Below, one piece after another: positions 1 to 64,000 of a stretch of DNA of 64,000 nt. Made by a program: the position numbers and the translations under genes. Below the pieces are notes generated by a model, which worked only from the letters and a program-made list of their open reading frames with translations, searched no databases and was not told where the DNA came from. Position 1 is the stretch's first letter. Every line of letters begins with the position of its first letter. This DNA comes from Gammaproteobacteria bacterium (GTDB lineage Bacteria; Pseudomonadota; Gammaproteobacteria; Pseudomonadales; Halieaceae), in contig JAUIMF010000010.1 of NCBI GenBank assembly GCA_030433415.1, positions 1-64,000 of the forward strand. The letters are read 5' to 3'.

Positions 1-37
1 GCTCAGGCTGCTCCACCTCGATGGTTGTGTCGGTCAC
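1..37 (-). CDS. possible start of a gene cut by the left window edge
   Basis: On the minus strand a GTG codon at 37-35 overlaps the pdxJ stop codon in a GTGA arrangement typical of translationally coupled genes. The frame stays open to the window edge and begins M-T-D-T-T-I-E-V-E-Q-P-E. Only 12 residues are visible, so no family can be named. It does not look like the start of AcpS, the usual gene after pdxJ in enterobacteria. It may simply be chance. Confidence 0.3.
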   Translation of the reverse strand, partial: MTDTTIEVEQPE

Positions 38-801
38 GCTTTGCCCAGTGCCGCCTGGTATGCACGCACCGCGTTGGCAAAACCCATGGACAGCGCGTCG
101 ACGGTCAGGGCGTGGCCGATGGACACTTCCAGTAGCCCCGGCAGTTCGCGAAACAGAGGCAGATTCTGCAGGTTCAGGTCGTGTCCCGCATTCACACCAA
201 GACCCGCTTCCAGGGCGGCCTCGGCGGCACGGCGGTAGGTATCGAAGCTGGCCCGCTGCACCTCCTCGCCACGGGCCGCCGCCGCAGCATAGCTCTCGGT
301 GTACAGCTCGATGCGGTCTGCGCCGATGTCCGCCGCGATTTTCATCTGTTCGGGTAAGGGGTCCATGAACAGGCTGCTGCGAATGCCCAGAGCGCGCAAT
401 TCCTCGAGCAGCGGTGCCAGGTCGTCGGCCTGGCGCGTGAGGTCGAAACCGTGGTCCGACGTGAGCTGGTCATCGCCGTCGGGTACGAGCGTGCACTGGG
501 TGGGGCGAAGCTCGCGTACCAGGGCCATGAATCCCGGGTAGTCGCTCACGCCCGCCCGGTCACTCCGGCGCGCCGGGGCAAAGGGATTGCCCTCGATGTT
601 GAACTCCACCGTGAGCATTGGGGCCAGGTCGCGGCAGTCGTCGGCGCGAATGTGGCGCTGATCGGGCCGGGGGTGCACCGTAATTCCGTCCGCACCGGCG
701 TCGATGGCGGTGCGCGCGTGGCCCGTGACCGAGGGGATCGAGGTGTCCCGGGAATTCCGGAGCAGGGCGATCTTGTTCAGATTGACAGAGAGAGCGATCA
801 C
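34..801 (-). CDS. pdxJ: pyridoxine 5'-phosphate synthase PdxJ
   Basis: This 255-residue cytoplasmic enzyme condenses 1-deoxy-D-xylulose 5-phosphate with 3-amino-2-oxopropyl phosphate to give pyridoxine 5'-phosphate, the ring-closing step of the DXP-dependent vitamin B6 pathway. The N-terminal strand with L-S-V-N-L-N-K, the active-site stretch HPRPDQRHI near residues 43-51, the phosphate-binding NAGHDLNLQNL and the C-terminal SIGHALTVDALSMG are all recognisable, and the length is normal for a full TIM-barrel PdxJ. It is the last clearly visible gene of a minus-strand run (yciB, yciI, SH3 protein, cyclophilin, pdxJ) and is 15 bases downstream of the cyclophilin gene, so co-transcription is likely. 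Confidence 0.95.
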   Translation of the reverse strand: MIALSVNLNKIALLRNSRDTSIPSVTGHARTAIDAGADGITVHPRPDQRHIRADDCRDLAPMLTVEFNIEGNPFAPARRSDRAGVSDYPGFMALVRELRPTQCTLVPDGDDQLTSDHGFDLTRQADDLAPLLEELRALGIRSSLFMDPLPEQMKIAADIGADRIELYTESYAAAAARGEEVQRASFDTYRRAAEAALEAGLGVNAGHDLNLQNLPLFRELPGLLEVSIGHALTVDALSMGFANAVRAYQAALGKA

Positions 802-816
802 GGCGGCGGGAGTAGA

Positions 817-1419
817 TCAGAACAGCCGTTTGCGGCGAATGCTCTTGATGATCACCGGGTCCACGGGCACGTTGCCGTGGCCTGCCACTTGATGCGTGGG
901 CGCCGTGGCGATGAAATCCACGACGTTCATGCCGTCGATGACCTCACCAAAGACCGCATAGCCACTGCCGCCGGGCTGCCAGTCCAGGCGCAGATTACTG
1001 CGCTGGTTGATGAAGAACTGGGCCGTCGCGGAATCCGGATCCGAGGTGCGCGCCATGGCGATGGAGCCGCGAATATTGTGCAGCCGGTTGCGCGATTCGT
1101 TGGGAATCGGATCACCGGTGGGTTTCTCCTGCATGTCCGGGGTCATGCCGCCTCCCTGGATCATGAAATTCGGTATCACGCGGTGAAAGATCGTGCCGTC
1201 ATAGAACTCGTCGTCTACGTAGCGCAAAAAGTTCTCTACGGTCACGGGCGCCTTGTCGCGGAACAGGCGCAGGGTGATTTCACCAAAATTCGTGACGATC
1301 AGTATCTGTGGATTGGGCAGCGGGGTTTCTTCGGCGCGCACAGCGTGGGTGCTGCCAACAAGCAAAAGCACACCCAGCGTGGCGGCGAAAACGTGGCGAA
1401 AAAGGTGGGGTAGAGTCAT
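817..1419 (-). CDS. exported cyclophilin-type peptidyl-prolyl isomerase (PpiA-like)
   Basis: A 200-residue cyclophilin that should isomerise Xaa-Pro bonds in the periplasm. Residues 1-29 form a signal peptide with a hydrophobic core and an A-V-R-A cleavage site before E-E. The mature domain carries the cyclophilin landmarks FHRVIPNFMIQGG, NIRGSIAMART, ATAQFFIN and GYAVFGEVIDGM. Length and architecture match E. coli PpiA. It lies 30 bases downstream of the SH3-anchor gene and 15 bases upstream of pdxJ. A cytoplasmic PpiB-like role is unlikely because of the leader. Confidence 0.92.
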   Translation of the reverse strand: MTLPHLFRHVFAATLGVLLLVGSTHAVRAEETPLPNPQILIVTNFGEITLRLFRDKAPVTVENFLRYVDDEFYDGTIFHRVIPNFMIQGGGMTPDMQEKPTGDPIPNESRNRLHNIRGSIAMARTSDPDSATAQFFINQRSNLRLDWQPGGSGYAVFGEVIDGMNVVDFIATAPTHQVAGHGNVPVDPVIIKSIRRKRLF

Positions 1420-1449
1420 GGTGTCTTCCGGCTAAGGTGTCAGGAGTCG

Positions 1450-2130
1450 TCAGGCCCAGCTGGAGCTGCTGCGGCGGCGCGGCCAGAGGCGGGGTACGAC
1501 CAGGGTGATAATTACGCCCAACAGCACAGCCAGCGCGCCGTCGATCAACGTACTGCTTTGCAGGCGGTCGTTCAGGCGCTGGTTATCGGCCTCGAGCGTG
1601 TCGATGGACAGACGCATGGATTCACTTTCTTCGACCAGGCGGCGGTTCTGCTCGGCGGTCTCGATGGCGCTGCCCGACACCTGGCGTAGCTGGGCGAGTT
1701 CTTCCGTAACGCGTTGCAGTTCAGCCTGGCTTTCAGCCAGGGCATTTTCGAGCTGGCTGCGCTCTCCCCGCAGCGTGTCCAACTCCGTACGCAGCGTGGC
1801 TGATTCGCGCTCCGTTTCTTCGAGCTGGCGAGCGACCCGTGGCAACCGCACCTGGGCCGGCGCTTCGCTGGCGAGGTATTCGGCCTGAACCCAGCCCACG
1901 GTACCGCGGCTGGTACGCACCTCGGCCCAGTTACCGTCGGTGGAGCGCCGCTGTTCCACCAATGAGGTGCCGGGAACAAGTTTGCCCAGCCACCGGTAAT
2001 TGGATCCGGGACCGGCGTGGAGTACGACGAAGATCTCGTCAGAGATGTATCGGGTTTCCTGGGCCTGGGCAGCAGCGGTAAACAACAGCAGGCAAAGCAT
2101 CAGTCGACGTAGCACGGGGGTTCCTCGCAT
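1450..2130 (-). CDS. SH3 and coiled-coil membrane-anchor protein (TIGR04211-like)
   Basis: A 226-residue envelope protein: N-terminal signal peptide ending A-A-A-Q-A-Q, a bacterial SH3 domain at about 25-90 (L-H-A-G-P-G-S-N-Y-R-W-L-G and the GWVQAEYL end), a long Gln/Glu/Arg-rich coiled coil from about 98 to 190, then a transmembrane helix near 200-216 and a basic C-terminus RLWPRRR. This SH3-coil-TM plan matches the family known from E. coli YgiM, whose exact biochemical role is not established. The SH3 part should lie in the periplasm and may contact peptidoglycan; that is inference. The start at 2130 precedes the signal peptide directly. Confidence 0.85.
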   Translation of the reverse strand: MRGTPVLRRLMLCLLLFTAAAQAQETRYISDEIFVVLHAGPGSNYRWLGKLVPGTSLVEQRRSTDGNWAEVRTSRGTVGWVQAEYLASEAPAQVRLPRVARQLEETERESATLRTELDTLRGERSQLENALAESQAELQRVTEELAQLRQVSGSAIETAEQNRRLVEESESMRLSIDTLEADNQRLNDRLQSSTLIDGALAVLLGVIITLVVPRLWPRRRSSSSWA

Positions 2131-2141
2131 GAGTTCGGTGC

Positions 2142-2441
2142 TCAGGGTAAAACAATTCGGTACGGCTTGACCCGCACGCGGGTAAAGACACCTTCGCGGG
2201 CATAGGGGTCGCTGTCGGCCCAGGCCTGGGCGTCTTCCAGCGAGGGGAATTCGGCAATGATCAGGCTGCCGGTGAAACCCGCCTCACCCGGATCCTCGCT
2301 GTCTATGGCGGGGTGGGGGCCCGCGGCGAACAGGCGCCCTTCATCGACGAGCCCGCGGATACGGGCGAGATGCTCCTCGCGCACGGACAGGCGCAGGGAC
2401 AGGCTGTCGGGGGCGTCTTCTCCAAAAATCGCGTAGTACAC
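2142..2441 (-). CDS. YciI family protein
   Basis: A 99-residue protein of the YciI/YCII dimeric alpha-beta barrel family, beginning [14 protein letters not shown] and ending [10 protein letters not shown]. The family-typical segment [23 protein letters not shown] is clearly present, including the D-P-Y end where an Asp often lies in the proposed active site (His/Asp pair). Its substrate is unknown in the family. It sits between yciB and the SH3-anchor gene, reproducing the yciB-yciI association of many gammaproteobacteria. Confidence 0.9.
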
Positions 2442-2492
2442 GTGGTGCGTTCCTATGTTTTATTACGGTATCTGCGTCGGTCGGTGAGTCGG

Positions 2493-3089
2493 TCAACCGT
2501 CGCCGCCGGCGGTGCTCTCAGCGGCTGTGAGATGGGGGCTGATGATCAGCGCCGTCAGCAGCGTCAGGAGCAGCGTGAAACCGATGGCCGAGTAAAGCTT
2601 GTAGCTTACCCAGGTCGCCTCGCTGTAGCGGTAGGCAACGTACAGGTTCAGAGCCCCGACCACGGTGAAGTTGCCGATCCAGAGGATGTTCAGGCGGGTC
2701 CAGACTGGCGCCGGTAGCGTGAGCTGCCCCCCCAGGGTTCGTTCGAGCAGGCATTTTTCTGAGAACAGCGTAAAACCCGCAAACGCGAGGGCCAGAGCCC
2801 AGTTGAAAATCGTTGGCTTCCACTGGATGAAGGTCTGGTCGCGCAGCGCGAGCGTGGCGCCGCCAAATACCAGCACGGCGACGAAGGTCCACAGCGTGCG
2901 CTTCTCCCAGACGCCCGCCATGAGCCGGCTGACAATCACCTGCAGGGCGGTGGCGACGATGAGCACGGCGGTGGCACTGAAAATACCATCCAGTTCGTGC
3001 GTGTAGCCCGCAAAGGAGACGGTCTCGCCATCCATCTGGTAGACAACGAAGAACAGGACAATGGGCAGGAATTCGAGGATTTGTTTCAT
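2493..3089 (-). CDS. yciB: septation protein A / inner-membrane protein YciB
   Basis: A 198-residue polytopic membrane protein beginning MKQILEFLPIVLFFVVYQM, the standard YciB/IspZ start. About five hydrophobic helices follow, with RTLWTFVAVLVFGGATLAL, FIQWKPTIFNWALALAFAG and the conserved WTRLNILWIGNF. The family sits in the inner membrane, is linked to cell division and envelope integrity, and interacts with divisome and elongasome components in E. coli. The open frame continues upstream to 3209, but the Met at 3089 matches the family and has no extra residues before the first helix. The C-terminus carries a short acidic tail. Confidence 0.92.
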   Translation of the reverse strand: MKQILEFLPIVLFFVVYQMDGETVSFAGYTHELDGIFSATAVLIVATALQVIVSRLMAGVWEKRTLWTFVAVLVFGGATLALRDQTFIQWKPTIFNWALALAFAGFTLFSEKCLLERTLGGQLTLPAPVWTRLNILWIGNFTVVGALNLYVAYRYSEATWVSYKLYSAIGFTLLLTLLTALIISPHLTAAESTAGGDG

Positions 3090-3207
3090 GCAGTCTTCAG
3101 GGCGCCTGGCAGTGCTAGAATGCCGCGCGGTCGGGTGAGGCGGCATTGTAGACGAATTCCGTGCGCCGCTCACCGCATCCCCAACTCCTGAGGCGGAGCA
3201 GGCGCGC
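3090..3207. promoter_or_regulatory. divergent intergenic region between yciB and the yciO-like gene
   Basis: These 118 bases must hold the promoters of two operons running in opposite directions. A GGCGGAGCAGG ribosome-binding stretch precedes the plus-strand ATG at 3208. I see no clear matched -35/-10 pair. Confidence 0.4.
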
Positions 3208-3834
3208 ATGAGTCAGTTTTTCCAGATACATCCCGACAATCCCCAGGTGCGGCTGGTGCGCCAGGCGGCAGATATCGTGCGCAACGGCGGTGTTGTGGTG
3301 TATCCCACGGATTCGGCCTACGCGCTGGGTTGCCATATCGGCGACAAGAATGCGCTGGATCGTATTCGGCGCATCCGCAAGCTCGACGATCGCCACAATT
3401 TCACCCTGGTTTGCCGGGACCTGTCAGAGATCGCGACCTACGCCCGCGTCGACAACGCGGTGTATCGCCTGCTCAAGCATCACACGCCGGGACCGTATAC
3501 CTTTATTCTGCGGGCGACCTCGGAGGTCCCCCGGCGCCTGATGCACCCCAAGCGCCGTACCGTCGGCCTGCGGGTACCCGACAACGCGATCGCCCAGGCG
3601 CTGCTCGAGGATCTGGGCGAGCCCCTGATGAGCGTGACGCTGATCATGCCCGGGGACGAATTACCCCTGATTGATCCTTACGAAATCCGTGAATTGCTGG
3701 AGCACCACGTCGATCTGGTGATCGACGGCGGCTACTGCGGTATGGAGGCCACCACGGTCGTGGATATGGCGGACGAGGTGCCCATGCTGCTGCGGGCAGG
3801 CAAGGGCGATCCTGCGCCCTTTGAGGCCGCCTGA
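3208..3834 (+). CDS. YciO / TsaC-family threonylcarbamoyl-AMP synthase-like protein
   Basis: A 208-residue SUA5/YciO/YrdC-domain protein. The family makes L-threonylcarbamoyl-AMP for tRNA t6A or consists of close relatives such as YciO. Visible landmarks are YPTDSAYALGCHIGDKNAL near the N-terminus, the nucleotide-binding RIRRIRKLDDRHNFTLVC, TPGPYTFILRAT, and GLRVPDNAIAQALLE. The order YciO-ScpA-ScpB-RluB agrees with other gammaproteobacteria and favours the YciO subgroup over a primary TsaC; whether it makes t6A is uncertain. scpA follows closely, suggesting one operon. Confidence 0.88.
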   Translation: MSQFFQIHPDNPQVRLVRQAADIVRNGGVVVYPTDSAYALGCHIGDKNALDRIRRIRKLDDRHNFTLVCRDLSEIATYARVDNAVYRLLKHHTPGPYTFILRATSEVPRRLMHPKRRTVGLRVPDNAIAQALLEDLGEPLMSVTLIMPGDELPLIDPYEIRELLEHHVDLVIDGGYCGMEATTVVDMADEVPMLLRAGKGDPAPFEAA

Positions 3835-3867
3835 GGTATAATTTTGCGATTGCCCGCTGGAAATCCC

Positions 3868-4700
3868 GTGACAGAAGAAAGCCCCCCCCAGACCGATACG
3901 CCCGAGGTGAGCAGCCTGCCGAGCCAGGGTGAAATGCCTTTTGCCGTGGTGATGGGCAAGGCGGTAACAGAGCTACCCAAGGACCTGTATATCCCACCCC
4001 AGGCGCTCGAGGTGTTTCTGGAGGCCTTTGAGGGGCCCCTGGACCTGTTGCTGTACCTGATCCGCCGCCAGAACCTGGATATTCTTGACGTCGACGTATC
4101 GCGCATTACCGAGCAATACATGCAGTACGTTGAGCTGATGGATGCGATGCAGTTTGAGCTCGCGGCAGAGTACCTGTTGATGGCGGCAATGCTGGCCGAA
4201 ATCAAGTCCCGCATGCTGTTGCCGCGCTCCACCACCGTTGAAGAAGATGAAGAGGATCCCCGCGCCCAGCTCATCCGTCGCCTGCAGGAGTACGAACGCT
4301 TCAAGAAAGCCGCGGAAGACATGGAAGAGCTGCCGCGCATGGAGCGCGATACCTGGGTGGCCAGCGCAGCGCCGCCGCCGATCGAGAAGGAGCGCCCGGA
4401 GCCGGATGTAGACATGCGTGAGCTGCTGACGCTGTTGTCGGAGGTGCTCAAGCGCGCGCAGATGTACGAGAGCCACCAGGTGCAACGCGAGGCCCTGTCC
4501 ACGCGGGAGCGCATGTCGGAGGTGCTCGACAAACTGCAGGGAAAACAGTTTGTGCCGTTCGTGTCACTCTTTTCTCCCGAAGAAGGCAAGCTGGGGGTGG
4601 TGGTTACCTTCCTGGCCATCATGGAACTGATCAAGGAGTCCCTGGTTGAAATCGTGCAGACAGAGAGCTTTGGCCCCATTCACGTCAAGGGGCGCGCCGA

Positions 4701-4704
<4 letters not shown>
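3868..4704 (+). CDS. scpA: segregation and condensation protein A
   Basis: ScpA is the kleisin of the SMC-ScpAB condensin and bridges the ATPase heads of SMC. The family hallmark LEVFLEAFEGPLDLLLYLIR begins near residue 48, followed by the helical bundle with AAEYLLMAAMLAEIKSRMLLP and the C-terminal winged helix with FLAIMELIKESLVEIVQ. I chose the GTG at 3868 (M-T-E-E-S), giving 278 residues. A TTG at 3844 in the same frame has a better-spaced GAGG and would give 286, so the start is uncertain. A TATAAT at 3837-3842 lies over the upstream region. The 3' end overlaps scpB by four bases (ATGA). Confidence 0.93.
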
Positions 4705-5517
<813 letters not shown>

Positions 5518-5531
<14 letters not shown>

Positions 5532-6441
5532 CGACAAAAAAGTCGATGCCGGCGGCGATAAGGCGCGAGGCGAGAAGCTGCAGAAAGTACTCGCTCGCAG
5601 TGGTCTGGGTTCGCGTCGTGAGATGGAGCGCTGGATCGAAGAAGGGCGGGTCACCGTCGCGGGCGTGGCCGCAAAGCTGGGTGACCGGGTAGGGTCAGAC
5701 GCCAAAATTGAGGTGGACGGTCGTCCCCTGGAGGCCGACAAGGGCCATGAAACCCGCTGTCTGCTGTATCACAAGCCCACGGGTGAAGTCTGTTCGCGCA
5801 AGGATCCCGAGGGCCGACGCACGGTCTTCGAGCGTCTGCCAAAGGTGCGTTCGGGGCGCTGGATTTCGATCGGTCGCCTGGACTTCAATACCTCGGGCCT
5901 GCTGCTGTTCACCACCGACGGCGAACTTGCCAACGCCCTGATGCATCCCCGGGCTAACATCGAGCGCGAGTATATGGTGCGCGTGATGGGCGATGTCGGC
6001 GAGGAGCAACTGCAGGCCATGCTCGATGGCGTGATGCTCGAGGACGGCGTGGCCCGTTTCACTGACATTCAGCCCGGTAACGGCGACGGCGTAAACAGTT
6101 GGTATTACGTGGTGCTCATGGAAGGTCGCAATCGCGAGGTGCGGCGTTTGTGGGAGTCCCAGGGCCTCACGGTGTCGCGTCTCAAGCGTGTGCGCTACGG
6201 TGAGTTGTTTATTCCCTCCAAGGTCAAGAAGGGCCAGTGGATGGAACTCTCACCGCGAGAGATCAGCACGCTATATCGCATGGCGCAGCTGCCCGAGAAA
6301 GCCGTGCAGAGTCTCACGCCCGATGAGCGTCGCCGGGCAGAGCGGCAGTCATCCAAGCGCGGGCGTGCCCGAGTCGCGGGCCATGATCGCAAGCTCGGCG
6401 TGCGTGGGCCCAAAGGTCGCGGAAACCGCAAGCGCAGCTAA
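5518..6441 (+). CDS. rluB: 23S rRNA pseudouridine synthase RluB
   Basis: This 307-residue enzyme isomerises a uridine in helix 80 of 23S rRNA (E. coli U2605). An S4 RNA-binding domain is visible at about 18-75 (KLQKVLARSGLGSRREMERWI), followed by the catalytic motif GRLDFNTSGLLLFTTDGELA, where D is the catalytic aspartate, and by NREVRRLWESQGLTVSRLKRVRYG. The C-terminus is a basic tail (RGRARVAGHDRK...RGNRKRS), as in other RluB proteins. The chosen ATG gives M-A-K-A-D-D-K-K; the frame is open upstream through the GAGACC repeat to 5284, which would add an Arg-Pro run. No strong ribosome site precedes either start, so coupling to scpB is likely. Confidence 0.93.
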
Positions 6442-6468
6442 GGTCCGCCGCCCGGGCTAACTCATCGC

Positions 6469-7242
6469 TTACTGCGCGTCGAAGCTGCAGCCATTCACCG
6501 CGCTACTCGCCGCGTCCATCAGGTACAGGTACACGGGCATTATCTCGGCGGGACCCGGGTTGTTGTCGGGGGACTCCGCCGGATACGCGGCGCGGCGCAT
6601 GGCGGTATTGGTCGCGCCGGGGTTGATCGCGTTCACGCGTATCGCGCTTGTGTTCTCCATCTCGCTCGCCAGCACCTGCATCATGCCTTCGGTGGCAAAT
6701 TTCGAGACCGCGTAGGCGCCCCAGTAGGCCTTGCCACGACGGCCGACGCCAGACGACGTGAAAACCACCGAGGCCTGGGGCGCTGCGTCGAGCAGCGGCA
6801 GCAACGATCGGATCAACAGAAACTGGCTGTTGACGTTCACCTGCATCACGCGTTGCCAGTCGTTCCATCGCAGCTGGCCCAGGGGGCGTCTTTCGCCGAG
6901 TAGGCCGGCGTTGAGTAGTAGCCCATCCAGCACCGGAAACTGCTCCCCCACCACCCGGGCAAGTTCCTCGTAGGTTTCCTCGGTGTCCTGCTCCAGGTCA
7001 AAGGGAATAGCTGCTGGCTGGGGCGCCCCCAGGGCTTCAATCTCGTCGTAGATCGACTCCAGTTTTTCGACGCTGCGTCCGAGCAGGATCACCGTGGCGC
7101 CGTGGGCGGCGTAGCTCAGGGCGGCGCTGCGGCCAATGCCGTCGCTCGCTCCCGTTACCAGGATCGTGCGGCCAGCCAGGGCGTTGCCTGCGCAGACATA
7201 GTCGGATGGCACCCGGGTGCCCACGTTGGAGGATTGGTTCAC
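6469..7242 (-). CDS. yciK: YciK-type short-chain dehydrogenase/reductase
   Basis: A 257-residue SDR. The Rossmann fold starts with ILVTGASDGIGRSAALSYAAHGATVILLGRS; a conserved NAGLLGERRPLGQL, the catalytic Ser in VVFTSSGVGRRGKAYWGAY and Y-x3-K in YAVSKFA follow, then INPGATNTAMRRAAYP. E. coli YciK has the same pattern; its physiological substrate is not known. The frame is open upstream to 7509, but the GTG at 7242 (V-N-Q-S-S) fits the YciK length and clears the gph gene, which ends 17 bases upstream. It is the last gene of a minus-strand run mtaD-ubiG-gph-yciK, an order also seen in Pseudomonas. Confidence 0.9.
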   Translation of the reverse strand: MNQSSNVGTRVPSDYVCAGNALAGRTILVTGASDGIGRSAALSYAAHGATVILLGRSVEKLESIYDEIEALGAPQPAAIPFDLEQDTEETYEELARVVGEQFPVLDGLLLNAGLLGERRPLGQLRWNDWQRVMQVNVNSQFLLIRSLLPLLDAAPQASVVFTSSGVGRRGKAYWGAYAVSKFATEGMMQVLASEMENTSAIRVNAINPGATNTAMRRAAYPAESPDNNPGPAEIMPVYLYLMDAASSAVNGCSFDAQ

Positions 7243-7258
7243 TGTTGACTCCGAAAGT

Positions 7259-7924
7259 TCAGATAGGGAAGAGGCAGGCCTCGACCTCGGTGCTGCAGCG
7301 CACGAGGGCGTCAGCTCCCCAGGCGTCGGCATCGTCCCCGGGTTCGAGGTAGCCATAGGCGGCGGCCACGGTGCGCATTCCCGCGGCGCGACCCGCGTCG
7401 ATGTCTCGCCGGTGATCGCCGACGTAAACCGACGCGACGGGTTCGCAGTCAAGCTGCCGGCAGGCCAGCCACAGTGCCTCGGGATGCGGCTTTGGCTGGG
7501 CCACGTCATCGGGGCAGGTCACGCTGCCCGGGGCAAGGCCCAGGGTCTGCAGTAGCGGCACGGTATAGGCCCGGGGCTTGTTGGTGGCGATGCCCCAGGG
7601 AATCTGCTGCACCTCAAGGCGCCTCAGCAGCTGCTCCATGCCCGGATACAACCGTGCGTGCTGGCCCAGAATACGCTCGTAGAGCTCCAGCAGGCGCAGG
7701 CGATGGACCTCGACCAGGGGGTCCTCCGGCTCCAGGTTCAGTCCCAGGCATACCAGGGCACGCGCACCGTTGGACACGCTCTGGCGTATGCGTTCGGGCG
7801 CGATTGGCGCAACGCCATTTTCCGCCTGGAGCTGCTGTACCACGGGAATGAAATCGTCGGCGGTGTCTACCAGAGTGCCGTCGAGGTCAAACACCACCGC
7901 CGCGGGCAAGGGAGCTTCGCTCAT
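7259..7924 (-). CDS. gph: phosphoglycolate phosphatase Gph (HAD family)
   Basis: A 221-residue HAD hydrolase that should dephosphorylate 2-phosphoglycolate, a toxic by-product of DNA-end repair and Rubisco-type reactions. Motif I is VFDLDGTLVDTADDF (the first Asp is the nucleophile), motif II lies in GIATNKPRAYTVPLL, and motifs III and IV in AQPKPHPEALWLACRQL and YVGDHRRDIDAGRAAGM. The cap domain is the Gph type. It starts 4 bases after the ubiG stop. Other HAD phosphatase functions, such as nucleotide phosphatase, cannot be excluded from sequence alone. Confidence 0.9.
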   Translation of the reverse strand: MSEAPLPAAVVFDLDGTLVDTADDFIPVVQQLQAENGVAPIAPERIRQSVSNGARALVCLGLNLEPEDPLVEVHRLRLLELYERILGQHARLYPGMEQLLRRLEVQQIPWGIATNKPRAYTVPLLQTLGLAPGSVTCPDDVAQPKPHPEALWLACRQLDCEPVASVYVGDHRRDIDAGRAAGMRTVAAAYGYLEPGDDADAWGADALVRCSTEVEACLFPI

Positions 7925-7927
7925 CGC

Positions 7928-8638
7928 TCAGTCCGGGCGGCGGGCGTGGATCATGTAATTGACGGACACATCCTCGCGCGCGAGGCGATAGCGACGGGTG
8001 AGGGGGTTGTAGACGAGTCCCGTGCTCTCGCGATACTCCAGCCCCGCCTCGCGCAGCCAGCGGGCGAGCTCGGACGGACGAATGAACTTGGCGTACTCGT
8101 GGGTACCTGCAGGCAGCAGGCGCAACACGTGCTCGGCGCCCACAATGGCGAACAGGAATGCCTTGGGATTGCGGTTGATGGTCGAGAAGAACAGCTCGCC
8201 GCCCGGCTTTACGAGTGTGGCGCAGGCGCGAATCACAGCACCGGGGTCCGGTACATGCTCCAGCATCTCCAGGCAACACACCACATCGAACTCGCCGGGC
8301 ATGGCTTCGGCCAGGGCCTCGGCGGTGCTCTGGCGATAATCCACGTCCACGCCCGACTCCAGCTGGTGCAGGCGGGCCACCGAGAGCGGGCCTTCGCCCA
8401 TATCGATGCCGGTGACCTTCGCTCCACGCAGCGCCATGGCCTCCGACAGAATGCCGCCGCCGCAACCGACGTCGAGCACCGTCTTGCCGGCAACCGGGGC
8501 ACGGCCGTCGATCCAGTTGGCGCGCAGGGGGTTGATTTCGTGCAGGGGGCGGAACTCCCCGTCGGGATCCCACCAGCGAGCCGCAAGGGCCTCGAACTTG
8601 GCGATTTCGCTCTCGTCGACATTCAGGGTCTGGTTCAT
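7928..8638 (-). CDS. ubiG: ubiquinone biosynthesis O-methyltransferase UbiG
   Basis: A 236-residue SAM-dependent methyltransferase carrying out both O-methylations of ubiquinone synthesis at the inner membrane face. The N-terminus [28 protein letters not shown] is diagnostic of UbiG. SAM motif I is [15 protein letters not shown], followed by [15 protein letters not shown] and [16 protein letters not shown]. The Met at 8638 starts the conserved domain; the frame is open further upstream but that part overlaps mtaD. The ATG overlaps the mtaD stop in an ATGA arrangement, so the two are translationally coupled. Confidence 0.95.
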
Positions 8639-9957
8639 GGGGCTATCACTCCTCGCCAGTGGCGGGCTCGCGCCAGGGTGTCGGTCAGGTCCAGGGTGGT
8701 CAGGCGCCGGTCGTGCAGAAGCCGTTGTCCGGCGATCCATACGTGGTTCACCTGGGAGCCGTTGCAGGCGTACACGATCTGCGACACGGGATTATAAAGG
8801 GGCTGCGTCGACGGGCCCGTGAGGTCCACGGCGACCAGATCGGCGGCCTTGCCCGGAGCGATGCTGCCAATGCGATGGTCCAGGCCCAGGGCCCGGGCTC
8901 CCCCCAGCGTCGCCATGTGCAGCGCCGTCGCCGCCGGCAATGCCGAGGGGTCATCGTCATGGAGTTTGGCGAGCAGGGCAGCGGTGTGCATCTCGTCAAA
9001 CAGGTTGAGGTCGTTGTTGCTGGCCGCACCGTCGGTGCCGAGGGCAACGTTGACCCCGGCCTCGAGCAGGCGAGTAACGGGGCAGGTGCCCGAGGCGAGC
9101 TTCATGTTGGATTGGGGGCAGTGCACCACGTGGGCGCCGGTTTCCGCCAGCGCCGCGATGTCCTGGGCTCCCAGGTCCGTCATGTGCACACACTGGGTGC
9201 GCGGGCCCAGCAGGCCAATGCGGCGCAGCGTATCGAGGGGGCGTTCGCCCGTTGCCTCGACAGCGTTGAGCACCTCGGCAGCGGTTTCGTGCAGGTGCAT
9301 GTGCACGGGCATATCGAGTTCGGCGGCGTAGGTCGCAAGGCGCTCCAGCACCGGCTCCGACACGGTGTAGGGCGCGTGGGGGCCAAAGGCGACCTGCAGG
9401 CGGTCACGGTTGCGACATTCGTCGCGCAGTGCCAGGCATTTGCTGATGTACTCATCGGGCCCCGAGCCCCAGGGCGATGGAAAGTCCAGCACGGGCGCCG
9501 CCAGCTGGCAGCGCATGCCTGCCTCCTGCACCAGGTCGGCAACCACATTGGGAAAGTAGTACATGTCGCTGAACGTTGTAGTGCCCGCGAGAATCATCTC
9601 AGCCATGGCAAGCGCAGCGCCGTCGCGCACGAATTCGTCGCTGGCGTGGGCCTGTTCGGCGGGCCAGATATGCTCCTCGAGCCAGGGCATGAGCGGAAGG
9701 TCGTCGGCAAAGCCCCGCAGCAGGCTCATGGGAGCGTGGCCGTGGGCATTCACCAGCCCCGGAATCAGGGCATGGCCCGGCAGGTCCACGCGCTCGTCGG
9801 TATCGATCGCCAGGGCTTCCTGCCGCGGCAGCACGCTGACGATATCGCCGTCGCGTATGGCGACCGCGTGGTCTGCAAGCACAGCGTCTGCAGGCTCCAG
9901 GGGCAGAATCCACTCGGCGTGGATCACCAGCTCCGCCGCGGTATTTTCAGGGCTCAT
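8635..9957 (-). CDS. mtaD: 5-methylthioadenosine/S-adenosylhomocysteine deaminase-type amidohydrolase
   Basis: A 440-residue metal-dependent amidohydrolase that probably deaminates methylthioadenosine and S-adenosylhomocysteine to their inosine forms. The metal-binding N-A-H-G-H (near residue 65), [11 protein letters not shown], the late His in [15 protein letters not shown] and the metal Asp in [20 protein letters not shown] are all present. I used the Met at 9957 (M-S-P-E-N-T) because residues upstream look like translated promoter DNA. It heads the operon mtaD-ubiG-gph-yciK, which links by-product removal from SAM-using methylation with a SAM-dependent methylase. Guanine or cytosine deaminase relatives share the fold, so substrate is inferred. 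Confidence 0.87.
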
Positions 9958-10118
9958 GTTCTCGGCTTCCTTCCGCTTGGTCCGCCCTCGCCGGGGCGGA
10001 GCGCGAGTATAGCGCGGCTGTGTCTCCCGTAGCCTTGGCGGGTCCACAAAAGGTATAATTTGGCGTTTGATCCGGCGTTTTCTGAACGCCCTGCGCAAAG
10101 GCATTGTGAAGGCATTTT
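9958..10118. promoter_or_regulatory. divergent promoter region between mtaD and gyrA
   Basis: A TATAAT hexamer at 10054-10059 could be the gyrA -10 element. The best -35-like hexamer, TTGGCG at 10035-10040, is only 13 bases upstream, so the match is weak at -35. A GAAGG at 10108-10112 is the gyrA ribosome-binding site. Weak promoters are common for supercoiling-sensitive gyrase genes; that link is inference. Confidence 0.45.
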
Positions 10119-12703
<2,585 letters not shown>

Positions 12704-12707
<4 letters not shown>

Positions 12708-13783
12708 GCCGCCCCTGGAATTTCTGCGCCGGGCCCGCGGCACTGCCTCAGCCGGTGCTCGAACAGGCCGCGAGCGAAATGCTCGACTGGCACGGTACGG
12801 GCATGTCGTTTATGGAAATGAGCCACCGCTCCCCTGAAGTGGTGGCCACGGTGGAGGAGGCCGAGGCCTGTCTGCGACGCCTGCTGCAGATCAGCGACGA
12901 CTACGCCGTGCTGTTTGTGCAGGGAGGTGCCTCCAGCCAGTTTGCCGCCGTGCCGCTGAATCTGGGCGGCAAGGGCGGTAGCTTCGCCTACAGCAACACG
13001 GGGCAGTGGTCGCGCAAGGCCCAGGCCGAGGGTGCACGCTACGGTGAGGCCCATGAAGTCATTGCAGCGACTTCGGACATTCCGCGCGCCATTCCCACGC
13101 AGGATCAGTGGACCGTGCCCGATGATGCGGCGTTCCTGCACATCACGCCGAACGAAACCATCGATGGAATCGAATTCCATTGGGTGCCCGAGGTGGACGC
13201 GCCCCTGGTTGCTGATATGTCGTCGACCATTCTGTCGCGCCCCATCGATGTTGAGGCTTATGACGTGATCTACGCCGGCGCGCAGAAGAACATAGGCCCC
13301 GCCGGATTTGCCATCGTGATCGTGCGCCGGGAGCTGTATGGACGAACCATGGCGGCCTGTCCCTCCATGTTCAGCTGGGAGGTCGCCGACAAGGCGGGCT
13401 CCATGTACAACACCCCCCCGACCTATTCGCTGTATCTGGCCGGTCTGGTGTTTGCGTGGATTGAGCAGCAGGGTGGTCTGGCGGCGATGGCACAGAACAA
13501 CCGTGCGAAGGCGGAACTGCTCTACGGCGCGATTGATGGCAGCGACTTTTACGGAAATCCTGTGGCGGTGGCGGATCGTTCCTGGATGAACGTGCCCTTC
13601 ACGCTGGCCGACGCCGAACTCGACAAGGTGTTCCTCGCCGAGGCGGACGCGGCGGGCCTGCTCAACCTCAAGGGTCACCGCTCCGTCGGCGGTATGCGTG
13701 CGAGCATCTACAATGCGATTCCCCGCGACGCGGTCAACGATCTCATCGAATTCATGTCGGACTTCGAAGCCCGCCATGGCTGA
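12704..13783 (+). CDS. serC: phosphoserine aminotransferase
   Basis: SerC (359 residues) is a PLP enzyme that converts 3-phosphohydroxypyruvate and glutamate to phosphoserine and 2-oxoglutarate, and also acts in PdxJ-dependent B6 synthesis. It starts with the classic [44 protein letters not shown] and the PLP-lysine motif [19 protein letters not shown] follow, with a C-terminal [10 protein letters not shown]. The gene overlaps gyrA by four and pheA by eight bases, so gyrA-serC-pheA probably forms one transcript, as in Pseudomonas. Confidence 0.97.
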
Positions 13784-14903
13784 GCCAACCGATGATCGTG
13801 ATCTGAACCGGGTTCGCCAGGACATCGATGCCATCGACGCCCGGATTCAGGAGCTCATCGCCGAGCGAGCGCGCTGTGCGCAGCGCGTGGCCGCGATCAA
13901 GCTCGAAGAAGTCCAGCAGGCACGGGCCAGGGGTGAGTCCGACCGCGAGGTAGTGTACTACCGGCCTGAGCGCGAAGCTCAGGTGCTGCGGCGCATCATG
14001 GAGCGGGACCAGGGACCCCTCGAAGGTCCCACCGTCGCCCACGTCTTTCGCGAAATCATGTCGGCCTGCCTGGCCCTCGAAAAGCCCCTGCAGGTGGCCT
14101 ATCTGGGGCCTGAAGGTACCTTTACCCAAGCGGCGGCGCTCAAGCATTTTGGCCACGCTGCGGTCTGCGTGCCGCAGGTCACCATCGACCAGGTGTTTGG
14201 TGAAGTCGAGTCGGGCAACTGCAATTACGGCATTGTGCCGGTGGAAAACTCCACCGAGGGCATGGTGAGCCATACGCTGGACTCCTTTATGGATTCGCCG
14301 CTCAAGATTGCCGGCGAAGTCGAGATGCGCATCAGTCATCATCTGCTGGTTGCACCGGGTACCAAGGCCGAGCAGATAACGCGCATCTGCGCTCACCAGC
14401 AGGCGCTGGCCCAGTGTCGCAACTGGCTGCACACGCACTGGCCCCACGTCGAAAAACAGGCTGTGAGCAGTAATGGCGAGGCGGCCCGCCTCGCGGCGGC
14501 GGATTCGGGCACGGCGGCGATCGCCGGTGATATGGCCGCCGAGGTCTACGGCCTCGAAACCCTGGCGGACCATATTGAAGATGCGGCTGACAACACCACG
14601 CGTTTTCTGATCATCGGGCGCAGTGAGGTCCCCCCAAGCGGTGCGGACAAGACCTCGATCATCGTGTCGAGTCGCAACAAGCCCGGGGCCCTGTTCACGT
14701 TGCTGGACCCGTTCCGTCGCAACGACGTGTCGCTGACGCGTATCGACACTCGTCCGTCCCGCACCGAGAAATGGGCCTATGTATTTTTCATCGAGTTCGA
14801 GGGGCATCTGCAGGACCCCGCCGTCGCCCGCATCATGACGGAGCTCGAGGAGCAGTCTATTCTTCTCAAGCCCCTCGGTTCCTACCCGCGCGCTGTGCTC
14901 TGA
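13776..14903 (+). CDS. pheA: bifunctional chorismate mutase / prephenate dehydratase (P-protein)
   Basis: A 375-residue fusion catalysing chorismate to prephenate to phenylpyruvate, the committed steps to phenylalanine. Residues 1-90 are an AroQ-type chorismate mutase (DLNRVRQDIDAIDARIQELI...RC); 95-275 the dehydratase (YLGPEGTFTQAAALKHFG, VPVENSTEGMV, the T-R-F motif in NTTRFLII); and about 285-375 an ACT domain for phenylalanine feedback. In the ACT domain the usual E-S-R-P is D-T-R-P and the G-A-L motif is GALFTLL. The Met at 13776 lies inside the end of serC. Confidence 0.96.
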   Translation: MAEPTDDRDLNRVRQDIDAIDARIQELIAERARCAQRVAAIKLEEVQQARARGESDREVVYYRPEREAQVLRRIMERDQGPLEGPTVAHVFREIMSACLALEKPLQVAYLGPEGTFTQAAALKHFGHAAVCVPQVTIDQVFGEVESGNCNYGIVPVENSTEGMVSHTLDSFMDSPLKIAGEVEMRISHHLLVAPGTKAEQITRICAHQQALAQCRNWLHTHWPHVEKQAVSSNGEAARLAAADSGTAAIAGDMAAEVYGLETLADHIEDAADNTTRFLIIGRSEVPPSGADKTSIIVSSRNKPGALFTLLDPFRRNDVSLTRIDTRPSRTEKWAYVFFIEFEGHLQDPAVARIMTELEEQSILLKPLGSYPRAVL

Positions 14904-14910
14904 GAATCCC

Positions 14911-15828
14911 GTGCAGTCTGCGGACAGTTTTCGCATCGGCATTGTCGGCCTGGGCCTCATCGGTGGCTCCGTGGCCCTGGCGGCGCGGCGCAGTGGCTGG
15001 GCTTCGCGGGTCATCGCCTGGGATCAGAATGCCGATGTGCTCGCCAGGGGCCGGACCCTGGGCGTGATTGACGAGGCGGTGGCGGACATCCCCACGCTGA
15101 TGGCACAGGTGGATGTGGTTGTGCTGGCTACGCCGACGCGCGCCGGGGAGCAGCTGTTGCCCGACATACTGGCCCACAGCGGGGGTGTTCGCTGCGTTAC
15201 CGATGTGGCGAGCGTCAAAGGCTCGCTGCGCGACGTGGCGGCGACCCTGCCCCATGAGCAAAGGGCACGCTTTGTGCCGGGTCACCCCATCGCGGGCTCA
15301 GAGCGCCATGGTGTGGACGCGGCGCGGGCGGATCTGTTTGCTGCCCATCGGGTCATTCTGACCCCGGCGGACGATACGGAGCCCGAGGCCCTCGCGCTGG
15401 CCCATGCGTTGTGGGAGGCCACGGAAGCCGAAGTCGTGTACATGTCGGTCGAAGACCACGACGCCATTCTCGCCGCCACCAGTCATCTACCGCACGTGCT
15501 CGCGTACGCGCTGGTGGATACCTTGAGTCACGCGCCCGAGCGGGAGCGTATTTTTCGCTTTGCCGCCGGCGGTTTTCGGGACTTCACCCGCATCGCCTCG
15601 AGTGACCCCGTGATGTGGCGTGACATAGCCCTGACCAATCGCGAGGCGCTGCTTGAGGCCATTGACAGTTTTGGGCGGCACCTTGCTACGCTGCGCGAGG
15701 CGGTGGCAGCAGGCGACGGGGCTGCGCTGGAGCAGACCTTCCGTGACGCGAAGGCGTCGCGGGATCAGTTTGTTCAGGAATTCGAAGCCCGCACGGGCAA
15801 GCGTCCGCTTTCATCGGACGTCGGTTAA
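14911..15828 (+). CDS. tyrA: prephenate dehydrogenase
   Basis: TyrA (305 residues) oxidises prephenate to 4-hydroxyphenylpyruvate with NAD+. The Rossmann motif IGIVGLGLIGGSVALAARR is at residues 8-26. VTDVASVKG, the catalytic His in GHPIAGSERHGVDAAR and DHDAILAATSHLPHVLAYAL follow. GTG start. In several pseudomonads tyrA and aroA are fused; here they are separate, 23 bases apart and in different frames. Downstream of pheA by 7 bases, so part of the same aromatic operon. Confidence 0.95.
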   Translation: MQSADSFRIGIVGLGLIGGSVALAARRSGWASRVIAWDQNADVLARGRTLGVIDEAVADIPTLMAQVDVVVLATPTRAGEQLLPDILAHSGGVRCVTDVASVKGSLRDVAATLPHEQRARFVPGHPIAGSERHGVDAARADLFAAHRVILTPADDTEPEALALAHALWEATEAEVVYMSVEDHDAILAATSHLPHVLAYALVDTLSHAPERERIFRFAAGGFRDFTRIASSDPVMWRDIALTNREALLEAIDSFGRHLATLREAVAAGDGAALEQTFRDAKASRDQFVQEFEARTGKRPLSSDVG

Positions 15829-15851
15829 GCGACAACAGGAGCAAGGTAAGG

Positions 15852-17162
15852 GTGGAGTTTCGTATCGCCCCCGGGGGCAGTATGCAGGGCGAGGCCCGGG
15901 TGCCCGGAGACAAGTCGATCTCGCATCGCTCGGTGATGCTGGGAGCCCTGGCCGAGGGCACAACGCGGGTCTCGGGTTTTCTCGAAGGCGAGGATGCCCT
16001 GGCTACCGTCGCCGCATTTCGTGCCATGGGGGTCAACATCGAAGGCCCTTCGCGCGGTGCGCTGACCATTCACGGTGTGGGGCTGCAGGGTCTGCAGGCC
16101 CCGGCAGATCCCCTGGACATGGGGAACTCAGGCACCAGCATGCGCCTGCTTGCGGGCATCCTTGCCGGACAGCAATTCGCCAGCGAACTCGTCGGCGATG
16201 TATCCCTGATGGCTCGACCCATGCAGCGTGTGATCACGCCCCTGACGCGCATGGGCGCCGTGATTGACGCGGCCGACGGCGGCCGTCCGCCACTGCGCAT
16301 TGCCGGGGGTAATTCCCTGCGCGGAGTGCACTACGATCTGCCCATGGCCAGTGCCCAGGTGAAGTCCGCCGTGCTGTTGGCCGGTCTGTTTGCCGACGGA
16401 CACAGCTCGGTAACGGAGCCGGCGCCGACGCGCGATCACACCGAGCGGATGCTGCGGGGCTTTGGCTACGAGGTGTCCCGCAACAATGGCGTGATCGGGC
16501 TGCGCGGCGGCGGTTCGCTGCGCGGCTGCGATATCGACGTGCCCGCTGACATATCGTCCGCCGCATTTTTTCTGGTCGCGGCGAGCATCGCCCCCGGCTC
16601 TGAGCTGCTGCTTATGCATGTGGGTGTGAATCCCACGCGCACGGGCGTGATCAATATTCTGGCGCTGATGGGTGCGGACCTCGAACTCCACAACGAGCGC
16701 GAGATCGGCGGCGAGCCGGTCGCCGACATCCTGGTTCGCCATGCGCCGCTCAAGGGCATTGAGATTCCCCGGGAGCTGGTGCCCCTGGCCATCGACGAGT
16801 TTCCCGCCCTGTTTATTGCCGCGGCCTGCGCCGAGGGGCGTACCGTACTGCGCGGTGCCGAAGAACTGCGCGTGAAAGAGAGTGATCGCATAGCCTCCAT
16901 GGCTGAGGGCCTGACAACGCTGGGTATTCACAATGAAGTCCTGGACGACGGCCTGATCATCGAGGGCGGCACTCTCGGCGGCGGCACCGTACGCACCTTT
17001 CACGACCATCGCATCGCCATGGCATTCGCGGTGGCGGCACTGCGAGCGAACGAAGAAATCCGCGTGCTGGATTGCGATCACGTGGCGACATCGTTCCCAG
17101 GCTTTGACTCCCTGGCACGAGGGCTTGGACTGTCTGTCACCGTGAGGGATGACGAAGGGTGA
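15852..17162 (+). CDS. aroA: 3-phosphoshikimate 1-carboxyvinyltransferase (EPSP synthase)
   Basis: AroA (436 residues) transfers enolpyruvate from PEP to shikimate 3-phosphate, the sixth step to chorismate and the glyphosate target. The N-terminal VPGDKSISHRSVMLGALAEG with the substrate-binding Lys, the LDMGNSGTSMRLLAG loop, SAQVKSAVLLAGLFA, and the C-terminal KESDRIASMAEGL and DHRIAMAFAVAAL are all intact. The start is a GTG with upstream AGGAGCAAGG. The stop overlaps cmk by four bases (GTGA). Confidence 0.97.
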   Translation: MEFRIAPGGSMQGEARVPGDKSISHRSVMLGALAEGTTRVSGFLEGEDALATVAAFRAMGVNIEGPSRGALTIHGVGLQGLQAPADPLDMGNSGTSMRLLAGILAGQQFASELVGDVSLMARPMQRVITPLTRMGAVIDAADGGRPPLRIAGGNSLRGVHYDLPMASAQVKSAVLLAGLFADGHSSVTEPAPTRDHTERMLRGFGYEVSRNNGVIGLRGGGSLRGCDIDVPADISSAAFFLVAASIAPGSELLLMHVGVNPTRTGVINILALMGADLELHNEREIGGEPVADILVRHAPLKGIEIPRELVPLAIDEFPALFIAAACAEGRTVLRGAEELRVKESDRIASMAEGLTTLGIHNEVLDDGLIIEGGTLGGGTVRTFHDHRIAMAFAVAALRANEEIRVLDCDHVATSFPGFDSLARGLGLSVTVRDDEG

Positions 17163-17836
17163 CGATCCCCGTCATTACCGTGGACGGACCCGGTGGCGCG
17201 GGTAAGGGCACGCTGAGCTACAGCCTGGCCCGCGCCCTGGGGTGGCACATGCTCGACAGTGGTGCGCTTTATCGTGTGACCGCCTTTGCGGCGCTCGACA
17301 GCGGCGCGGATCTTGCCGACGAAGCGACCCTGGCGGCGATCGCTGGCGATCTGGATGTCAGCTTTCATCCCGCCGCCGAGGGACTCACGCGGGTAGAGCT
17401 GGCGGGGCGCGACATCAGCAGTGATATTCGCACCGAATCCTGCGGTGCTGCGGCCTCTGTGGTGGCGGCGGTCGTGCCGGTTCGCAAGGCACTGCTTGAG
17501 CGACAGCGGCGCATGGCGCAGGCACCGGGACTGGTCGCCGACGGCCGCGATATGGGCACCGTCGTATTCCCCGATGCCCCCCTCAAAATCTACCTTACGG
17601 CCAGTGCCGGCGCCCGCGCCGAGCGCCGCCAGAAGCAGTTGCTGGAAAAAGGCGAAAGTGTTACCCTCGCGCGCCTTCTCGAGACCATCGAGGAGCGGGA
17701 CGCGCGCGACCGAAGCCGCGCTGAGTCCCCGCTGGTACCCGCTGACGACGCCCTGGTGATCGACAGCACGGGTGTTTCAGCGGATGCAGTGCTGGACACG
17801 GTGCTGCGCGAAGCACGACAGAGGCAGCTGGTTTAA
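17159..17836 (+). CDS. cmk: cytidylate kinase
   Basis: Cmk (225 residues) phosphorylates CMP and dCMP to the diphosphates. The P-loop reads VDGPGGAGKGTLSYSLA at 7-23; later come LDSGALYR, DGRDMGTVVFPDAPLKIYLTASAGARAERR and the lid with RDARDRSRAESPL. GTG start coupled to aroA. It precedes rpsA, the arrangement conserved from E. coli to Pseudomonas. Confidence 0.96.
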   Translation: MTIPVITVDGPGGAGKGTLSYSLARALGWHMLDSGALYRVTAFAALDSGADLADEATLAAIAGDLDVSFHPAAEGLTRVELAGRDISSDIRTESCGAAASVVAAVVPVRKALLERQRRMAQAPGLVADGRDMGTVVFPDAPLKIYLTASAGARAERRQKQLLEKGESVTLARLLETIEERDARDRSRAESPLVPADDALVIDSTGVSADAVLDTVLREARQRQLV

Positions 17837-18120
17837 CGCTGTTGTCGTCGGTTGCCGTCTCTGCGAGACAGAGACGAGCTCGATGAACCCCGTCGCTCGC
17901 TTCACCGCTGACCTCTTCTACTCCTGAAGGTGCTTGCCTGGGAAGCTGCTTCCTGAGGCAGGTGCATCTGGCGCTGCCACTTGCGGTGACGTCGGAAACC
18001 CCGCCGCGGGTGGAACAATGAAGGTCCAGTCCTGTTCTGCCCACGGTTTTGATAAACGAGACCCGCTTTCGCTGGAGGAGCGGCAGGTGCTTTGCACCGT
18101 TAACCAGACAGGTATTACTA
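17837..18120 (+). promoter_or_regulatory. rpsA leader with hairpin
   Basis: These 284 bases between cmk and rpsA contain no convincing gene. A perfect 8-bp hairpin (CGTCTCTG, loop CGAGA, CAGAGACG) lies at 17856-17876 without a T-run, so it is not a standard terminator. No strong Shine-Dalgarno precedes the rpsA ATG (ACAGGTATTACTA is the nearest sequence), as expected for genes of ribosomal protein S1, which initiate through leader structure and are autogenously repressed. Confidence 0.5.
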
Positions 18121-19794
18121 ATGAGCGAATCTTTCGCTGATCTTTTTGAAGAGAGCCTTAAAACCGTCGATATGCAACCGGGCGCCATCGTCACGGGTGT
18201 GGTAATCGACATCGATAACGAGTGGGTTACGGTCCACGCAGGGCTCAAGTCCGAGGGTGTGATTCCCCGGGCACAGTTCACTGACGCCGCCGGGGAATGC
18301 ACCCTGAACGTTGGTGACGAAGTCCAGGTCGCGCTGGAGACGGTAGAAGACGGTTTCGGTGAAACCAAGCTGTCCCGCGAAAAAGCCAAGCGCGCTGAAG
18401 CCTGGAAGGATCTCGAAGCTGCCTTTGCCGCAGAAGAAGTGGTCAATGGCATCATCAACGGCAAGGTCAAAGGTGGCTTTACCGTCGATATCAACACGAT
18501 CCGTGCGTTCCTGCCGGGCTCCCTGGTGGACGTTCGCCCCGTGCGCGATACGGCACACCTCGAAGGCAAGGATCTCGAATTCAAGGTCATCAAGCTCGAC
18601 CAGAAGCGCAACAATGTGGTCGTTTCCCGCCGCGCGGTGATGGAAGAAGCGAACAGTGTCGAGCGCGACGCCCTGCTGGCGAATCTGCAGGAAGGTCAGT
18701 CCGTCAAGGGTGTGGTCAAGAACCTCACGGACTACGGTGCCTTTGTCGACCTCGGTGGCGTGGACGGTCTGCTGCACATCACGGACATGGCGTGGAAGCG
18801 CATCAAGCATCCGTCTGAGATCGTGGAAGTCGGTCAGGAACTGGACGTCAAGGTCCTCAAGTTCGACCGCGAGCGCAACCGCGTATCCCTGGGTCTGAAG
18901 CAACTGGGCGAAGATCCCTGGGTCGAGATCACCGGTCGCTACCCCGAGGGCAGCCGCGTCATGGCCAAGGTCACGAACCTCACCGATTATGGCTGCTTTG
19001 CCGAGATCGAAGAGGGCGTGGAAGGCCTGGTGCACGTGTCCGAAATGGACTGGACCAACAAGAACGTACATCCCTCAAAGGTTGTGCAGCTCGGCGACGA
19101 AGTCGAGGTGATGGTGCTGGATATCGACGAAGAACGTCGTCGTATCTCTCTGGGTATCAAGCAGTGCCAGCAGAACCCCTGGGACGCGTTTGCTTCGAGC
19201 TTCAGCAAGGGCGATCGCATCTCTGGTGTCATCAAGTCCATCACGGACTTCGGCATCTTCATCGGCCTGGATGGCAACATCGACGGCCTGGTGCACCTGT
19301 CTGACATCAGCTGGAATGAAACCGGTGAAGAAGCCGTGCGCAGCTACAAGAAAGGCGACGAGATCGAGACGGTTATCCTGTCTATCGATCCCGAGCGTGA
19401 GCGCATCTCGCTGGGCGTCAAGCAGCTAGAAGACGATCCCTTCAGCAACTACATTGCGGTCAATGATCGCGGCACCATCGTTACCGGTGAGGTTATCGAA
19501 GTTGACGCCAAGGCCGTGACCGTGAAGCTGGCGGACGAAGTTGAGGGCATCCTCAAGGCGTCTGACATCAGCCGTGATCGCGTTGAAGACGCGCGCAGCG
19601 AGTTCAAGGTCGGTGATTCCGTTGAAGCGAAGATCGTGTCTGTGGATCGCAAGAACCGCGGCGTAACCCTGTCCATCAAGGCCAAGGATTACGACGACGA
19701 GCAGGAAGCCGTGAAGTCCCTGAAAGATCAGGACGACGCGTCTTCTCCCGGAACGATCGGCGACCTGATCAAGGCCCAGATGGGCGGTCAGTAA
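18121..19794 (+). CDS. rpsA: 30S ribosomal protein S1
   Basis: S1 (557 residues) is the mRNA-binding protein of the small subunit that unfolds leaders during initiation. It starts [24 protein letters not shown], the usual gammaproteobacterial form, and contains six S1 (OB-fold) domains; the later ones show repeated V-K-x-L/I-T-D-Y/F-G-x-F, G-L-V/L-H-x-S/T and R-I/V-S-L-G motifs. The length equals E. coli S1. The frame is open to 18049 but the Met at 18121 is the family start. Confidence 0.98.
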
Positions 19795-19834
19795 GCGCTG
19801 CGGCAGCGATGCCTGGCATCGTTGCACCGGTATC

Positions 19835-19861
19835 AAGGGGCCCTGCGGGGCCCTTTTTTTT
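19835..19861 (+). terminator. rho-independent terminator of rpsA
   Basis: AAGGG-G-CCC, loop TGCG, GGGCCCTT followed by a run of eight T residues, starting 41 bases after the rpsA stop. One base (G) is bulged in the left arm. Confidence 0.85.
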
Positions 19862-19902
19862 GCCTGACGCTCTCTGCCTGTGCTTAGAGGGCGCAGCCGC
19901 GC

Positions 19903-19932
19903 TGGCCAAAATGTGTAAATTTTCCATATAAA
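19903..19932 (+). promoter_or_regulatory. candidate ihfB promoter
   Basis: TGGCCA at 19903-19908 and TATAAA at 19927-19932 are 18 bases apart inside an AT-rich island that stands out from the GC-rich surroundings. It lies after the rpsA terminator and before ihfB. Confidence 0.4.
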
Positions 19933-20002
19933 ATAAGGCGTTGCGTGATTCGGCGGATGCGTCCACAATGTCCTTCGAATGGTCGGCGCGGCAGCGCCGG
20001 CG

Positions 20003-20024
20003 CGGCGTAGGTACGGCGTAGGTA
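20003..20024 (+). repeat. 11-bp tandem duplication in the ihfB leader
   Basis: CGGCGTAGGTA occurs twice head to tail, ending 16 bases before the ihfB ATG and just before the GAAGG ribosome site. Confidence 0.85.
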
Positions 20025-20040
20025 CAGCGAAGGCGCGACA

Positions 20041-20337
20041 ATGACAAAAAGCGAGCTGATCGAAGCGATCGCCCTCCGGCAGTCCCAGTTGTCCACCAAG
20101 GACGTGGAACTGGCGGTGAAGACGATCATTGAGCATATGTCCCACTCCCTGAGTACCGGTGGCCGGATCGAAATCCGGGGCTTCGGCAGTTTTTCGCTGC
20201 ACTACCGCGAGCCGCGCCGCGGCCGCAACCCCAAGACCGGTGACGCGGTGGAACTCACGGGCAAGTACGTACCGCACTTCAAGCCCGGCAAAGAACTCCG
20301 TGATCGGGTGAATCTGGGACTGCAGGCGGGACTCTGA
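20041..20337 (+). CDS. ihfB: integration host factor subunit beta
   Basis: IhfB (98 residues) pairs with IhfA to bend DNA sharply at specific sites in recombination, replication and promoter control. It is a standard HU/IHF fold: [27 protein letters not shown], then the flanking [30 protein letters not shown] arm with the intercalating proline region, and a C-terminal [11 protein letters not shown]. Its place just after rpsA matches P. aeruginosa and E. coli. Confidence 0.97.
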
Positions 20338-20341
20338 CTGC

Positions 20342-20647
20342 ATGGGATTTCTGCGCAAGCTCCTGGCCCTGCTCATCGCCGTCGCCATGGCGGGCGTGGG
20401 CGTACTGTTCGCGTTGCAGAACGCCGACCCGGTGCCCCTGGATGTGCTGTTCATGACCCTCGCCCCACGCAGCCTGGCCCTGTGGGTACTCGCGGCGCTG
20501 GCGATCGGCGGCGTGCTGGGCATGCTCCTGACCTCGCTTACCGCCCTGCGTCTGCGGGCCCGACTCATGGCCACACGGCGACAGGTGGCAAGCGTCCAGA
20601 GCGAGCTCGACCGGCTGCGTACGTCGGCGCTGGCCACGCGTGAATGA
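20342..20647 (+). CDS. lapA: lipopolysaccharide assembly protein A (LapA domain)
   Basis: A 101-residue inner-membrane protein with two hydrophobic helices (about 7-28 and 43-64) and the LapA hallmark FALQNADPVPLDVLF between them, followed by a cytoplasmic coiled-coil helix. In E. coli LapA works with LapB to regulate LPS output through LpxC proteolysis. It starts 4 bases after ihfB and overlaps lapB by 8 bases. Confidence 0.92.
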   Translation: MGFLRKLLALLIAVAMAGVGVLFALQNADPVPLDVLFMTLAPRSLALWVLAALAIGGVLGMLLTSLTALRLRARLMATRRQVASVQSELDRLRTSALATRE

Positions 20648-21854
20648 TGTTCTGGCCTTTGCGCTGCTCTTCTGTGCCATAGCCTGCGGCTGGTGGCTGG
20701 GGCGGCGCAGTCTCAGCAGTGGTACCACGACCAGCAGTTCGCCACCCAGCCAGTATTACCGCGGCCTGAACTATCTGCTCGACGGGCGTCCCGACGGGGC
20801 CGTCGACCATTTCATCAGCGCCCTCGAGGTCAACAGCGAAACCCTCGAGACCCATATTGCCCTGGGTAATGTGTTGCGCCGCCGCGGGGAGGTTGACCGG
20901 GCGATCCGCATTCACGAAAACCTGCTCGCGCGGCCGAATCTCTCCCGCTCGCAGATGCATATCGCGCATCTCGAACTGGCGCGGGACTACGTGAGTGCGG
21001 GGCTGCTGGACCGTGCAGAGCAGCTGCTGAAAGATCTGGTGGAAGAGTCCGACGAGCAGCGCGATGTGGCGCGCCAGCACCTGCTCGAGCTCTATCGCTC
21101 GGAGCGCGAGTGGGGCCGGGCCATCGAGGTAGGACGGGAACTCCTGCCACGCAAGAGCCTGCTGCGCAGTACTACAGTGCCGCTGCGCTCGGGGCAGGCG
21201 GTGGCCGTCCAGCTCGCGCACTTTTACTGTGAGCTGGCGCTGGAAATGAAATCCCGTGGCGATGTGCCCGGTGCCCGCAACATGCTGCAACGGGCGCTGG
21301 AGAGCGACGGCGCCTGTGCACGCGCATCGCTGGAGCTTGGTCGTCTGGAAGGCGAAGACGGGAACCACCGCGAGGCAATTGCCGCGCTTACCGGGATCGT
21401 GGACCAGGACCCGGATTTTCTGCCCGAGGCGATTCCGGCGCTACGCGCCTGCTACGCGGCGCTAGGTGAGGAAGCCGAGCTGACAACGTATTTGCGTGAG
21501 TGTCTTGACCGGTATCCATCGACACCCCTGATGATCGCCGTGGCCGAAGATGTACTGCGCGACGAGGGGCGCGATGCGGCCGTGGCATTTCTGGCCGCGA
21601 GGCTGGCCCATGTGCCGTCACTGCGTGGACTGCTGCGCCTTATTCAGTTGCAGACCGATGCCGATTTGGCACAGTTGTCCCAGCCTGTCCAACCCCTCGC
21701 CATGCTGAGCCTGTTACTTGATCGCCTCATTCGCGAGCGCCCGGCCTACCGCTGCGAGCACTGTGGGTTCTCGGCGAAACACCTGTTGTGGTTCTGTCCC
21801 GGCTGCAAGTACTGGGGCACGTTCCGCACGATACGTAGCACAGAAACGGAGTAG
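20640..21854 (+). CDS. lapB: lipopolysaccharide assembly protein B (TPR-rubredoxin adaptor)
   Basis: LapB (404 residues) is an inner-membrane-anchored adaptor that presents LpxC to FtsH. An N-terminal helix (residues 2-20) anchors it; about nine TPR motifs follow (for example [36 protein letters not shown], seen in two halves around 45-80); and a rubredoxin-type zinc module ends the protein, with C-E-H-C and C-P-G-C near residues 373-395. GTG start. The product and its partner LapA sit in a cluster with ihfB and pyrF, as in E. coli (lapA-lapB-pyrF). Confidence 0.94.
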
Positions 21855-21864
21855 TCCTTTGTCG

Positions 21865-22572
21865 ATGATTGAGTCCCCGGTGATTGTGGCCCTGGACTAT
21901 GCCGAGGTTGCCCCCGCCCTGGAGCTGGTGCGGCACCTCGACCCGAACGCCTGTCGCGTCAAAGTCGGTAAGGAGTTGTTTACCGCCGCTGGCCCTGCAC
22001 TCATCGAGGAGTTACACGACCGCGGTTTTCAGGTTTTTCTGGATCTCAAGTTCCACGATATTCCCAATACGGTGGCGGCGGCGCTGCGCAGTGCCGCCGG
22101 GCTGGGTGTTTGGATGGTGAACGTGCACGCCAGCGGCGGTCGGCGGATGTTGGACGCCTCGATGCGGGCGCTGGACGGTGTCGCGCATCGTCCGCTGCTG
22201 ATCGGGGTGACGATCCTTACCAGCATGGATGCAGAGGATTTTGCCGAGTTGGCCTATCGCGATTCGCTCGAGGAGCAGGTGCAACGCCTGGCCCTGATGA
22301 GCCAGGACTGCGGACTTGACGGTGTTGTCTGTTCGGCCCGGGAGGCACCGCGCTTGCGGGAGCTGTGCGGTGAGGGCTTCTCACTGGTCACCCCCGGTAT
22401 TCGACCCGCGGGCGCGGCCAGCGATGACCAGCGTCGCGTGGTGACGCCCGCTGATGCCATGCGGGATGGGGCGAGCTACCTCGTCATAGGCAGGCCCATT
22501 ACCCAGGCCGACAATCCGGCGGCGGCCCTGGCTGCGATCAACGCCTCGCTCGGGATCGGCGCCAGCTCCTGA
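21865..22572 (+). CDS. pyrF: orotidine 5'-phosphate decarboxylase
   Basis: PyrF (235 residues) converts OMP to UMP, the last step of de novo pyrimidine synthesis. It begins [18 protein letters not shown]; the catalytic Lys-Asp array is in [17 protein letters not shown] (D-x-K-x-x-D), with [17 protein letters not shown] and VTPGIRPAG later. The Met at 21865 is preferred; a TTG at 21859 adds two residues and cannot be ruled out. The C-terminus has the phosphate-binding [18 protein letters not shown]. Confidence 0.96.
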
Positions 22573-22752
22573 TCGATCAAATCTGCTCACAGTCGCTCCT
22601 GCGGCGGCACAACCTGCTACCGTTGGTGTTGTCGCTGCTGCGCTCTTGGCAGTGCTCAGCGACGGGAGCTGGCCGTCCGCGTGTTCCTGCGGGTATGGCG
22701 GTTCCCGAACCCTGACAATTGTCCATTCGCGCAATGACATGGAGGTCTCGCC

Positions 22753-23157
22753 GTGAAACATTCTTCTTTCAGTCAATTTTCGCTACCCCGGTCCCGGCCG
22801 GAGCGTCCCTCACCGTTCATGCCCTGCAGTTCGCGTCGGCGTGCGCTGGGCCCGTCACTGTTCGCGGTACTGATACTGCTGGGACAGCAGGCGGCGTTCC
22901 AGGCGCCTGCCGCCAGCGCTCAGCAGGCGTCTCCGGTTGTTACCGAAGCCTCGATGCCGGCCACGGTGAATATCAATACCGCTGATGCACAGGAGCTTGC
23001 CCGCAACCTGACCGGTGTGGGCGGCAGTAAGGCCGAGGCCATCGTGCGTTACCGCGAGCAGTTTGGCGCTTTTGAATCCGTTGAAGAACTGGCGGAAGTG
23101 ACGGGAATTGGCGCCGCGACCGTGGAGCGAAACCGCGCGCGTATTGTGCTCAAGTAA
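22753..23157 (+). CDS. ComEA-like helix-hairpin-helix DNA-binding protein
   Basis: A 134-residue exported protein with a basic N-terminus and a hydrophobic segment (about 36-53) ending near A-S-A-Q-Q, then one ComEA-type domain: VNINTADAQELARNLTGVGGSKAEAIVRYREQFGAFESVEELAEVTGIGAATVERNRARIV. The two helix-hairpin-helix motifs (GVGGSKA and GIGAATV) bind DNA non-specifically; in competent bacteria such proteins pull incoming DNA into the periplasm. GTG start with GGAGGT 7 bases upstream. In P. aeruginosa a comEA-like gene also lies next to wbpM. Function in uptake here is inference. Confidence 0.88.
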   Translation: MKHSSFSQFSLPRSRPERPSPFMPCSSRRRALGPSLFAVLILLGQQAAFQAPAASAQQASPVVTEASMPATVNINTADAQELARNLTGVGGSKAEAIVRYREQFGAFESVEELAEVTGIGAATVERNRARIVLK

Positions 23158-23162
23158 ACTCC

Positions 23163-23188
23163 GGGCCCTGCGGGGCCCTTTATTTTTC
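23163..23188 (+). terminator. rho-independent terminator after the comEA-like gene
   Basis: GGGCCC, loop TGCG, GGGCCC followed by TTTATTTTT, 5 bases after the stop. It uses the same GGGCCCTGCG-type stem as the rpsA terminator. Confidence 0.88.
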
Positions 23189-23240
23189 GTCGCAGGGAGC
23201 GCAACATCCGCCGGCGATTCATGGGGGAACGAGCGCCACA

Positions 23241-24149
23241 GTGCATTGTCTGGTCACAGGAGGGAGCGGTTATCTGGGTCGAGCCCTGATACCGGCGCTG
23301 CGAGAGCGCTCTGTAGCTGTTCACGCACTCGCGCACCGGGACACCGAGCTTCCCCTGGTCGATACCGTGCTCCGGGGTGATCTGTCGGATCCCGCCAGGG
23401 CTGTGCCCCTGAATGGCGTAGACGCCGTGGTTCACCTCGCGGGCATTGCCCATCAGCGTGCAGACGCGCAGTCCTACCGGCGACTCAATGTCGACGGGAC
23501 CGTGGCGCTGGCGCGTCAGGCGCTGGATGCAGGCGTCGAGCGCTTTATTTTTGTCAGCAGTGTAAAAGCGCACGGGGCATCCGCATCGGTGGCGGGCGAT
23601 GATGGCGACCTGGATTACGGGCGCTCAAAGCTACTTGCAGAACAGGCGCTGCAGACGGTGTGTGCGGGCAGCACCATGCGTCTTTTTGTCGTGCGTCCCG
23701 CGTTGATCTACGACACTGAATTGACAGGGCACCTGCAGTGGCTGCAACGCTGGGTGTCCTTAGGTCTGCCAAGGCCGCCCGCCGGCGGCGCCCGCAGCAT
23801 GATTGGACGCAGGGACCTGGTGGCGCTGCTGGTGGCATTGCTGCAAACCGATGAGGTGCTGCCACAGCCCCTGACCGCCACCGATGGCCAGCAATACAGC
23901 ACCCGTCGCCTGTACGCGGCGCTGGAGCAGGCCTTGGCTCAGCGCTTTCGGTTGCCAGCGCCGCCCGCGGCCGCCTGGCGTTTTGCTGCTGCCTTGACTG
24001 ACCGCCTGCGCGGTGAGCCTTTGGGCGCGCTGTGGCAGCGCCTGGCAGGTGAAGAGTGCTATGAGGGCGATGATCTGTCGCGTTTTCTGAATGCGGCTCC
24101 GCAAACCTTTGAAGCGGTTCTTGGGCTGGCGGACGGGGAAGCACGATGA
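23241..24149 (+). CDS. NAD-dependent sugar epimerase/reductase (WbpV-like)
   Basis: A 302-residue extended SDR acting on nucleotide sugars. The cofactor motif LVTGGSGYLGRALIPAL opens the protein; VVHLAGIAHQ, FIFVSSVKAHG and the catalytic Y-x3-K in DYGRSKLLAEQAL follow. Similar enzymes (WbpV, WbpK, WbjF) reduce or epimerise UDP-4-keto-6-deoxy-HexNAc made by WbpM to UDP-QuiNAc or UDP-FucNAc. The neighbours (a lipid-carrier transferase and a WbpM-like dehydratase) support that role. It overlaps the next gene by four bases. The exact sugar cannot be told from sequence. Confidence 0.82.
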   Translation: MHCLVTGGSGYLGRALIPALRERSVAVHALAHRDTELPLVDTVLRGDLSDPARAVPLNGVDAVVHLAGIAHQRADAQSYRRLNVDGTVALARQALDAGVERFIFVSSVKAHGASASVAGDDGDLDYGRSKLLAEQALQTVCAGSTMRLFVVRPALIYDTELTGHLQWLQRWVSLGLPRPPAGGARSMIGRRDLVALLVALLQTDEVLPQPLTATDGQQYSTRRLYAALEQALAQRFRLPAPPAAAWRFAAALTDRLRGEPLGALWQRLAGEECYEGDDLSRFLNAAPQTFEAVLGLADGEAR

Positions 24150-25120
24150 TGCTGCTCCTGCCGGGTATCACGCTGGTGGCGGTGATTCTGGGCATAGTGA
24201 TCTACCTGCCGCTCGCGACGCGGTTGTGGCTGGACACGCCCAATGCGCGCAGTTCCCATCACAAGCCCACTCCCAGTTCGGCGGGTGTTGTTGTGGTGCC
24301 CGTACTCGTAGCGGTGTTGCTGGGCGCCTGGTTCTCGGGCTTTTGGGCCGTCGGTTACGCAGAGTGCGCTGCCCTCGGCGGCGCAGCGGCACTCTGCGCC
24401 CTCGGCGCGCGGGACGATCGTCGATCCCTGTCGGTACGTGTGCGGCTGCTGGTGCAGTTCGCCGCGGCGGCGTCACTGGTGACAGCTTATGGGCTTTTCA
24501 GCCTGTTCCCGCTCAATGCGATCGTGCTCGTGATAGCGCTGGTGTGGCTGGTGAATCTTTACAACTTTATGGACGGTATCGATGGACTGGCTGCCCTGCA
24601 ATGTGTGCTGAGCGCGGCGACACTGGGCGCGCTCGGCTATCTTGCGGGGGCTTCGGCGGAGTTTGTGATGGCATCGGCGGTGGTCGGCGCGGCTTATCTG
24701 GGGTTTCTTGTGTTCAACCTGCCGCCGGCGCGCCTGTTTATGGGGGATGCGGGCAGTCTGCCCGCGGGCCTTTTGCTGGGCTGGCTGGGACTGTGGTCAG
24801 CGCTCGAAGGCTGGCTTGAGCCTGTCGTCTGGCTGATTCTGATGAGTCCGTTCCTGCTCGATACGGGGATCACGCTGCTGCGGCGCAGGTGGCGCGGCGA
24901 AGTGCTTGCCCAGGCGCATCGCGAACACTTCTACCAGCGCCTGGCGCGGCGCTACGGTTCCCATGGTGCCGTCGACCGGCGCCTGCTCGTGCTTCACGGG
25001 TTGTGGCTTGTGCCCCTGGCTGCCTCTGTAGTGTTGGATTTGCTACCACAATGGACGGCTGGGGCCCTGAGTCTATTCCCGCAACTCTTACTCATGGCGA
25101 AGTGGCGGCGTTTGGAGTAA
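24146..25120 (+). CDS. undecaprenyl-phosphate sugar-1-phosphate transferase (WbpL/WecA family)
   Basis: A 324-residue polytopic membrane enzyme of the polyprenyl-phosphate N-acetylhexosamine-1-phosphate transferase family. It should move a sugar-1-phosphate (QuiNAc-, FucNAc- or GlcNAc-type) onto undecaprenyl phosphate at the cytoplasmic face to start a polysaccharide. Family motifs visible: L-D-x-P-N-x-R-S-S-H in LDTPNARSSHHKPTPSSAG, the catalytic Asp pair in NLYNFMDGIDG, RLFMGDAGSLPAG, and the basic loop AHREHFYQRLARR. About ten membrane helices. It overlaps the upstream epimerase gene. Confidence 0.9.
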   Translation: MMLLLPGITLVAVILGIVIYLPLATRLWLDTPNARSSHHKPTPSSAGVVVVPVLVAVLLGAWFSGFWAVGYAECAALGGAAALCALGARDDRRSLSVRVRLLVQFAAAASLVTAYGLFSLFPLNAIVLVIALVWLVNLYNFMDGIDGLAALQCVLSAATLGALGYLAGASAEFVMASAVVGAAYLGFLVFNLPPARLFMGDAGSLPAGLLLGWLGLWSALEGWLEPVVWLILMSPFLLDTGITLLRRRWRGEVLAQAHREHFYQRLARRYGSHGAVDRRLLVLHGLWLVPLAASVVLDLLPQWTAGALSLFPQLLLMAKWRRLE

Positions 25121-25192
25121 GCTTTTTGTCACAAGTCGGCAGACACACAAAGCAAGTCGACAGGCGCCAGACCAGCGCGGAGTGACCTAAGA

Positions 25193-27220
25193 GTGAATAA
25201 CCCGGCCAAGAACCTGGCGAGCAGGGCTCGTCGTGGTATGGAAGCGGCGACTCGTTCGCTGCTGAAAATCATTGAAGTCCCCCGAAATGTAAAGCAGACC
25301 ATGGTCCTTGGCGTGGATATGGTGTTCGTCACCCTATCGATGGTCATTGCCTATGGCTACCCGTTCTGGGGGCGGGCCCCCGGCGTGGTGGAAGTGGCCT
25401 GCGCCGCGCTGACGCTGTTTGCCAGCGCAGCGATTTTTCTGCGCATGGGGCTTTACCGCGCGATCATCCGCTTTATGGGTCAGCAGGCAATCTGGTCCAT
25501 TATCCAGGCCGTGAGTTATTCCACGCTGGCCCTGGGCGCGGCGATCTTTTTTACCCGCGCCGACGTACCCCGCGCCATGCCGTTCGTCTACTGGGCCCTG
25601 GCCATGTGCAGCATTGGGGGCACGCGACTGATTGTGCGGGCCAGTTATCAGGCACGCCTGCGCTCCAGTACCAAGAACGTGCTCATCTATGGTGCGGGCG
25701 AATCGGGCCGGCAGTTGCTGACAGCGCTGCACCATGGCGATCAATATCGCGTGGTGGCGTTTGTGGATGATGATCCCCGCGCCCAGCACTCCGTCATCAA
25801 CGGTCTGCAGGTGGTGCGCCCACGGGACCTGGAACGCCTCGTCGAAGAGCACGCCATCACCCAGGTGTTGCTGGCAATTCCCTCGGCCTCGCCGGAGCGG
25901 CGTCGCGAGATTATCAACTCCCTGGTCGGCCTGCCCGTGCACGTGCGAACCGTGCCCAAGATCAACGAGATCGTCGGTGGCGCGGCCAACGTGAGTCAGA
26001 TTCAGGATATCGACCTGGATGACCTGCTGGGGCGCGAGCCCGTACCGCCGCACCCCGAACTCATCGAGCGGTGCATCACCGACAAAGTGGTGATGGTGAC
26101 CGGTGCGGGAGGTTCGATTGGCGCGGAGCTGTGTCGCCAGATTCTTGAAGCCAGCCCGAAGGAACTGATACTGCTGGATAATTCCGAGTATGCACTCTAC
26201 CGCATCGAGCGGGAGCTGAAGGAACTGCAGGGGCGCCGCGATACGCATATCGAGACGGTCTGCCTGCTTGGATCGGTGCGAGACAAACATCGCATGGAGT
26301 CGATCTACCGCACGTTCGAAGTGCAGACCGTTTACCACGCGGCTGCGTACAAACACGTGCCCATGGTGGAGCACAACGTGGCCGAGGGCGTTGCCAACAA
26401 CGTGTTCGGCACCTGGCATGCGGCAGAGGCGGCGCGCCTGGCCAAGGTAGAGACCTTTGTGTTGATCTCGACCGACAAGGCGGTACGCCCCACGAATATC
26501 ATGGGTGCGTCAAAGCGTTTTGCCGAGTTGATCCTGCAGGGGCTGGCGGGCGAAGAGACCGACACGCGCTTCTGCATGGTGCGCTTCGGTAACGTGCTGG
26601 GTTCCTCGGGCTCTGTGGTGCCGCTGTTCCGCGAGCAGATCGAGCATGGCGACCCGGTCACCGTGACCCATCCCGAAGTATCGCGCTATTTCATGAGTAT
26701 TCAGGAGGCGGCGCACCTGGTGCTGCAGGCCAGCGCCATGGGCACCGGCGGCGATGTATTCGTGCTCGACATGGGTGAGCCGGTGCAGATTGTGGACTTG
26801 GCCAAACGCATGATTCGCCTCAGTGGTCACGAAGTGGCGGGGGCGCGTGAAACCGACAATACGGTGCCTATCGAATTTATCGGTCTGCGGCCCGGAGAAA
26901 AACTTCACGAAGAGCTACTGCTCGGTACCTCGGTCAGCGGTACGGGCCATCCCATGATTATGCGCGCCGAGGAAGAGTGCCTGTCCCATGGCCAGGTCTG
27001 CGTAGCGCTCAAAGAGCTGATGCTGCGCTGCGAAGCCATGGATTGCCAGGGCATCACGCGGGTGCTGCGCGAGTCCGTCAACGGATTCGAGAAGCACGAG
27101 ATCCGCCACGACCACCTGTGGGTAAAGCAGGGGCGCGTGGGCAAGCGACGCGGTCCCGGCGAGGCGGTAGAGTCCGCGAAGGTCAAGAAGCTGTTTCCTG
27201 AACCCGCCCTGGACGCCTGA
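25193..27220 (+). CDS. wbpM: membrane-bound UDP-GlcNAc 4,6-dehydratase (WbpM/CapD family)
   Basis: A 675-residue protein: four N-terminal membrane helices (about 42-140), a CoA-binding-like Rossmann fold from about 160 (VLIYGAGESGRQLL), and a C-terminal SDR domain from about 300 (VVMVTGAGGSIGAELCRQIL). In the catalytic site the usual Tyr is replaced by Met within ISTDKAVRPTNIMGASKR, the S-M-K triad of WbpM/FlaA1. The enzyme makes UDP-4-keto-6-deoxy-GlcNAc for O-antigen or glycoprotein sugars. GTG start. With the two genes upstream it forms a complete initiation module. The C-terminal basic tail (GRVGKRRGPG) is a little longer than usual. Confidence 0.93.
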   Translation: MNNPAKNLASRARRGMEAATRSLLKIIEVPRNVKQTMVLGVDMVFVTLSMVIAYGYPFWGRAPGVVEVACAALTLFASAAIFLRMGLYRAIIRFMGQQAIWSIIQAVSYSTLALGAAIFFTRADVPRAMPFVYWALAMCSIGGTRLIVRASYQARLRSSTKNVLIYGAGESGRQLLTALHHGDQYRVVAFVDDDPRAQHSVINGLQVVRPRDLERLVEEHAITQVLLAIPSASPERRREIINSLVGLPVHVRTVPKINEIVGGAANVSQIQDIDLDDLLGREPVPPHPELIERCITDKVVMVTGAGGSIGAELCRQILEASPKELILLDNSEYALYRIERELKELQGRRDTHIETVCLLGSVRDKHRMESIYRTFEVQTVYHAAAYKHVPMVEHNVAEGVANNVFGTWHAAEAARLAKVETFVLISTDKAVRPTNIMGASKRFAELILQGLAGEETDTRFCMVRFGNVLGSSGSVVPLFREQIEHGDPVTVTHPEVSRYFMSIQEAAHLVLQASAMGTGGDVFVLDMGEPVQIVDLAKRMIRLSGHEVAGARETDNTVPIEFIGLRPGEKLHEELLLGTSVSGTGHPMIMRAEEECLSHGQVCVALKELMLRCEAMDCQGITRVLRESVNGFEKHEIRHDHLWVKQGRVGKRRGPGEAVESAKVKKLFPEPALDA

Positions 27221-27231
27221 TCCCGCTCACC

Positions 27232-28191
27232 ATGACTGCTTACGATGTGTTCAACGGCGACGCGGACGGTATCTGCGCCCTGATTCAACTCCGCCGGGCT
27301 GAGCCGCTCAAGAGTGAGCTGGTCACGGGCGTAAAGCGGGATATCAGCCTGCTGCAACGCGTGGATGTTGACGCGGCGGAGCGTGTGACCGTGCTGGACG
27401 TGTCGCTCGACAAAAACCGCGAGCCCCTGCAACAACTGTTGTCTGCAAAGGTGCCGGTGTTCTATTGCGACCACCACTTCGCCGGTGATATTCCCCCTTC
27501 AGAGCACCTCGACGCGCGCATTAACACCGCGCCGGATGTCTGCACCAGCCTGCTGGTGAATGGCTACCTCAATGGCGCCTATGCGAGCTGGGGGGTTGTG
27601 GGTGCCTTCGGCGACAATCTCGATGACAGCGCCCGGGCCCTGGCCCGCACCCTGGACCTGGATGAGGCGACGTTGGATCTGTATCGGCGTCTCGGCACCT
27701 GCGTCAACTACAACGGCTATGGCGCTGCTCTGGAAGACCTGCATTTTCATCCGGGGGAGCTGTATCAGCTGATGTCTGGCTACGATCGCCCCGAGGATTT
27801 CGTCGCCGAAGCCGCCACGAGTTTTGAGCGCCTGGCCGATGGCTACGAGAGCGATATGGCGAGTGCGCAAGCCCTGCAGCCCGAGTGGTCATCCCCCAAC
27901 AGCGCGGTCTTTATTCTGCCCGAGGCCGCCTGGGCGCGCCGTGTCAGCGGTGTCTACGGCAACAGTCTTGCCAATGCTGCTCCGTCGCGAGCCCACGCGG
28001 TGCTCACGCACAAGCGCGGTGGTGGGTTTCTGGTGAGTGTTCGGGCTCCGCTCAACGACAAACGCGATGCCGACACGCTCTGCCGGCAATTCGACACCGG
28101 GGGAGGGCGCGCAGCCGCGGCGGGGATCAATCAACTGCCCGAGGCAGATCTGCCGCGATTTATCGAGGCCCTCGACGCCACCTACGCCTGA
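27232..28191 (+). CDS. DHH-family phosphoesterase
   Basis: A 319-residue protein with DHH-superfamily motifs: the N-x-D-x-D metal site in FNGDADGICAL (residues 7-17), VTVLDVSLDKN, DHH in VFYCDHHFAGD, and a C-terminal DHHA1-type nucleotide-binding GGGRAAAAGINQLP. Related enzymes hydrolyse phosphodiesters or cyclic dinucleotide intermediates or nano-RNA; the substrate here is unknown. It lies 11 bases after wbpM and may share its transcript, though nothing in the sequence links it to sugars. Confidence 0.82.
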   Translation: MTAYDVFNGDADGICALIQLRRAEPLKSELVTGVKRDISLLQRVDVDAAERVTVLDVSLDKNREPLQQLLSAKVPVFYCDHHFAGDIPPSEHLDARINTAPDVCTSLLVNGYLNGAYASWGVVGAFGDNLDDSARALARTLDLDEATLDLYRRLGTCVNYNGYGAALEDLHFHPGELYQLMSGYDRPEDFVAEAATSFERLADGYESDMASAQALQPEWSSPNSAVFILPEAAWARRVSGVYGNSLANAAPSRAHAVLTHKRGGGFLVSVRAPLNDKRDADTLCRQFDTGGGRAAAAGINQLPEADLPRFIEALDATYA

Positions 28192-28275
28192 TTGGCTGAT
28201 TTGCGGACCGCGCCCTCACACAGTTCGTGAGCGGCGATGCAGCAGGGCGTGTGGGGCAGAGGTTATAGTGTGCCC

Positions 28276-29166
28276 ATGGACTGGGACGACCTGAAAATCC
28301 TTCTCGCGCTGTCGCGCAAACGCTCGGCCCGCGCCGCGGCGCAGGAACTGGGTATCAGCAATTCCACTGTGACCCGCCGCCTGGATGATCTGGAGCGCGA
28401 TCTCGGTGCACGGCTGTTCGACCGTACGCCCGAGGGTTACCGCATGACCCAGAGCGGCGAGAACCTGCTGCCCACTGCCGAGCATGTCGAGGAGTTGCTG
28501 TTCAGCGCCGAGCGGCAGGTGTCTGGCGTCGATCAGGAACTCCAGGGTCTGATTCGCCTGACCCTGCCGACCGCCTCGGGTCTGAATGTGATCGTGCCAC
28601 GCCTGGCTGCCTTTGCAGAGCAGTATCCGGGTATTGAGTTAGAGGTGATCACCAGCGCCGATGCCCTCGATCTCGGCCGGCGCGAGGCGGACATTGCCAT
28701 TCGCGTTTTTCCCGCCGGTGTCGCGCCGCCGGAGTCCCTCATCGGTCGACGCATTTCGGCCATGACCGCGTCCGCCTATGTGCGCGAAGACCTGCTCAAT
28801 CCCGAGGATCCCGAGGATGTCAGCCATCTGACATGGATTGGTTATCGGACGACGGGGCTTGCGGACGATCCGTGGAAGCTGTGCCGCAACGGTCACCTGC
28901 CGGTGCGACACATCATCGGTGATGTGAACCTGCAGCTCGAGGCGGTCAAGAATGGGATGGGCATGGTTTTCGGCGCCTGCTCCATATTCCGTGAAGTGCC
29001 GGGTATTGTGCGGGTCCCGGGTGAAGAAGTGCACCACTTTCTGGATATCTGGGTCCTGTCGCACCGTGATCTGCGGCTGTCAGCCCGCATGCGCATTCTG
29101 CGCGAAATTCTCGCCGACGAGCTCTCGCTGCTTCGCCCTCGCCTCGATAGCTGCCATTTCGGCTGA
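28276..29166 (+). CDS. LysR-family transcriptional regulator
   Basis: A 296-residue LysR regulator: N-terminal winged helix at 1-60 (MDWDDLKILLALSRKRSARAAAQELGISNSTVTRRLDDLERDLGARLFDR) and a periplasmic-binding-like effector domain after 85. The HTH differs from the usual A-S-Q-P-A-V-S by S-N-S-T-V-T, a variant common in the subgroup with degenerate R-x-L motifs. I chose the Met at 28276. A TATAGT at 28264-28269 is only 7 bases upstream, so if it is a -10 element the mRNA would be leaderless. The adjacent genes do not suggest a target. Confidence 0.88.
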   Translation: MDWDDLKILLALSRKRSARAAAQELGISNSTVTRRLDDLERDLGARLFDRTPEGYRMTQSGENLLPTAEHVEELLFSAERQVSGVDQELQGLIRLTLPTASGLNVIVPRLAAFAEQYPGIELEVITSADALDLGRREADIAIRVFPAGVAPPESLIGRRISAMTASAYVREDLLNPEDPEDVSHLTWIGYRTTGLADDPWKLCRNGHLPVRHIIGDVNLQLEAVKNGMGMVFGACSIFREVPGIVRVPGEEVHHFLDIWVLSHRDLRLSARMRILREILADELSLLRPRLDSCHFG

Positions 29167-29314
29167 CTTTTATCGCAAAGACTGACCGGTGTTGCAAAAA
29201 TGCAGCAGATGCGGTCAATACTGGATATAACGCATCGTTTTGGCAAAGGCTATAGTGTCTCCCGTGCATAGTTGTTACGCACATTGATCAATTGTTACCT
29301 AAGGAGACATTCTC

Positions 29315-29641
29315 ATGAAGAAATTGATAGCAACCACGTTGGGTGTTGTGCTGGCCGCCGGCGCCGTGTCTGCCTTTGCCGGCAGCCAGGACCGTGAAAA
29401 CCTTGCCCAGTGCAAAGCTGATGTCAAAGCCTTCTACGGCGACGATACGCGTATTCGCCTGCGCAGCATCAAGCACAGTTCTGGCGACGCACACATGCGT
29501 TTGATGGTCACGCCCAAGGGTGGTGACAACACGCTGGTCGTCTGTTCCGTGACTCGCGATGGTGCCAGCAGCCTCGCCGATCGAGACGGCGTGGCCCTCG
29601 CGGCCTCGGCGCAGGAGCAGAAGGTGAGCTTCGCCGACTAA
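29315..29641 (+). CDS. small secreted protein of unknown function
   Basis: A 108-residue protein with a clear signal peptide (M-K-K-L-I-A-T-T-L then a hydrophobic core, cut after A-F-A). The mature part, about 85 residues, has one cysteine near its start (AQCKADVKAFYGDD) and one later (LVVCSVTRDG), which could form a disulphide in the periplasm. I do not recognise a family with certainty. A good AAGGAGA ribosome site lies upstream. It is the last gene before the 1 kb repeat array. Confidence 0.75.
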   Translation: MKKLIATTLGVVLAAGAVSAFAGSQDRENLAQCKADVKAFYGDDTRIRLRSIKHSSGDAHMRLMVTPKGGDNTLVVCSVTRDGASSLADRDGVALAASAQEQKVSFAD

Positions 29642-29657
29642 GCTGAGCTTTACTTGG

Positions 29658-29820
29658 CACTTCGTTGCTGGGATTGGGCGGCACGACGCCGCAGGGTACG
29701 GGCTGCTCGCGCATCTCCATCGGCGTCACGGTTCTTAACACCGCGCTCGACGGACGCCCGTACCCTGCACCGTCGCGCCACTTACAGCCTGCAGGGCCGT
29801 ACACCCAAGCTGGTCTGCGG
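29658..29820. repeat. repeat unit A1
   Basis: 163-base unit. Perfect 12-bp inverted arms GCAGGGTACGGG (29691-29702) and CCCGTACCCTGC (29757-29768), spacer 54 bases. The arms extend outward imperfectly to about 25 bp. Confidence 0.9.
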
Positions 29821-29983
29821 CACTTCGTTGCTGGCGGTGGGTGGCACGACGCCGCAGGATACGGGCTGCTCGCGCATCTCCATCGGCGATACGGTTCTTA
29901 ACACCGCGCTCGACGGACGCCCGCACCCTGCACCGTCGCGCCACGTACAGCCTGCAATGCTGTACACCCAGGCCCGGCTCGGT
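29821..29983. repeat. repeat unit A2
   Basis: 163-base unit with the same layout. The left core arm reads GCAGGATACGGG and the right CCCGCACCCTGC, giving two mismatches in the 12-bp stem. Confidence 0.9.
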
Positions 29984-30184
29984 CACTTCGTCGTCGGCGG
30001 TAGTGGCACGGCAGAGGGCGGGGCAGGCGTTATCCGTTTGCGCGTCTGTCGAGCGCGCCGAGCAGTGTCGTAGCGCCGACCAATGTAGCGCGAGTAGCGC
30101 AAAGGGATGACGCCTGCCCCGACCGGCACGTAGCTCCACGCTCTGGACAACGAAATGGCGCAAACGACACATGCTGGTTGTCGG
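29984..30184. repeat. repeat unit B1
   Basis: Shares the head of the A units but carries a different palindrome: 24-base arms at 30020-30043 and 30097-30120 (begin GGGGCAGGCGTTATCC and end GATGACGCCTGCCCC), 22 of 24 paired, spacer 53. A 60-base tail with no repeat partner follows to 30184. Confidence 0.88.
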
Positions 30185-30347
30185 TACTTCGTTGCTGGCG
30201 GTGGGTGGCACGACGCCGCAGGATACGGGCTGCTCGCGCATCTCCATCGGCGGTACGTTTCTTAACACCGCGCTCGACGGACGCCCGTACCCTGCACCGT
30301 GGTGCCACGTACAGCCTCCAAGGTCGTACACCCAAACTGGTCTGGGT
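30185..30347. repeat. repeat unit A3
   Basis: 163-base unit, the duplicate of A1 at 527 bases. Left core arm GCAGGATACGGG, right CCCGTACCCTGC, one mismatch. Confidence 0.9.
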
Positions 30348-30510
30348 CACTTCGTTGCTGGCGGTGGGTGGCACGACGCCGCAGGGTACGGGCTGCTCGC
30401 GCATCTCCATCGGCGCTGCGGTTCTTAACACCGCGCTCGACGGACGCCCGTACCCTGCACCGTCGCGCCACGTACAGCCGGCAGGGTAGTATCCGCGAGC
30501 TGATGTTGGT
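30348..30510. repeat. repeat unit A4
   Basis: 163-base unit. Perfect 12-bp core arms at 30381-30392 and 30447-30458 with a 54-base spacer; the outward extension pairs at 10 of 13 further positions. Confidence 0.9.
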
Positions 30511-30660
30511 CACTTCGTGGTCGGCAGTCGTGGCACAGCGGAGGGCGGGGCAGGCGTTATCCGTTTGCGCGTCTGTCGAGCGCGCCGAGCAGTGTCGTAG
30601 CGCTGATCAATGTAGCGCGAGCAGCGCAAAGGGATGACGACTGTCCCGACCGTCTCGGAG
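30511..30660. repeat. repeat unit B2
   Basis: Copy of B1 with arms at 30547-30570 and 30624-30647; the right arm has changed at two bases (GACTGTCCC). It runs up to the stop codon of the convergent membrane-protein gene. Confidence 0.88.
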
Positions 30661-31077
30661 CTAATCTTCAACGTCATCCACGTCGAGCTGACCGGTCAGC
30701 CGGCGGCGGATGTGGGACCAGGACATGCCGGTGGCCAGAAGTAGCGACACGAGCAGCAGCGCCAGCCAGGTGACGGCGGTCATGGAGTCCGTGGTGAGCA
30801 GCCCGAGGTCGACCAGAAGCCAGATGAGGCAGGCAAAGAGCGCCGCACCCAGTACCAGGCCAAAGGGCCCCAGGGAATTGAAGGTGGCGCGCAGATAAAT
30901 TGCCCAGCCGATCAGCAGGGCAACGCCGCAGATCGCCGGGATGGGACCGAAGCTGAAGCCCTCGGCCATCAGCCAGCCTACGTAGGAATACGCTGTGGGA
31001 TTGTACGTGCCGAACACCAACAGGGCGGCGAAGAGCCAGCGCATGATAAAGCTGTCAAAGCCGAAGGAAGTCGCCAT
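30661..31077 (-). CDS. small polytopic membrane protein (possible DUF6524)
   Basis: A 138-residue protein with four hydrophobic segments (about 10-30, 40-62, 70-92, 98-118) and an acidic C-terminus (DVDDVED). The start FDSFIMRWLFAALLVFGTYNPTAYSYVGWL, with N-P-T near helix 1, resembles an uncharacterised family of short four-helix membrane proteins that I believe is DUF6524; I am not certain. No function known. It stands alone, next to the repeat array. Confidence 0.75.
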   Translation of the reverse strand: MATSFGFDSFIMRWLFAALLVFGTYNPTAYSYVGWLMAEGFSFGPIPAICGVALLIGWAIYLRATFNSLGPFGLVLGAALFACLIWLLVDLGLLTTDSMTAVTWLALLLVSLLLATGMSWSHIRRRLTGQLDVDDVED

Positions 31078-31163
31078 GGGCCGTGATCTCTCCTCAAATA
31101 AACTGGGCGCCTAAGCTAGACGAATCACCCCGTACAGGCAATGGCCTGATCGGGGGGGGCTGA

Positions 31164-32207
31164 TCAAGGCGCCGGAATGGTGTAGCGCCGGTGGATTTCG
31201 TCGATGGCCTGCAGCACGTCCTTGCCAAGCGTGACCTCGACGCTGCCAATGTTGCTTTGCAATTGCTCCATGGTCGTGGCGCCGATGATATTGCTGGTAA
31301 CAAACTGCTGCTGGTTGATAAAGGCCAGGGCCATCTGCGCAGGATCAAGCCCTGCTTCCCTTGCCAGCGCGACATAGGCGTCGGATGCTGCCTCTGCCTG
31401 GGGATTGGTGTAGCGCTGAAAGCGTTTGAACATCGTAATGCGCGCGCCATCGGGACGCGCGCCACCGGCGTACTTGCCGCTGAGCATGCCAAAGGCCAGG
31501 GGCGAATAGGCGAGCAGGCCCACCTGCTCGCGGATCGCCATTTCTGCCAGGCCGACTTCAAAGCTGCGATTAAGCAGGCTGTAGGGATTCTGGATCGAGA
31601 CCACCCGCGGCAGGTCCCGTTCCCTGGCCAGACGCAGATACTCCATGAGTCCCCAGGGAGTTTCGTTGGACAGCCCGATGGCGCGAGCTTTGCCCGACTT
31701 CACCACGTCGGCGAGCGTATCCAGGGTTTCTTCGATGGCAATGCAGTCCGTGTCGAAATGGCGGTAGCCCAGTTGACCAAAAAAGTTGGTCACGCGTTCG
31801 GGCCAGTGAACCTGGTAGAGGTCGACATAATCCGTTTGCAGGCGGACAAGGGACTCATCGATGGCCTGCATGATCTGTTCGCGATTCAGCCGAGGGCCAT
31901 TGCGTACATGCCCGAAATCTCCCGAGGGCGGACTGTGCCCCGTGACCTTGGTTGCCAGCACCACTTCGCTGCGGCGCCCGCTTTCGTTCAGCCAGCGTCC
32001 TACAATTCGTTCGGTTTCACCCTGGGTTTCTCTGCGGGGTGGCACCGGGTACATCTCGGCGGTGTCAATGAAGTTGATGCCCTGGTCAAGCGCATAGCTC
32101 AACTGCTCTGCGCCTTCGGCATAGCTGTTCTGCTCGCCAAAGGTCATGGTGCCCAGGCAGATGAGGCTGACCTGTACGTCGGTGTTACCCAGTTGACGGT
32201 AATACAC
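31164..32207 (-). CDS. Tas-like NADP(H)-dependent aldo-keto reductase
   Basis: A 347-residue aldo-keto reductase of the Tas/YghZ branch. Visible: MYYRQLGNTDVQVSLICLGTMTFGEQN, the catalytic D-x4-Y in FIDTAEMYPVPP, the Lys in VLATKVTGHS, the His in YVDLYQVHWPERV, and the cofactor loop near ATTMEQLQSNIGSVEV. Such enzymes reduce aldehydes or ketones with NADPH; the substrate is unknown. It starts 10 bases after the CDF transporter gene, so the pair is co-transcribed. Confidence 0.92.
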   Translation of the reverse strand: MYYRQLGNTDVQVSLICLGTMTFGEQNSYAEGAEQLSYALDQGINFIDTAEMYPVPPRRETQGETERIVGRWLNESGRRSEVVLATKVTGHSPPSGDFGHVRNGPRLNREQIMQAIDESLVRLQTDYVDLYQVHWPERVTNFFGQLGYRHFDTDCIAIEETLDTLADVVKSGKARAIGLSNETPWGLMEYLRLARERDLPRVVSIQNPYSLLNRSFEVGLAEMAIREQVGLLAYSPLAFGMLSGKYAGGARPDGARITMFKRFQRYTNPQAEAASDAYVALAREAGLDPAQMALAFINQQQFVTSNIIGATTMEQLQSNIGSVEVTLGKDVLQAIDEIHRRYTIPAP

Positions 32208-32217
32208 AGTGGCTTCC

Positions 32218-33153
32218 TTATTCTGTGCTGTGGGATTCGATCCAGCGCCGGCGTTCGCCCACGCCGGCGGGGTCCTGATGGATCACGATATCAGCATTGG
32301 GCAGTTGCGTGTGCAGCCGGCGCTCCACTTCATCGGCGATGGCGTGGGCGCGCTTCAGATTCAGTTCGGGGTTGAGTTCCAGATGCAATTGGATGATCTG
32401 TGCGCGACCTGAGCGGCGGGTACGCACATCGTGCACGCCGATCACGTCAGGATGCTCACGGGCGATAGAGATAATGACCTGCCGTTCCTCGTCGGGAAGC
32501 TCCCGGTCCAGCAACTCGTCCAGTGCATCGCGCAGAATATGGCGGGTGGACAGGAGCAGCCAAAGGGCGATCGCAAGGGCCAGGACGGGGTCGGCGAGGG
32601 GCATACCGCTGGCAGCGAGCCACAGTGCCAGGAGCGTCGCCAGATTGGCTGCCAGGTCTGAAGCGTAGTGCAGCGAATCGGCGCGAATGGCCGTTGAGTG
32701 GGTTTTGCGAATCACGTAGCGCTGCAGCAGGAGCAGTCCCGTGGTCGCGGCAAGAGAAAACAGGATGACGGCAATTCCGTTGTCGATGCTGGCAAGATCC
32801 CGGGGTTCACTGAAACGCTGAACCGCTTCCAGGCTCAGATAGGCGCAGGAGACAAGAATCAGCATGCACTGCAACAGCGCGGCGAGTGCCTCTGCCTTGC
32901 CGTGACCAAAGCGATGGTTGGCGTCTGCGGGTTTGAGTGCATAGCGTACAGCGAGAAGATTGACGATCGAAGCGCCCCCGTCCATCAGAGAGTCGATCAA
33001 CGAAGCCAGCAGACTTACCGCACCAGTATCGTGCCAGGCCCAGGCCTTGGCGAGCACCAGCGTCAGGGCGGTCAGTACCGACGCATAGGTAGCCAGGCGC
33101 AGCAAGTTCGCTTCGTCGTTGGCGTGGTGCTGCGAGTTCGGATTTGCTTGCAT
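32218..33153 (-). CDS. fieF: cation diffusion facilitator (FieF-type metal exporter)
   Basis: A 311-residue inner-membrane antiporter exporting Fe2+, Zn2+ or related ions. Six membrane helices; the transport-site aspartates lie in helix II (LIDSLMDGGAS) and the His-x3-Asp of helix V in LHYASDLAANLA. The H-R-F-G-H-G-K-A-E loop is typical of FieF. A cytoplasmic metal-sensing domain follows, ending VIHQDPAG. I used the Met at 33153 rather than the upstream extension. It is divergent from a TonB receptor, which may matter for metal balance. Confidence 0.93.
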   Translation of the reverse strand: MQANPNSQHHANDEANLLRLATYASVLTALTLVLAKAWAWHDTGAVSLLASLIDSLMDGGASIVNLLAVRYALKPADANHRFGHGKAEALAALLQCMLILVSCAYLSLEAVQRFSEPRDLASIDNGIAVILFSLAATTGLLLLQRYVIRKTHSTAIRADSLHYASDLAANLATLLALWLAASGMPLADPVLALAIALWLLLSTRHILRDALDELLDRELPDEERQVIISIAREHPDVIGVHDVRTRRSGRAQIIQLHLELNPELNLKRAHAIADEVERRLHTQLPNADIVIHQDPAGVGERRRWIESHSTE

Positions 33154-33314
33154 GGGGTCGGCAGTGTAGATCAGTGGGCCGACCACTGCACCGTCAATGC
33201 GGGTTCTGTGATGCCATGGGCAGCAAAAATCTGCCCACAAATGCCAGGCGGACTTTTATCCGGGCCGTCTGGCGCGTATCGTCCCCGGTCCTGATTCCCA
33301 AGGTTTGTGTCTCG
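33154..33314. promoter_or_regulatory. divergent region between the CDF gene and the TonB receptor
   Basis: 161 bases holding the start regions of two metal-transport-like genes. It contains an inverted pair ATGGGCAGCAAAAATCTGCCCA (16-22 base hairpin, arms TGGGCAG and CTGCCCA) at about 33216-33237. I see no clear Fur box, zinc box or cobalamin riboswitch. Confidence 0.35.
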
Positions 33315-35183
33315 ATGTTGCCCAGATGCGTCTCGGCGCTGATTTTGCTGCTACCGGTAGTGGTCCGCGCCGATGTGGGGCCCGTAACCGTACCGGTGCT
33401 GGAGGAGCTGCGAGTTGTCGGTTCCCGGGACACCTCGATGCTCGCGACCGGTGATTACGCACGGGTCATCGACGGCGAGGAGCAATTGACCCTGGGTCGC
33501 AGTGTCGCGGACTGGATCGCCCAGCTTCCGGGCGTCAGCCTGAATGGACAGGGCGGTTTACTGCAGGCCTACAGCGTGCGGGGCTTCAGCCGCGCCCGGG
33601 TGCGCACAGAAGTTGATGGCGTGCCCATTCTCTCGGATCGCAGGGCGGGGAACTCCGCGTCCTTCATCCCGCCAGACCTGCTGCAAAGCGTAGCCATCGA
33701 CAGCTCTGCGGCGTCGGCGTTGTATGGTTCTGGCGCCCTGGGGGGCGTGGTGCACATGCAGACAGTGCGAAGCGGGGGCACCGCGATCGAGGGGCAGGTG
33801 CGCAGCAACGATGAGCTTGCCGCATTGACTCTGGCGTCGGCGGACGAGCAGGGAACCCTGGCACTGAGCTTGCGGCGCGCGGCTAAGGCAGAAGCCCCCG
33901 ATGGACACGCATTGAATACGGGTTTTGAGCAGGCGGCCCTGTTGCTGCGCGGCACTTCCCAGTGGCGGGAGTTGGATATCAGCTACAGCTGGCTGCCCAG
34001 TGTGGGTCGCGACATAGGCCGCAGTAACAGCGCGTACCCCGACGTTCAGGTCAGCACGACACCGGAAGAGTTCCATAGCCTTGGGCGCGTGGAGCTGCGT
34101 TCCAGCGATCGGCTGTTGCGCCTGTATCACCACTATCAGGACTGGGATTCCGATGTGCAGCGCGAAACTCAGCGCAACCTGACGCGCTACCGCGGCCACA
34201 CCATCGGCGGTCTGTTTCTTGGTGGTCTCGACGAGCGAGGCGGATCCTGGGGAATCGAGTGGCTGGGGCGCCGCGACGTAGAGATTGCGGAGCGGGAGAT
34301 TACCGCAGTCGGAACACCGCTACCGGCCCAGCGCGTGGTAGACGGTGACGAAGACACCGTTGGGTTATTTATCGACCAACGCTGGCGGGCAGGGGACGTT
34401 GAAATAAAGGGTGCGCTGCGCCTTGATCATGTCTCGCAGCGAGCGACGGAGTCCGACCGGGAGCTTCAGCCGTCGGCCAGCCTTGGCTTGAACTACCACC
34501 GCCATGGTTGGACCGCGGGCGTGGAACTTGCGCGGGCGTTTCGTTTTCCTTCATTGAGCGAGCGCTATTTTCGGGGCACGACTCCACGGGGCGAGATACG
34601 CGGCAACCCGGACCTGGAGCCGGAGCTACGCCACAACCTGGAATTCAGTCTGCGCTACGACAGCGCTGGCGAATTCAGCGCGGCCTTCAGTGCTTACGCA
34701 AGTTCTCTGGATGACTATATCGAGCGTGTTGCCCTCACTGACACGCAGCTGAGCTACCAGAACGTTGACGAGGCAGAGCTTTGGGGTGTGGAACTGGATC
34801 TGCGCTGGAGCACGGGGGCGCTGGCCCATCAGCTCTCCTACCAATGGCAGCGTGGCGAGGACCGGTACGGCGAACCCCTGGCGGACCTCAATCCACCGGC
34901 GTGGCGCTACTACGCGAGCTGGAATCTGGCGGCGCTGACGCTGCGCAGTGATCTGAGCTATCGCCCATCGCGCCACCGGTCTGGCGGTGGCGAACTGCCC
35001 CTGGATGATGCAGTGGTGTGGGGGCTGGCGGTGGCAGTGGAGGGCGCGGGAGGCTTCTCGTGGGAGCTGCAACTGAATAACGTACTGGATGAGACCTATC
35101 GCGGCAGCGCCGACAGCCTGGCGCCGCTGCAGCCAGGGCGTTCTCTGTCCCTGGTGTTGCGCTGGGCGGCAACGGGAGCATGA
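33315..35183 (+). CDS. TonB-dependent outer-membrane receptor
   Basis: A 622-residue outer-membrane receptor. Residues 1-20 are a signal peptide ending V-V-R-A; a TonB box candidate is E-E-L-R-V-V-G near 30; the plug follows, with LPGVSLNGQGG, VRGFSRARVRTEVDGVPIL and ALYGSGALGGVVHMQT; a 22-strand barrel occupies 150-622 and ends in L-V-L-R-W. The length is like BtuB or haem receptors, but no residue set fixes the ligand. The start at 33315 is set by the signal peptide. The stop overlaps the ATG of an ATP-grasp gene (ATGA), so the two products are made together. Confidence 0.9.
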   Translation: MLPRCVSALILLLPVVVRADVGPVTVPVLEELRVVGSRDTSMLATGDYARVIDGEEQLTLGRSVADWIAQLPGVSLNGQGGLLQAYSVRGFSRARVRTEVDGVPILSDRRAGNSASFIPPDLLQSVAIDSSAASALYGSGALGGVVHMQTVRSGGTAIEGQVRSNDELAALTLASADEQGTLALSLRRAAKAEAPDGHALNTGFEQAALLLRGTSQWRELDISYSWLPSVGRDIGRSNSAYPDVQVSTTPEEFHSLGRVELRSSDRLLRLYHHYQDWDSDVQRETQRNLTRYRGHTIGGLFLGGLDERGGSWGIEWLGRRDVEIAEREITAVGTPLPAQRVVDGDEDTVGLFIDQRWRAGDVEIKGALRLDHVSQRATESDRELQPSASLGLNYHRHGWTAGVELARAFRFPSLSERYFRGTTPRGEIRGNPDLEPELRHNLEFSLRYDSAGEFSAAFSAYASSLDDYIERVALTDTQLSYQNVDEAELWGVELDLRWSTGALAHQLSYQWQRGEDRYGEPLADLNPPAWRYYASWNLAALTLRSDLSYRPSRHRSGGGELPLDDAVVWGLAVAVEGAGGFSWELQLNNVLDETYRGSADSLAPLQPGRSLSLVLRWAATGA

Positions 35184-36049
35184 CGATGCAGCGATGCGCT
35201 TTTCTTACGCTCGAAGAACCGCTGGACTTCTACATCTATGATCGACTGCTCGTCGAGCCCTTTGCGCAGCACGGTTGGGAAGTCAGCGAAGTACCCTGGA
35301 GCAGGCCCGGAATGGACTGGTCAGCGTTCGATGCGGTGATTGTTCGCTCCACCTGGGATTACCAGAACCACCTACCGACTTTTTTGCGGACGCTGGAAGC
35401 CATCGAGGCGAAGACGCGGCTGTTCAATTCCCTCGCCACCTGTCGTTGGAACAGTAACAAACGGTACCTTGCCGATCTGGAGCAGCGGGGCGTTCCCATC
35501 GTGCCCACGCGTTGGCCCGAGCGCCTGGATGCTGCGCAGATCGATGCCGGGTTTCAGCATTTTGGTGTTGAGCGCCTGGTGGTCAAACCCCTGGTCGGCG
35601 CGAATGCAGACAATGCCTTTGTGCTGCATCGCGGCGACGCTGCTTCCTGGAATGAGGCGATGCGGGTGTACCACGACCAACCGCTGATCATGCAGCCGTT
35701 TCTTGAGCGCATCTGTGACGAGGGAGAGTTCTCACTGTTCTACTTTGGCGGCGAATTCAGCCATGCGATCTGCAAGCGGCCCGCCGCCGGCGATTTTCGC
35801 GTGCAGGAGGAGCACGGTGGGCAGATCATTCCCTGGGAGCCGTCGGCGGCGCTGCGTGTTGCCGGGGATCAGGCGCTGGCTGCATTGAACGAAACGTTGC
35901 TGTACGCCCGCGTTGATCTGGTCAGTCACGAGGGCGGCTGGCGATTGATGGAAATGGAGTTGATCGAGCCGTCGCTTTATTTCGAGCAATGCGAGCAGGC
36001 TCCGGAGCGCTTTACGCGAGAGTTTCTCAAGCTTACTCGCGCGCAATAA
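35180..36049 (+). CDS. ATP-grasp domain ligase of unknown substrate
   Basis: A 289-residue ATP-grasp protein of the RimK/DcsG-like type. It begins RCAFLTLEEPLDFYIYDRLLVEPF; then VIVRSTWDYQNH (a pre-grasp signature), SLATCRWNSNKRYLADLE, the ATP-binding LVVKPLVGANADNAF, FLERICDEGEFSLFYFGGEFSHAICKRPA and the metal-binding VDLVSHEGGWRLMEMELIEPSLYFE. ATP-grasp enzymes join a carboxylate to an amine or thiol through an acyl phosphate. The close coupling to a TonB receptor suggests an imported or secreted small molecule, which is inference. The gene ends 17 bases inside the convergent channel gene. Confidence 0.85.
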   Translation: MTMQRCAFLTLEEPLDFYIYDRLLVEPFAQHGWEVSEVPWSRPGMDWSAFDAVIVRSTWDYQNHLPTFLRTLEAIEAKTRLFNSLATCRWNSNKRYLADLEQRGVPIVPTRWPERLDAAQIDAGFQHFGVERLVVKPLVGANADNAFVLHRGDAASWNEAMRVYHDQPLIMQPFLERICDEGEFSLFYFGGEFSHAICKRPAAGDFRVQEEHGGQIIPWEPSAALRVAGDQALAALNETLLYARVDLVSHEGGWRLMEMELIEPSLYFEQCEQAPERFTREFLKLTRAQ

Positions 36050-38072
36050 CCAGTGCCTGGTCCCCTTCGCCCACAATGGTTTCCATGCCTGGGGCGAGTA
36101 GTGTGACCATGCTGTCATCGGCCTGCTTCTGCAGAATGCCCATGGCGGTTTCGCCACGCTCTGCACAGGCCTGGACCAGGCTGCCGAAGGCGCAACCGGC
36201 CTCGTGCGTCGCCACGTCCCGGGCGTAGACCTCATATTGCCCGTAATCGAGAATCTCGCGGTACAGCTCTTCGAGGCGGGGATCCACGCAGATCTGGGCG
36301 ATGAATCCACTGACGTACTCGTCGCCAACGATCACGTCACCAGCGAGCTGTTTCTGGCGCAGGATATTGCGGTTGCGGGGATCGCGTACCTCGGCCACAA
36401 GGCTCGTGTGCTCCAGTTTCTCCTGCCAGTGAAAGTCATCGCGAAAAGCGCGCAGCATTACCAGCACCAGCGTGACCCGGGCATCCACCTCGGGGTCATC
36501 GATATGCAGATCCTCGGCGAGCAGAATGATGCTGTCGTAGGCGGGCTGTTCTTCGAGCAGGGAGCCGAGGGTTTCCCAGCTGGTGTAATCACCCCGGTGC
36601 AGATTCAGATTGATGTTCTCGGTGTGCGTCGCCACGTCGGGCAGGTCGTTCTCATCGAGTACGTCAATGGTCAGGCGATGTCCCGCGTACTGTTCGATGT
36701 AGTCTGCCAGTTGCTCGATCACCACGGTAAAGCGGCGATTGACCCCGAGAATGAGCACGCGACTGTCTGGCGTGGCTGAGGGCACCGATAGGCCACAGTT
36801 CGCGGGATAACTGTCATCCACTCCCTCAAGGGGGCGCCGGCTGAATGCCTGCTGGTCGCCCAGCACCAGATACTGCGTGTTGTCATCCAGCGCGGACCAG
36901 TCGGCGGGGTCAAAGCTGAACTCGCCGTCGCGGAAGATGCCCATGACCAGGCCTTCCTGCATACGGCTGCTGAGGAACACCGGTCGCGACGCGGGAGATT
37001 GCTCCAGCATGCGATGCCATACGTCCTGCCAGTTCCTGTCGGGTTGCCAGAGGAACATCTCGCGGCCCTGGAAGGAAAAGAGCTCGTCGTAAATCCCACT
37101 GAGGAACGGCTGTACCGCACATTGCACCAGCACCCGGCTGACAATCTGGTCCGGGTTGACCGCCGTCATGTCGTTCAGGGATTTGAGTTCACCCGGTACG
37201 GGCAGATAGCTTCGCAGGCCACGTTTTTCGAGTTGTTCTTCGTAGTAGTTCACCCAGGCGTCGCGCCGGGGGTCTACGCGCATGGCGTAGAACGCGTGGC
37301 TGCGAAACTGTTCCGAGGTGAATTCGACGACCGTGGCAAAGCGCTTTGCTCCCGCGTCGGGGCTGACGTGTGCGCGCTCAATGGAATAGAGCGTGCGTAT
37401 CTGCGCCACATCCACCGCTCGCACAGACACGCCGGACTGCTCCGCCAGCAAAATGAAGCGGGAGGCATCGCCCGCCGACACGCGGTTCAGGTCGTGATCT
37501 ACGCCCGCGTGACCCTGGCGATACACCACATTGCCGCGGGCGATATGGGCGGCGCGTCGTCCCTCTCGCTGGGCTATGGGGTCAAACACCCGGCGCTCGA
37601 GTTGTTTCTCGGCGTCTTCTTTAACCAGCGGGGCGAGGATGGCGATCTGATGTCGGGTGCTTGCGTGAAGCAGGTCGGCCACCAGCGTGAAAACGCGTGT
37701 ATTCCAGCCCACGATGACAATGTGGTCGCTGAACGCCACCGGCGCGCCGCCCTCGTGCAGGTTCTTGAGGCCGGAGGCGATCATGCTGGTGAGGATACCC
37801 ACGATGCCGGCAACAAAAATGATCATGCCCAGCACCGTGAACAGCGTGCCGAGAATCGCCGAGATCGGCGTATCGTCGTCGCCCAGGTAACCGGGGTCAC
37901 TGAGGTGAAGGAAGGTCCACCAGATGGAGTCCCAGAGATTGCCGCCAGTGCCCGTGATGAACACGACAAAACCACCGACCACAGACAGGCCGATGAGCAG
38001 GAGTAACAGCCCCGCCAGCAATAACAGGTGAGGACGCCCCTTTTCGAGGCGGTAACGCCATTGGTTCAACAT
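36033..38072 (-). CDS. CASTOR/POLLUX-type ion channel with RCK (TrkA-N) domains
   Basis: A 679-residue ion-channel-like protein. Two hydrophobic helices frame a pore segment: about 16-40 and 77-100, with a re-entrant SIWWTFLHLSDPGYLGDD between them, similar to plant CASTOR/POLLUX and unlike the T-V-G-Y-G filter of K+ channels. A RCK/TrkA-N fold follows (HIVIVGWNTRVFTLVADLL), and a second one near 430 (RVLILGVNRRFTVVIEQLADY). The C-terminal part may be a further RCK lobe. Plant relatives conduct Ca2+ or K+ at nuclear membranes; selectivity in bacteria is not known. It runs convergently into the ATP-grasp gene, overlapping by 17 bases. Confidence 0.87.
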   Translation of the reverse strand: MLNQWRYRLEKGRPHLLLLAGLLLLLIGLSVVGGFVVFITGTGGNLWDSIWWTFLHLSDPGYLGDDDTPISAILGTLFTVLGMIIFVAGIVGILTSMIASGLKNLHEGGAPVAFSDHIVIVGWNTRVFTLVADLLHASTRHQIAILAPLVKEDAEKQLERRVFDPIAQREGRRAAHIARGNVVYRQGHAGVDHDLNRVSAGDASRFILLAEQSGVSVRAVDVAQIRTLYSIERAHVSPDAGAKRFATVVEFTSEQFRSHAFYAMRVDPRRDAWVNYYEEQLEKRGLRSYLPVPGELKSLNDMTAVNPDQIVSRVLVQCAVQPFLSGIYDELFSFQGREMFLWQPDRNWQDVWHRMLEQSPASRPVFLSSRMQEGLVMGIFRDGEFSFDPADWSALDDNTQYLVLGDQQAFSRRPLEGVDDSYPANCGLSVPSATPDSRVLILGVNRRFTVVIEQLADYIEQYAGHRLTIDVLDENDLPDVATHTENINLNLHRGDYTSWETLGSLLEEQPAYDSIILLAEDLHIDDPEVDARVTLVLVMLRAFRDDFHWQEKLEHTSLVAEVRDPRNRNILRQKQLAGDVIVGDEYVSGFIAQICVDPRLEELYREILDYGQYEVYARDVATHEAGCAFGSLVQACAERGETAMGILQKQADDSMVTLLAPGMETIVGEGDQALVIARE

Positions 38073-38362
38073 GGGTTCAATACGGGCTCAACATGAATGT
38101 CAGACTGCGCTTATGGTCGTTAGTCGTCTGATGCGCAAGGTTACTATCCCCAATGGTGCTGGGTCACGCCCCCATGCCATATAGCAGCGTTACTTCGACT
38201 TTGATGGCGTTCCAGTTCATCCGCAATTGAGTGTGTTCCAGTTCACGCGACAAGTTTGTGTAATACCCAATTTGTCTCAAAACTGATCTAAATCTATTTT
38301 TTGTCGTGACTCTGGTCTGTTTTGGTGAGAAGGTTTGCTAAACCCGCAAGCAAGGGGTAGCT
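38073..38362. promoter_or_regulatory. divergent region between channel and chemoreceptor genes
   Basis: 290 bases with no gene. GTTCCAGTTCA occurs twice as an 11-bp direct repeat (38209-38219 and 38235-38245), centres 26 bases apart, which could be operator half-sites. The last 80 bases are AT-rich (TTTGTGTAATACCC..., AAATCTATTTTTTG), as expected of a promoter for the chemoreceptor. Confidence 0.5.
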
Positions 38363-40024
38363 ATGGGTGTGTTCGAACGTCTGGCCTCCATGACGATCCG
38401 CCAGAAGATCTACGGGGGCCTGGTGCTTGTCGGCGCGGTGACCGTCGCGATTTCTCTTTTGCTCACCTATCGGGCAGAGCGCGATCTGTCTGATGAACTG
38501 ATCCGGCAGATCCTCAAAAACAATGCCGAAGTCTACTTCGACTCGATCAATACGATGATGCTCAACGGCACCATTGGTCAGCGCAGTGTACTGCGCGAAA
38601 AGCTGCTACAGCAGGATGGAATCGAAGATGTGCGACTGGTGCGCAGTCATTTCATTAACGATGTTTTTGGTCCCGGCAACGAAGGTCAGGCGCCCATCGA
38701 TGAAGTCGATGAACTGGGTCTTCAGGGTGGCAGTCATTTTCTCTATTCACGGAACGAGAATAACGATCGCCTGCTGACCTACCTGATGCCCGTAGTGGCC
38801 AGCAAGGACTACCGCGGCACCAATTGCCTGATGTGCCACGTGGTCGAGGAGAACTCGATTCTCGGTACCATGCGGCTGACCTACAATCTAAGAGAAACCG
38901 ACGAAAAAACACAAAAAAGCCTGTTGACGGCAGGATCGATTCAACTCGCGCTGCTGACCTTTGGCTTTATTTGCCTGGGTGTGCTGGTCAACCGGGTTGT
39001 GGTGCGACGCCTGCAGAATCTGAAGGACCGCCTGGTGGCGGTGCAGGAATCCCAGGACCTGACCGAGACATTCCAGCCTCATGCGCGGGACGAACTCGGG
39101 GACGTTACTGAGGCCCTGGGGGCGGTTTTTTCCAGTTTTCGCGATAGTTTGCGCAGCGTTCAGCAGCAGACCGATTCACTGTTGGGGTCTGTCGAAGAAG
39201 TCGTGCGGATTTCGTCAGCGACGGAGCGCATTGTGGTTTCCCAGAAAGGCAGTACCGAAAGCGTCGCTGCGGCGATTGGGGAACTGGATGCCCATGCCCA
39301 GCGCGTAACGGCGAGCACGGAAGCTGCGACGGCGAAATCTGTTGAAGCCGATAGCCTGGCCCGCTCCGGCGTGGAAGTTGCCGCTACGGCGGACCAGAGC
39401 ATCCAACGCATGCACGTGAGCATTACGGATTCGGTGAATACCATCAATGCGCTGAGCGACCAGACCCGCGAGGTCGCCGAGGTCCTGGATGTGATCAGCG
39501 ATATTGCCGAGCAAACCAATCTGCTGGCACTCAATGCTGACATCGAAGCGGCCCGGGCCGGCGTGCAGGGCCGGGGCTTTGCCGTGGTAGCCGGTGAAGT
39601 GCGCAGCCTGGCAACCAGTACTCGCGAGTTTGTTGAAAAGGTCCATGAGACCATGCGCAGTCTGCGCGAGTCTGCCAACCGTGCGATGGAAACCATGGAA
39701 CAAACCACGGGGCAGGCACAGCAGGTACAACAGGATATCGACGGTCTGGCCTCGGCGCTGCGCACCATTAACGAGTCTGTAAGTGAGATCGAAACGCTCA
39801 ACGAACAGATCAATCACGCCGCGGCGCAGCAGAATGAAGCGACCGATGGCATCAGTGCCAGCATTGCGACGATCCGCTCGGACTCCGAAGAGTCGGCAAA
39901 CGACGCCATCAAGGGCCTGGCCGTGAGCGAGAAACTCGAGCAGGTGGTACGGCAACTGAAGCTGCAGGTCGAGCAGTTCCGCATCGACGCGCATGGGCCC
40001 TTGAGAGATCGGGATCAGTCCTGA
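38363..40024 (+). CDS. methyl-accepting chemotaxis protein with a periplasmic haem-c site
   Basis: A 553-residue chemoreceptor. Helix 1 at about 17-36, a periplasmic domain at 37-188, helix 2 at 189-212, a HAMP-like linker and a signalling coil. The periplasmic domain contains C155-L-M-C-H159, a c-type haem attachment motif, in the context [10 protein letters not shown]. The cytoplasmic hairpin tip reads [19 protein letters not shown] and then [15 protein letters not shown], with Asp and Gly where Ala and Asp are usual. There is no C-terminal CheR-binding pentapeptide. Haem-c chemoreceptors are known from Geobacter; redox, NO or O2 are likely signals by inference. Confidence 0.92.
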
Positions 40025-40029
40025 GCGAC

Positions 40030-40224
40030 TTAATCGGGAAAGCGCTCTTTGCACTGCCGCACGATGTCTTTTACCCCGTCAACGGTGGATGGCTGTAGTG
40101 CATCGGTCATTTTCTCAACGCAATCCGTGCGCTGCTCTGATGCGTCAGGACCCAGCAGGTACATTCCCAGGGCTGTTGCCCCGGCGGTGAGCAACACGGT
40201 TAGCAATATGGCAAAAGCGGGCAC
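40030..40224 (-). CDS. tiny single-helix membrane protein
   Basis: 64 residues: one N-terminal helix (ILLTVLLTAGATALGMYLL) and a short soluble tail with two Cys (T-D-C-V-E-K, R-Q-C-K-E-R). GTG start that overlaps the upstream gene's TAG by one base. The G-M-Y-L-L-G-P-D-A segment is repeated in the upstream gene, so the two may be related. No known family recognised. Confidence 0.65.
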   Translation of the reverse strand: MPAFAILLTVLLTAGATALGMYLLGPDASEQRTDCVEKMTDALQPSTVDGVKDIVRQCKERFPD

Positions 40225-40562
40225 TAGCGTCCCTCCTCAAGGCAGATGGTGTGACCTTCGTAAGTGGCGCAGCGGCGTGCTTCCAGTCCGGGAGTAGGCG
40301 GTGGGGGAGTGCTTGTGTCTGCAACAGCAGTCTCCGGGGCATCGCGTATGCAGAAGACCTCGCCCTGGTAAGTCGAGCATTTTTCCTGCGCGCCATCGGG
40401 TAGCTGATTCTTGATTAGCACGGTCGGGTCACCGGTGGGGGCGTAGAAAGCCAGCAGCTTTTGCATCGCGTCGGGGCCAAGCAAAAAGATGCCGACGGCC
40501 GCAATCACCTCGAGGGCAATTACCACCGCGGCGATGATGCCTATTCGTCGCAACCAGGCCAT
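40224..40562 (-). CDS. small membrane protein with two Cys-x-Thr-Tyr repeats
   Basis: 112 residues. One helix at about 8-29 ends in G-I-F-L-L-G-P-D-A. The exported or cytoplasmic tail contains two copies of a short motif, C-S-T-Y-Q-G-E-V-F-C and C-A-T-Y-E-G-H-T-I-C, separated by a Pro/Thr-rich linker (T-S-T-P-P-P-P-T-P). Each could form a small disulphide or metal loop. It is followed at once by its 64-residue neighbour and lies 28 bases after the DUF4136 gene. No family recognised. Confidence 0.65.
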   Translation of the reverse strand: MAWLRRIGIIAAVVIALEVIAAVGIFLLGPDAMQKLLAFYAPTGDPTVLIKNQLPDGAQEKCSTYQGEVFCIRDAPETAVADTSTPPPPTPGLEARRCATYEGHTICLEEGR

Positions 40563-40590
40563 GGGATGAGGGCGATCGTTTCCGTCGCGC

Positions 40591-41190
40591 TCAGGAAGAC
40601 GACGCAGTCGGTGGAAAGTCGGCCATCATCTCGCGTGCCACCGTCGATGCCCGGCTGTCTTTTTCTTTGCGCGACGAGAGTTTCTTGAGGCGCCCTTCCG
40701 CGAGACTGCGCCAGACAATGGTGTTCGTCGACGTGTCAATCACGTCGATGATGACGGTGCCTTCATCGTAGGTGCTGACGCTGGGACCGCTGCTGTAGCC
40801 CAGGCTTACCGCCGAGCCGTGGGTACCCACACCCACGCCGCCATGCATGCCCGCCGAGGGATAACCGGCGAAGCTGTTCACCTTCATTTTTTCCTGGGTC
40901 GAGACACTGTAGTTGATCAGAAAGTCCGGTTTCACGCCGGACACCTCGCGAAAGTTCTTGGCCTTGAGTTCCCGATTCACGTAGTTACGTATGCGCGCGT
41001 CAGAGCTGTTGTACTGACGATACTCCGAGGTCTTTGAAGGGAAGGCATCGTCGTACCAGCGGTAGGTGTGAAATCGCGAGAAATCGACGGTGGGGTCGTG
41101 ATCGACCACCATCAGGGGCTGGCTGCTGCAGGCGCCGAGCAGGATGAGTCCCGACAATATCAGGCAGAGCCGGGCGATGGATGGGCGCAT
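40591..41190 (-). CDS. DUF4136 lipoprotein
   Basis: A 199-residue lipoprotein: lipobox L-L-G-A-C with the modified Cys at 21, then a DUF4136-type domain with VDFSRFHTYRWYDDAF, DARIRNYVNRELKAKNFREV, PDFLINYSVSTQEK, a Gly-rich stretch (G-M-H-G-G-V-G-V-G), and VIIDVIDTSTNTIVWRSLAEGRL. Function of DUF4136 is unknown; proteins are in the outer envelope. It has a 99-base gap to the globin gene upstream. Confidence 0.9.
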   Translation of the reverse strand: MRPSIARLCLILSGLILLGACSSQPLMVVDHDPTVDFSRFHTYRWYDDAFPSKTSEYRQYNSSDARIRNYVNRELKAKNFREVSGVKPDFLINYSVSTQEKMKVNSFAGYPSAGMHGGVGVGTHGSAVSLGYSSGPSVSTYDEGTVIIDVIDTSTNTIVWRSLAEGRLKKLSSRKEKDSRASTVAREMMADFPPTASSS

Positions 41191-41289
41191 GAGACGATTC
41201 CTGTGCGGGTATGGGTATGGGCAGTGTAACGCCTCGGTGCGCTGGCGATAAATGCGCTGTGAACGGTGGCTCTCGGGCCGAGTGTTAGG

Positions 41290-41730
41290 TCAGAAGGGCT
41301 CTTCCACAATCTCGTCGTAGTGACGGGCGAGGCGCTGTAGTAGCGCATTCTGAGTGCTTGTGGGCACGCCATTCGCTTCCAGAGCGGCAATGAGGTTTTC
41401 GACAATGGAATTGAACTGGGCGGTGCTGATCCCCATGCCTCGATGGGTTTCACGCATCGCGTCGCCCTCGTAGGTGCAGGGTCCGTTGGCAGTGACGCAA
41501 AGATGATTGATGAACTGCGCGCGGAATCGCGAGATATCGGAATTGAGGAACAAGGGTAGCGCCTGCTGATTACCTGCGAGTTCACCCAGGAAGCTGTCGG
41601 TTATCGCTTCAATGCCCTCGTATTCACCCAGAGCCTGGTACAGCGTGCGCTGTGGCGGTGAGGTGGTTGTACAGGACGCCAGGCAGGCAACTGCCGCCAC
41701 GGTGATCAGGAATGCGCGCGCAGTATTCAT
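41290..41730 (-). CDS. lipidated group I truncated haemoglobin
   Basis: A 146-residue globin. An N-terminal lipobox L-A-S-C (Cys20) sends it to the envelope, unlike most truncated globins. The domain shows TLYQALGEYEGIEAITDSFLGEL, the proximal-His stretch MRETHRGMGI (His F8) and FNSIVENLIAALEANGVP. At B9-B10 the usual F-Y reads F-L, so the B10 tyrosine that stabilises bound O2 is missing. An added C-V-T-A-N-G-P-C loop may hold a disulphide. It shares a four-base overlap with the DUF3034 gene. O2, NO or electron transfer roles are all possible. Confidence 0.9.
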   Translation of the reverse strand: MNTARAFLITVAAVACLASCTTTSPPQRTLYQALGEYEGIEAITDSFLGELAGNQQALPLFLNSDISRFRAQFINHLCVTANGPCTYEGDAMRETHRGMGISTAQFNSIVENLIAALEANGVPTSTQNALLQRLARHYDEIVEEPF

Positions 41731-42584
41731 TGCGTCACCTGCAAAGATAGGTAGAAACCGGATTGATCAGTGAGGCCCGCAATGCTGCCCAGATCCGCAT
41801 AGGCGGCGATGACGCTGAAGCGCTTGTTGGGGAACCAGCCCAGAAATACATCGCGCCAGTCGTCTTCCTTGACGGCAGCCAGGTGATCAGGTTTTTGACG
41901 ATACTCTGCGCCCAGGGCCCAGTGGTGATTGAGAAACAGCGCAACGGATCCCTCAGCGACCCAACTGGGGCCGGAACCATCGGTGGCGCCGAAGCCCAGG
42001 AGGCCGGTCTGGTTCGCCTCGGTGTGGCGCAACGTGACGTTGGCGAACACGTTGCGTCCGAACAGCGCATTCAGCCATAGCTTCGAAGCAGATGCCGTGA
42101 AGTCGATGCCGTGGTCATCTGCCGCACCGAGGAGTTCGGGAATCGCAAAATCCCGGACCCATTTGGCCTGAGCACCTACCGTCACAGCGGGCAGATTGCC
42201 GTACAGCACATGGCCACCCACGCGCCACTTCATGGCGAGTATGTCCTGGTCAATGGACAGGTTCAGCGGTTGTACCTTCAACTGCTGCGACGCAATGCTT
42301 GCCTCAAAGCGGTTGCCGAAATTGACCGCAGCGCCCGTCACGCGAAGATCGAAGTCGTCGACGCGAACCCCGGTCACAGCCACACTGCCACCCCATTCGC
42401 CGGCCTCGGCATAGCCTGCCAGCAGCGCCCAGGGCACCAGCCCGCCACCTGCCTGGCCCTCGATCTGTTGTCCCCCCGCCGTTGCGAGAATCTTCGAATC
42501 AGCGCTGACGGTGGGTGCAGCAAGGCCCAATGTCAGTAGCAGCGTTACGTACCGCAGCACAAAGGTGCGGATAAAAATACTCAT
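41727..42584 (-). CDS. DUF3034 family outer-membrane-like protein
   Basis: A 285-residue exported protein with a signal peptide to about residue 28 (A-A-P-T-V-S-A-D) and repeated amphipathic strands, ending F-Y-L-S-L-Q-V-T-Q as a barrel would. Characteristic DUF3034 residues include ILATAGGQQIEGQAGGGLVPWALLAGY and the alternating hydrophobic strands of the rest. The family has no assigned function. It lies between an EAL phosphodiesterase (9-base gap) and the truncated globin (four-base overlap), a grouping I recall from other gammaproteobacteria. Confidence 0.88.
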   Translation of the reverse strand: MSIFIRTFVLRYVTLLLTLGLAAPTVSADSKILATAGGQQIEGQAGGGLVPWALLAGYAEAGEWGGSVAVTGVRVDDFDLRVTGAAVNFGNRFEASIASQQLKVQPLNLSIDQDILAMKWRVGGHVLYGNLPAVTVGAQAKWVRDFAIPELLGAADDHGIDFTASASKLWLNALFGRNVFANVTLRHTEANQTGLLGFGATDGSGPSWVAEGSVALFLNHHWALGAEYRQKPDHLAAVKEDDWRDVFLGWFPNKRFSVIAAYADLGSIAGLTDQSGFYLSLQVTQ

Positions 42585-42593
42585 GGTATTCCT

Positions 42594-44861
42594 TCAGGTC
42601 TGAGACGCGGCGTTCAGGCCGCGCCAGCTTTCTTTAGCCAGAAATTCCAGCAGATGCTCTGCCGGCATGGGTTTCGCGATCAGGTAGCCCTGCACAATCT
42701 CGCAGTCCAGATCACGCAGCAGCGCGAAGATCTGGGGTGTTTCTACACCTTCGGCGACGACTTCAAGGCCCAGGTGATGCGCCATCTCGATCGTCGATGA
42801 CGCGATCAGGCGATCACCTTCCTCGGTGTCAATCTGTTCTACCAGGCTGCGGTCGAGTTTGAGTTCCCGAACCGGGAGTGTTCGCAATTGGGCGAGGGAT
42901 GAAAAGCCGGTGCCATAGTCATCGATGGATATGCGCATGCCGAGTTGTTGCACGCGTTCCATATTTTCGCGGGCCAGTTCGACGTCTGACATCATGGAGG
43001 TTTCGGTCACCTCAAGCACCAGGGCGTGGGGCGGTAGTCCGGCGTCGCGAATTTTCACGACAATCGAATCAACGAAATCCCGATTTATTACGTCTTTTCC
43101 CGATAGATTGATCGAGGTTGCGAGCTCAATGCCGGCGTCTCGCCAGGCCTGTTGGTCGCGAATGGCGCGTTCGACCACCCACGCGGACAGGGCGGTGATC
43201 ATGCCCGTCTGCTCGGCTACGGGAATGAATTCATCGGGATAAACGTTGCCCAGTTCCCTGTCGTTCCAGCGCAGTAACGCCTCGGCACCACAGATGCTTC
43301 GATGCTGCACATGGTATTTGGGTTGGTAAAACAGCTCGAAGGCATTTTCGTCGATGGCCGATTGCAGTCGCCCGGCAATGCGAATCTGGCGCAGGTGGTG
43401 CTCGTCCTTGCCCAGTTCGTAGGTTGCAGCTTGCTGTCCCGTTGTTCTCGCCTCCGCCAGCGCCAACTGCGAGCGCCGCAGCAGATCTTCAAAATCAGTG
43501 CCATGGGCGGGGCTGAAGGCGAAGCCGGTGCGGGTTTCGATGGTGACGGGAACTCCGTCGATGCTCATGGCCGGTGCCAGGGTTTCGCGCAGCTTTTGCA
43601 TAACTGTGGGAACACTGCTCGCGTTCAACTCCTGCAGAAACAGCAGAATCTGCTGATCTGCCACACGACCGGCAAAGTCTCCGCGGCGCAGGCTGGCGGC
43701 GAGGCGCTGGGCAGTTTCGCGTAGTACCTGGTCCGAAAAGTCGCTGCCGTAAAGGTCCCGTAGCTGTGGGAGATTGTCGATCTCGAGTAGTGCCACGGCA
43801 AACGTGGTGCGTTGGGGGTTCTCGGTCAGGTAGCGGTTGTAAAGCGTATGCAGGTGATTGCGGTTTGGCAGTTGGGTCAGCAGGTCATGCAGGGCCTGGT
43901 GTCGAATGCGTGATTCCCGCTCCGAAACCGCCTGCTGCATGGTTTCGATCGCCAGTCCCAGAGAGTCCAGCTCCGTCCCCGTATCGACGGTGACGCTGCG
44001 TGAGTAGTCGCCATTGGAAATGGCTCGGGCGGTACCGACCAGACGCGAGATGGGCGCGGCGATCCAGCGCGCCGCGCCGACAGCGATCAGTGTCGAGAGT
44101 GCCAGGGCTGTAAGGGCAATGAAAATGAGTTGGTAACGCAGGCCGTCAAAGTTGGCCAGGGCGTCAAGCAGTGAAAGTGATACCTCGGCGGAAAGGGAGT
44201 CACCGGTCTGTAGCGCACCGAGATCGATGGTGTGCGTCACCCAGCCCGCAGATGTTCTGCCACCGGAGCCTTCAGCCGTGTTACGAATATCGATGGTAAT
44301 AGCGGCACCGGTGAGTTGCTCAAGGCGCTCCACTTCTGGCGTGTCGATCGTTTTGCCAAGAATCAGCCAGCCCATGAGCGAGGGAGCCAACGATGGGCTG
44401 ATGCCAAGGTAGTAGGCCTTGTCGGCGATGGCCTCAATCGCTCCCGCGCTTTGGGGTGTGACCCGTCCCATCGCTTTTTCTACACTGGCGGGGAGCTCGG
44501 ACACCGGTGATGAGGCGAGGATGATTTCGCCCGTCGGTGTGATCCAAAGGGCGAGGTCTGCATCCACGCGCTCGCCATGGTTTGCAAGCGCCGAGAGGAT
44601 TGTCCCCCGGTCACCCGTAGCCGCCGCGGCGCGAAATCCGTAGTCGCCGGTGATAACCGCGACTTGCTGGCGAAGCGTTTCTATCTGTTGCGTCATCGCC
44701 AGCGCCGCCACGCGGGCCCTGACAGTGACGTCTTCGGCGACGAGCGCGCGCACATTGGCGTCAGCGGCCTTGAGCGCTGCCAGCGTGGACGACAGCAGGC
44801 CGGCACCCACCAGTACGATCAGCAGCAGAAGCAGCCGCGCGGCAAAGCTACGAAGTTTCAC
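42594..44861 (-). CDS. membrane c-di-GMP phosphodiesterase (sensor-HAMP-degenerate GGDEF-EAL)
   Basis: A 755-residue signalling protein. Helix 1 at 8-27, a periplasmic sensor (about 28-245, Cache-like), helix 2 near 247-268, HAMP (WIAAPISRLVGTARAISNGDYSRSV), a GGDEF domain and a C-terminal EAL domain. In the GGDEF domain the catalytic signature is replaced by R-V-A-D-Q-Q-I near 398, so cyclase activity should be lost. The EAL domain keeps EALLRW near 527, NLSGKDVINRDF, LEVTETSMM and DDYGTGFSSL, so hydrolysis of c-di-GMP is expected. GTG start overlapping the cupredoxin-like gene by 14 bases. Input is presumably periplasmic. Confidence 0.93.
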   Translation of the reverse strand: MKLRSFAARLLLLLIVLVGAGLLSSTLAALKAADANVRALVAEDVTVRARVAALAMTQQIETLRQQVAVITGDYGFRAAAATGDRGTILSALANHGERVDADLALWITPTGEIILASSPVSELPASVEKAMGRVTPQSAGAIEAIADKAYYLGISPSLAPSLMGWLILGKTIDTPEVERLEQLTGAAITIDIRNTAEGSGGRTSAGWVTHTIDLGALQTGDSLSAEVSLSLLDALANFDGLRYQLIFIALTALALSTLIAVGAARWIAAPISRLVGTARAISNGDYSRSVTVDTGTELDSLGLAIETMQQAVSERESRIRHQALHDLLTQLPNRNHLHTLYNRYLTENPQRTTFAVALLEIDNLPQLRDLYGSDFSDQVLRETAQRLAASLRRGDFAGRVADQQILLFLQELNASSVPTVMQKLRETLAPAMSIDGVPVTIETRTGFAFSPAHGTDFEDLLRRSQLALAEARTTGQQAATYELGKDEHHLRQIRIAGRLQSAIDENAFELFYQPKYHVQHRSICGAEALLRWNDRELGNVYPDEFIPVAEQTGMITALSAWVVERAIRDQQAWRDAGIELATSINLSGKDVINRDFVDSIVVKIRDAGLPPHALVLEVTETSMMSDVELARENMERVQQLGMRISIDDYGTGFSSLAQLRTLPVRELKLDRSLVEQIDTEEGDRLIASSTIEMAHHLGLEVVAEGVETPQIFALLRDLDCEIVQGYLIAKPMPAEHLLEFLAKESWRGLNAASQT

Positions 44862-45624
44862 CAGAGAAGCGTTTCAGCAGGTTTTCGAGGTCGCCCTGAC
44901 TGCGGGGCGTCTGCGGGTCTCGCCATTGAAGCGGCAACGAGATGGTGTTGCCCTCGCCGATCGTTGCGGGGGGTGGAACAAAGCTGCCTTCGCCGTTCAG
45001 CAGCGGATGCCAGAGCTCAACGGTGTCTGCATCGAACGCCTCGGGCAGCGTAATCACGCCGTGCTCGTCACTGATCCACGTCGGTCTATTGGTGACCAGA
45101 ACAAAGGCCTGCATGTTGTCATGGATGTTACAGCCCATGGCCACGATGCCTTCGGTGTTGAATGCCACGGGTTCGGCATCATCGGCGCGGTACAGTTTGC
45201 GCTCGAAGGCGTTACCCTCAGAGAACGAGTAGACGTGATGGCGAATGTCGTCGCTGTTGGGAAAACGCACCGTCGCGCCAATGGGTACGCTGGATACGAG
45301 AGGGGTAAAGCGTTTGTTGCGCTGATCCACCACGAACTCAGCGGGAGTGCCGACGGGGCGTGGGGAACGCTCCTGCGCCGGAGTGCGGTAACGCAAAACT
45401 ACCCAGGGCAGGGGATTGTTGTTCTGGTCCAGAAAGGTAAGCGTGGTGACATCCGCGCTGGCCGTAGTGCTGGTTGCAGCGCTCAGGGCCAGCAACACGC
45501 TCGTGACGAGTGAACGAAGTAGATGCGTGATACCGCGTCGTGTCGATCGAGCTTGGGGGGGGCGAGACGTCGAGTTCGTTCTCGGTATCAGGCGTTTTGA
45601 GTCGGCTGTCACTGTTGGCGCCAC
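44848..45624 (-). CDS. exported cupredoxin-like (methylamine-utilization-type) protein
   Basis: A 258-residue exported protein. A basic N-terminus and a hydrophobic stretch (about 36-52) end in T-T-A-S-A-D-V. The mature domain has the pattern of blue-copper-like proteins often annotated as methylamine utilization protein: VRFPNSDDIRHHVYSFS (His ligand region) and VAMGCNIHDNMQAFVLV (Cys and His ligands). Ligands H-H and C-x2-H are thus present, but a full type-1 copper set is not proven. The GTG start at 45624 gives an unusually long basic leader; a later start is possible. It heads the four-gene operon. Confidence 0.85.
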   Translation of the reverse strand: MAPTVTADSKRLIPRTNSTSRPPQARSTRRGITHLLRSLVTSVLLALSAATSTTASADVTTLTFLDQNNNPLPWVVLRYRTPAQERSPRPVGTPAEFVVDQRNKRFTPLVSSVPIGATVRFPNSDDIRHHVYSFSEGNAFERKLYRADDAEPVAFNTEGIVAMGCNIHDNMQAFVLVTNRPTWISDEHGVITLPEAFDADTVELWHPLLNGEGSFVPPPATIGEGNTISLPLQWRDPQTPRSQGDLENLLKRFSGETS

Positions 45625-45659
45625 GGTAGTATCTGTTGCGCCAGATTGTTACGTGTTTG

Positions 45660-45686
45660 CCGGTAGAAAGCGATTCAATCTACCGG
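45660..45686. promoter_or_regulatory. perfect 8-bp dyad upstream of the cupredoxin operon
   Basis: CCGGTAGA (45660-45667), 11-base spacer, TCTACCGG (45679-45686). It lies 36 bases upstream of the first codon of the operon, a position typical for an operator or a leader hairpin. Confidence 0.6.
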
Positions 45687-45705
45687 GTATCTGCCAGAGT
45701 GTGAC

Positions 45706-45733
45706 GCGGGTCACCCCGATAGGGCAGACCCGC
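45706..45733. terminator. hairpin between the coiled-coil gene and the cupredoxin operon
   Basis: GCGGGTC (45706-45712) pairs perfectly with GACCCGC (45727-45733), with an inner CCC/GGG. It starts 12 bases after the coiled-coil gene on the minus strand, but no T-run follows, so it may terminate weakly or act as an operator. Confidence 0.4.
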
Positions 45734-45745
45734 TACTGGCCAGAG

Positions 45746-46294
45746 TCAGGCCGCTTCTTTTTCTTCTGCTGCGGTCGTACCGGATTCAAGCTCGGCGACC
45801 TTTTCCTCGAGCTGCTTGATCTGCTGCTCCAGACCTACCTTGTCTTTTTTAACCTGGTTGAGGGATTTTTGCAGCGAGTCGTTGGCTTTGGTCTTCTCTG
45901 CAAGCTTTTTCTTGCTCGCGTCGAGGTTTTTGCGCATGCGAACGGGATCGTACTGGGTCAGCGTTTTGTTCTCTTCCCGGACTTCGCCCATCTCGCGCTG
46001 GATGGTCTTGAGCCGCTTTTTCAGTTCGCTGATTTCGGCGACCTGTTTTTCGGAGCGGTTGGTGAGTTCCCGCAGCTGCTGCTCGACGCGATCATTCGCA
46101 GTGGCTTTGCCTGACAGGCTTTTGATGTTCTCGAGCTGCTTGTCGATGGTGGCCTGCATTTCCGACTTCAGCTTCGCCTGTTCAGCGACGAGGCGTTCGA
46201 TCTCAGCGGATTTGGCATCCAGCTGATCCTGATATTGAGCGCGGAGGTTGTCCTCCAGTTCCATGATTTTTTCGAGTCGGTTGGCAGTCAGCAT
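45746..46294 (-). CDS. long coiled-coil protein of unknown function
   Basis: A 182-residue protein made almost wholly of heptad-like sequence rich in Lys, Glu and Gln (for example EIERLVAEQAKLKSEMQATI, LKKRLKTIQREMGEVREE, QVKKDKVGLEQQIKQLEEKV). No signal peptide or membrane helix is visible, so it should be cytoplasmic. It ends T-T-A-A-E-E-K-E-A-A. It could be a scaffold or a chromosome- or envelope-associated protein; no family is recognised. An in-frame Met 30 bases later is an alternative start. Confidence 0.72.
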   Translation of the reverse strand: MLTANRLEKIMELEDNLRAQYQDQLDAKSAEIERLVAEQAKLKSEMQATIDKQLENIKSLSGKATANDRVEQQLRELTNRSEKQVAEISELKKRLKTIQREMGEVREENKTLTQYDPVRMRKNLDASKKKLAEKTKANDSLQKSLNQVKKDKVGLEQQIKQLEEKVAELESGTTAAEEKEAA

Positions 46295-46501
46295 AATCGT
46301 GTCTTTGGGTTCCTTGGGTCTGTGAAAAGCGTCTGATTAAAAGGTTTATTGGCAGCGGCGGTGGCTCTTGCTTCGGTCAGGTTGCCAAAGACAAGTTGCC
46401 AACGAACGGCACGTCGCTCACGTGCATCCATGCACTCCGCGACGCACTGTCATCCTGACAGCGTGCCGGGCTCTTCGCGCCCAGCAGGCTACGCCAAATG
46501 C
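46295..46501. other. intergenic region with a small imperfect hairpin
   Basis: No gene seen. An inverted repeat GCACTGTCA-TCC-TGACA-GC-GTGC lies at 46444-46466, with G-C-A-C-T-C-C-G-C-G-A-C next to it. This resembles dispersed palindromic repeats of other marine gammaproteobacteria, but I see only one copy here. Confidence 0.4.
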
Positions 46502-46529
46502 AGAAACGGCAGCTTGCGCTGCCGTTTCT
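46502..46529 (-). terminator. terminator-like hairpin after tRNA-Asn
   Basis: AGAAACGGCAGC (46502-46513), loop TTGC, GCTGCCGTTTCT (46518-46529): a perfect 12-bp stem 7 bases after the tRNA 3' end. On the minus strand only a short T-rich stretch follows (GTTTCTGCATTT). Confidence 0.6.
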
Positions 46530-46535
46530 TATAAT

Positions 46536-46611
46536 TGGCTCCGCCTGCTGGGCTCGAACCAGCGACCCAATGATTAACAGTCATTTGCTCTACCAACTGA
46601 GCTAAGGCGGA
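46536..46611 (-). tRNA. tRNA-Asn (anticodon GTT)
   Basis: Minus-strand cloverleaf of 76 bases: acceptor TCCGCCT (46611-46605) pairs with AGGCGGA, discriminator G and encoded CCA (46538-46536). The D arm has AGCTCAGTTGGTAGAGC, the anticodon loop is C-T-G-T-T-A-A with GTT as anticodon, and the T loop is GGTTCGAGCC. All standard features are present. Confidence 0.96.
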
Positions 46612-46669
46612 GTAGCTCTCTCGCGAGAGGGGCGCGATTTTAATCAGGCTTCGCTCGGGAATCAATACT

Positions 46670-48376
46670 CTAACGCGGGTCTTTTTTACCCTTTTTACCT
46701 TTTTTACCCGCTCCCCCGGGGCGTCCGCCCTGCAGGCGGGAAATGCGCAGGCGCTCGCCACTTACCCACACGCCCTGCAGGTGCTGGAACGTTTCCTTGG
46801 GCATACCCTCGGGAAGGTCGATAAGCGAGTGATCGTCGCGAATATCAATGCGTCCGATGTATTCCGAATCGATCTCGGCCTCGTTGGCCACTGCTCCCAC
46901 AATATTGCCGGGTTTGACGCCGTGCTTGTGTCCTACCTCGATGCGGAAGCGTTCCATGCCGGCATCCGGCTTGTCGCTGCGAGGTCCACGCTCCCGTCGG
47001 GGTCCGCGCTCCTTGCGCTCGCGGGGTGCCTCGTGTTCCTCCGGCCTGGGCTTGTCTGCTTTTGCTACCAGAGGCTTGGAGCCCTGGGCAAGGCGGGCGA
47101 GGGCGGCGGCGATGTCCATCACCGGGACGCCATGCTCGCGCTGGTAGTCCGCCACAATGTCATGGAACAGACTGAGATCCTGCGTCGCCAGCGTTTCGGT
47201 GATGCGGGTCTTGAAGGCCTCGATACGAATGTCGGTGACTTCACTGGCACTGGGCAGATCCATTTTCTCGATCTGGCTGCCCGTGGCGCGCTCGATAGCA
47301 CGCAACAGGCGGCGTTCGCGATTCGCAGCAAAGAGAATTGCGTCGCCTTTGCGACCGGCGCGGCCCGTCCGTCCAATGCGATGCACGTAGGCTTCCACGT
47401 CGTAGGGAATGTCGTAGTTGATCACGTGGCTGATGCGTTCCACATCCAGGCCTCGCGCCGCCACATCGGTGGCGACCAGCAGATCAATGCGTCCCTTTTT
47501 GAGCTTGTCGATGGTCGCTTCACGGAGTTTCTGCGGAACATCGCCATTCAGCGCGGCGCTGGCATAGCCTCGTGCCGCGAGCTTGTCAGCCAGCTCCGTG
47601 GTCGCCAGACGCGTGCGGACGAAGATGATTGCCGCGTCAAAAGGCTCGACTTCGAGGATGCGAGTGAGTGCGTCCAGCTTGTGGACGCCCGCCATCATCC
47701 ACACGCGCTGGCGAATCGACGCGTTGGTCACGGTCTTGACTTCGATCGCCACTTCTTCGGGCTCGTGCAGATGCTGGCGTGCGATGCGACGGATCGCATC
47801 GGGCATGGTGGCCGAGAAGAGCGCTATCTGACGCTCAGCGGGCGTTTGTTCGAGGATCCATTCCACGTCATCGATAAAGCCCATGCGCAGCATTTCGTCC
47901 GCTTCATCCAGTACCAGGGTCTTGAGCTGCGACAGGTCGAGGGAACCGCGGCGCATGTGATCCATGACCCGCCCCGGGGTTCCCACGACCACCTGTACAC
48001 CGCGCTGTAGCTGCTTGAGCTGACCGCGATAGTCGGCGCCACCGTAGATCGGCAGCACGCGAAAGCCCGACATGTGGCTGGCGTATTTCTGGAACGCCTC
48101 GGAGACCTGAATCGCCAGTTCTCGCGTGGGCGCCAGCACCAGCACCTGGGGCTTTTTCTGCTTCGCGTCGATGCGCGCCAGCACCGGCAGGGCGAACGCA
48201 GCGGTCTTGCCGGTCCCGGTCTGGGCCTGGCCGAGCACGTCCGTGCCGCGCAGCATGGCGGGAATCGTTGCCGCCTGAATTGCCGAGGGGGTTTCGTAGC
48301 CGACCTCGGCCAGGGCGGTCTGTAAAAAAGCAGGAAGGTCCAGCTCGGCGAAGCTGGGCACCGTGTCGTCTGTCAT
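46670..48376 (-). CDS. deaD: DEAD-box RNA helicase (DeaD/CsdA type)
   Basis: A 568-residue ATP-dependent RNA helicase acting in ribosome assembly and mRNA decay, often cold-induced. Motifs: Q motif near FAELDLPAFLQTALAEVGYETPSAIQ, Walker A AQTGTGKT, PTRELAIQ, DEAD in LVLDEADEMLRMGF, SATMP, and HRIGRTGRAGRKG. A DbpA-like RNA-binding domain follows near 470-545 (MERFRIEVGHKHGVKPGNIVGA), then a G-K-K-G-K-K-G-K-K tail. The Met at 48376 is chosen over a longer frame because it starts the helicase fold. A long leader upstream fits cold-shock mRNAs (inference). Confidence 0.94.
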   Translation of the reverse strand: MTDDTVPSFAELDLPAFLQTALAEVGYETPSAIQAATIPAMLRGTDVLGQAQTGTGKTAAFALPVLARIDAKQKKPQVLVLAPTRELAIQVSEAFQKYASHMSGFRVLPIYGGADYRGQLKQLQRGVQVVVGTPGRVMDHMRRGSLDLSQLKTLVLDEADEMLRMGFIDDVEWILEQTPAERQIALFSATMPDAIRRIARQHLHEPEEVAIEVKTVTNASIRQRVWMMAGVHKLDALTRILEVEPFDAAIIFVRTRLATTELADKLAARGYASAALNGDVPQKLREATIDKLKKGRIDLLVATDVAARGLDVERISHVINYDIPYDVEAYVHRIGRTGRAGRKGDAILFAANRERRLLRAIERATGSQIEKMDLPSASEVTDIRIEAFKTRITETLATQDLSLFHDIVADYQREHGVPVMDIAAALARLAQGSKPLVAKADKPRPEEHEAPRERKERGPRRERGPRSDKPDAGMERFRIEVGHKHGVKPGNIVGAVANEAEIDSEYIGRIDIRDDHSLIDLPEGMPKETFQHLQGVWVSGERLRISRLQGGRPGGAGKKGKKGKKDPR

Positions 48377-48605
48377 GGGGTATCCGTCGGCCTGAACTGC
48401 CGGCCGTGCGTTGAAGGGGGGCGGATTATACAGATTTGGGTAGTGCTCGCCACGCAAGTATGCGCGGATGGTAGTTTCCCCAAATAAATAAAAAACATAG
48501 TGCAAATGAGAACGGTTAGCGTTAATGTGTCGAGAAGGTTGCCGAGGAATGCGCAGTTGCACCCCCGGCCCACGTTAACAACCAATTATTCAGGGTGAAT
48601 CTCTC
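48377..48605. promoter_or_regulatory. divergent region between deaD and the siderophore receptor
   Basis: 229 bases. An AT-rich island (CAAATAAATAAAAAACATAG, 48481-48500) stands out and probably holds promoters for both genes. The Fur-like site at 48505-48523 overlaps it on the receptor side. Confidence 0.5.
48505..48523 (+). promoter_or_regulatory. Fur-box-like site
   Basis: AATGAGAACGGTTAGCGTT resembles Fur sites such as AATGAGAACGGTTATCATT (17 of 19 by my count). It lies 83 bases before the receptor gene, in a suitable place to repress the receptor/piuC pair when iron is plentiful. Confidence 0.5.
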
Positions 48606-50945
48606 GTGCAAAAACAAGGTCAACAACACAGCGTACCGTTCAAGCCCGCCGGGGCTCCCGCTGGTGGACTATCGCCTACCCATCCTGCGCTGGGCTCCAG
48701 CGCACTGGCCCTTGCCGTCGCAGTGACGGCGCCCACCGTCTTTGGCGATGAGTCCAGTATTGCGACGGCCCAGGGCAATGCCATTGAGATTGTCGAGGTT
48801 TATGGTGACGCGAACGCACCCTACAAAGCGCTGCGCTCCGGTGATAGCCGTCGTCTCGCAGATCTCGCGGCAACGCCCGTCACCATGGATATCCTCACGC
48901 AAACCCAGATTCAGGATTCAGGGAAGAGCGATCTCAAGGAGATTGTGTCGGCCCAGGCAGGGGTCACGCTCGGTACGGGTGAGAACGGCAATGCCTTTGG
49001 TGACCGTTACATTATTCGCGGCCAGGAGGCACGTAGTGACGTATTCGTTGATGGGTTGCGCGACCCCGGTATGACCACGCGTGAGAGCTTTGCGACGGAG
49101 CAGATCGAGATCACCAAGGGTCCGAGTGGCACCTTTGCGGGGCGTGGTAGTTCCGGTGGTGCGGTCAATAGTGTCACCAAGCAGGCGTCACCCGATTATG
49201 ACTTCGGCATCGTCGATGCCGGTTTCGGCACCGATGACTTCTACCGCATCGTGCTGGACACGAATATGGCGATCAGCGATACGTCGGCCGTTCGCATCAA
49301 TGCGCTCAAAGCCGATGAGACCGTGCCGAACCGCGATGGTATCGAGCGTAGCCGTGAAGGCCTGCTACTCGCGGGCTACACCCGCCCTACGGATCAGCTG
49401 ACCTTCATTGCCGACGCCTACTATCTCTCTGCCGACGATGTGCCTGATCTGGGTAGCTTCTTTCTGCGAGACGAGCGTCGTCCCTATCGGAATATACCGG
49501 TCTACGCCCAGAGCAACGATTTTCTCGACAGCGAGGTACTGTCTCTGACTCTGCGCAGCGAATACGAAGTGTCCGATACGCTGCGCTTGACCGGCGCTTT
49601 GCGTTGGGGACAGACCGAGAACGAGTACATTGCCACCGGTGCCCGCGGCACGACGCGCGACGCCAGTGATCCGCTGGCTCCGGGTGCCGACACTATTTCT
49701 CTGAGTACGCACCAGGGTTGGCAGGAGGTCGACTACCAGGCGGCGCAGTTCCTGGCGCATTGGGACACAACGCTCGCGGGACTGGATACACGCTGGGTGT
49801 TCGGAATCGAGTACATGAATGAAACGGTCGACAATGGCGTCTTCGATATCACGACCAATGGCGAGAGTAACTGCATCGTAGGTGGTCGTCGCGGCGCTTC
49901 CGCAGGCTACTGTGTGCTCGATGGTGAGGGAAACGAGGTCCCCGAGATCCGTAATCTCATGCAACGCAGCTTTCTGCGTGCTGGCCTGGATGCGCAGTTC
50001 GAGGTCGAGACGGTGTCTGCCTATTTCATGGACACGATTGAGTTGAGCGATAAGTGGCAGTTATTCCTGGGCATGCGTCTGGATGACTACGACTACAGCA
50101 ATGCGACATCAGGGCGTGGAGGGGACCAGACCTATCAATTTTCAGACACGCTCACGAGTGGCAACATCGGCCTGGTCTACGCGTTCAACGATGAAGGCAA
50201 CGTGTATCTGAATCTCAGCACCGCCAATAACATCAATGGCGGTGAGTCCGACCTGGGCGCGAACTGCGGCTACGGTGGTCTTTGCGGGGACCCGGACCAG
50301 GCCCGCCTCGCGGATCCCGAGCGTTCTGACAACATCGAACTGGGCACCAAGTGGAAGCTTTTAGATGATCGTCTGCTGGCCACGGCGGCTCTGTTCCAGA
50401 TTACCAAGTCCGACGTGATGGAGAGCGTGGGAGATGACTACTCGACACTCGGTACCCTGAATACGGGCGAGAATCGGGTGCAGGGCGTCGAGTTTTCCCT
50501 CAGCGGTGCGATCACCGACAAGCTGAGTGTGCAGATGAGTGCAGCATTGATGGATTCAGAAGTGCGCGAGTCCTTTGTCGAAGAAAACGTGGGCCTGGCC
50601 CTGAGTAACTTCGCCGACGAGAGCCTTTACCTGCAGCTGCGCTACCAGCCCACAGAGAAGCTGGCCTTTGGTGGTTCCTACACCTACCAGGGTGAAATGT
50701 ACGGAGGGCAGCCGGACACGGCGGCAGGCTATGACCAGGAGACAGGACAGTATTCGATTGTGGTGCCTTCCTACGGCGTGTTTGATCTCTTCGCTAACTA
50801 CTACGCAACAGAGAAGCTGAACTTCCGGCTGAACGTGGGCAATGTCACTGACAAAGAGTACTGGACCGCCGCCTACCGCTCCGGGTCCTTCATGTATCTG
50901 GGTGACGCCCGCAGTGTGCGCGCATCGGTGGTTCTGGAGTTCTAG
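48606..50945 (+). CDS. TonB-dependent catecholate-siderophore receptor (Fiu-like)
   Basis: A 779-residue outer-membrane receptor. The N-terminal leader to about 47 ends F-G-D-E, with P-T-V before it; a TonB box candidate is E-I-V-E-V-Y near 62; the plug (about 70-210) has TPVTMDILTQTQIQDSG, LGTGENGNAFGDRYIIRGQEARSDVFVDGLRDPG and GPSGTFAGRGSSGGAVNSVTK; the barrel ends R-S-V-R-A-S-V-V-L-E-F. The plug pattern matches Fiu/CirA-type catecholate receptors. GTG start. It is followed, with one base of overlap, by a PiuC-type gene, as for PiuA-PiuC in Pseudomonas. Confidence 0.9.
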   Translation: MQKQGQQHSVPFKPAGAPAGGLSPTHPALGSSALALAVAVTAPTVFGDESSIATAQGNAIEIVEVYGDANAPYKALRSGDSRRLADLAATPVTMDILTQTQIQDSGKSDLKEIVSAQAGVTLGTGENGNAFGDRYIIRGQEARSDVFVDGLRDPGMTTRESFATEQIEITKGPSGTFAGRGSSGGAVNSVTKQASPDYDFGIVDAGFGTDDFYRIVLDTNMAISDTSAVRINALKADETVPNRDGIERSREGLLLAGYTRPTDQLTFIADAYYLSADDVPDLGSFFLRDERRPYRNIPVYAQSNDFLDSEVLSLTLRSEYEVSDTLRLTGALRWGQTENEYIATGARGTTRDASDPLAPGADTISLSTHQGWQEVDYQAAQFLAHWDTTLAGLDTRWVFGIEYMNETVDNGVFDITTNGESNCIVGGRRGASAGYCVLDGEGNEVPEIRNLMQRSFLRAGLDAQFEVETVSAYFMDTIELSDKWQLFLGMRLDDYDYSNATSGRGGDQTYQFSDTLTSGNIGLVYAFNDEGNVYLNLSTANNINGGESDLGANCGYGGLCGDPDQARLADPERSDNIELGTKWKLLDDRLLATAALFQITKSDVMESVGDDYSTLGTLNTGENRVQGVEFSLSGAITDKLSVQMSAALMDSEVRESFVEENVGLALSNFADESLYLQLRYQPTEKLAFGGSYTYQGEMYGGQPDTAAGYDQETGQYSIVVPSYGVFDLFANYYATEKLNFRLNVGNVTDKEYWTAAYRSGSFMYLGDARSVRASVVLEF

Positions 50946-51625
50946 TGGTTGTTATCGAACAGCTGTTTTCCGTCGCGGAGGTTGCCGACCTCCGCCAGTT
51001 CCTTGGCGAGATTCCCTGGTTGGATGGCCGGGGAACCGCCATGGGCATGGCGGCGGACGTAAAAAGTAATGCACAGGCAGATGCCTCGGACCCGCGGGTA
51101 AAAGTGCGGGTCAATCAACTGCTGCAGCGGTTTGGTGAACACCCCTTGCTTGTTTCTGCGGCGCTACCGCAGCGGATCTTTCCACCGTGCTTCAACCGGT
51201 ATCGCGTTGAAGAAACCTATGGGTTTCACGTTGATGGAGCCATCATGCGCCTGCCTGACAGCAGTGAGGTCATGCGCAGTGACCTGTCCATGACCGTGTT
51301 CCTGTCAGAGCCCGACGAGTATGAAGGTGGGGAACTGCAGATCGCGACGGAGTTTGGCACTCAATCCGTCAAGCTTCCCGCGGGGCATGCGGTGCTGTAT
51401 CCCTCCAGCAGTCTGCATCAGGTCACGCCCGTGCTTCGCGGCGAGCGCCTTGCCGCGATCTGCTGGATGCAGAGCCTGGTGGCAGACGGTGCGATACGGC
51501 GCAGCCTGTTTGAACTGGACCAGAGCATTCAGGCCCTTTCGGCACTGCCCGATACGCCTCGCGACGAGCTGGACCGCTTGCACAGCGTGTATCACAACCT
51601 GATTCGACAATTTGCCCAGCTGTAG
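50945..51625 (+). CDS. piuC: PiuC-type Fe2+/2-oxoglutarate-dependent hydroxylase
   Basis: A 226-residue PKHD-type hydroxylase, cytoplasmic. The Fe ligands are visible: H-x-D in YGFHVDGAIMR and the second His in LHQVTPV, with the 2-oxoglutarate Arg in VLRGERLAAICWMQS. Start MVVIEQLFSVAEVADLR. The family is found next to TonB receptors for iron-siderophore uptake and is required for siderophore-drug susceptibility in Pseudomonas, but the substrate is unknown. GTG start overlaps the receptor stop (TAGTG), so both are co-translated. Confidence 0.9.
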   Translation: MVVIEQLFSVAEVADLRQFLGEIPWLDGRGTAMGMAADVKSNAQADASDPRVKVRVNQLLQRFGEHPLLVSAALPQRIFPPCFNRYRVEETYGFHVDGAIMRLPDSSEVMRSDLSMTVFLSEPDEYEGGELQIATEFGTQSVKLPAGHAVLYPSSSLHQVTPVLRGERLAAICWMQSLVADGAIRRSLFELDQSIQALSALPDTPRDELDRLHSVYHNLIRQFAQL

Positions 51626-51697
51626 TGCGTACGTAACGCTGTGCTGGCAGGCTGCATGGGGGATAATCCCCCACTGACTCCCATCAGGAACGCAGTC

Positions 51698-53722
51698 GTG
51701 ACGGCCGTACGCCCCTTCAAAGTCAGCTCTCCCTTCAAGCCCGCCGGCGACCAGCCCGCGGCCATCGATTCCCTGGTGATGGGGATTGAGGCGGGTCTGG
51801 CGGCGCAGACCCTGCTGGGGGTCACGGGCTCTGGCAAGACGTTCACCATGGCTCACGTTGTCGAGCGCTTGCAGCGACCGACCATCGTCATGGCGCACAA
51901 CAAGACCCTGGCGGCCCAGCTCTACGGCGAGTTTCGGGAGTTCTTTCCCGACAATGCGGTGGAGTACTTCGTCTCGTATTACGACTATTACCAACCCGAA
52001 GCCTACGTGCCCTCGTCCGATACCTTCATCGAGAAGGATGCCTCGGTGAACGACCACATCGAGCAGATGCGCCTGTCGGCGACGAAGGCGTTGATGACGC
52101 GTCAGGATTGCCTGGTGGTGGCGACGGTATCGGCGATCTACGGCCTGGGCGACCCGGAATCCTACTTTCGTATGGTGATGCACATCTCCCGGGGCGAGAT
52201 GATCGACCAGCGCCAGGTACTGCGCCAGCTGGCGGAGCTGCAATACCAGCGTAACGACGTGGATTTTGCCCGCGGTACCTATCGCGTGCGCGGCGATGTG
52301 ATCGACGTGTTTCCGGCGGAAGCCGAAGCGGAGGCGGTGCGCATCGAGCTGTTCGACGAAGAAGTGGAGTCCATCAGTCTCTTCGATCCGCTGACGGGCG
52401 CCGTGATTGCCAAGGTCCCGCGGATCACGATTTTTCCCAAGACCCACTACGTGACTTCGCGCGACGTGATGCTCAATGCGGTGGGCGAGATCGAGATTGA
52501 GCTGGAACAACGGGTCAAGCAGCTGAAAGAGAACGAGAAGCTTGTAGAGGCGCAGCGCCTGCAGCAGCGCACGCGCTACGACATCGAGATGATCCGGGAA
52601 CTCGGGTACTGCCAGGGCGTCGAGAACTACTCCCGCTATCTGTCGGGGCGCGCACCGGGGCAGCCACCGCCCACGCTGTACGAGTACCTGCCCGACAACG
52701 CACTGGTAATCGTGGATGAATCCCACGCGTCGATTCCCCAGATCGGCGCGATGTACCGCGGTGACCGTTCGCGCAAAGAAACGCTGGTCGAGTACGGTTT
52801 TCGCCTGCCGTCGGCGCTCGACAATCGGCCCCTGAAATTCGAGGAGTGGGAGGCCCTGTTACCCCAGGCAATTTTTGTGTCTGCGACGCCGGGTCCCTAC
52901 GAGGAGGAGCACGCAGGGCAGGTGGTGGAGCAGGTGGTGCGCCCCACGGGACTGGTGGACCCCGAGTTGGAGGTGCGCCCCGCGAGCACCCAGGTGGATG
53001 ATCTGCTGGGCGAGATCCGCAAGGAAGTCGAGGCCCAGAATCGTGTGCTGGTGACGACGCTGACCAAGCGCATGGCCGAAGATCTGACGGAATACCTGAA
53101 CGAGCACGATGTGCGCGTGCGCTATCTGCACTCCGATATCGATACGGTGGAGCGGGTAGAGATCATCCGTGACCTGCGCCTGGGGCACTTCGACGTGCTG
53201 GTGGGCATCAACCTGCTGCGCGAGGGTCTGGATATGCCCGAGGTGGCGCTGGTGGCAATCCTGGATGCTGACAAAGAAGGCTTCCTGCGTTCGGACCGGT
53301 CCCTGATCCAGACCATCGGGCGCGCCGCCCGGAATCTGCACGGCCGCGCGATCCTGTACGCCGATAACGTCACGGGCTCCATGCGCCGCGCCATGGATGA
53401 AACCCAGCGGCGCCGTGAGAAGCAGATGGCCTTCAACGCCGAGCATGGCATTACGCCCAAAGGCGTGACCAAGAGTGTGCAGGACATCATGGAAGGCGCA
53501 CGTCGCATGCCGACCAAGGCCAAAGCCAAGGGTAAAAAGGTGGCGGAAGAAACCCTGGCCTACAGCCAGGACCTGCTACGCCTTTCGCCGGCGGCACTGG
53601 CCCGTCGCCTGGAGCAGATGGAGGCGAAGATGCACGAGCACGCCAAGAACCTGGAGTTTGAAGAGGCGGCGGCGTTGCGCGATCAGCTCACCGAGATCAA
53701 GCAGCAGACGTTTATGCAGTAG
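51698..53722 (+). CDS. uvrB: excinuclease ABC subunit B
   Basis: UvrB (674 residues) verifies DNA damage and recruits UvrC in nucleotide excision repair. Walker [14 protein letters not shown], the damage-probing beta hairpin with [12 protein letters not shown], helicase motifs [29 protein letters not shown], and a C-terminal UVR motif [27 protein letters not shown] are all present. The GTG at 51698 (T-A-V-R-P-F) with AGGAA upstream matches the E. coli length; the frame is open to 51641. I found no CTGT-N8-ACAG LexA site just upstream. Confidence 0.95.
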
Positions 53723-53726
53723 CGGT

Positions 53727-55763
53727 CTACCCAGGTTGTTGCTCAACAGGTTGCCGCTGAACACGCAGACAAAAGACCACGCCGCTGCCATCCTCAAGAT
53801 TGTTCCCCTGCACGTCCCCACCGTGGGCCCGAGCGATGGCTCGGGCGATGGTGAGCCCCAGTCCCAGGTGGTGCTGGTCGGCGTTCTCATCCCGCAGACT
53901 GACCATGGGTTCATACAGTTGTGAAGCCATGGTGTCTGGCAGCAGTGGGCCGGTGTTACTGACCTCAATGCTCAAATGATCGGCGGTGTCGCGAAGTGCG
54001 ATGGCGATGGTGGAGCCCGCGGGCGCGAAGCTCACCGCGTTTTCGACGAGCTTGTCCAGGGCCTGGGCGATGAGATCGCCATTGCCCTGAATTGGCTCAC
54101 ACGATGGAACGGCGCAGGAAAATTCATGTTCGGTAAAGCTGGCCTTGTAGGCCTCGGTCAGATCTTGCATTAGCTTGTCGACGCGTAGCGTTGAGATGGG
54201 CGCGTTCTGCGCGGATTCTTCGATACGCGAAGCTTCACTCATCGAGGTCACAATGCGGGACAGGCGCTCCAGACCCTCTCGGGCGCGAATCACGTAGGTG
54301 CGCTGCTGTACGGAGGTCTCGTCGTCCGCCAGGTGTTCCAGGGAGCTGCCGATCACCGCGATGGGCGTGCGCAACTCATGCGACAGGGTACGGGCAAGCC
54401 CCTTGAGGTAGCGATTGTAATCACTGATCTGCGACAACAGATGGGCATAGCTTCGCGACAGGTCGCCCAGTTCATCCTGAAACGTACTGCGCGGAAACGA
54501 GCGGGGATCCTGTGCGTCGCTGGCAATGGCTCGCGCGGCGTTGCTGAAACGACGAATGCGCCAGCTGAGCAGACTCGCGTAAAACAGCAGTCCCGTGAAT
54601 GCGGTCAGAAGCACCAGGGCGCTGACGCCGAGTACCCGACCCGTGGCGCGATCGGTGAGCGCCAGGTAGCGCTCGGTGGTTTCCTGCACGACAACGCTGC
54701 CCAGCTCGTGTGGGTCACCGTCGATGGGGACCTGTCGCTCGATAATCGAGATGGGCGCAACGCCCGACTGACGCTGCAGCCATCGCTCCGGATTGTAGGT
54801 TCCCGTGTTTGCAAGCGGACGCTGCTCTTCGTAGTTAATAAACCGGGAATCGCCGGTCGCGGAGTTATCGCCGCCCAGAGCCGAGCGATAGAGCAGCCGC
54901 AGCAGCCAGAAGACTTCGGCGTCATTGCTGGACGTGGCGATATCGCCTTCGCTGACAGCTACGACATGGTGAGCACTGTCTCGCACCATTATCCTGCGGC
55001 CGGGTTGAGCGAACACGCGCAACCATTGCTCAAAGGGTTCTGATCGATATATCAGCCAGGGAATTTCACCATTGCTGAAGCGTCGGCTGTCGAACAGCGG
55101 CAGTTCTTCTGTTTCAGTAGCGTCGGTCACCTGCAGGGCCAGTCGCTCGCAAGTCCCGTCCACAGGCAGGCGTAATTCGAGGGCATAGCCGCCCTGACGC
55201 TCTCGCCAGACCGCACGCAGGGGCAGGGGCGCATCCAGGCGCCGCCCGTTCATGGTGATGGTGCTGACCAGACCGGGGCCTTCCGGAGCGATGAGGTAGC
55301 GGCGACGGGCCCCCAGGGAGTCCAGGCAGGTGACCACGGCGCGATCGCCCTGCCGGTAAGGCGTGCTGTAGAGCACCTCGTCATCGCTGACTTCCAGCAG
55401 TACATGCAGCCAGCTGCCTGAGATGGCGCGATAGAGCGAGACTCCCGCGGTGGTATCGCGGAGCGCATGAAGATGCGGCTGCAGGCGCCAGTCTTCACCA
55501 AAGCCGTCGGTGAACAGCGGCTCGTCGGCCGTGGGGATCGCGAGCGTGGGCGCGTTTGCCGCCAGGGCCGCTGTTCGTTGCGTGGGGTAGAGCAATGACT
55601 CCTTCTCGGTCAGGGCCGACGCGATGGCGGTGGCCGTGGCGTTCACCGCCATCTCCTGACCCGAGCGCAGCGTGCGCTCCATTTCGCGCAGGTACTGACA
55701 GCCCGCCCAGGGCAGACTCAAAAGTAGCAGGCTGACCGCGATGAGTTGGCGGCGCAGATTCAT
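53727..55763 (-). CDS. pdsS: dedicated sortase system histidine kinase
   Basis: A 678-residue membrane kinase. Helix 1 at about 7-22, a long periplasmic domain (about 25-385) of the type seen in proteobacterial dedicated sortase kinases, helix 2 near 390-410, a HAMP linker, HisKA with the phospho-His in LSHELRTPIAVIGSS (near 465), and an HATPase (DKLVENAVSFAPAGSTIAI, HLGLGLTIARAIARAHGG). It overlaps the regulator gene by four bases, so it is translated from the same mRNA. It ends 4 bases from uvrB, convergently. Location beside the sortase and its target supports its role in their control. Confidence 0.9.
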   Translation of the reverse strand: MNLRRQLIAVSLLLLSLPWAGCQYLREMERTLRSGQEMAVNATATAIASALTEKESLLYPTQRTAALAANAPTLAIPTADEPLFTDGFGEDWRLQPHLHALRDTTAGVSLYRAISGSWLHVLLEVSDDEVLYSTPYRQGDRAVVTCLDSLGARRRYLIAPEGPGLVSTITMNGRRLDAPLPLRAVWRERQGGYALELRLPVDGTCERLALQVTDATETEELPLFDSRRFSNGEIPWLIYRSEPFEQWLRVFAQPGRRIMVRDSAHHVVAVSEGDIATSSNDAEVFWLLRLLYRSALGGDNSATGDSRFINYEEQRPLANTGTYNPERWLQRQSGVAPISIIERQVPIDGDPHELGSVVVQETTERYLALTDRATGRVLGVSALVLLTAFTGLLFYASLLSWRIRRFSNAARAIASDAQDPRSFPRSTFQDELGDLSRSYAHLLSQISDYNRYLKGLARTLSHELRTPIAVIGSSLEHLADDETSVQQRTYVIRAREGLERLSRIVTSMSEASRIEESAQNAPISTLRVDKLMQDLTEAYKASFTEHEFSCAVPSCEPIQGNGDLIAQALDKLVENAVSFAPAGSTIAIALRDTADHLSIEVSNTGPLLPDTMASQLYEPMVSLRDENADQHHLGLGLTIARAIARAHGGDVQGNNLEDGSGVVFCLRVQRQPVEQQPG

Positions 55764-56452
55764 GTGTCCAGCCAGCGGTAGCCCATGCCGTAGGCGGTCT
55801 CGATGCCGTTGAATTCGCGGTCCACCTCGTGGAATTTGCGGCGGATGCGTTTGATGTGTGACGTGACGGTGCTGTCATCCAGTACCGTGCTCGCCGCTTC
55901 CATGAGCTGTTGTCGCGACTTCACGTGCCCTGGGCGTCGCGCCAGGGCTTCGACAATCCAGTACTCGGTCACCGTCAGGTTCAGGGCCTCGCCGCGCCAC
56001 GCGGCCCGCATGCGGGCGGTGTCCAGGGTGAGGTGTCCCCGCTCGAGTTCCGTCGGTTCCCCGTTGTTTGCGCGCAGGGCCGCCGTGCGGTCGAGCAGGG
56101 CAGTCACCCGCGCCTGCAGATGCACCAGGCTGATGGTCTTGGACAGGTAATCGTCAGCGCCCAGGCGAAAGCCCGAGACAATGTCGATGTCGTCGTCCCG
56201 CGCCGTAAGAAACACGATGGGCAGCTCTCGCGACTGGCTTCGCAGTTGGCGGCAGAGTTCGAAGCCACCCTCGGGCTCGTTGCCCAGGGCGATGTCGATG
56301 ATCGCGAGATCGGGCAATGCCTCGCCGAAGGCGCGCTGGGCCGCGGCGCGGTCCGGATAGTGGTGCACAGCAAAGCCGCGCTGCCGCAGGGCATCGCAAT
56401 AATTGGCCGCCAGCGCCAGTTCATCTTCGACCACCGCGATCTGCGCAGCCAT
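55760..56452 (-). CDS. pdsR: dedicated sortase system response regulator (OmpR type)
   Basis: A 230-residue regulator: receiver domain at 1-120 with IAVVEDELALAANYCDAL, the phospho-acceptor Asp in AIIDIALGNEPEGGF and FLTARDDDIDIVSGFRLGADDYLSK, then a winged helix (about 135-230) with RRPGHVKSRQQLMEAAS and SHIKRIRRKFHEVD. The Met at 56452 is the first start of the receiver fold; upstream frame is non-coding. It is transcribed away from the sortase operon and may bind the 204-base gap between them. Confidence 0.92.
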   Translation of the reverse strand: MAAQIAVVEDELALAANYCDALRQRGFAVHHYPDRAAAQRAFGEALPDLAIIDIALGNEPEGGFELCRQLRSQSRELPIVFLTARDDDIDIVSGFRLGADDYLSKTISLVHLQARVTALLDRTAALRANNGEPTELERGHLTLDTARMRAAWRGEALNLTVTEYWIVEALARRPGHVKSRQQLMEAASTVLDDSTVTSHIKRIRRKFHEVDREFNGIETAYGMGYRWLDT

Positions 56453-56656
56453 CCACTCGTTCTCCCGCTCGCCTGAAAACACCGGGCTTCCGATGCCATC
56501 GCCTCGCGACTCTAGCAGTCTGGCAAAGGTGCTGCACGGCCCTGAGGGTGATTGCCACAATTCGCCATGATTGCGCCGCAATCTGCCTCGCTCCATCCCC
56601 GCGTTTGCCCGACTTTCGCGGCTTACTGAAGCTCTCAATGGGATGGAGAGAGTCAG
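56453..56656. promoter_or_regulatory. divergent region of the sortase system with a possible SD-masking hairpin
   Basis: 204 bases between the regulator and the sortase target. CTCCATCCC (56591-56599) is the exact complement of GGGATGGAG (56640-56648), which covers the Shine-Dalgarno GGAGAG just before the target ATG at 56657. In the mRNA this 9-bp pairing (40-base loop) would hide the ribosome site. Confidence 0.5.
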
Positions 56657-58855
56657 ATGGAAATGTTGCCAACAATGAAGCGACCGGGAGAGGTCTGGCC
56701 CTGGCCCAGTCGTCGGCGCTGGCTGTTCGCGGCGCTGGTGCTGATTGCGACGGGCCTGCTGCTTGGGAAGGTTGACGCCTCCAACGCGCAGCCTGCCGCT
56801 CCCGGTGTTGCACCGGCGCAGGAGCTGGCCGCCGTTGATAAGTCGATCGGCGAAGAAACGGTTGGTGGCCCCCGCTTGCGCCTGCATGGGTCTTCTGCGT
56901 CAATTCAGGACGCACTGCAGCTCGAAAGCCGCCTGGAGCTGCAGATCTCGGGCTTGCTCGCCAGCGCGACACTGCTGCAGACGTTTCACAACCCGGGCCA
57001 GGAGTGGGTCGAGGCTGAGTATTTGTTGCCGCTGCCCCATGAGGCGGCAGTGACGCAGATGGAACTGCGTGTCGGTGAGCGGGTGATCCTTGGCGAGATT
57101 CGCGAGCGCGCCGAGGCCCGACAGGTGTATGACGCCGCGAGGCGCGCCGGTAAACGCAGCGCTCTGTTGGAACAGCAGCGTCCGCATTTGTTCACGACCC
57201 GCGTCGCGAACATCCCTCCCGGTGAGGAAATCGCCGTAGCAGTGCATATGGTGTTACCCGTTCGCTACGAAGACGGCGAGTTCTCCCTGCGTTTTCCCAC
57301 CACAGTCACCGCGCCTTACATTCCCGGATTCCCGCATCCGCCGGCGCAGAGTCCGCTGGCCATGCCAACCTGGCTGCCTCTGGACGGTTCGGGTTGGGCA
57401 ACGGCAACACAGGCAGTGCCCGATGCGCCGCTACTGACCGCGCCGCAGCAGCGGTCAGCAACGGAAACGCCGCTCGAAAATCCGCTGTCGCTCAAGGTCG
57501 AGTTGCGTCCGGGGATTCCTCTGGCCGAGGTCGATGCGCGCTATCACACGCTGGCCATCGACCGACGGGATGAAGGCTTCGAGCTGGCTTTTTCTGAGGG
57601 CACGGTAGAGATGGACCGCGACCTGGTGTTGAGCTGGCGCCCGCAGGAGCGGCACCGCCCCCAGGCCGCGGTATTTCAGGAGACCTTTGAGGGCGAGCGC
57701 TACGCCATGATGATGCTCCTGCCTCCCGTGGCCGACGCACCGGTGCCGCGTCAGCGGCGCGAACTCGTACTGGTGCTGGATGTGTCCGGGTCCATGCAGG
57801 GCGCGCCCATACGCCAGGCGAAGCAGGCGGTGGCGTTTGCCCTGGATACGCTGCAGCCCGAGGACTATTTCAATCTGGTGGTGTTCAACGACCGCCACCG
57901 CGTGTTGTTTGGTCAATCGCGACTGGCTGATGAGGCGGCCCTGGATGAGGCCCGGCGCTTCGTCGCATCGTTGAGCGCCGACCGGGGTACCGAGATGCTG
58001 CCGGCCCTGTCTGCAGCGCTGTCCCTGTCGGTAATCGACGCTGATCTCGAAAGCGCCTCGCCATTGCGCCAGCTGATTTTTGTAACGGATGGTGCGGTCG
58101 GTAACGAGCATGAACTCATGGCACTGCTGGAGCGCCACCGGGGCGACGCACGCCTGTTTACCGTTGGTATCGGCAGTGCGCCAAACAACTACTTTATGCA
58201 TGAGGCCGCGCGAAGCGGTCGCGGCAGCGCGGTGTTCATTGGGCAGGCGAGCGAAGTCTCGCCGCAGATGCGCCGCCTGTTTGCCGATATCCAGCAGCCG
58301 ATGGTGACCAACCTGAACGTGGACTGGCCGGGCTCCGCCGAGGCCTACCCCGCGCCGATACCGGATCTCTATGCGGGTCAGCCCCTGATTCAGCTGGCGC
58401 GTCTGTCTGGTCCGCTTCGCGAGGGACGGATTCGCGTCACCGGTACCTTCGCGGATCGCCACTGGGAACAGCAGCTTGCGTTGCCACGCGAGGGAGACGA
58501 TGCCGGTGTCGCCGCGACCTGGGCCCGGCGCAAGCTCGACGGTCTGCTGCGTGAACTGCACCGGGGTATACCAACGGAAGAAGTGCGCAGCCGGGCGCTG
58601 CCGCTGGCCCTGAAATTCTCGCTGGCATCGCCATTTACGAGTTTTGTTGCGGTAGAACAGGAGCCGCGGCGACCCGAGGGTGCCTCGGTCAGTGGTCGCA
58701 AGGTCCCAAATACTCGGCCCCAAGGGCAGGCGGCACAGCGCTTTGCCTTTGCCCAGGGCGCAACCAGCGCTCCCCTGAACCTCGCGCTGGCCCTGGCGTG
58801 CCTGGGTCTGGCGGTGCTGATGCTGCGGCTACAGAGGCGTGACTCATGGGTATGA
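56657..58855 (+). CDS. sortase target protein with VIT and vWA domains
   Basis: A 732-residue envelope protein of the marine proteobacterial sortase-target type. N-terminal helix at about 22-42; VIT domain at about 65-195 (LLPLPHEAAVTQMELRVGERVILGEIRERAEARQVYDAAR); vWA domain from about 370 with the metal site D-V-S-G-S in LVLVLDVSGSMQGAPIRQAK and FVTDGAVGNE; then a beta-rich part, and a C-terminal helix NLALALACLGLAVLMLRL followed by R-R-D. Sorting motifs in the family precede the last helix. Here no clean LPXTG appears; the nearest are V-P-N-T-R (near 689) and F-A-Q-G-A-T (near 704). Overlaps the sortase by ten bases. Confidence 0.92.
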   Translation: MEMLPTMKRPGEVWPWPSRRRWLFAALVLIATGLLLGKVDASNAQPAAPGVAPAQELAAVDKSIGEETVGGPRLRLHGSSASIQDALQLESRLELQISGLLASATLLQTFHNPGQEWVEAEYLLPLPHEAAVTQMELRVGERVILGEIRERAEARQVYDAARRAGKRSALLEQQRPHLFTTRVANIPPGEEIAVAVHMVLPVRYEDGEFSLRFPTTVTAPYIPGFPHPPAQSPLAMPTWLPLDGSGWATATQAVPDAPLLTAPQQRSATETPLENPLSLKVELRPGIPLAEVDARYHTLAIDRRDEGFELAFSEGTVEMDRDLVLSWRPQERHRPQAAVFQETFEGERYAMMMLLPPVADAPVPRQRRELVLVLDVSGSMQGAPIRQAKQAVAFALDTLQPEDYFNLVVFNDRHRVLFGQSRLADEAALDEARRFVASLSADRGTEMLPALSAALSLSVIDADLESASPLRQLIFVTDGAVGNEHELMALLERHRGDARLFTVGIGSAPNNYFMHEAARSGRGSAVFIGQASEVSPQMRRLFADIQQPMVTNLNVDWPGSAEAYPAPIPDLYAGQPLIQLARLSGPLREGRIRVTGTFADRHWEQQLALPREGDDAGVAATWARRKLDGLLRELHRGIPTEEVRSRALPLALKFSLASPFTSFVAVEQEPRRPEGASVSGRKVPNTRPQGQAAQRFAFAQGATSAPLNLALALACLGLAVLMLRLQRRDSWV

Positions 58856-59496
58856 TTCTTACCGCCGAGCATGCCATGCGTCGGCGCAGACCACCCATTG
58901 CCCGCTACCTCACGGTGGCATTGCTGCTTGGCTCGCTGACACAGTTCGCCAGTGCCGGGCTGGTCTACGCCAAGGCGTGGCTGGCGCCACTGCTGATCGA
59001 GCGCGCCTTTATCGCCAGTCAGCAACGGCATGCCGTCGTACGCCCCTGGCCCTGGGCAGATACCTGGCCCGTGGCGCGCCTGCAGGTGCCGCGCCTGAGC
59101 CTGCAGCGCCACGTACTCGCCGGAGACAGCGGCGAGGCGCTGGCATTTGCCGCCGGTATGGCACCGCAGGTGCGCCCCGGTGATCCGGGGCTGACCATGA
59201 TCTCAGGGCACCGCGATACGCATTTTCGTTTTCTGTCGAAGCTACAGGTGGGCGACACGCTGTCGCTGGATCATGAGGATCAGCGCATTCACTACCGTAT
59301 AACGGACCGGGTTGTGGCCGATGCTCGCGATGGCCTGATCGACGCGGTGCTGCCTGCCCGGGGGCTGCTGCTGGTGACCTGCTACCCCTTCGACGCGCTG
59401 GTGCCAGGCGGTCCGGGGCGTTTTGTGGTGGTGGCGGAGCAGATCGGAAACGAAGCGCTGTCGCTTGTTGATAGGGGGGATGCGATGCTTCGTTGA
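58846..59496 (+). CDS. class-specific sortase of the proteobacterial dedicated type
   Basis: A 216-residue transpeptidase. Helix at about 22-42 anchors it; the catalytic triad is His in MISGHRDTHFRFLSKL, Cys in LLLVTCYPFDALVPGGPG and Arg in the following P-G-R-F-V-V-V-A. It should cleave the target's C-terminal signal and join the product to an unknown nucleophile in the envelope. Such sortases are paired with a single target in marine Proteobacteria. It lies directly after its target and before infC. Confidence 0.92.
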   Translation: MGMILTAEHAMRRRRPPIARYLTVALLLGSLTQFASAGLVYAKAWLAPLLIERAFIASQQRHAVVRPWPWADTWPVARLQVPRLSLQRHVLAGDSGEALAFAAGMAPQVRPGDPGLTMISGHRDTHFRFLSKLQVGDTLSLDHEDQRIHYRITDRVVADARDGLIDAVLPARGLLLVTCYPFDALVPGGPGRFVVVAEQIGNEALSLVDRGDAMLR

Positions 59497-59581
59497 TACG
59501 CAATACCGTCAAAAACCGCCAGACAAGCCCCTTTTTGTGGAAGATTCCTTACAAAACAAGGGTTTTCGCGGTTTTTTTGGC
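59497..59581 (+). terminator. possible terminator region after the sortase gene
   Basis: An inverted pair AAAAACCGC (59509-59517) and GCGGTTTTT (59566-59575), followed by TT, could form a long imperfect hairpin. The loop is about 48 bases, so strength is doubtful. Confidence 0.35.
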
Positions 59582-59610
59582 TTGAGAATCGTCCAGTTCG
59601 CCTTTAGAAT
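59582..59610 (+). promoter_or_regulatory. sigma-70 promoter of infC
   Basis: TTGAGA (59582-59587), 17-base spacer, TAGAAT (59605-59610): a good match to the consensus and spacing. The start point would be near 59617, giving a leader of about 78 bases. Confidence 0.7.
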
Positions 59611-59624
59611 CCGCTGCCGACTAA

Positions 59625-59661
59625 TTTTGCGCCCCCCGATCGGGGTGCGGCGCAGGCAAAA
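59625..59661 (+). promoter_or_regulatory. infC leader stem-loop
   Basis: TTTTGCGCC and GGCGC...GCAAAA flank the palindrome CCCCGATCGGGG (59634-59645), giving a layered hairpin in the 5' leader. It ends 22 bases before the GGAG ribosome site and could tune infC translation. Confidence 0.55.
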
Positions 59662-59694
59662 GCTCCCCCGGGAGCGACGAATTGGAGAACGACA

Positions 59695-60231
59695 ATCAGC
59701 AAGGATAGCGGTAAGAGCAAGCGCGCTCTCACCAACGACGAAATCCAGGCGGACACGGTCCGTCTGATCGGCGCCGACGGCGAGCAGGTAGGTATTGTGC
59801 CCATGACCCAGGCTCGCGCGGCCGCAGAGGCGGCGGGTATGGATCTGGTACTGATCGCCGATCAGTCAACGCCCGTAGTCTGCAAGATCATGGATTACGG
59901 CAAGCACGTCTTCGAAGCCAAGAAGCAGAAGAACGCGCAGAAGAAGAAGCAGCGTCGTACGCAGCTCAAAGAAATGAAGTTTCGTCCAGGGACGGAAGAA
60001 GGGGACTACCAGGTAAAACTACGCAACCTGGTGCGTTTTCTTGAAAACGGGGACAAGGCCAAGGTCACGCTGCGCTTTCGCGGTCGTGAAATGGCTCACC
60101 AACAGATCGGCATGGAGCTGCTCAAGCGGGTAGAAGCCGATCTCGAGGAACTTGGCGCTGTCGAGCAGTTTCCGAAAATGGAAGGCCGGCAGATGACCAT
60201 GGTGATCGCCCCGAAAAAGCGGAAGAACTAG
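59695..60231 (+). CDS. infC: translation initiation factor IF-3 (ATC start)
   Basis: IF-3 (178 residues) binds 30S subunits and checks start codons. The first recognisable ATG (59797) lies inside the domain, so the true start is the ATC at 59695 (read [17 protein letters not shown]) with GGAG eight bases upstream. infC genes normally use ATT or ATC so that IF-3 limits its own synthesis. Domain landmarks: [30 protein letters not shown], the basic linker [11 protein letters not shown] and [11 protein letters not shown]. Confidence 0.95.
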
Positions 60232-60250
60232 CGGCCCGTGAATGCCCTAG

Positions 60251-60277
60251 GTGTCCCAAAGCCATAGCGCGGGACAC
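60251..60277 (+). promoter_or_regulatory. hairpin in the infC-rpmI gap
   Basis: GTGTCCC (60251-60257) pairs perfectly with GGGACAC (60271-60277). A second stem (ACCGA...GGC...GCC...TCGGT) lies at 60299-60321, near the rpmI start. In E. coli this gap holds the L20 repression site; the same role here is inference. Confidence 0.45.
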
Positions 60278-60342
60278 ATCTTCATATTTACTGACTGAAC
60301 CGACGGCCCGGAGCCCTCGGTCCCAAATGCGGAGTAACAGCA

Positions 60343-60537
60343 ATGCCAAAGGCAAAAATTCACAGCGGCGCAGCCAAGCGCTTTAAAAAAACCGCGGGCG
60401 GCTACAAGCGCAAGAGCGCTTACAAGAGCCACATCCTGACGAAAATGACGACCAAGCGTAAGCGCCAGCTGCGGGGAACTTCAATGATCCACGCCAGCGA
60501 CAAGGTGCTCATCGACCGCATGCTGCGGGCGCGCTAA
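60343..60537 (+). CDS. rpmI: 50S ribosomal protein L35
   Basis: L35 (64 residues) begins [23 protein letters not shown] and ends with DRMLRAR. It is basic and of standard length. A GGAGTAACAGCA ribosome site lies just upstream. Confidence 0.97.
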
Positions 60538-60564
60538 GACGACATTCACTGACAGGAGAAAACC

Positions 60565-62032
<1,468 letters not shown>

Positions 62033-62051
62033 CGCACCGAGGAGATAACAC

Positions 62052-64000
62052 GTGAGAATCAGCGAACAGTGGCTGCGCGAGTGGGTTAATCCGTCGCTCA
62101 GCGTAGAAGACCTGGGTCACCAGATCACCATGGCGGGCCTCGAGGTCGACGCCATCGAAGACGTCGCCGGTGCTTTCAGCGGCGTGGTGGTCGCCGAGAT
62201 CGTCAGCGCCGAACCGCATCCCGATGCCGACAAGCTGCAGGTCTGTCAGGTGAATGCCGGTGACGAGACCGTGCAGATTGTCTGTGGCGCGCCGAATGCC
62301 CGGGCCGGTCTCAAGGCGCCGTTGGCAACGGTGGGTGCCGTGCTGCCCGGCGATTTCAAGATCAAGAAAGCCAAGCTGCGGGGCGTGGAGTCCTTCGGCA
62401 TGTTGTGCGCGGCGCAGGAACTGGGGCTGTCGGACGACAATGCCGGACTGCTGGAGCTGCCCGACGACGCCACGGTCGGCGCGGATCTGCGCGAGTACCT
62501 GGATCTGGATGATCACGCCATCGAGATCGGCCTGACCCCCAACCGCGCAGACTGCCTGAGCATTGCCGGCATCGCCCGCGAAGTGGGGCTGCTCAATGAT
62601 ATGGCGGTAACAGGACCGTCCATCACCCCCTGCGCCGTCACGCTGGATCGCCAGGTAGACGTGGATCTGCAGGCATCGCCGCGCTGCCCGCGCTATCTCT
62701 GCCGCGTCATCGAAGGTGTGGACCTGAGTCGTCCGAGCCCCCTGTGGCTGCAGGAAAAACTGCGTCGCTGTGGCCTGCGCAGCATCGATGCGGCGGTGGA
62801 TATCACCAACTACCTGCTGCTGGAGCTGGGCCAGCCCATGCATGCCTTCGACCTCGATAAGCTCCGCGGTGGCATCGTGGTGCGCGAGGCTCGCGCGGGT
62901 GAGACGATCAAGCTGCTCAACGATCAGGAAATCACCCTGCGCGAAGACAACCTGGTGATCGCCGATCACGAGGCCCCCGTTGCCCTGGCGGGCATCATGG
63001 GGGGTGCCGAGTCTGCCGTGGGCGCGGCCACAACCCGCCTGCTGCTGGAGTCAGCGTACTTTGCGCCGGTGCCCCTGAGCGGCCAGGCGCGCTCCTTTGG
63101 CCTGCACACCGATTCGTCCCATCGCTTTGAGCGGGGCGTGGACTTCCAATTGCAACGCGATGCGATGGAGCGTGCCACGGCACTGCTGCTTGAGATCGTT
63201 GGCGGCGAGGCGGGTCCCATTACCGAAGCTGCGTCGGACGACATACCCAGCCCTGCGCCAGTACGCCTGCGCGAGGCGCGCATCGAGCGTCTGCTGGGCG
63301 TGGCCATACCCGCCGCAGACGTCGAGCGGATTCTCTCGGGGCTTGGCCTCGGCGTGACCGTTGTCGACGGTGGCTGGGAGTGCACCGTGCCGAGCTGGCG
63401 CTTTGACATTGCGATCGAAGCGGACCTGCTCGAAGAGCTGGCGCGGGTCTATGGCTACAACCGCCTGCCCGTCAGTCCCATACGTGGCGATGTGACCCTG
63501 CCGGCGGTGCCTGAAGCGCGCCTGGGCCTGCGGGAATTCCGCCGGGCCCTCATTGCCCGGGATTACTTTGAGGCGATCAGCTACAGCTTCGTCGACGAGG
63601 AACTGCAGCGCCTGTTCGCGCCCGATGTGCAGCCCGTCGCGCTCACCAATCCCATCTCGCCGGAGCACGCGGTCATGCGTTCCAGCCTGCTCACGGGCCT
63701 GGTGCGCGCTGCGCAGCACAACCTCAAACGCCAGCAGCCGCGGGTACGCTTTTTTGAGAGTGGCCTGCGCTTTGTTCCCGGCCCCGACGGACTCAGCCAG
63801 CGTCCGGGTCTTGCCATGCTGATTACCGGTCCCGCGGCAGAAGAGGGCTGGAACAGTGAGGCACGGTCCGTGGACTTCTACGATCTGAAGGGCGATGTCG
63901 AAGCGCTGCTGGACCTGACCGGCGACGTAGCGTCGTTCCGTTTCGAGCGTGCCGAACATCCGGCCCTGCACCCGGGTCAGAGCGCAGCGCTGTTGCGTGG
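62052..64000 (+). CDS. pheT: phenylalanyl-tRNA synthetase beta subunit, 3' end beyond window
   Basis: The first 649 residues of PheT (normally about 790-800). GTG start (V-R-I-S-E-Q-W-L) with GAGGAG upstream, 19 bases after pheS. The N-terminal OB/EMAPII tRNA-binding domain shows VVAEIVSAEPHPDADKLQVCQVNAG; the B3/B4 editing domains follow (LTPNRADCLSIAGIAREV); later the B5 region and GFDIAIEADLLEELARVYGYNRLP-like motif (here RFDIAIEADLLEELARV). The frame is open to the right edge. It is missing only its C-terminal anticodon-binding part. Confidence 0.96.
   Translation, partial: MRISEQWLREWVNPSLSVEDLGHQITMAGLEVDAIEDVAGAFSGVVVAEIVSAEPHPDADKLQVCQVNAGDETVQIVCGAPNARAGLKAPLATVGAVLPGDFKIKKAKLRGVESFGMLCAAQELGLSDDNAGLLELPDDATVGADLREYLDLDDHAIEIGLTPNRADCLSIAGIAREVGLLNDMAVTGPSITPCAVTLDRQVDVDLQASPRCPRYLCRVIEGVDLSRPSPLWLQEKLRRCGLRSIDAAVDITNYLLLELGQPMHAFDLDKLRGGIVVREARAGETIKLLNDQEITLREDNLVIADHEAPVALAGIMGGAESAVGAATTRLLLESAYFAPVPLSGQARSFGLHTDSSHRFERGVDFQLQRDAMERATALLLEIVGGEAGPITEAASDDIPSPAPVRLREARIERLLGVAIPAADVERILSGLGLGVTVVDGGWECTVPSWRFDIAIEADLLEELARVYGYNRLPVSPIRGDVTLPAVPEARLGLREFRRALIARDYFEAISYSFVDEELQRLFAPDVQPVALTNPISPEHAVMRSSLLTGLVRAAQHNLKRQQPRVRFFESGLRFVPGPDGLSQRPGLAMLITGPAAEEGWNSEARSVDFYDLKGDVEALLDLTGDVASFRFERAEHPALHPGQSAALLR

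Follow-up and report, generated by a model that had tools for sequence, protein, structure and literature searches.

A predicted blue-copper protein accompanies a periplasmic sensor domain with exchangeable outputs in Pseudomonadota

Introduction

What would bring an exported copper-type protein and an exported globin into one operon with a membrane enzyme of c-di-GMP turnover? The question is raised by four genes in a 64,000-nucleotide stretch of gammaproteobacterial DNA (here, the window), for which a first-pass annotation proposed that O2, NO or the redox state of the envelope sets c-di-GMP turnover. That proposal fits what is seen. The recurrence of the group, the export of its products, the conservation of copper- and haem-ligand residues and the EAL-only output have all stood, but the focus on c-di-GMP was too narrow, since cyclase and kinase outputs also occur.

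What the cupredoxin accompanies is the periplasmic sensor domain and not the EAL domain, a point absent from the earlier annotation. With moderate confidence, we favor a trans-envelope receptor of modular build, served in the periplasm by a blue-copper protein as its cognate adaptor, which would report a redox or gas signal, the output in the window being c-di-GMP hydrolysis. Findings that argue against such an adaptor are identified below wherever they arise.

Results

Layout of the operon and its surroundings

The open reading frames place all four genes on the minus strand, running from 45624 to 41290 in the order cupredoxin-like protein, GGDEF-EAL protein, DUF3034 protein and globin. Going down this order, successive genes overlap by 14 bases, lie 9 bases apart and overlap by 4 bases. 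The coordinates thus bear out the annotated operon in place, strand and spacing; its title had the four genes right and left out the GGDEF domain of the EAL protein. The source assembly is fragmented and 89.5% complete, and no sigma-70 promoter-like site was found between 40100 and 46400. Two genes lie close by. A DUF4136 lipoprotein-like gene (40591-41190, minus strand) begins 99 bases downstream of the globin gene on the same strand, and an MCPsignal chemotaxis receptor (38363-40024, plus strand), about 1.3 kb from the operon, carries a CLMCH c-type haem motif at residue 155 in its sensor part. Neither is among the neighbor families that recur at the compared loci. All window features described below are on the minus strand.

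The cupredoxin-like protein

The first gene (44848-45624; its GTG start is uncertain) encodes an exported cupredoxin-like protein of 258 amino acids that matched no Pfam family. Its AlphaFold2 model (pLDDT 85.9) has a cupredoxin fold, with amicyanin as the top Foldseek match and VIA Z scores of ~11 to 12 over 80 to 92 residues against plastocyanin, amicyanin and the cupredoxin domain of NirK. The predicted type-1 copper ligands are His129 (45238-45240) and the Cys165, His168 and Met171 of a C-x2-H-x2-M loop (45112-45132) with the spacing of amicyanin. Each of the four is present in 75 of 75 relatives, among them four weak members (L154 and L156 to L158). Fold and ligands point to a type-1 (blue) copper protein, which would bind copper. 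The protein shares the fold and the ligand spacing of amicyanin but is longer on both sides of the fold and is linked to a receptor gene. The family is frequently annotated as "methylamine utilization protein," a label that the Caballeronia homologue carries. A candidate conserved C-terminal motif was dropped, as the pattern fits just 17 of the 75 sequences.

The receptor

The second gene (42594-44861) encodes a two-transmembrane receptor of 755 amino acids, in which hydrophobic segments at residues 1-33 and 241-271 flank a predicted periplasmic sensor domain (residues 34-240; 44142-44762). There follow a HAMP domain (43926-44072; Pfam, 7.2e-12), a GGDEF domain (43431-43895; Pfam, 1.1e-26) and an EAL domain (42669-43370; Pfam, 7.1e-71). 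The sensor is dCache_3-like, its Pfam match (1.4e-5) falling slightly under the curated cutoff, and its profile found nothing better than E 0.18 among PDB sequences.

The GGDEF domain has the signature ADQQI in place of an intact one and is probably no cyclase. The catalytic Glu, Asn, Glu, Asp-Asp, Lys and Glu of the EAL domain are all present, and each position is retained in either 64 or all of the 65 relatives, defined as proteins above 500 bits within 6 kb of DUF3034. From these two sets of motifs, c-di-GMP hydrolysis is the likely activity of the window receptor, and the annotated view that it should only degrade c-di-GMP is a fair reading. Degeneracy is not universal: RLGGD is found in 18 of the 65 relatives, some of which may additionally make c-di-GMP, and this variation counts against the adaptor model.

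The DUF3034 protein

The third gene (41727-42584) encodes a DUF3034 protein of 285 amino acids (Pfam, 2e-95) with a signal peptide. Its AlphaFold2 model (pLDDT 91.6) consists of an N-terminal helix followed by 12 long strands that form a closed barrel, which by prediction makes it an outer-membrane beta-barrel. The nearest structural relatives of the model are FapF (Z 20.1; 217 aligned at rmsd 2.8) and, at Z 18.3, KdgM, and its profile gave just two weak, short matches among PDB sequences. FapF, KdgM and the COG4313 channels have the outer-membrane barrel fold predicted here but are only 8 to 11% identical to DUF3034, and the common fold says nothing on function.

The globin

The fourth gene (41290-41730) encodes a group-1 truncated globin of 146 amino acids (Bac_globin; Pfam, 3.1e-13), with HbN as its top PDB relative. 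A lipobox (LASC, with Cys20) agrees with the annotated lipidated globin, which the protein would be if this motif is used. Across 87 globins, four of them weak members (L154 to L157), the lipobox pattern fits 57, a shortfall that argues against the adaptor model; among the others, some have apparent lipoboxes missed by the pattern and others apparent plain signal peptides. The proximal histidine, His96 (F8; 41443-41445), is present in 87 of 87. Cys78 and Cys85 (41476-41499) are each found in 83 of 87, a conservation that would suit a possible disulphide in a globin outside the cytoplasm.

HbN has Tyr at position B10, and TyrB10 with GlnE11 is the O2-stabilizing distal pair. The window globin belongs to the group-1 truncated haemoglobin family and has the proximal histidine but lacks this pair, with Leu at B10 and Phe at E11. 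Its relatives are similar: of the 87, 85 carry one of Leu, Ile, Val, Phe and Met at B10 (the others Tyr in 1 and Asn in 1), 76 have Phe or Leu at E7 (Gln in 4), and 73 have Leu or Phe at E11 (Gln in 1, Asn in 4). Stable O2 binding seems unlikely because the distal polar residues have been lost, and stable O2 carriage is disfavored on the same grounds. Judging from known haem proteins, the apolar distal pocket would favor NO or CO over stable O2. Elsewhere, related truncated globins stand in tandem, two or three at a time, in many genomes of family f208 (e.g., G454:C14:147392-148558); they score more weakly (~1e-16 to 1e-19).

The four genes recur together across Pseudomonadota

DUF3034 is present in 18 of 369 genomes of the class, 39 of 398 of the phylum and 41 of 194 of the order, as well as in 8 named loci and 13 plasmid records, 2 of which were examined. 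Each genome search scores just a restricted set of preliminary candidates, and absences are therefore soft; the compared genomes are related, so that the counts are not independent. Of 94 DUF3034 loci of Pseudomonadota, 87 have a globin within 300 bp; within 6 kb, 74 have a cupredoxin and 69 the sensor. All three are present at 64, so the grouping exceeds chance and the co-occurrence expected from the first-pass annotation is found. The corresponding counts at the 85 loci flanked on each side by 4 kb or more are 82, 71, 66 and 61. In the gene maps from which order and strand were read, generic EAL matches below 500 bits away from DUF3034 were left out. The annotation had described the group as recurring in gammaproteobacteria; it does recur, but it extends beyond that class to Novosphingobium and a Rhodobiaceae MAG.

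Gene order and strand vary across the loci (for example, in Caballeronia and Novosphingobium), with the set still together. Identity to the window proteins over the aligned rows is 21 to 47% for the cupredoxin, 34 to 56% for DUF3034, 17 to 34% for the sensor and 28 to 48% for the globin. Where the set is split, its parts remain in one genome (G563, G611, G575, G596, G478 and G494). In a draw of 299 genomes, 26 of the 27 globin matches at E <1e-37 adjoin DUF3034, the exception being in G367, and the 25 genomes with both DUF3034 and globin include 24 with the cupredoxin and 23 with the sensor.

Several cases argue against the adaptor model. Neither cupredoxin nor sensor was found in G435, which has DUF3034 and globin; G107 has the cupredoxin without the sensor; and DUF3034 stands without the other three at L039 to L043 and L128, with short flanks at L040 to L043. 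As separate observations, the lone DUF3034 gene in the L043 region 863-5455 is downstream of a DabA and a proton-antiporter-type gene, and that in the L039 region 8891-11084 adjoins a Pyr_redox_2 protein.

The cupredoxin tracks the sensor domain across different outputs

A sensor profile built from 64 phosphodiesterase receptors at these loci gave 37 matches in 33 of the 299 phylum genomes, 19 at DUF3034 loci and 18 away from them. A cupredoxin gene is adjacent in 12 of these 18, counting L206, where it is one gene apart. The outputs at those 12 loci are GGDEF-EAL (8), cyclase (2), Ser/Thr kinase (1) and a PAS hybrid histidine kinase (1). For the six remaining matches, the cupredoxin is elsewhere in five of the genomes, and none was found in G471. 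Altogether, 7 of the 37 matches have no cupredoxin within 2 kb, which, with the lack of any in G471, counts against the adaptor model. A search with the cupredoxin, which is independent of the sensor profile and hence the fairer test, returned 46 matches in 41 of the 299 genomes, and 29 of the 38 strong ones are within 2 kb of a sensor. The cupredoxin is found in 32 of 33 sensor genomes versus 41 of 299 overall (Fisher 1e-33, kinship ignored).

The same pairing is seen with other kinds of enzyme. At L149, a class III cyclase domain forms part of the transducer that neighbors cupredoxin, DUF3034 and globin, and L152 and L153 are alike; L189 and L190 also have a cyclase output beside the cupredoxin. 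The cyclase domain was called by Pfam in L149, L189 and L190, and its motifs were read by eye in L152 and L153. A Ser/Thr kinase output occurs beside the cupredoxin at L031 and L204, and a hybrid histidine kinase output near it at L206. The sensor profile finds the receptors at L149, L152, L153 and L031 with E values of 1.3e-35, 1.3e-28, 2e-35 and 5.4e-14, respectively; beyond them, those loci give just three matches at E <=1e-6, two paralogues and a gene fragment, each next to a cupredoxin. Since the sensor carries a cyclase or a kinase elsewhere, c-di-GMP is one output among several.

How often outputs have been exchanged can be read from a tree of 88 sensor domains, from which L027 and domains shorter than 140 residues were left out and in which receptors not otherwise classified were labelled phosphodiesterase. 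Only four output changes are required on it, as few as five labels allow, and it includes long branches; both points argue against the adaptor model. The exchanges are real but few, and some lie on long branches. Within genus g505, the receptor is a phosphodiesterase in G838 and a cyclase in G782, G885 and G905; the flanking genes differ, so this is no in-place swap. At L093 (4765-7200) and L094 (10951-13347), a further receptor gene, whose sensor is of this type too, lies just upstream of the cupredoxin, and one cupredoxin may be common to two receptors there.

Variable input genes and alternative explanations

The 12 cupredoxin-sensor loci without local DUF3034 and globin are in genomes that have DUF3034 elsewhere (5) or yielded no match to it (7), and DUF3034 with its globin looks like an exchangeable input, one of several front ends. 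A family of ~415 amino acids is encoded beside the cupredoxin at L196, L201 (8178-9425), L202, L203, L205, L237 and L240 and near the full set of L145. Its products are perhaps outer-membrane proteins and, at a guess, barrel-like, Pfam barrel matches being below the cutoff or absent. L031 has a porin-like gene (Porin_5) among its neighbors. CCP_MauG di-haem peroxidase genes adjoin the cupredoxin at L206 (6681-7694), L244 and L245 and are near it at L243. At L154 (4449-8363), which L155 to L157 resemble, the neighbors of DUF3034 and a divergent globin are PepSY_TM, a borderline FMN_bind and a cupredoxin that has two domains and belongs to another family. This may be an electron-transfer version of the set; a Rieske protein is near at L158. 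Other recurrent neighbors comprise a few families common to 4 to 6 loci, several of them confined to one family of genomes. Redox chemistry is the common theme of the variable input genes.

These neighbors lend themselves to the main rival explanation, in which barrel, globin and cupredoxin form an envelope unit for electron transfer or detoxification (of NO or peroxide, for example), the receptor merely regulates this unit or is co-transcribed with it, and the cupredoxin is an electron carrier and no adaptor. Type-1 copper sites are classic electron carriers. The redox genes of L154 and L158, the peroxidase genes adjoining the cupredoxin and the DUF3034 and globin of G435, where no receptor was found, all speak for it, and the other kind of cupredoxin at L154, L156 and L157, which stands with DUF3034 and globin and has no sensor nearby, argues against an adaptor. 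We nevertheless consider this explanation unlikely. The cupredoxin tracks the sensor across outputs, even where DUF3034 and globin are missing, and this is not required of a mere co-regulated carrier.

It is less probable still that the cupredoxin reports the periplasmic copper supply and the receptor responds to it. Such a role would suit the invariant copper ligands and the presence of the copper transporter PcoB among the barrel-fold relatives of DUF3034, where it stands far down (Z 12.4) among the 50 matches listed. A buried type-1 site, however, is typical of electron transfer and not of reversible copper sensing, and the globin would be left unexplained. Nor did CueR-like boxes, or FNR/Anr, Fur-like, NsrR-like or OxyR-like boxes, clearly exceed mononucleotide shuffles in 75 regions upstream of the cupredoxin gene; the largest excess was for FNR/Anr with two mismatches (12 versus 7.6 in shuffles). 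Inherited synteny without common function, which the further flanking genes common to loci of one family would suit, is highly improbable given that the linkage holds at 17 to 56% protein identity and in several gene orders and that split parts still co-occur in genomes.

Discussion

A model for signaling across the envelope

Returning to the favored reading, a receptor with a blue-copper adaptor, we infer copper and haem binding, contact between the proteins, a direction of signaling, a sensed gas or oxidant and an effect on lifestyle. The outer-membrane DUF3034 barrel and the lipobox-bearing globin would form the input side. Exchange with the haem of the globin, for which NO or a comparable diatomic is favored over stable O2, would determine the redox or occupancy state of the copper, and the cupredoxin would dock on the periplasmic dCache_3-like domain of the inner-membrane receptor. 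An altered copper state would then change the HAMP domain and with it the activity of the EAL domain. The outcome in the window would be changed c-di-GMP hydrolysis and, through it, a choice between attached and free life. By genome comparison, cupredoxin and sensor are a matched pair, kept while outputs and input-side genes change.

A broader version of this reading, which we offer tentatively, is a receptor class driven by electron transfer. Here, haem proteins (the lipo-globin or a di-haem peroxidase) and a blue-copper protein would form a redox relay from the outer membrane, and the dCache domain would read the oxidation state of the copper and hand it on to outputs that can replace one another (c-di-GMP, cyclic nucleotide, Ser/Thr phosphorylation or phosphorelay). 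In the periplasm, the messenger that signals NO, peroxide or electron flow would thereby be a mobile copper protein.

If the favored reading is true, a bacterial receptor family has a blue-copper protein as its cognate partner, a pairing for which we found no description in the open-licence PMC literature. That literature likewise yielded no description of the four-gene group and nothing on a cupredoxin with an EAL domain or on a "methylamine utilization protein" with c-di-GMP. The model offers testable roles for DUF3034 and for the proteins annotated as "methylamine utilization protein." One sensor type joined to four outputs also makes a natural series, useful for asking how envelope redox state or NO is read outside the cytoplasm.

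Comparison with known systems

YfiBNR is a redox-controlled periplasmic c-di-GMP system and has been described as disulphide-based. In HmsC-HmsD and PdeC, too, the redox state of the envelope works via a periplasmic protein or domain; these are described as disulphide-based in the available portion of a 2022 review of c-di-GMP inputs (PMC8846402), whereas the window encodes copper and haem proteins. The sensors treated there are of globin-coupled, hemerythrin, flavin and disulphide types, and the word "copper" does not occur in the main text of the review (PMC8846402). Globin-coupled and hemerythrin sensors resemble the window system in linking c-di-GMP turnover to a metalloprotein that possibly meets O2, NO or CO. 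Their metal domain is fused to the enzyme (PMC8846402), whereas the globin and the copper protein of the window are separate and exported; no polypeptide here joins globin and output, which are encoded by separate genes. The available portions of PMC3770913, PMC1592074, PMC8846402 and PMC8967002 do not describe the four-gene group.

The nearest analogue known to us is NspS-MbaA of Vibrio cholerae, in which NspS binds polyamines and, as this periplasmic partner, controls a membrane c-di-GMP enzyme, according to the available portion of its description (PMC8967002). The window would share with it the combination of periplasmic partner and membrane c-di-GMP enzyme, to which gene linkage and co-occurrence point here. 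It differs in its putative partner, a cupredoxin accompanied by a haem protein and a barrel, and in that the sensor type also occurs with other outputs. A membrane receptor controlled by a periplasmic partner would thus be of a kind already known, and we infer that a cupredoxin in the place of that partner is what is new.
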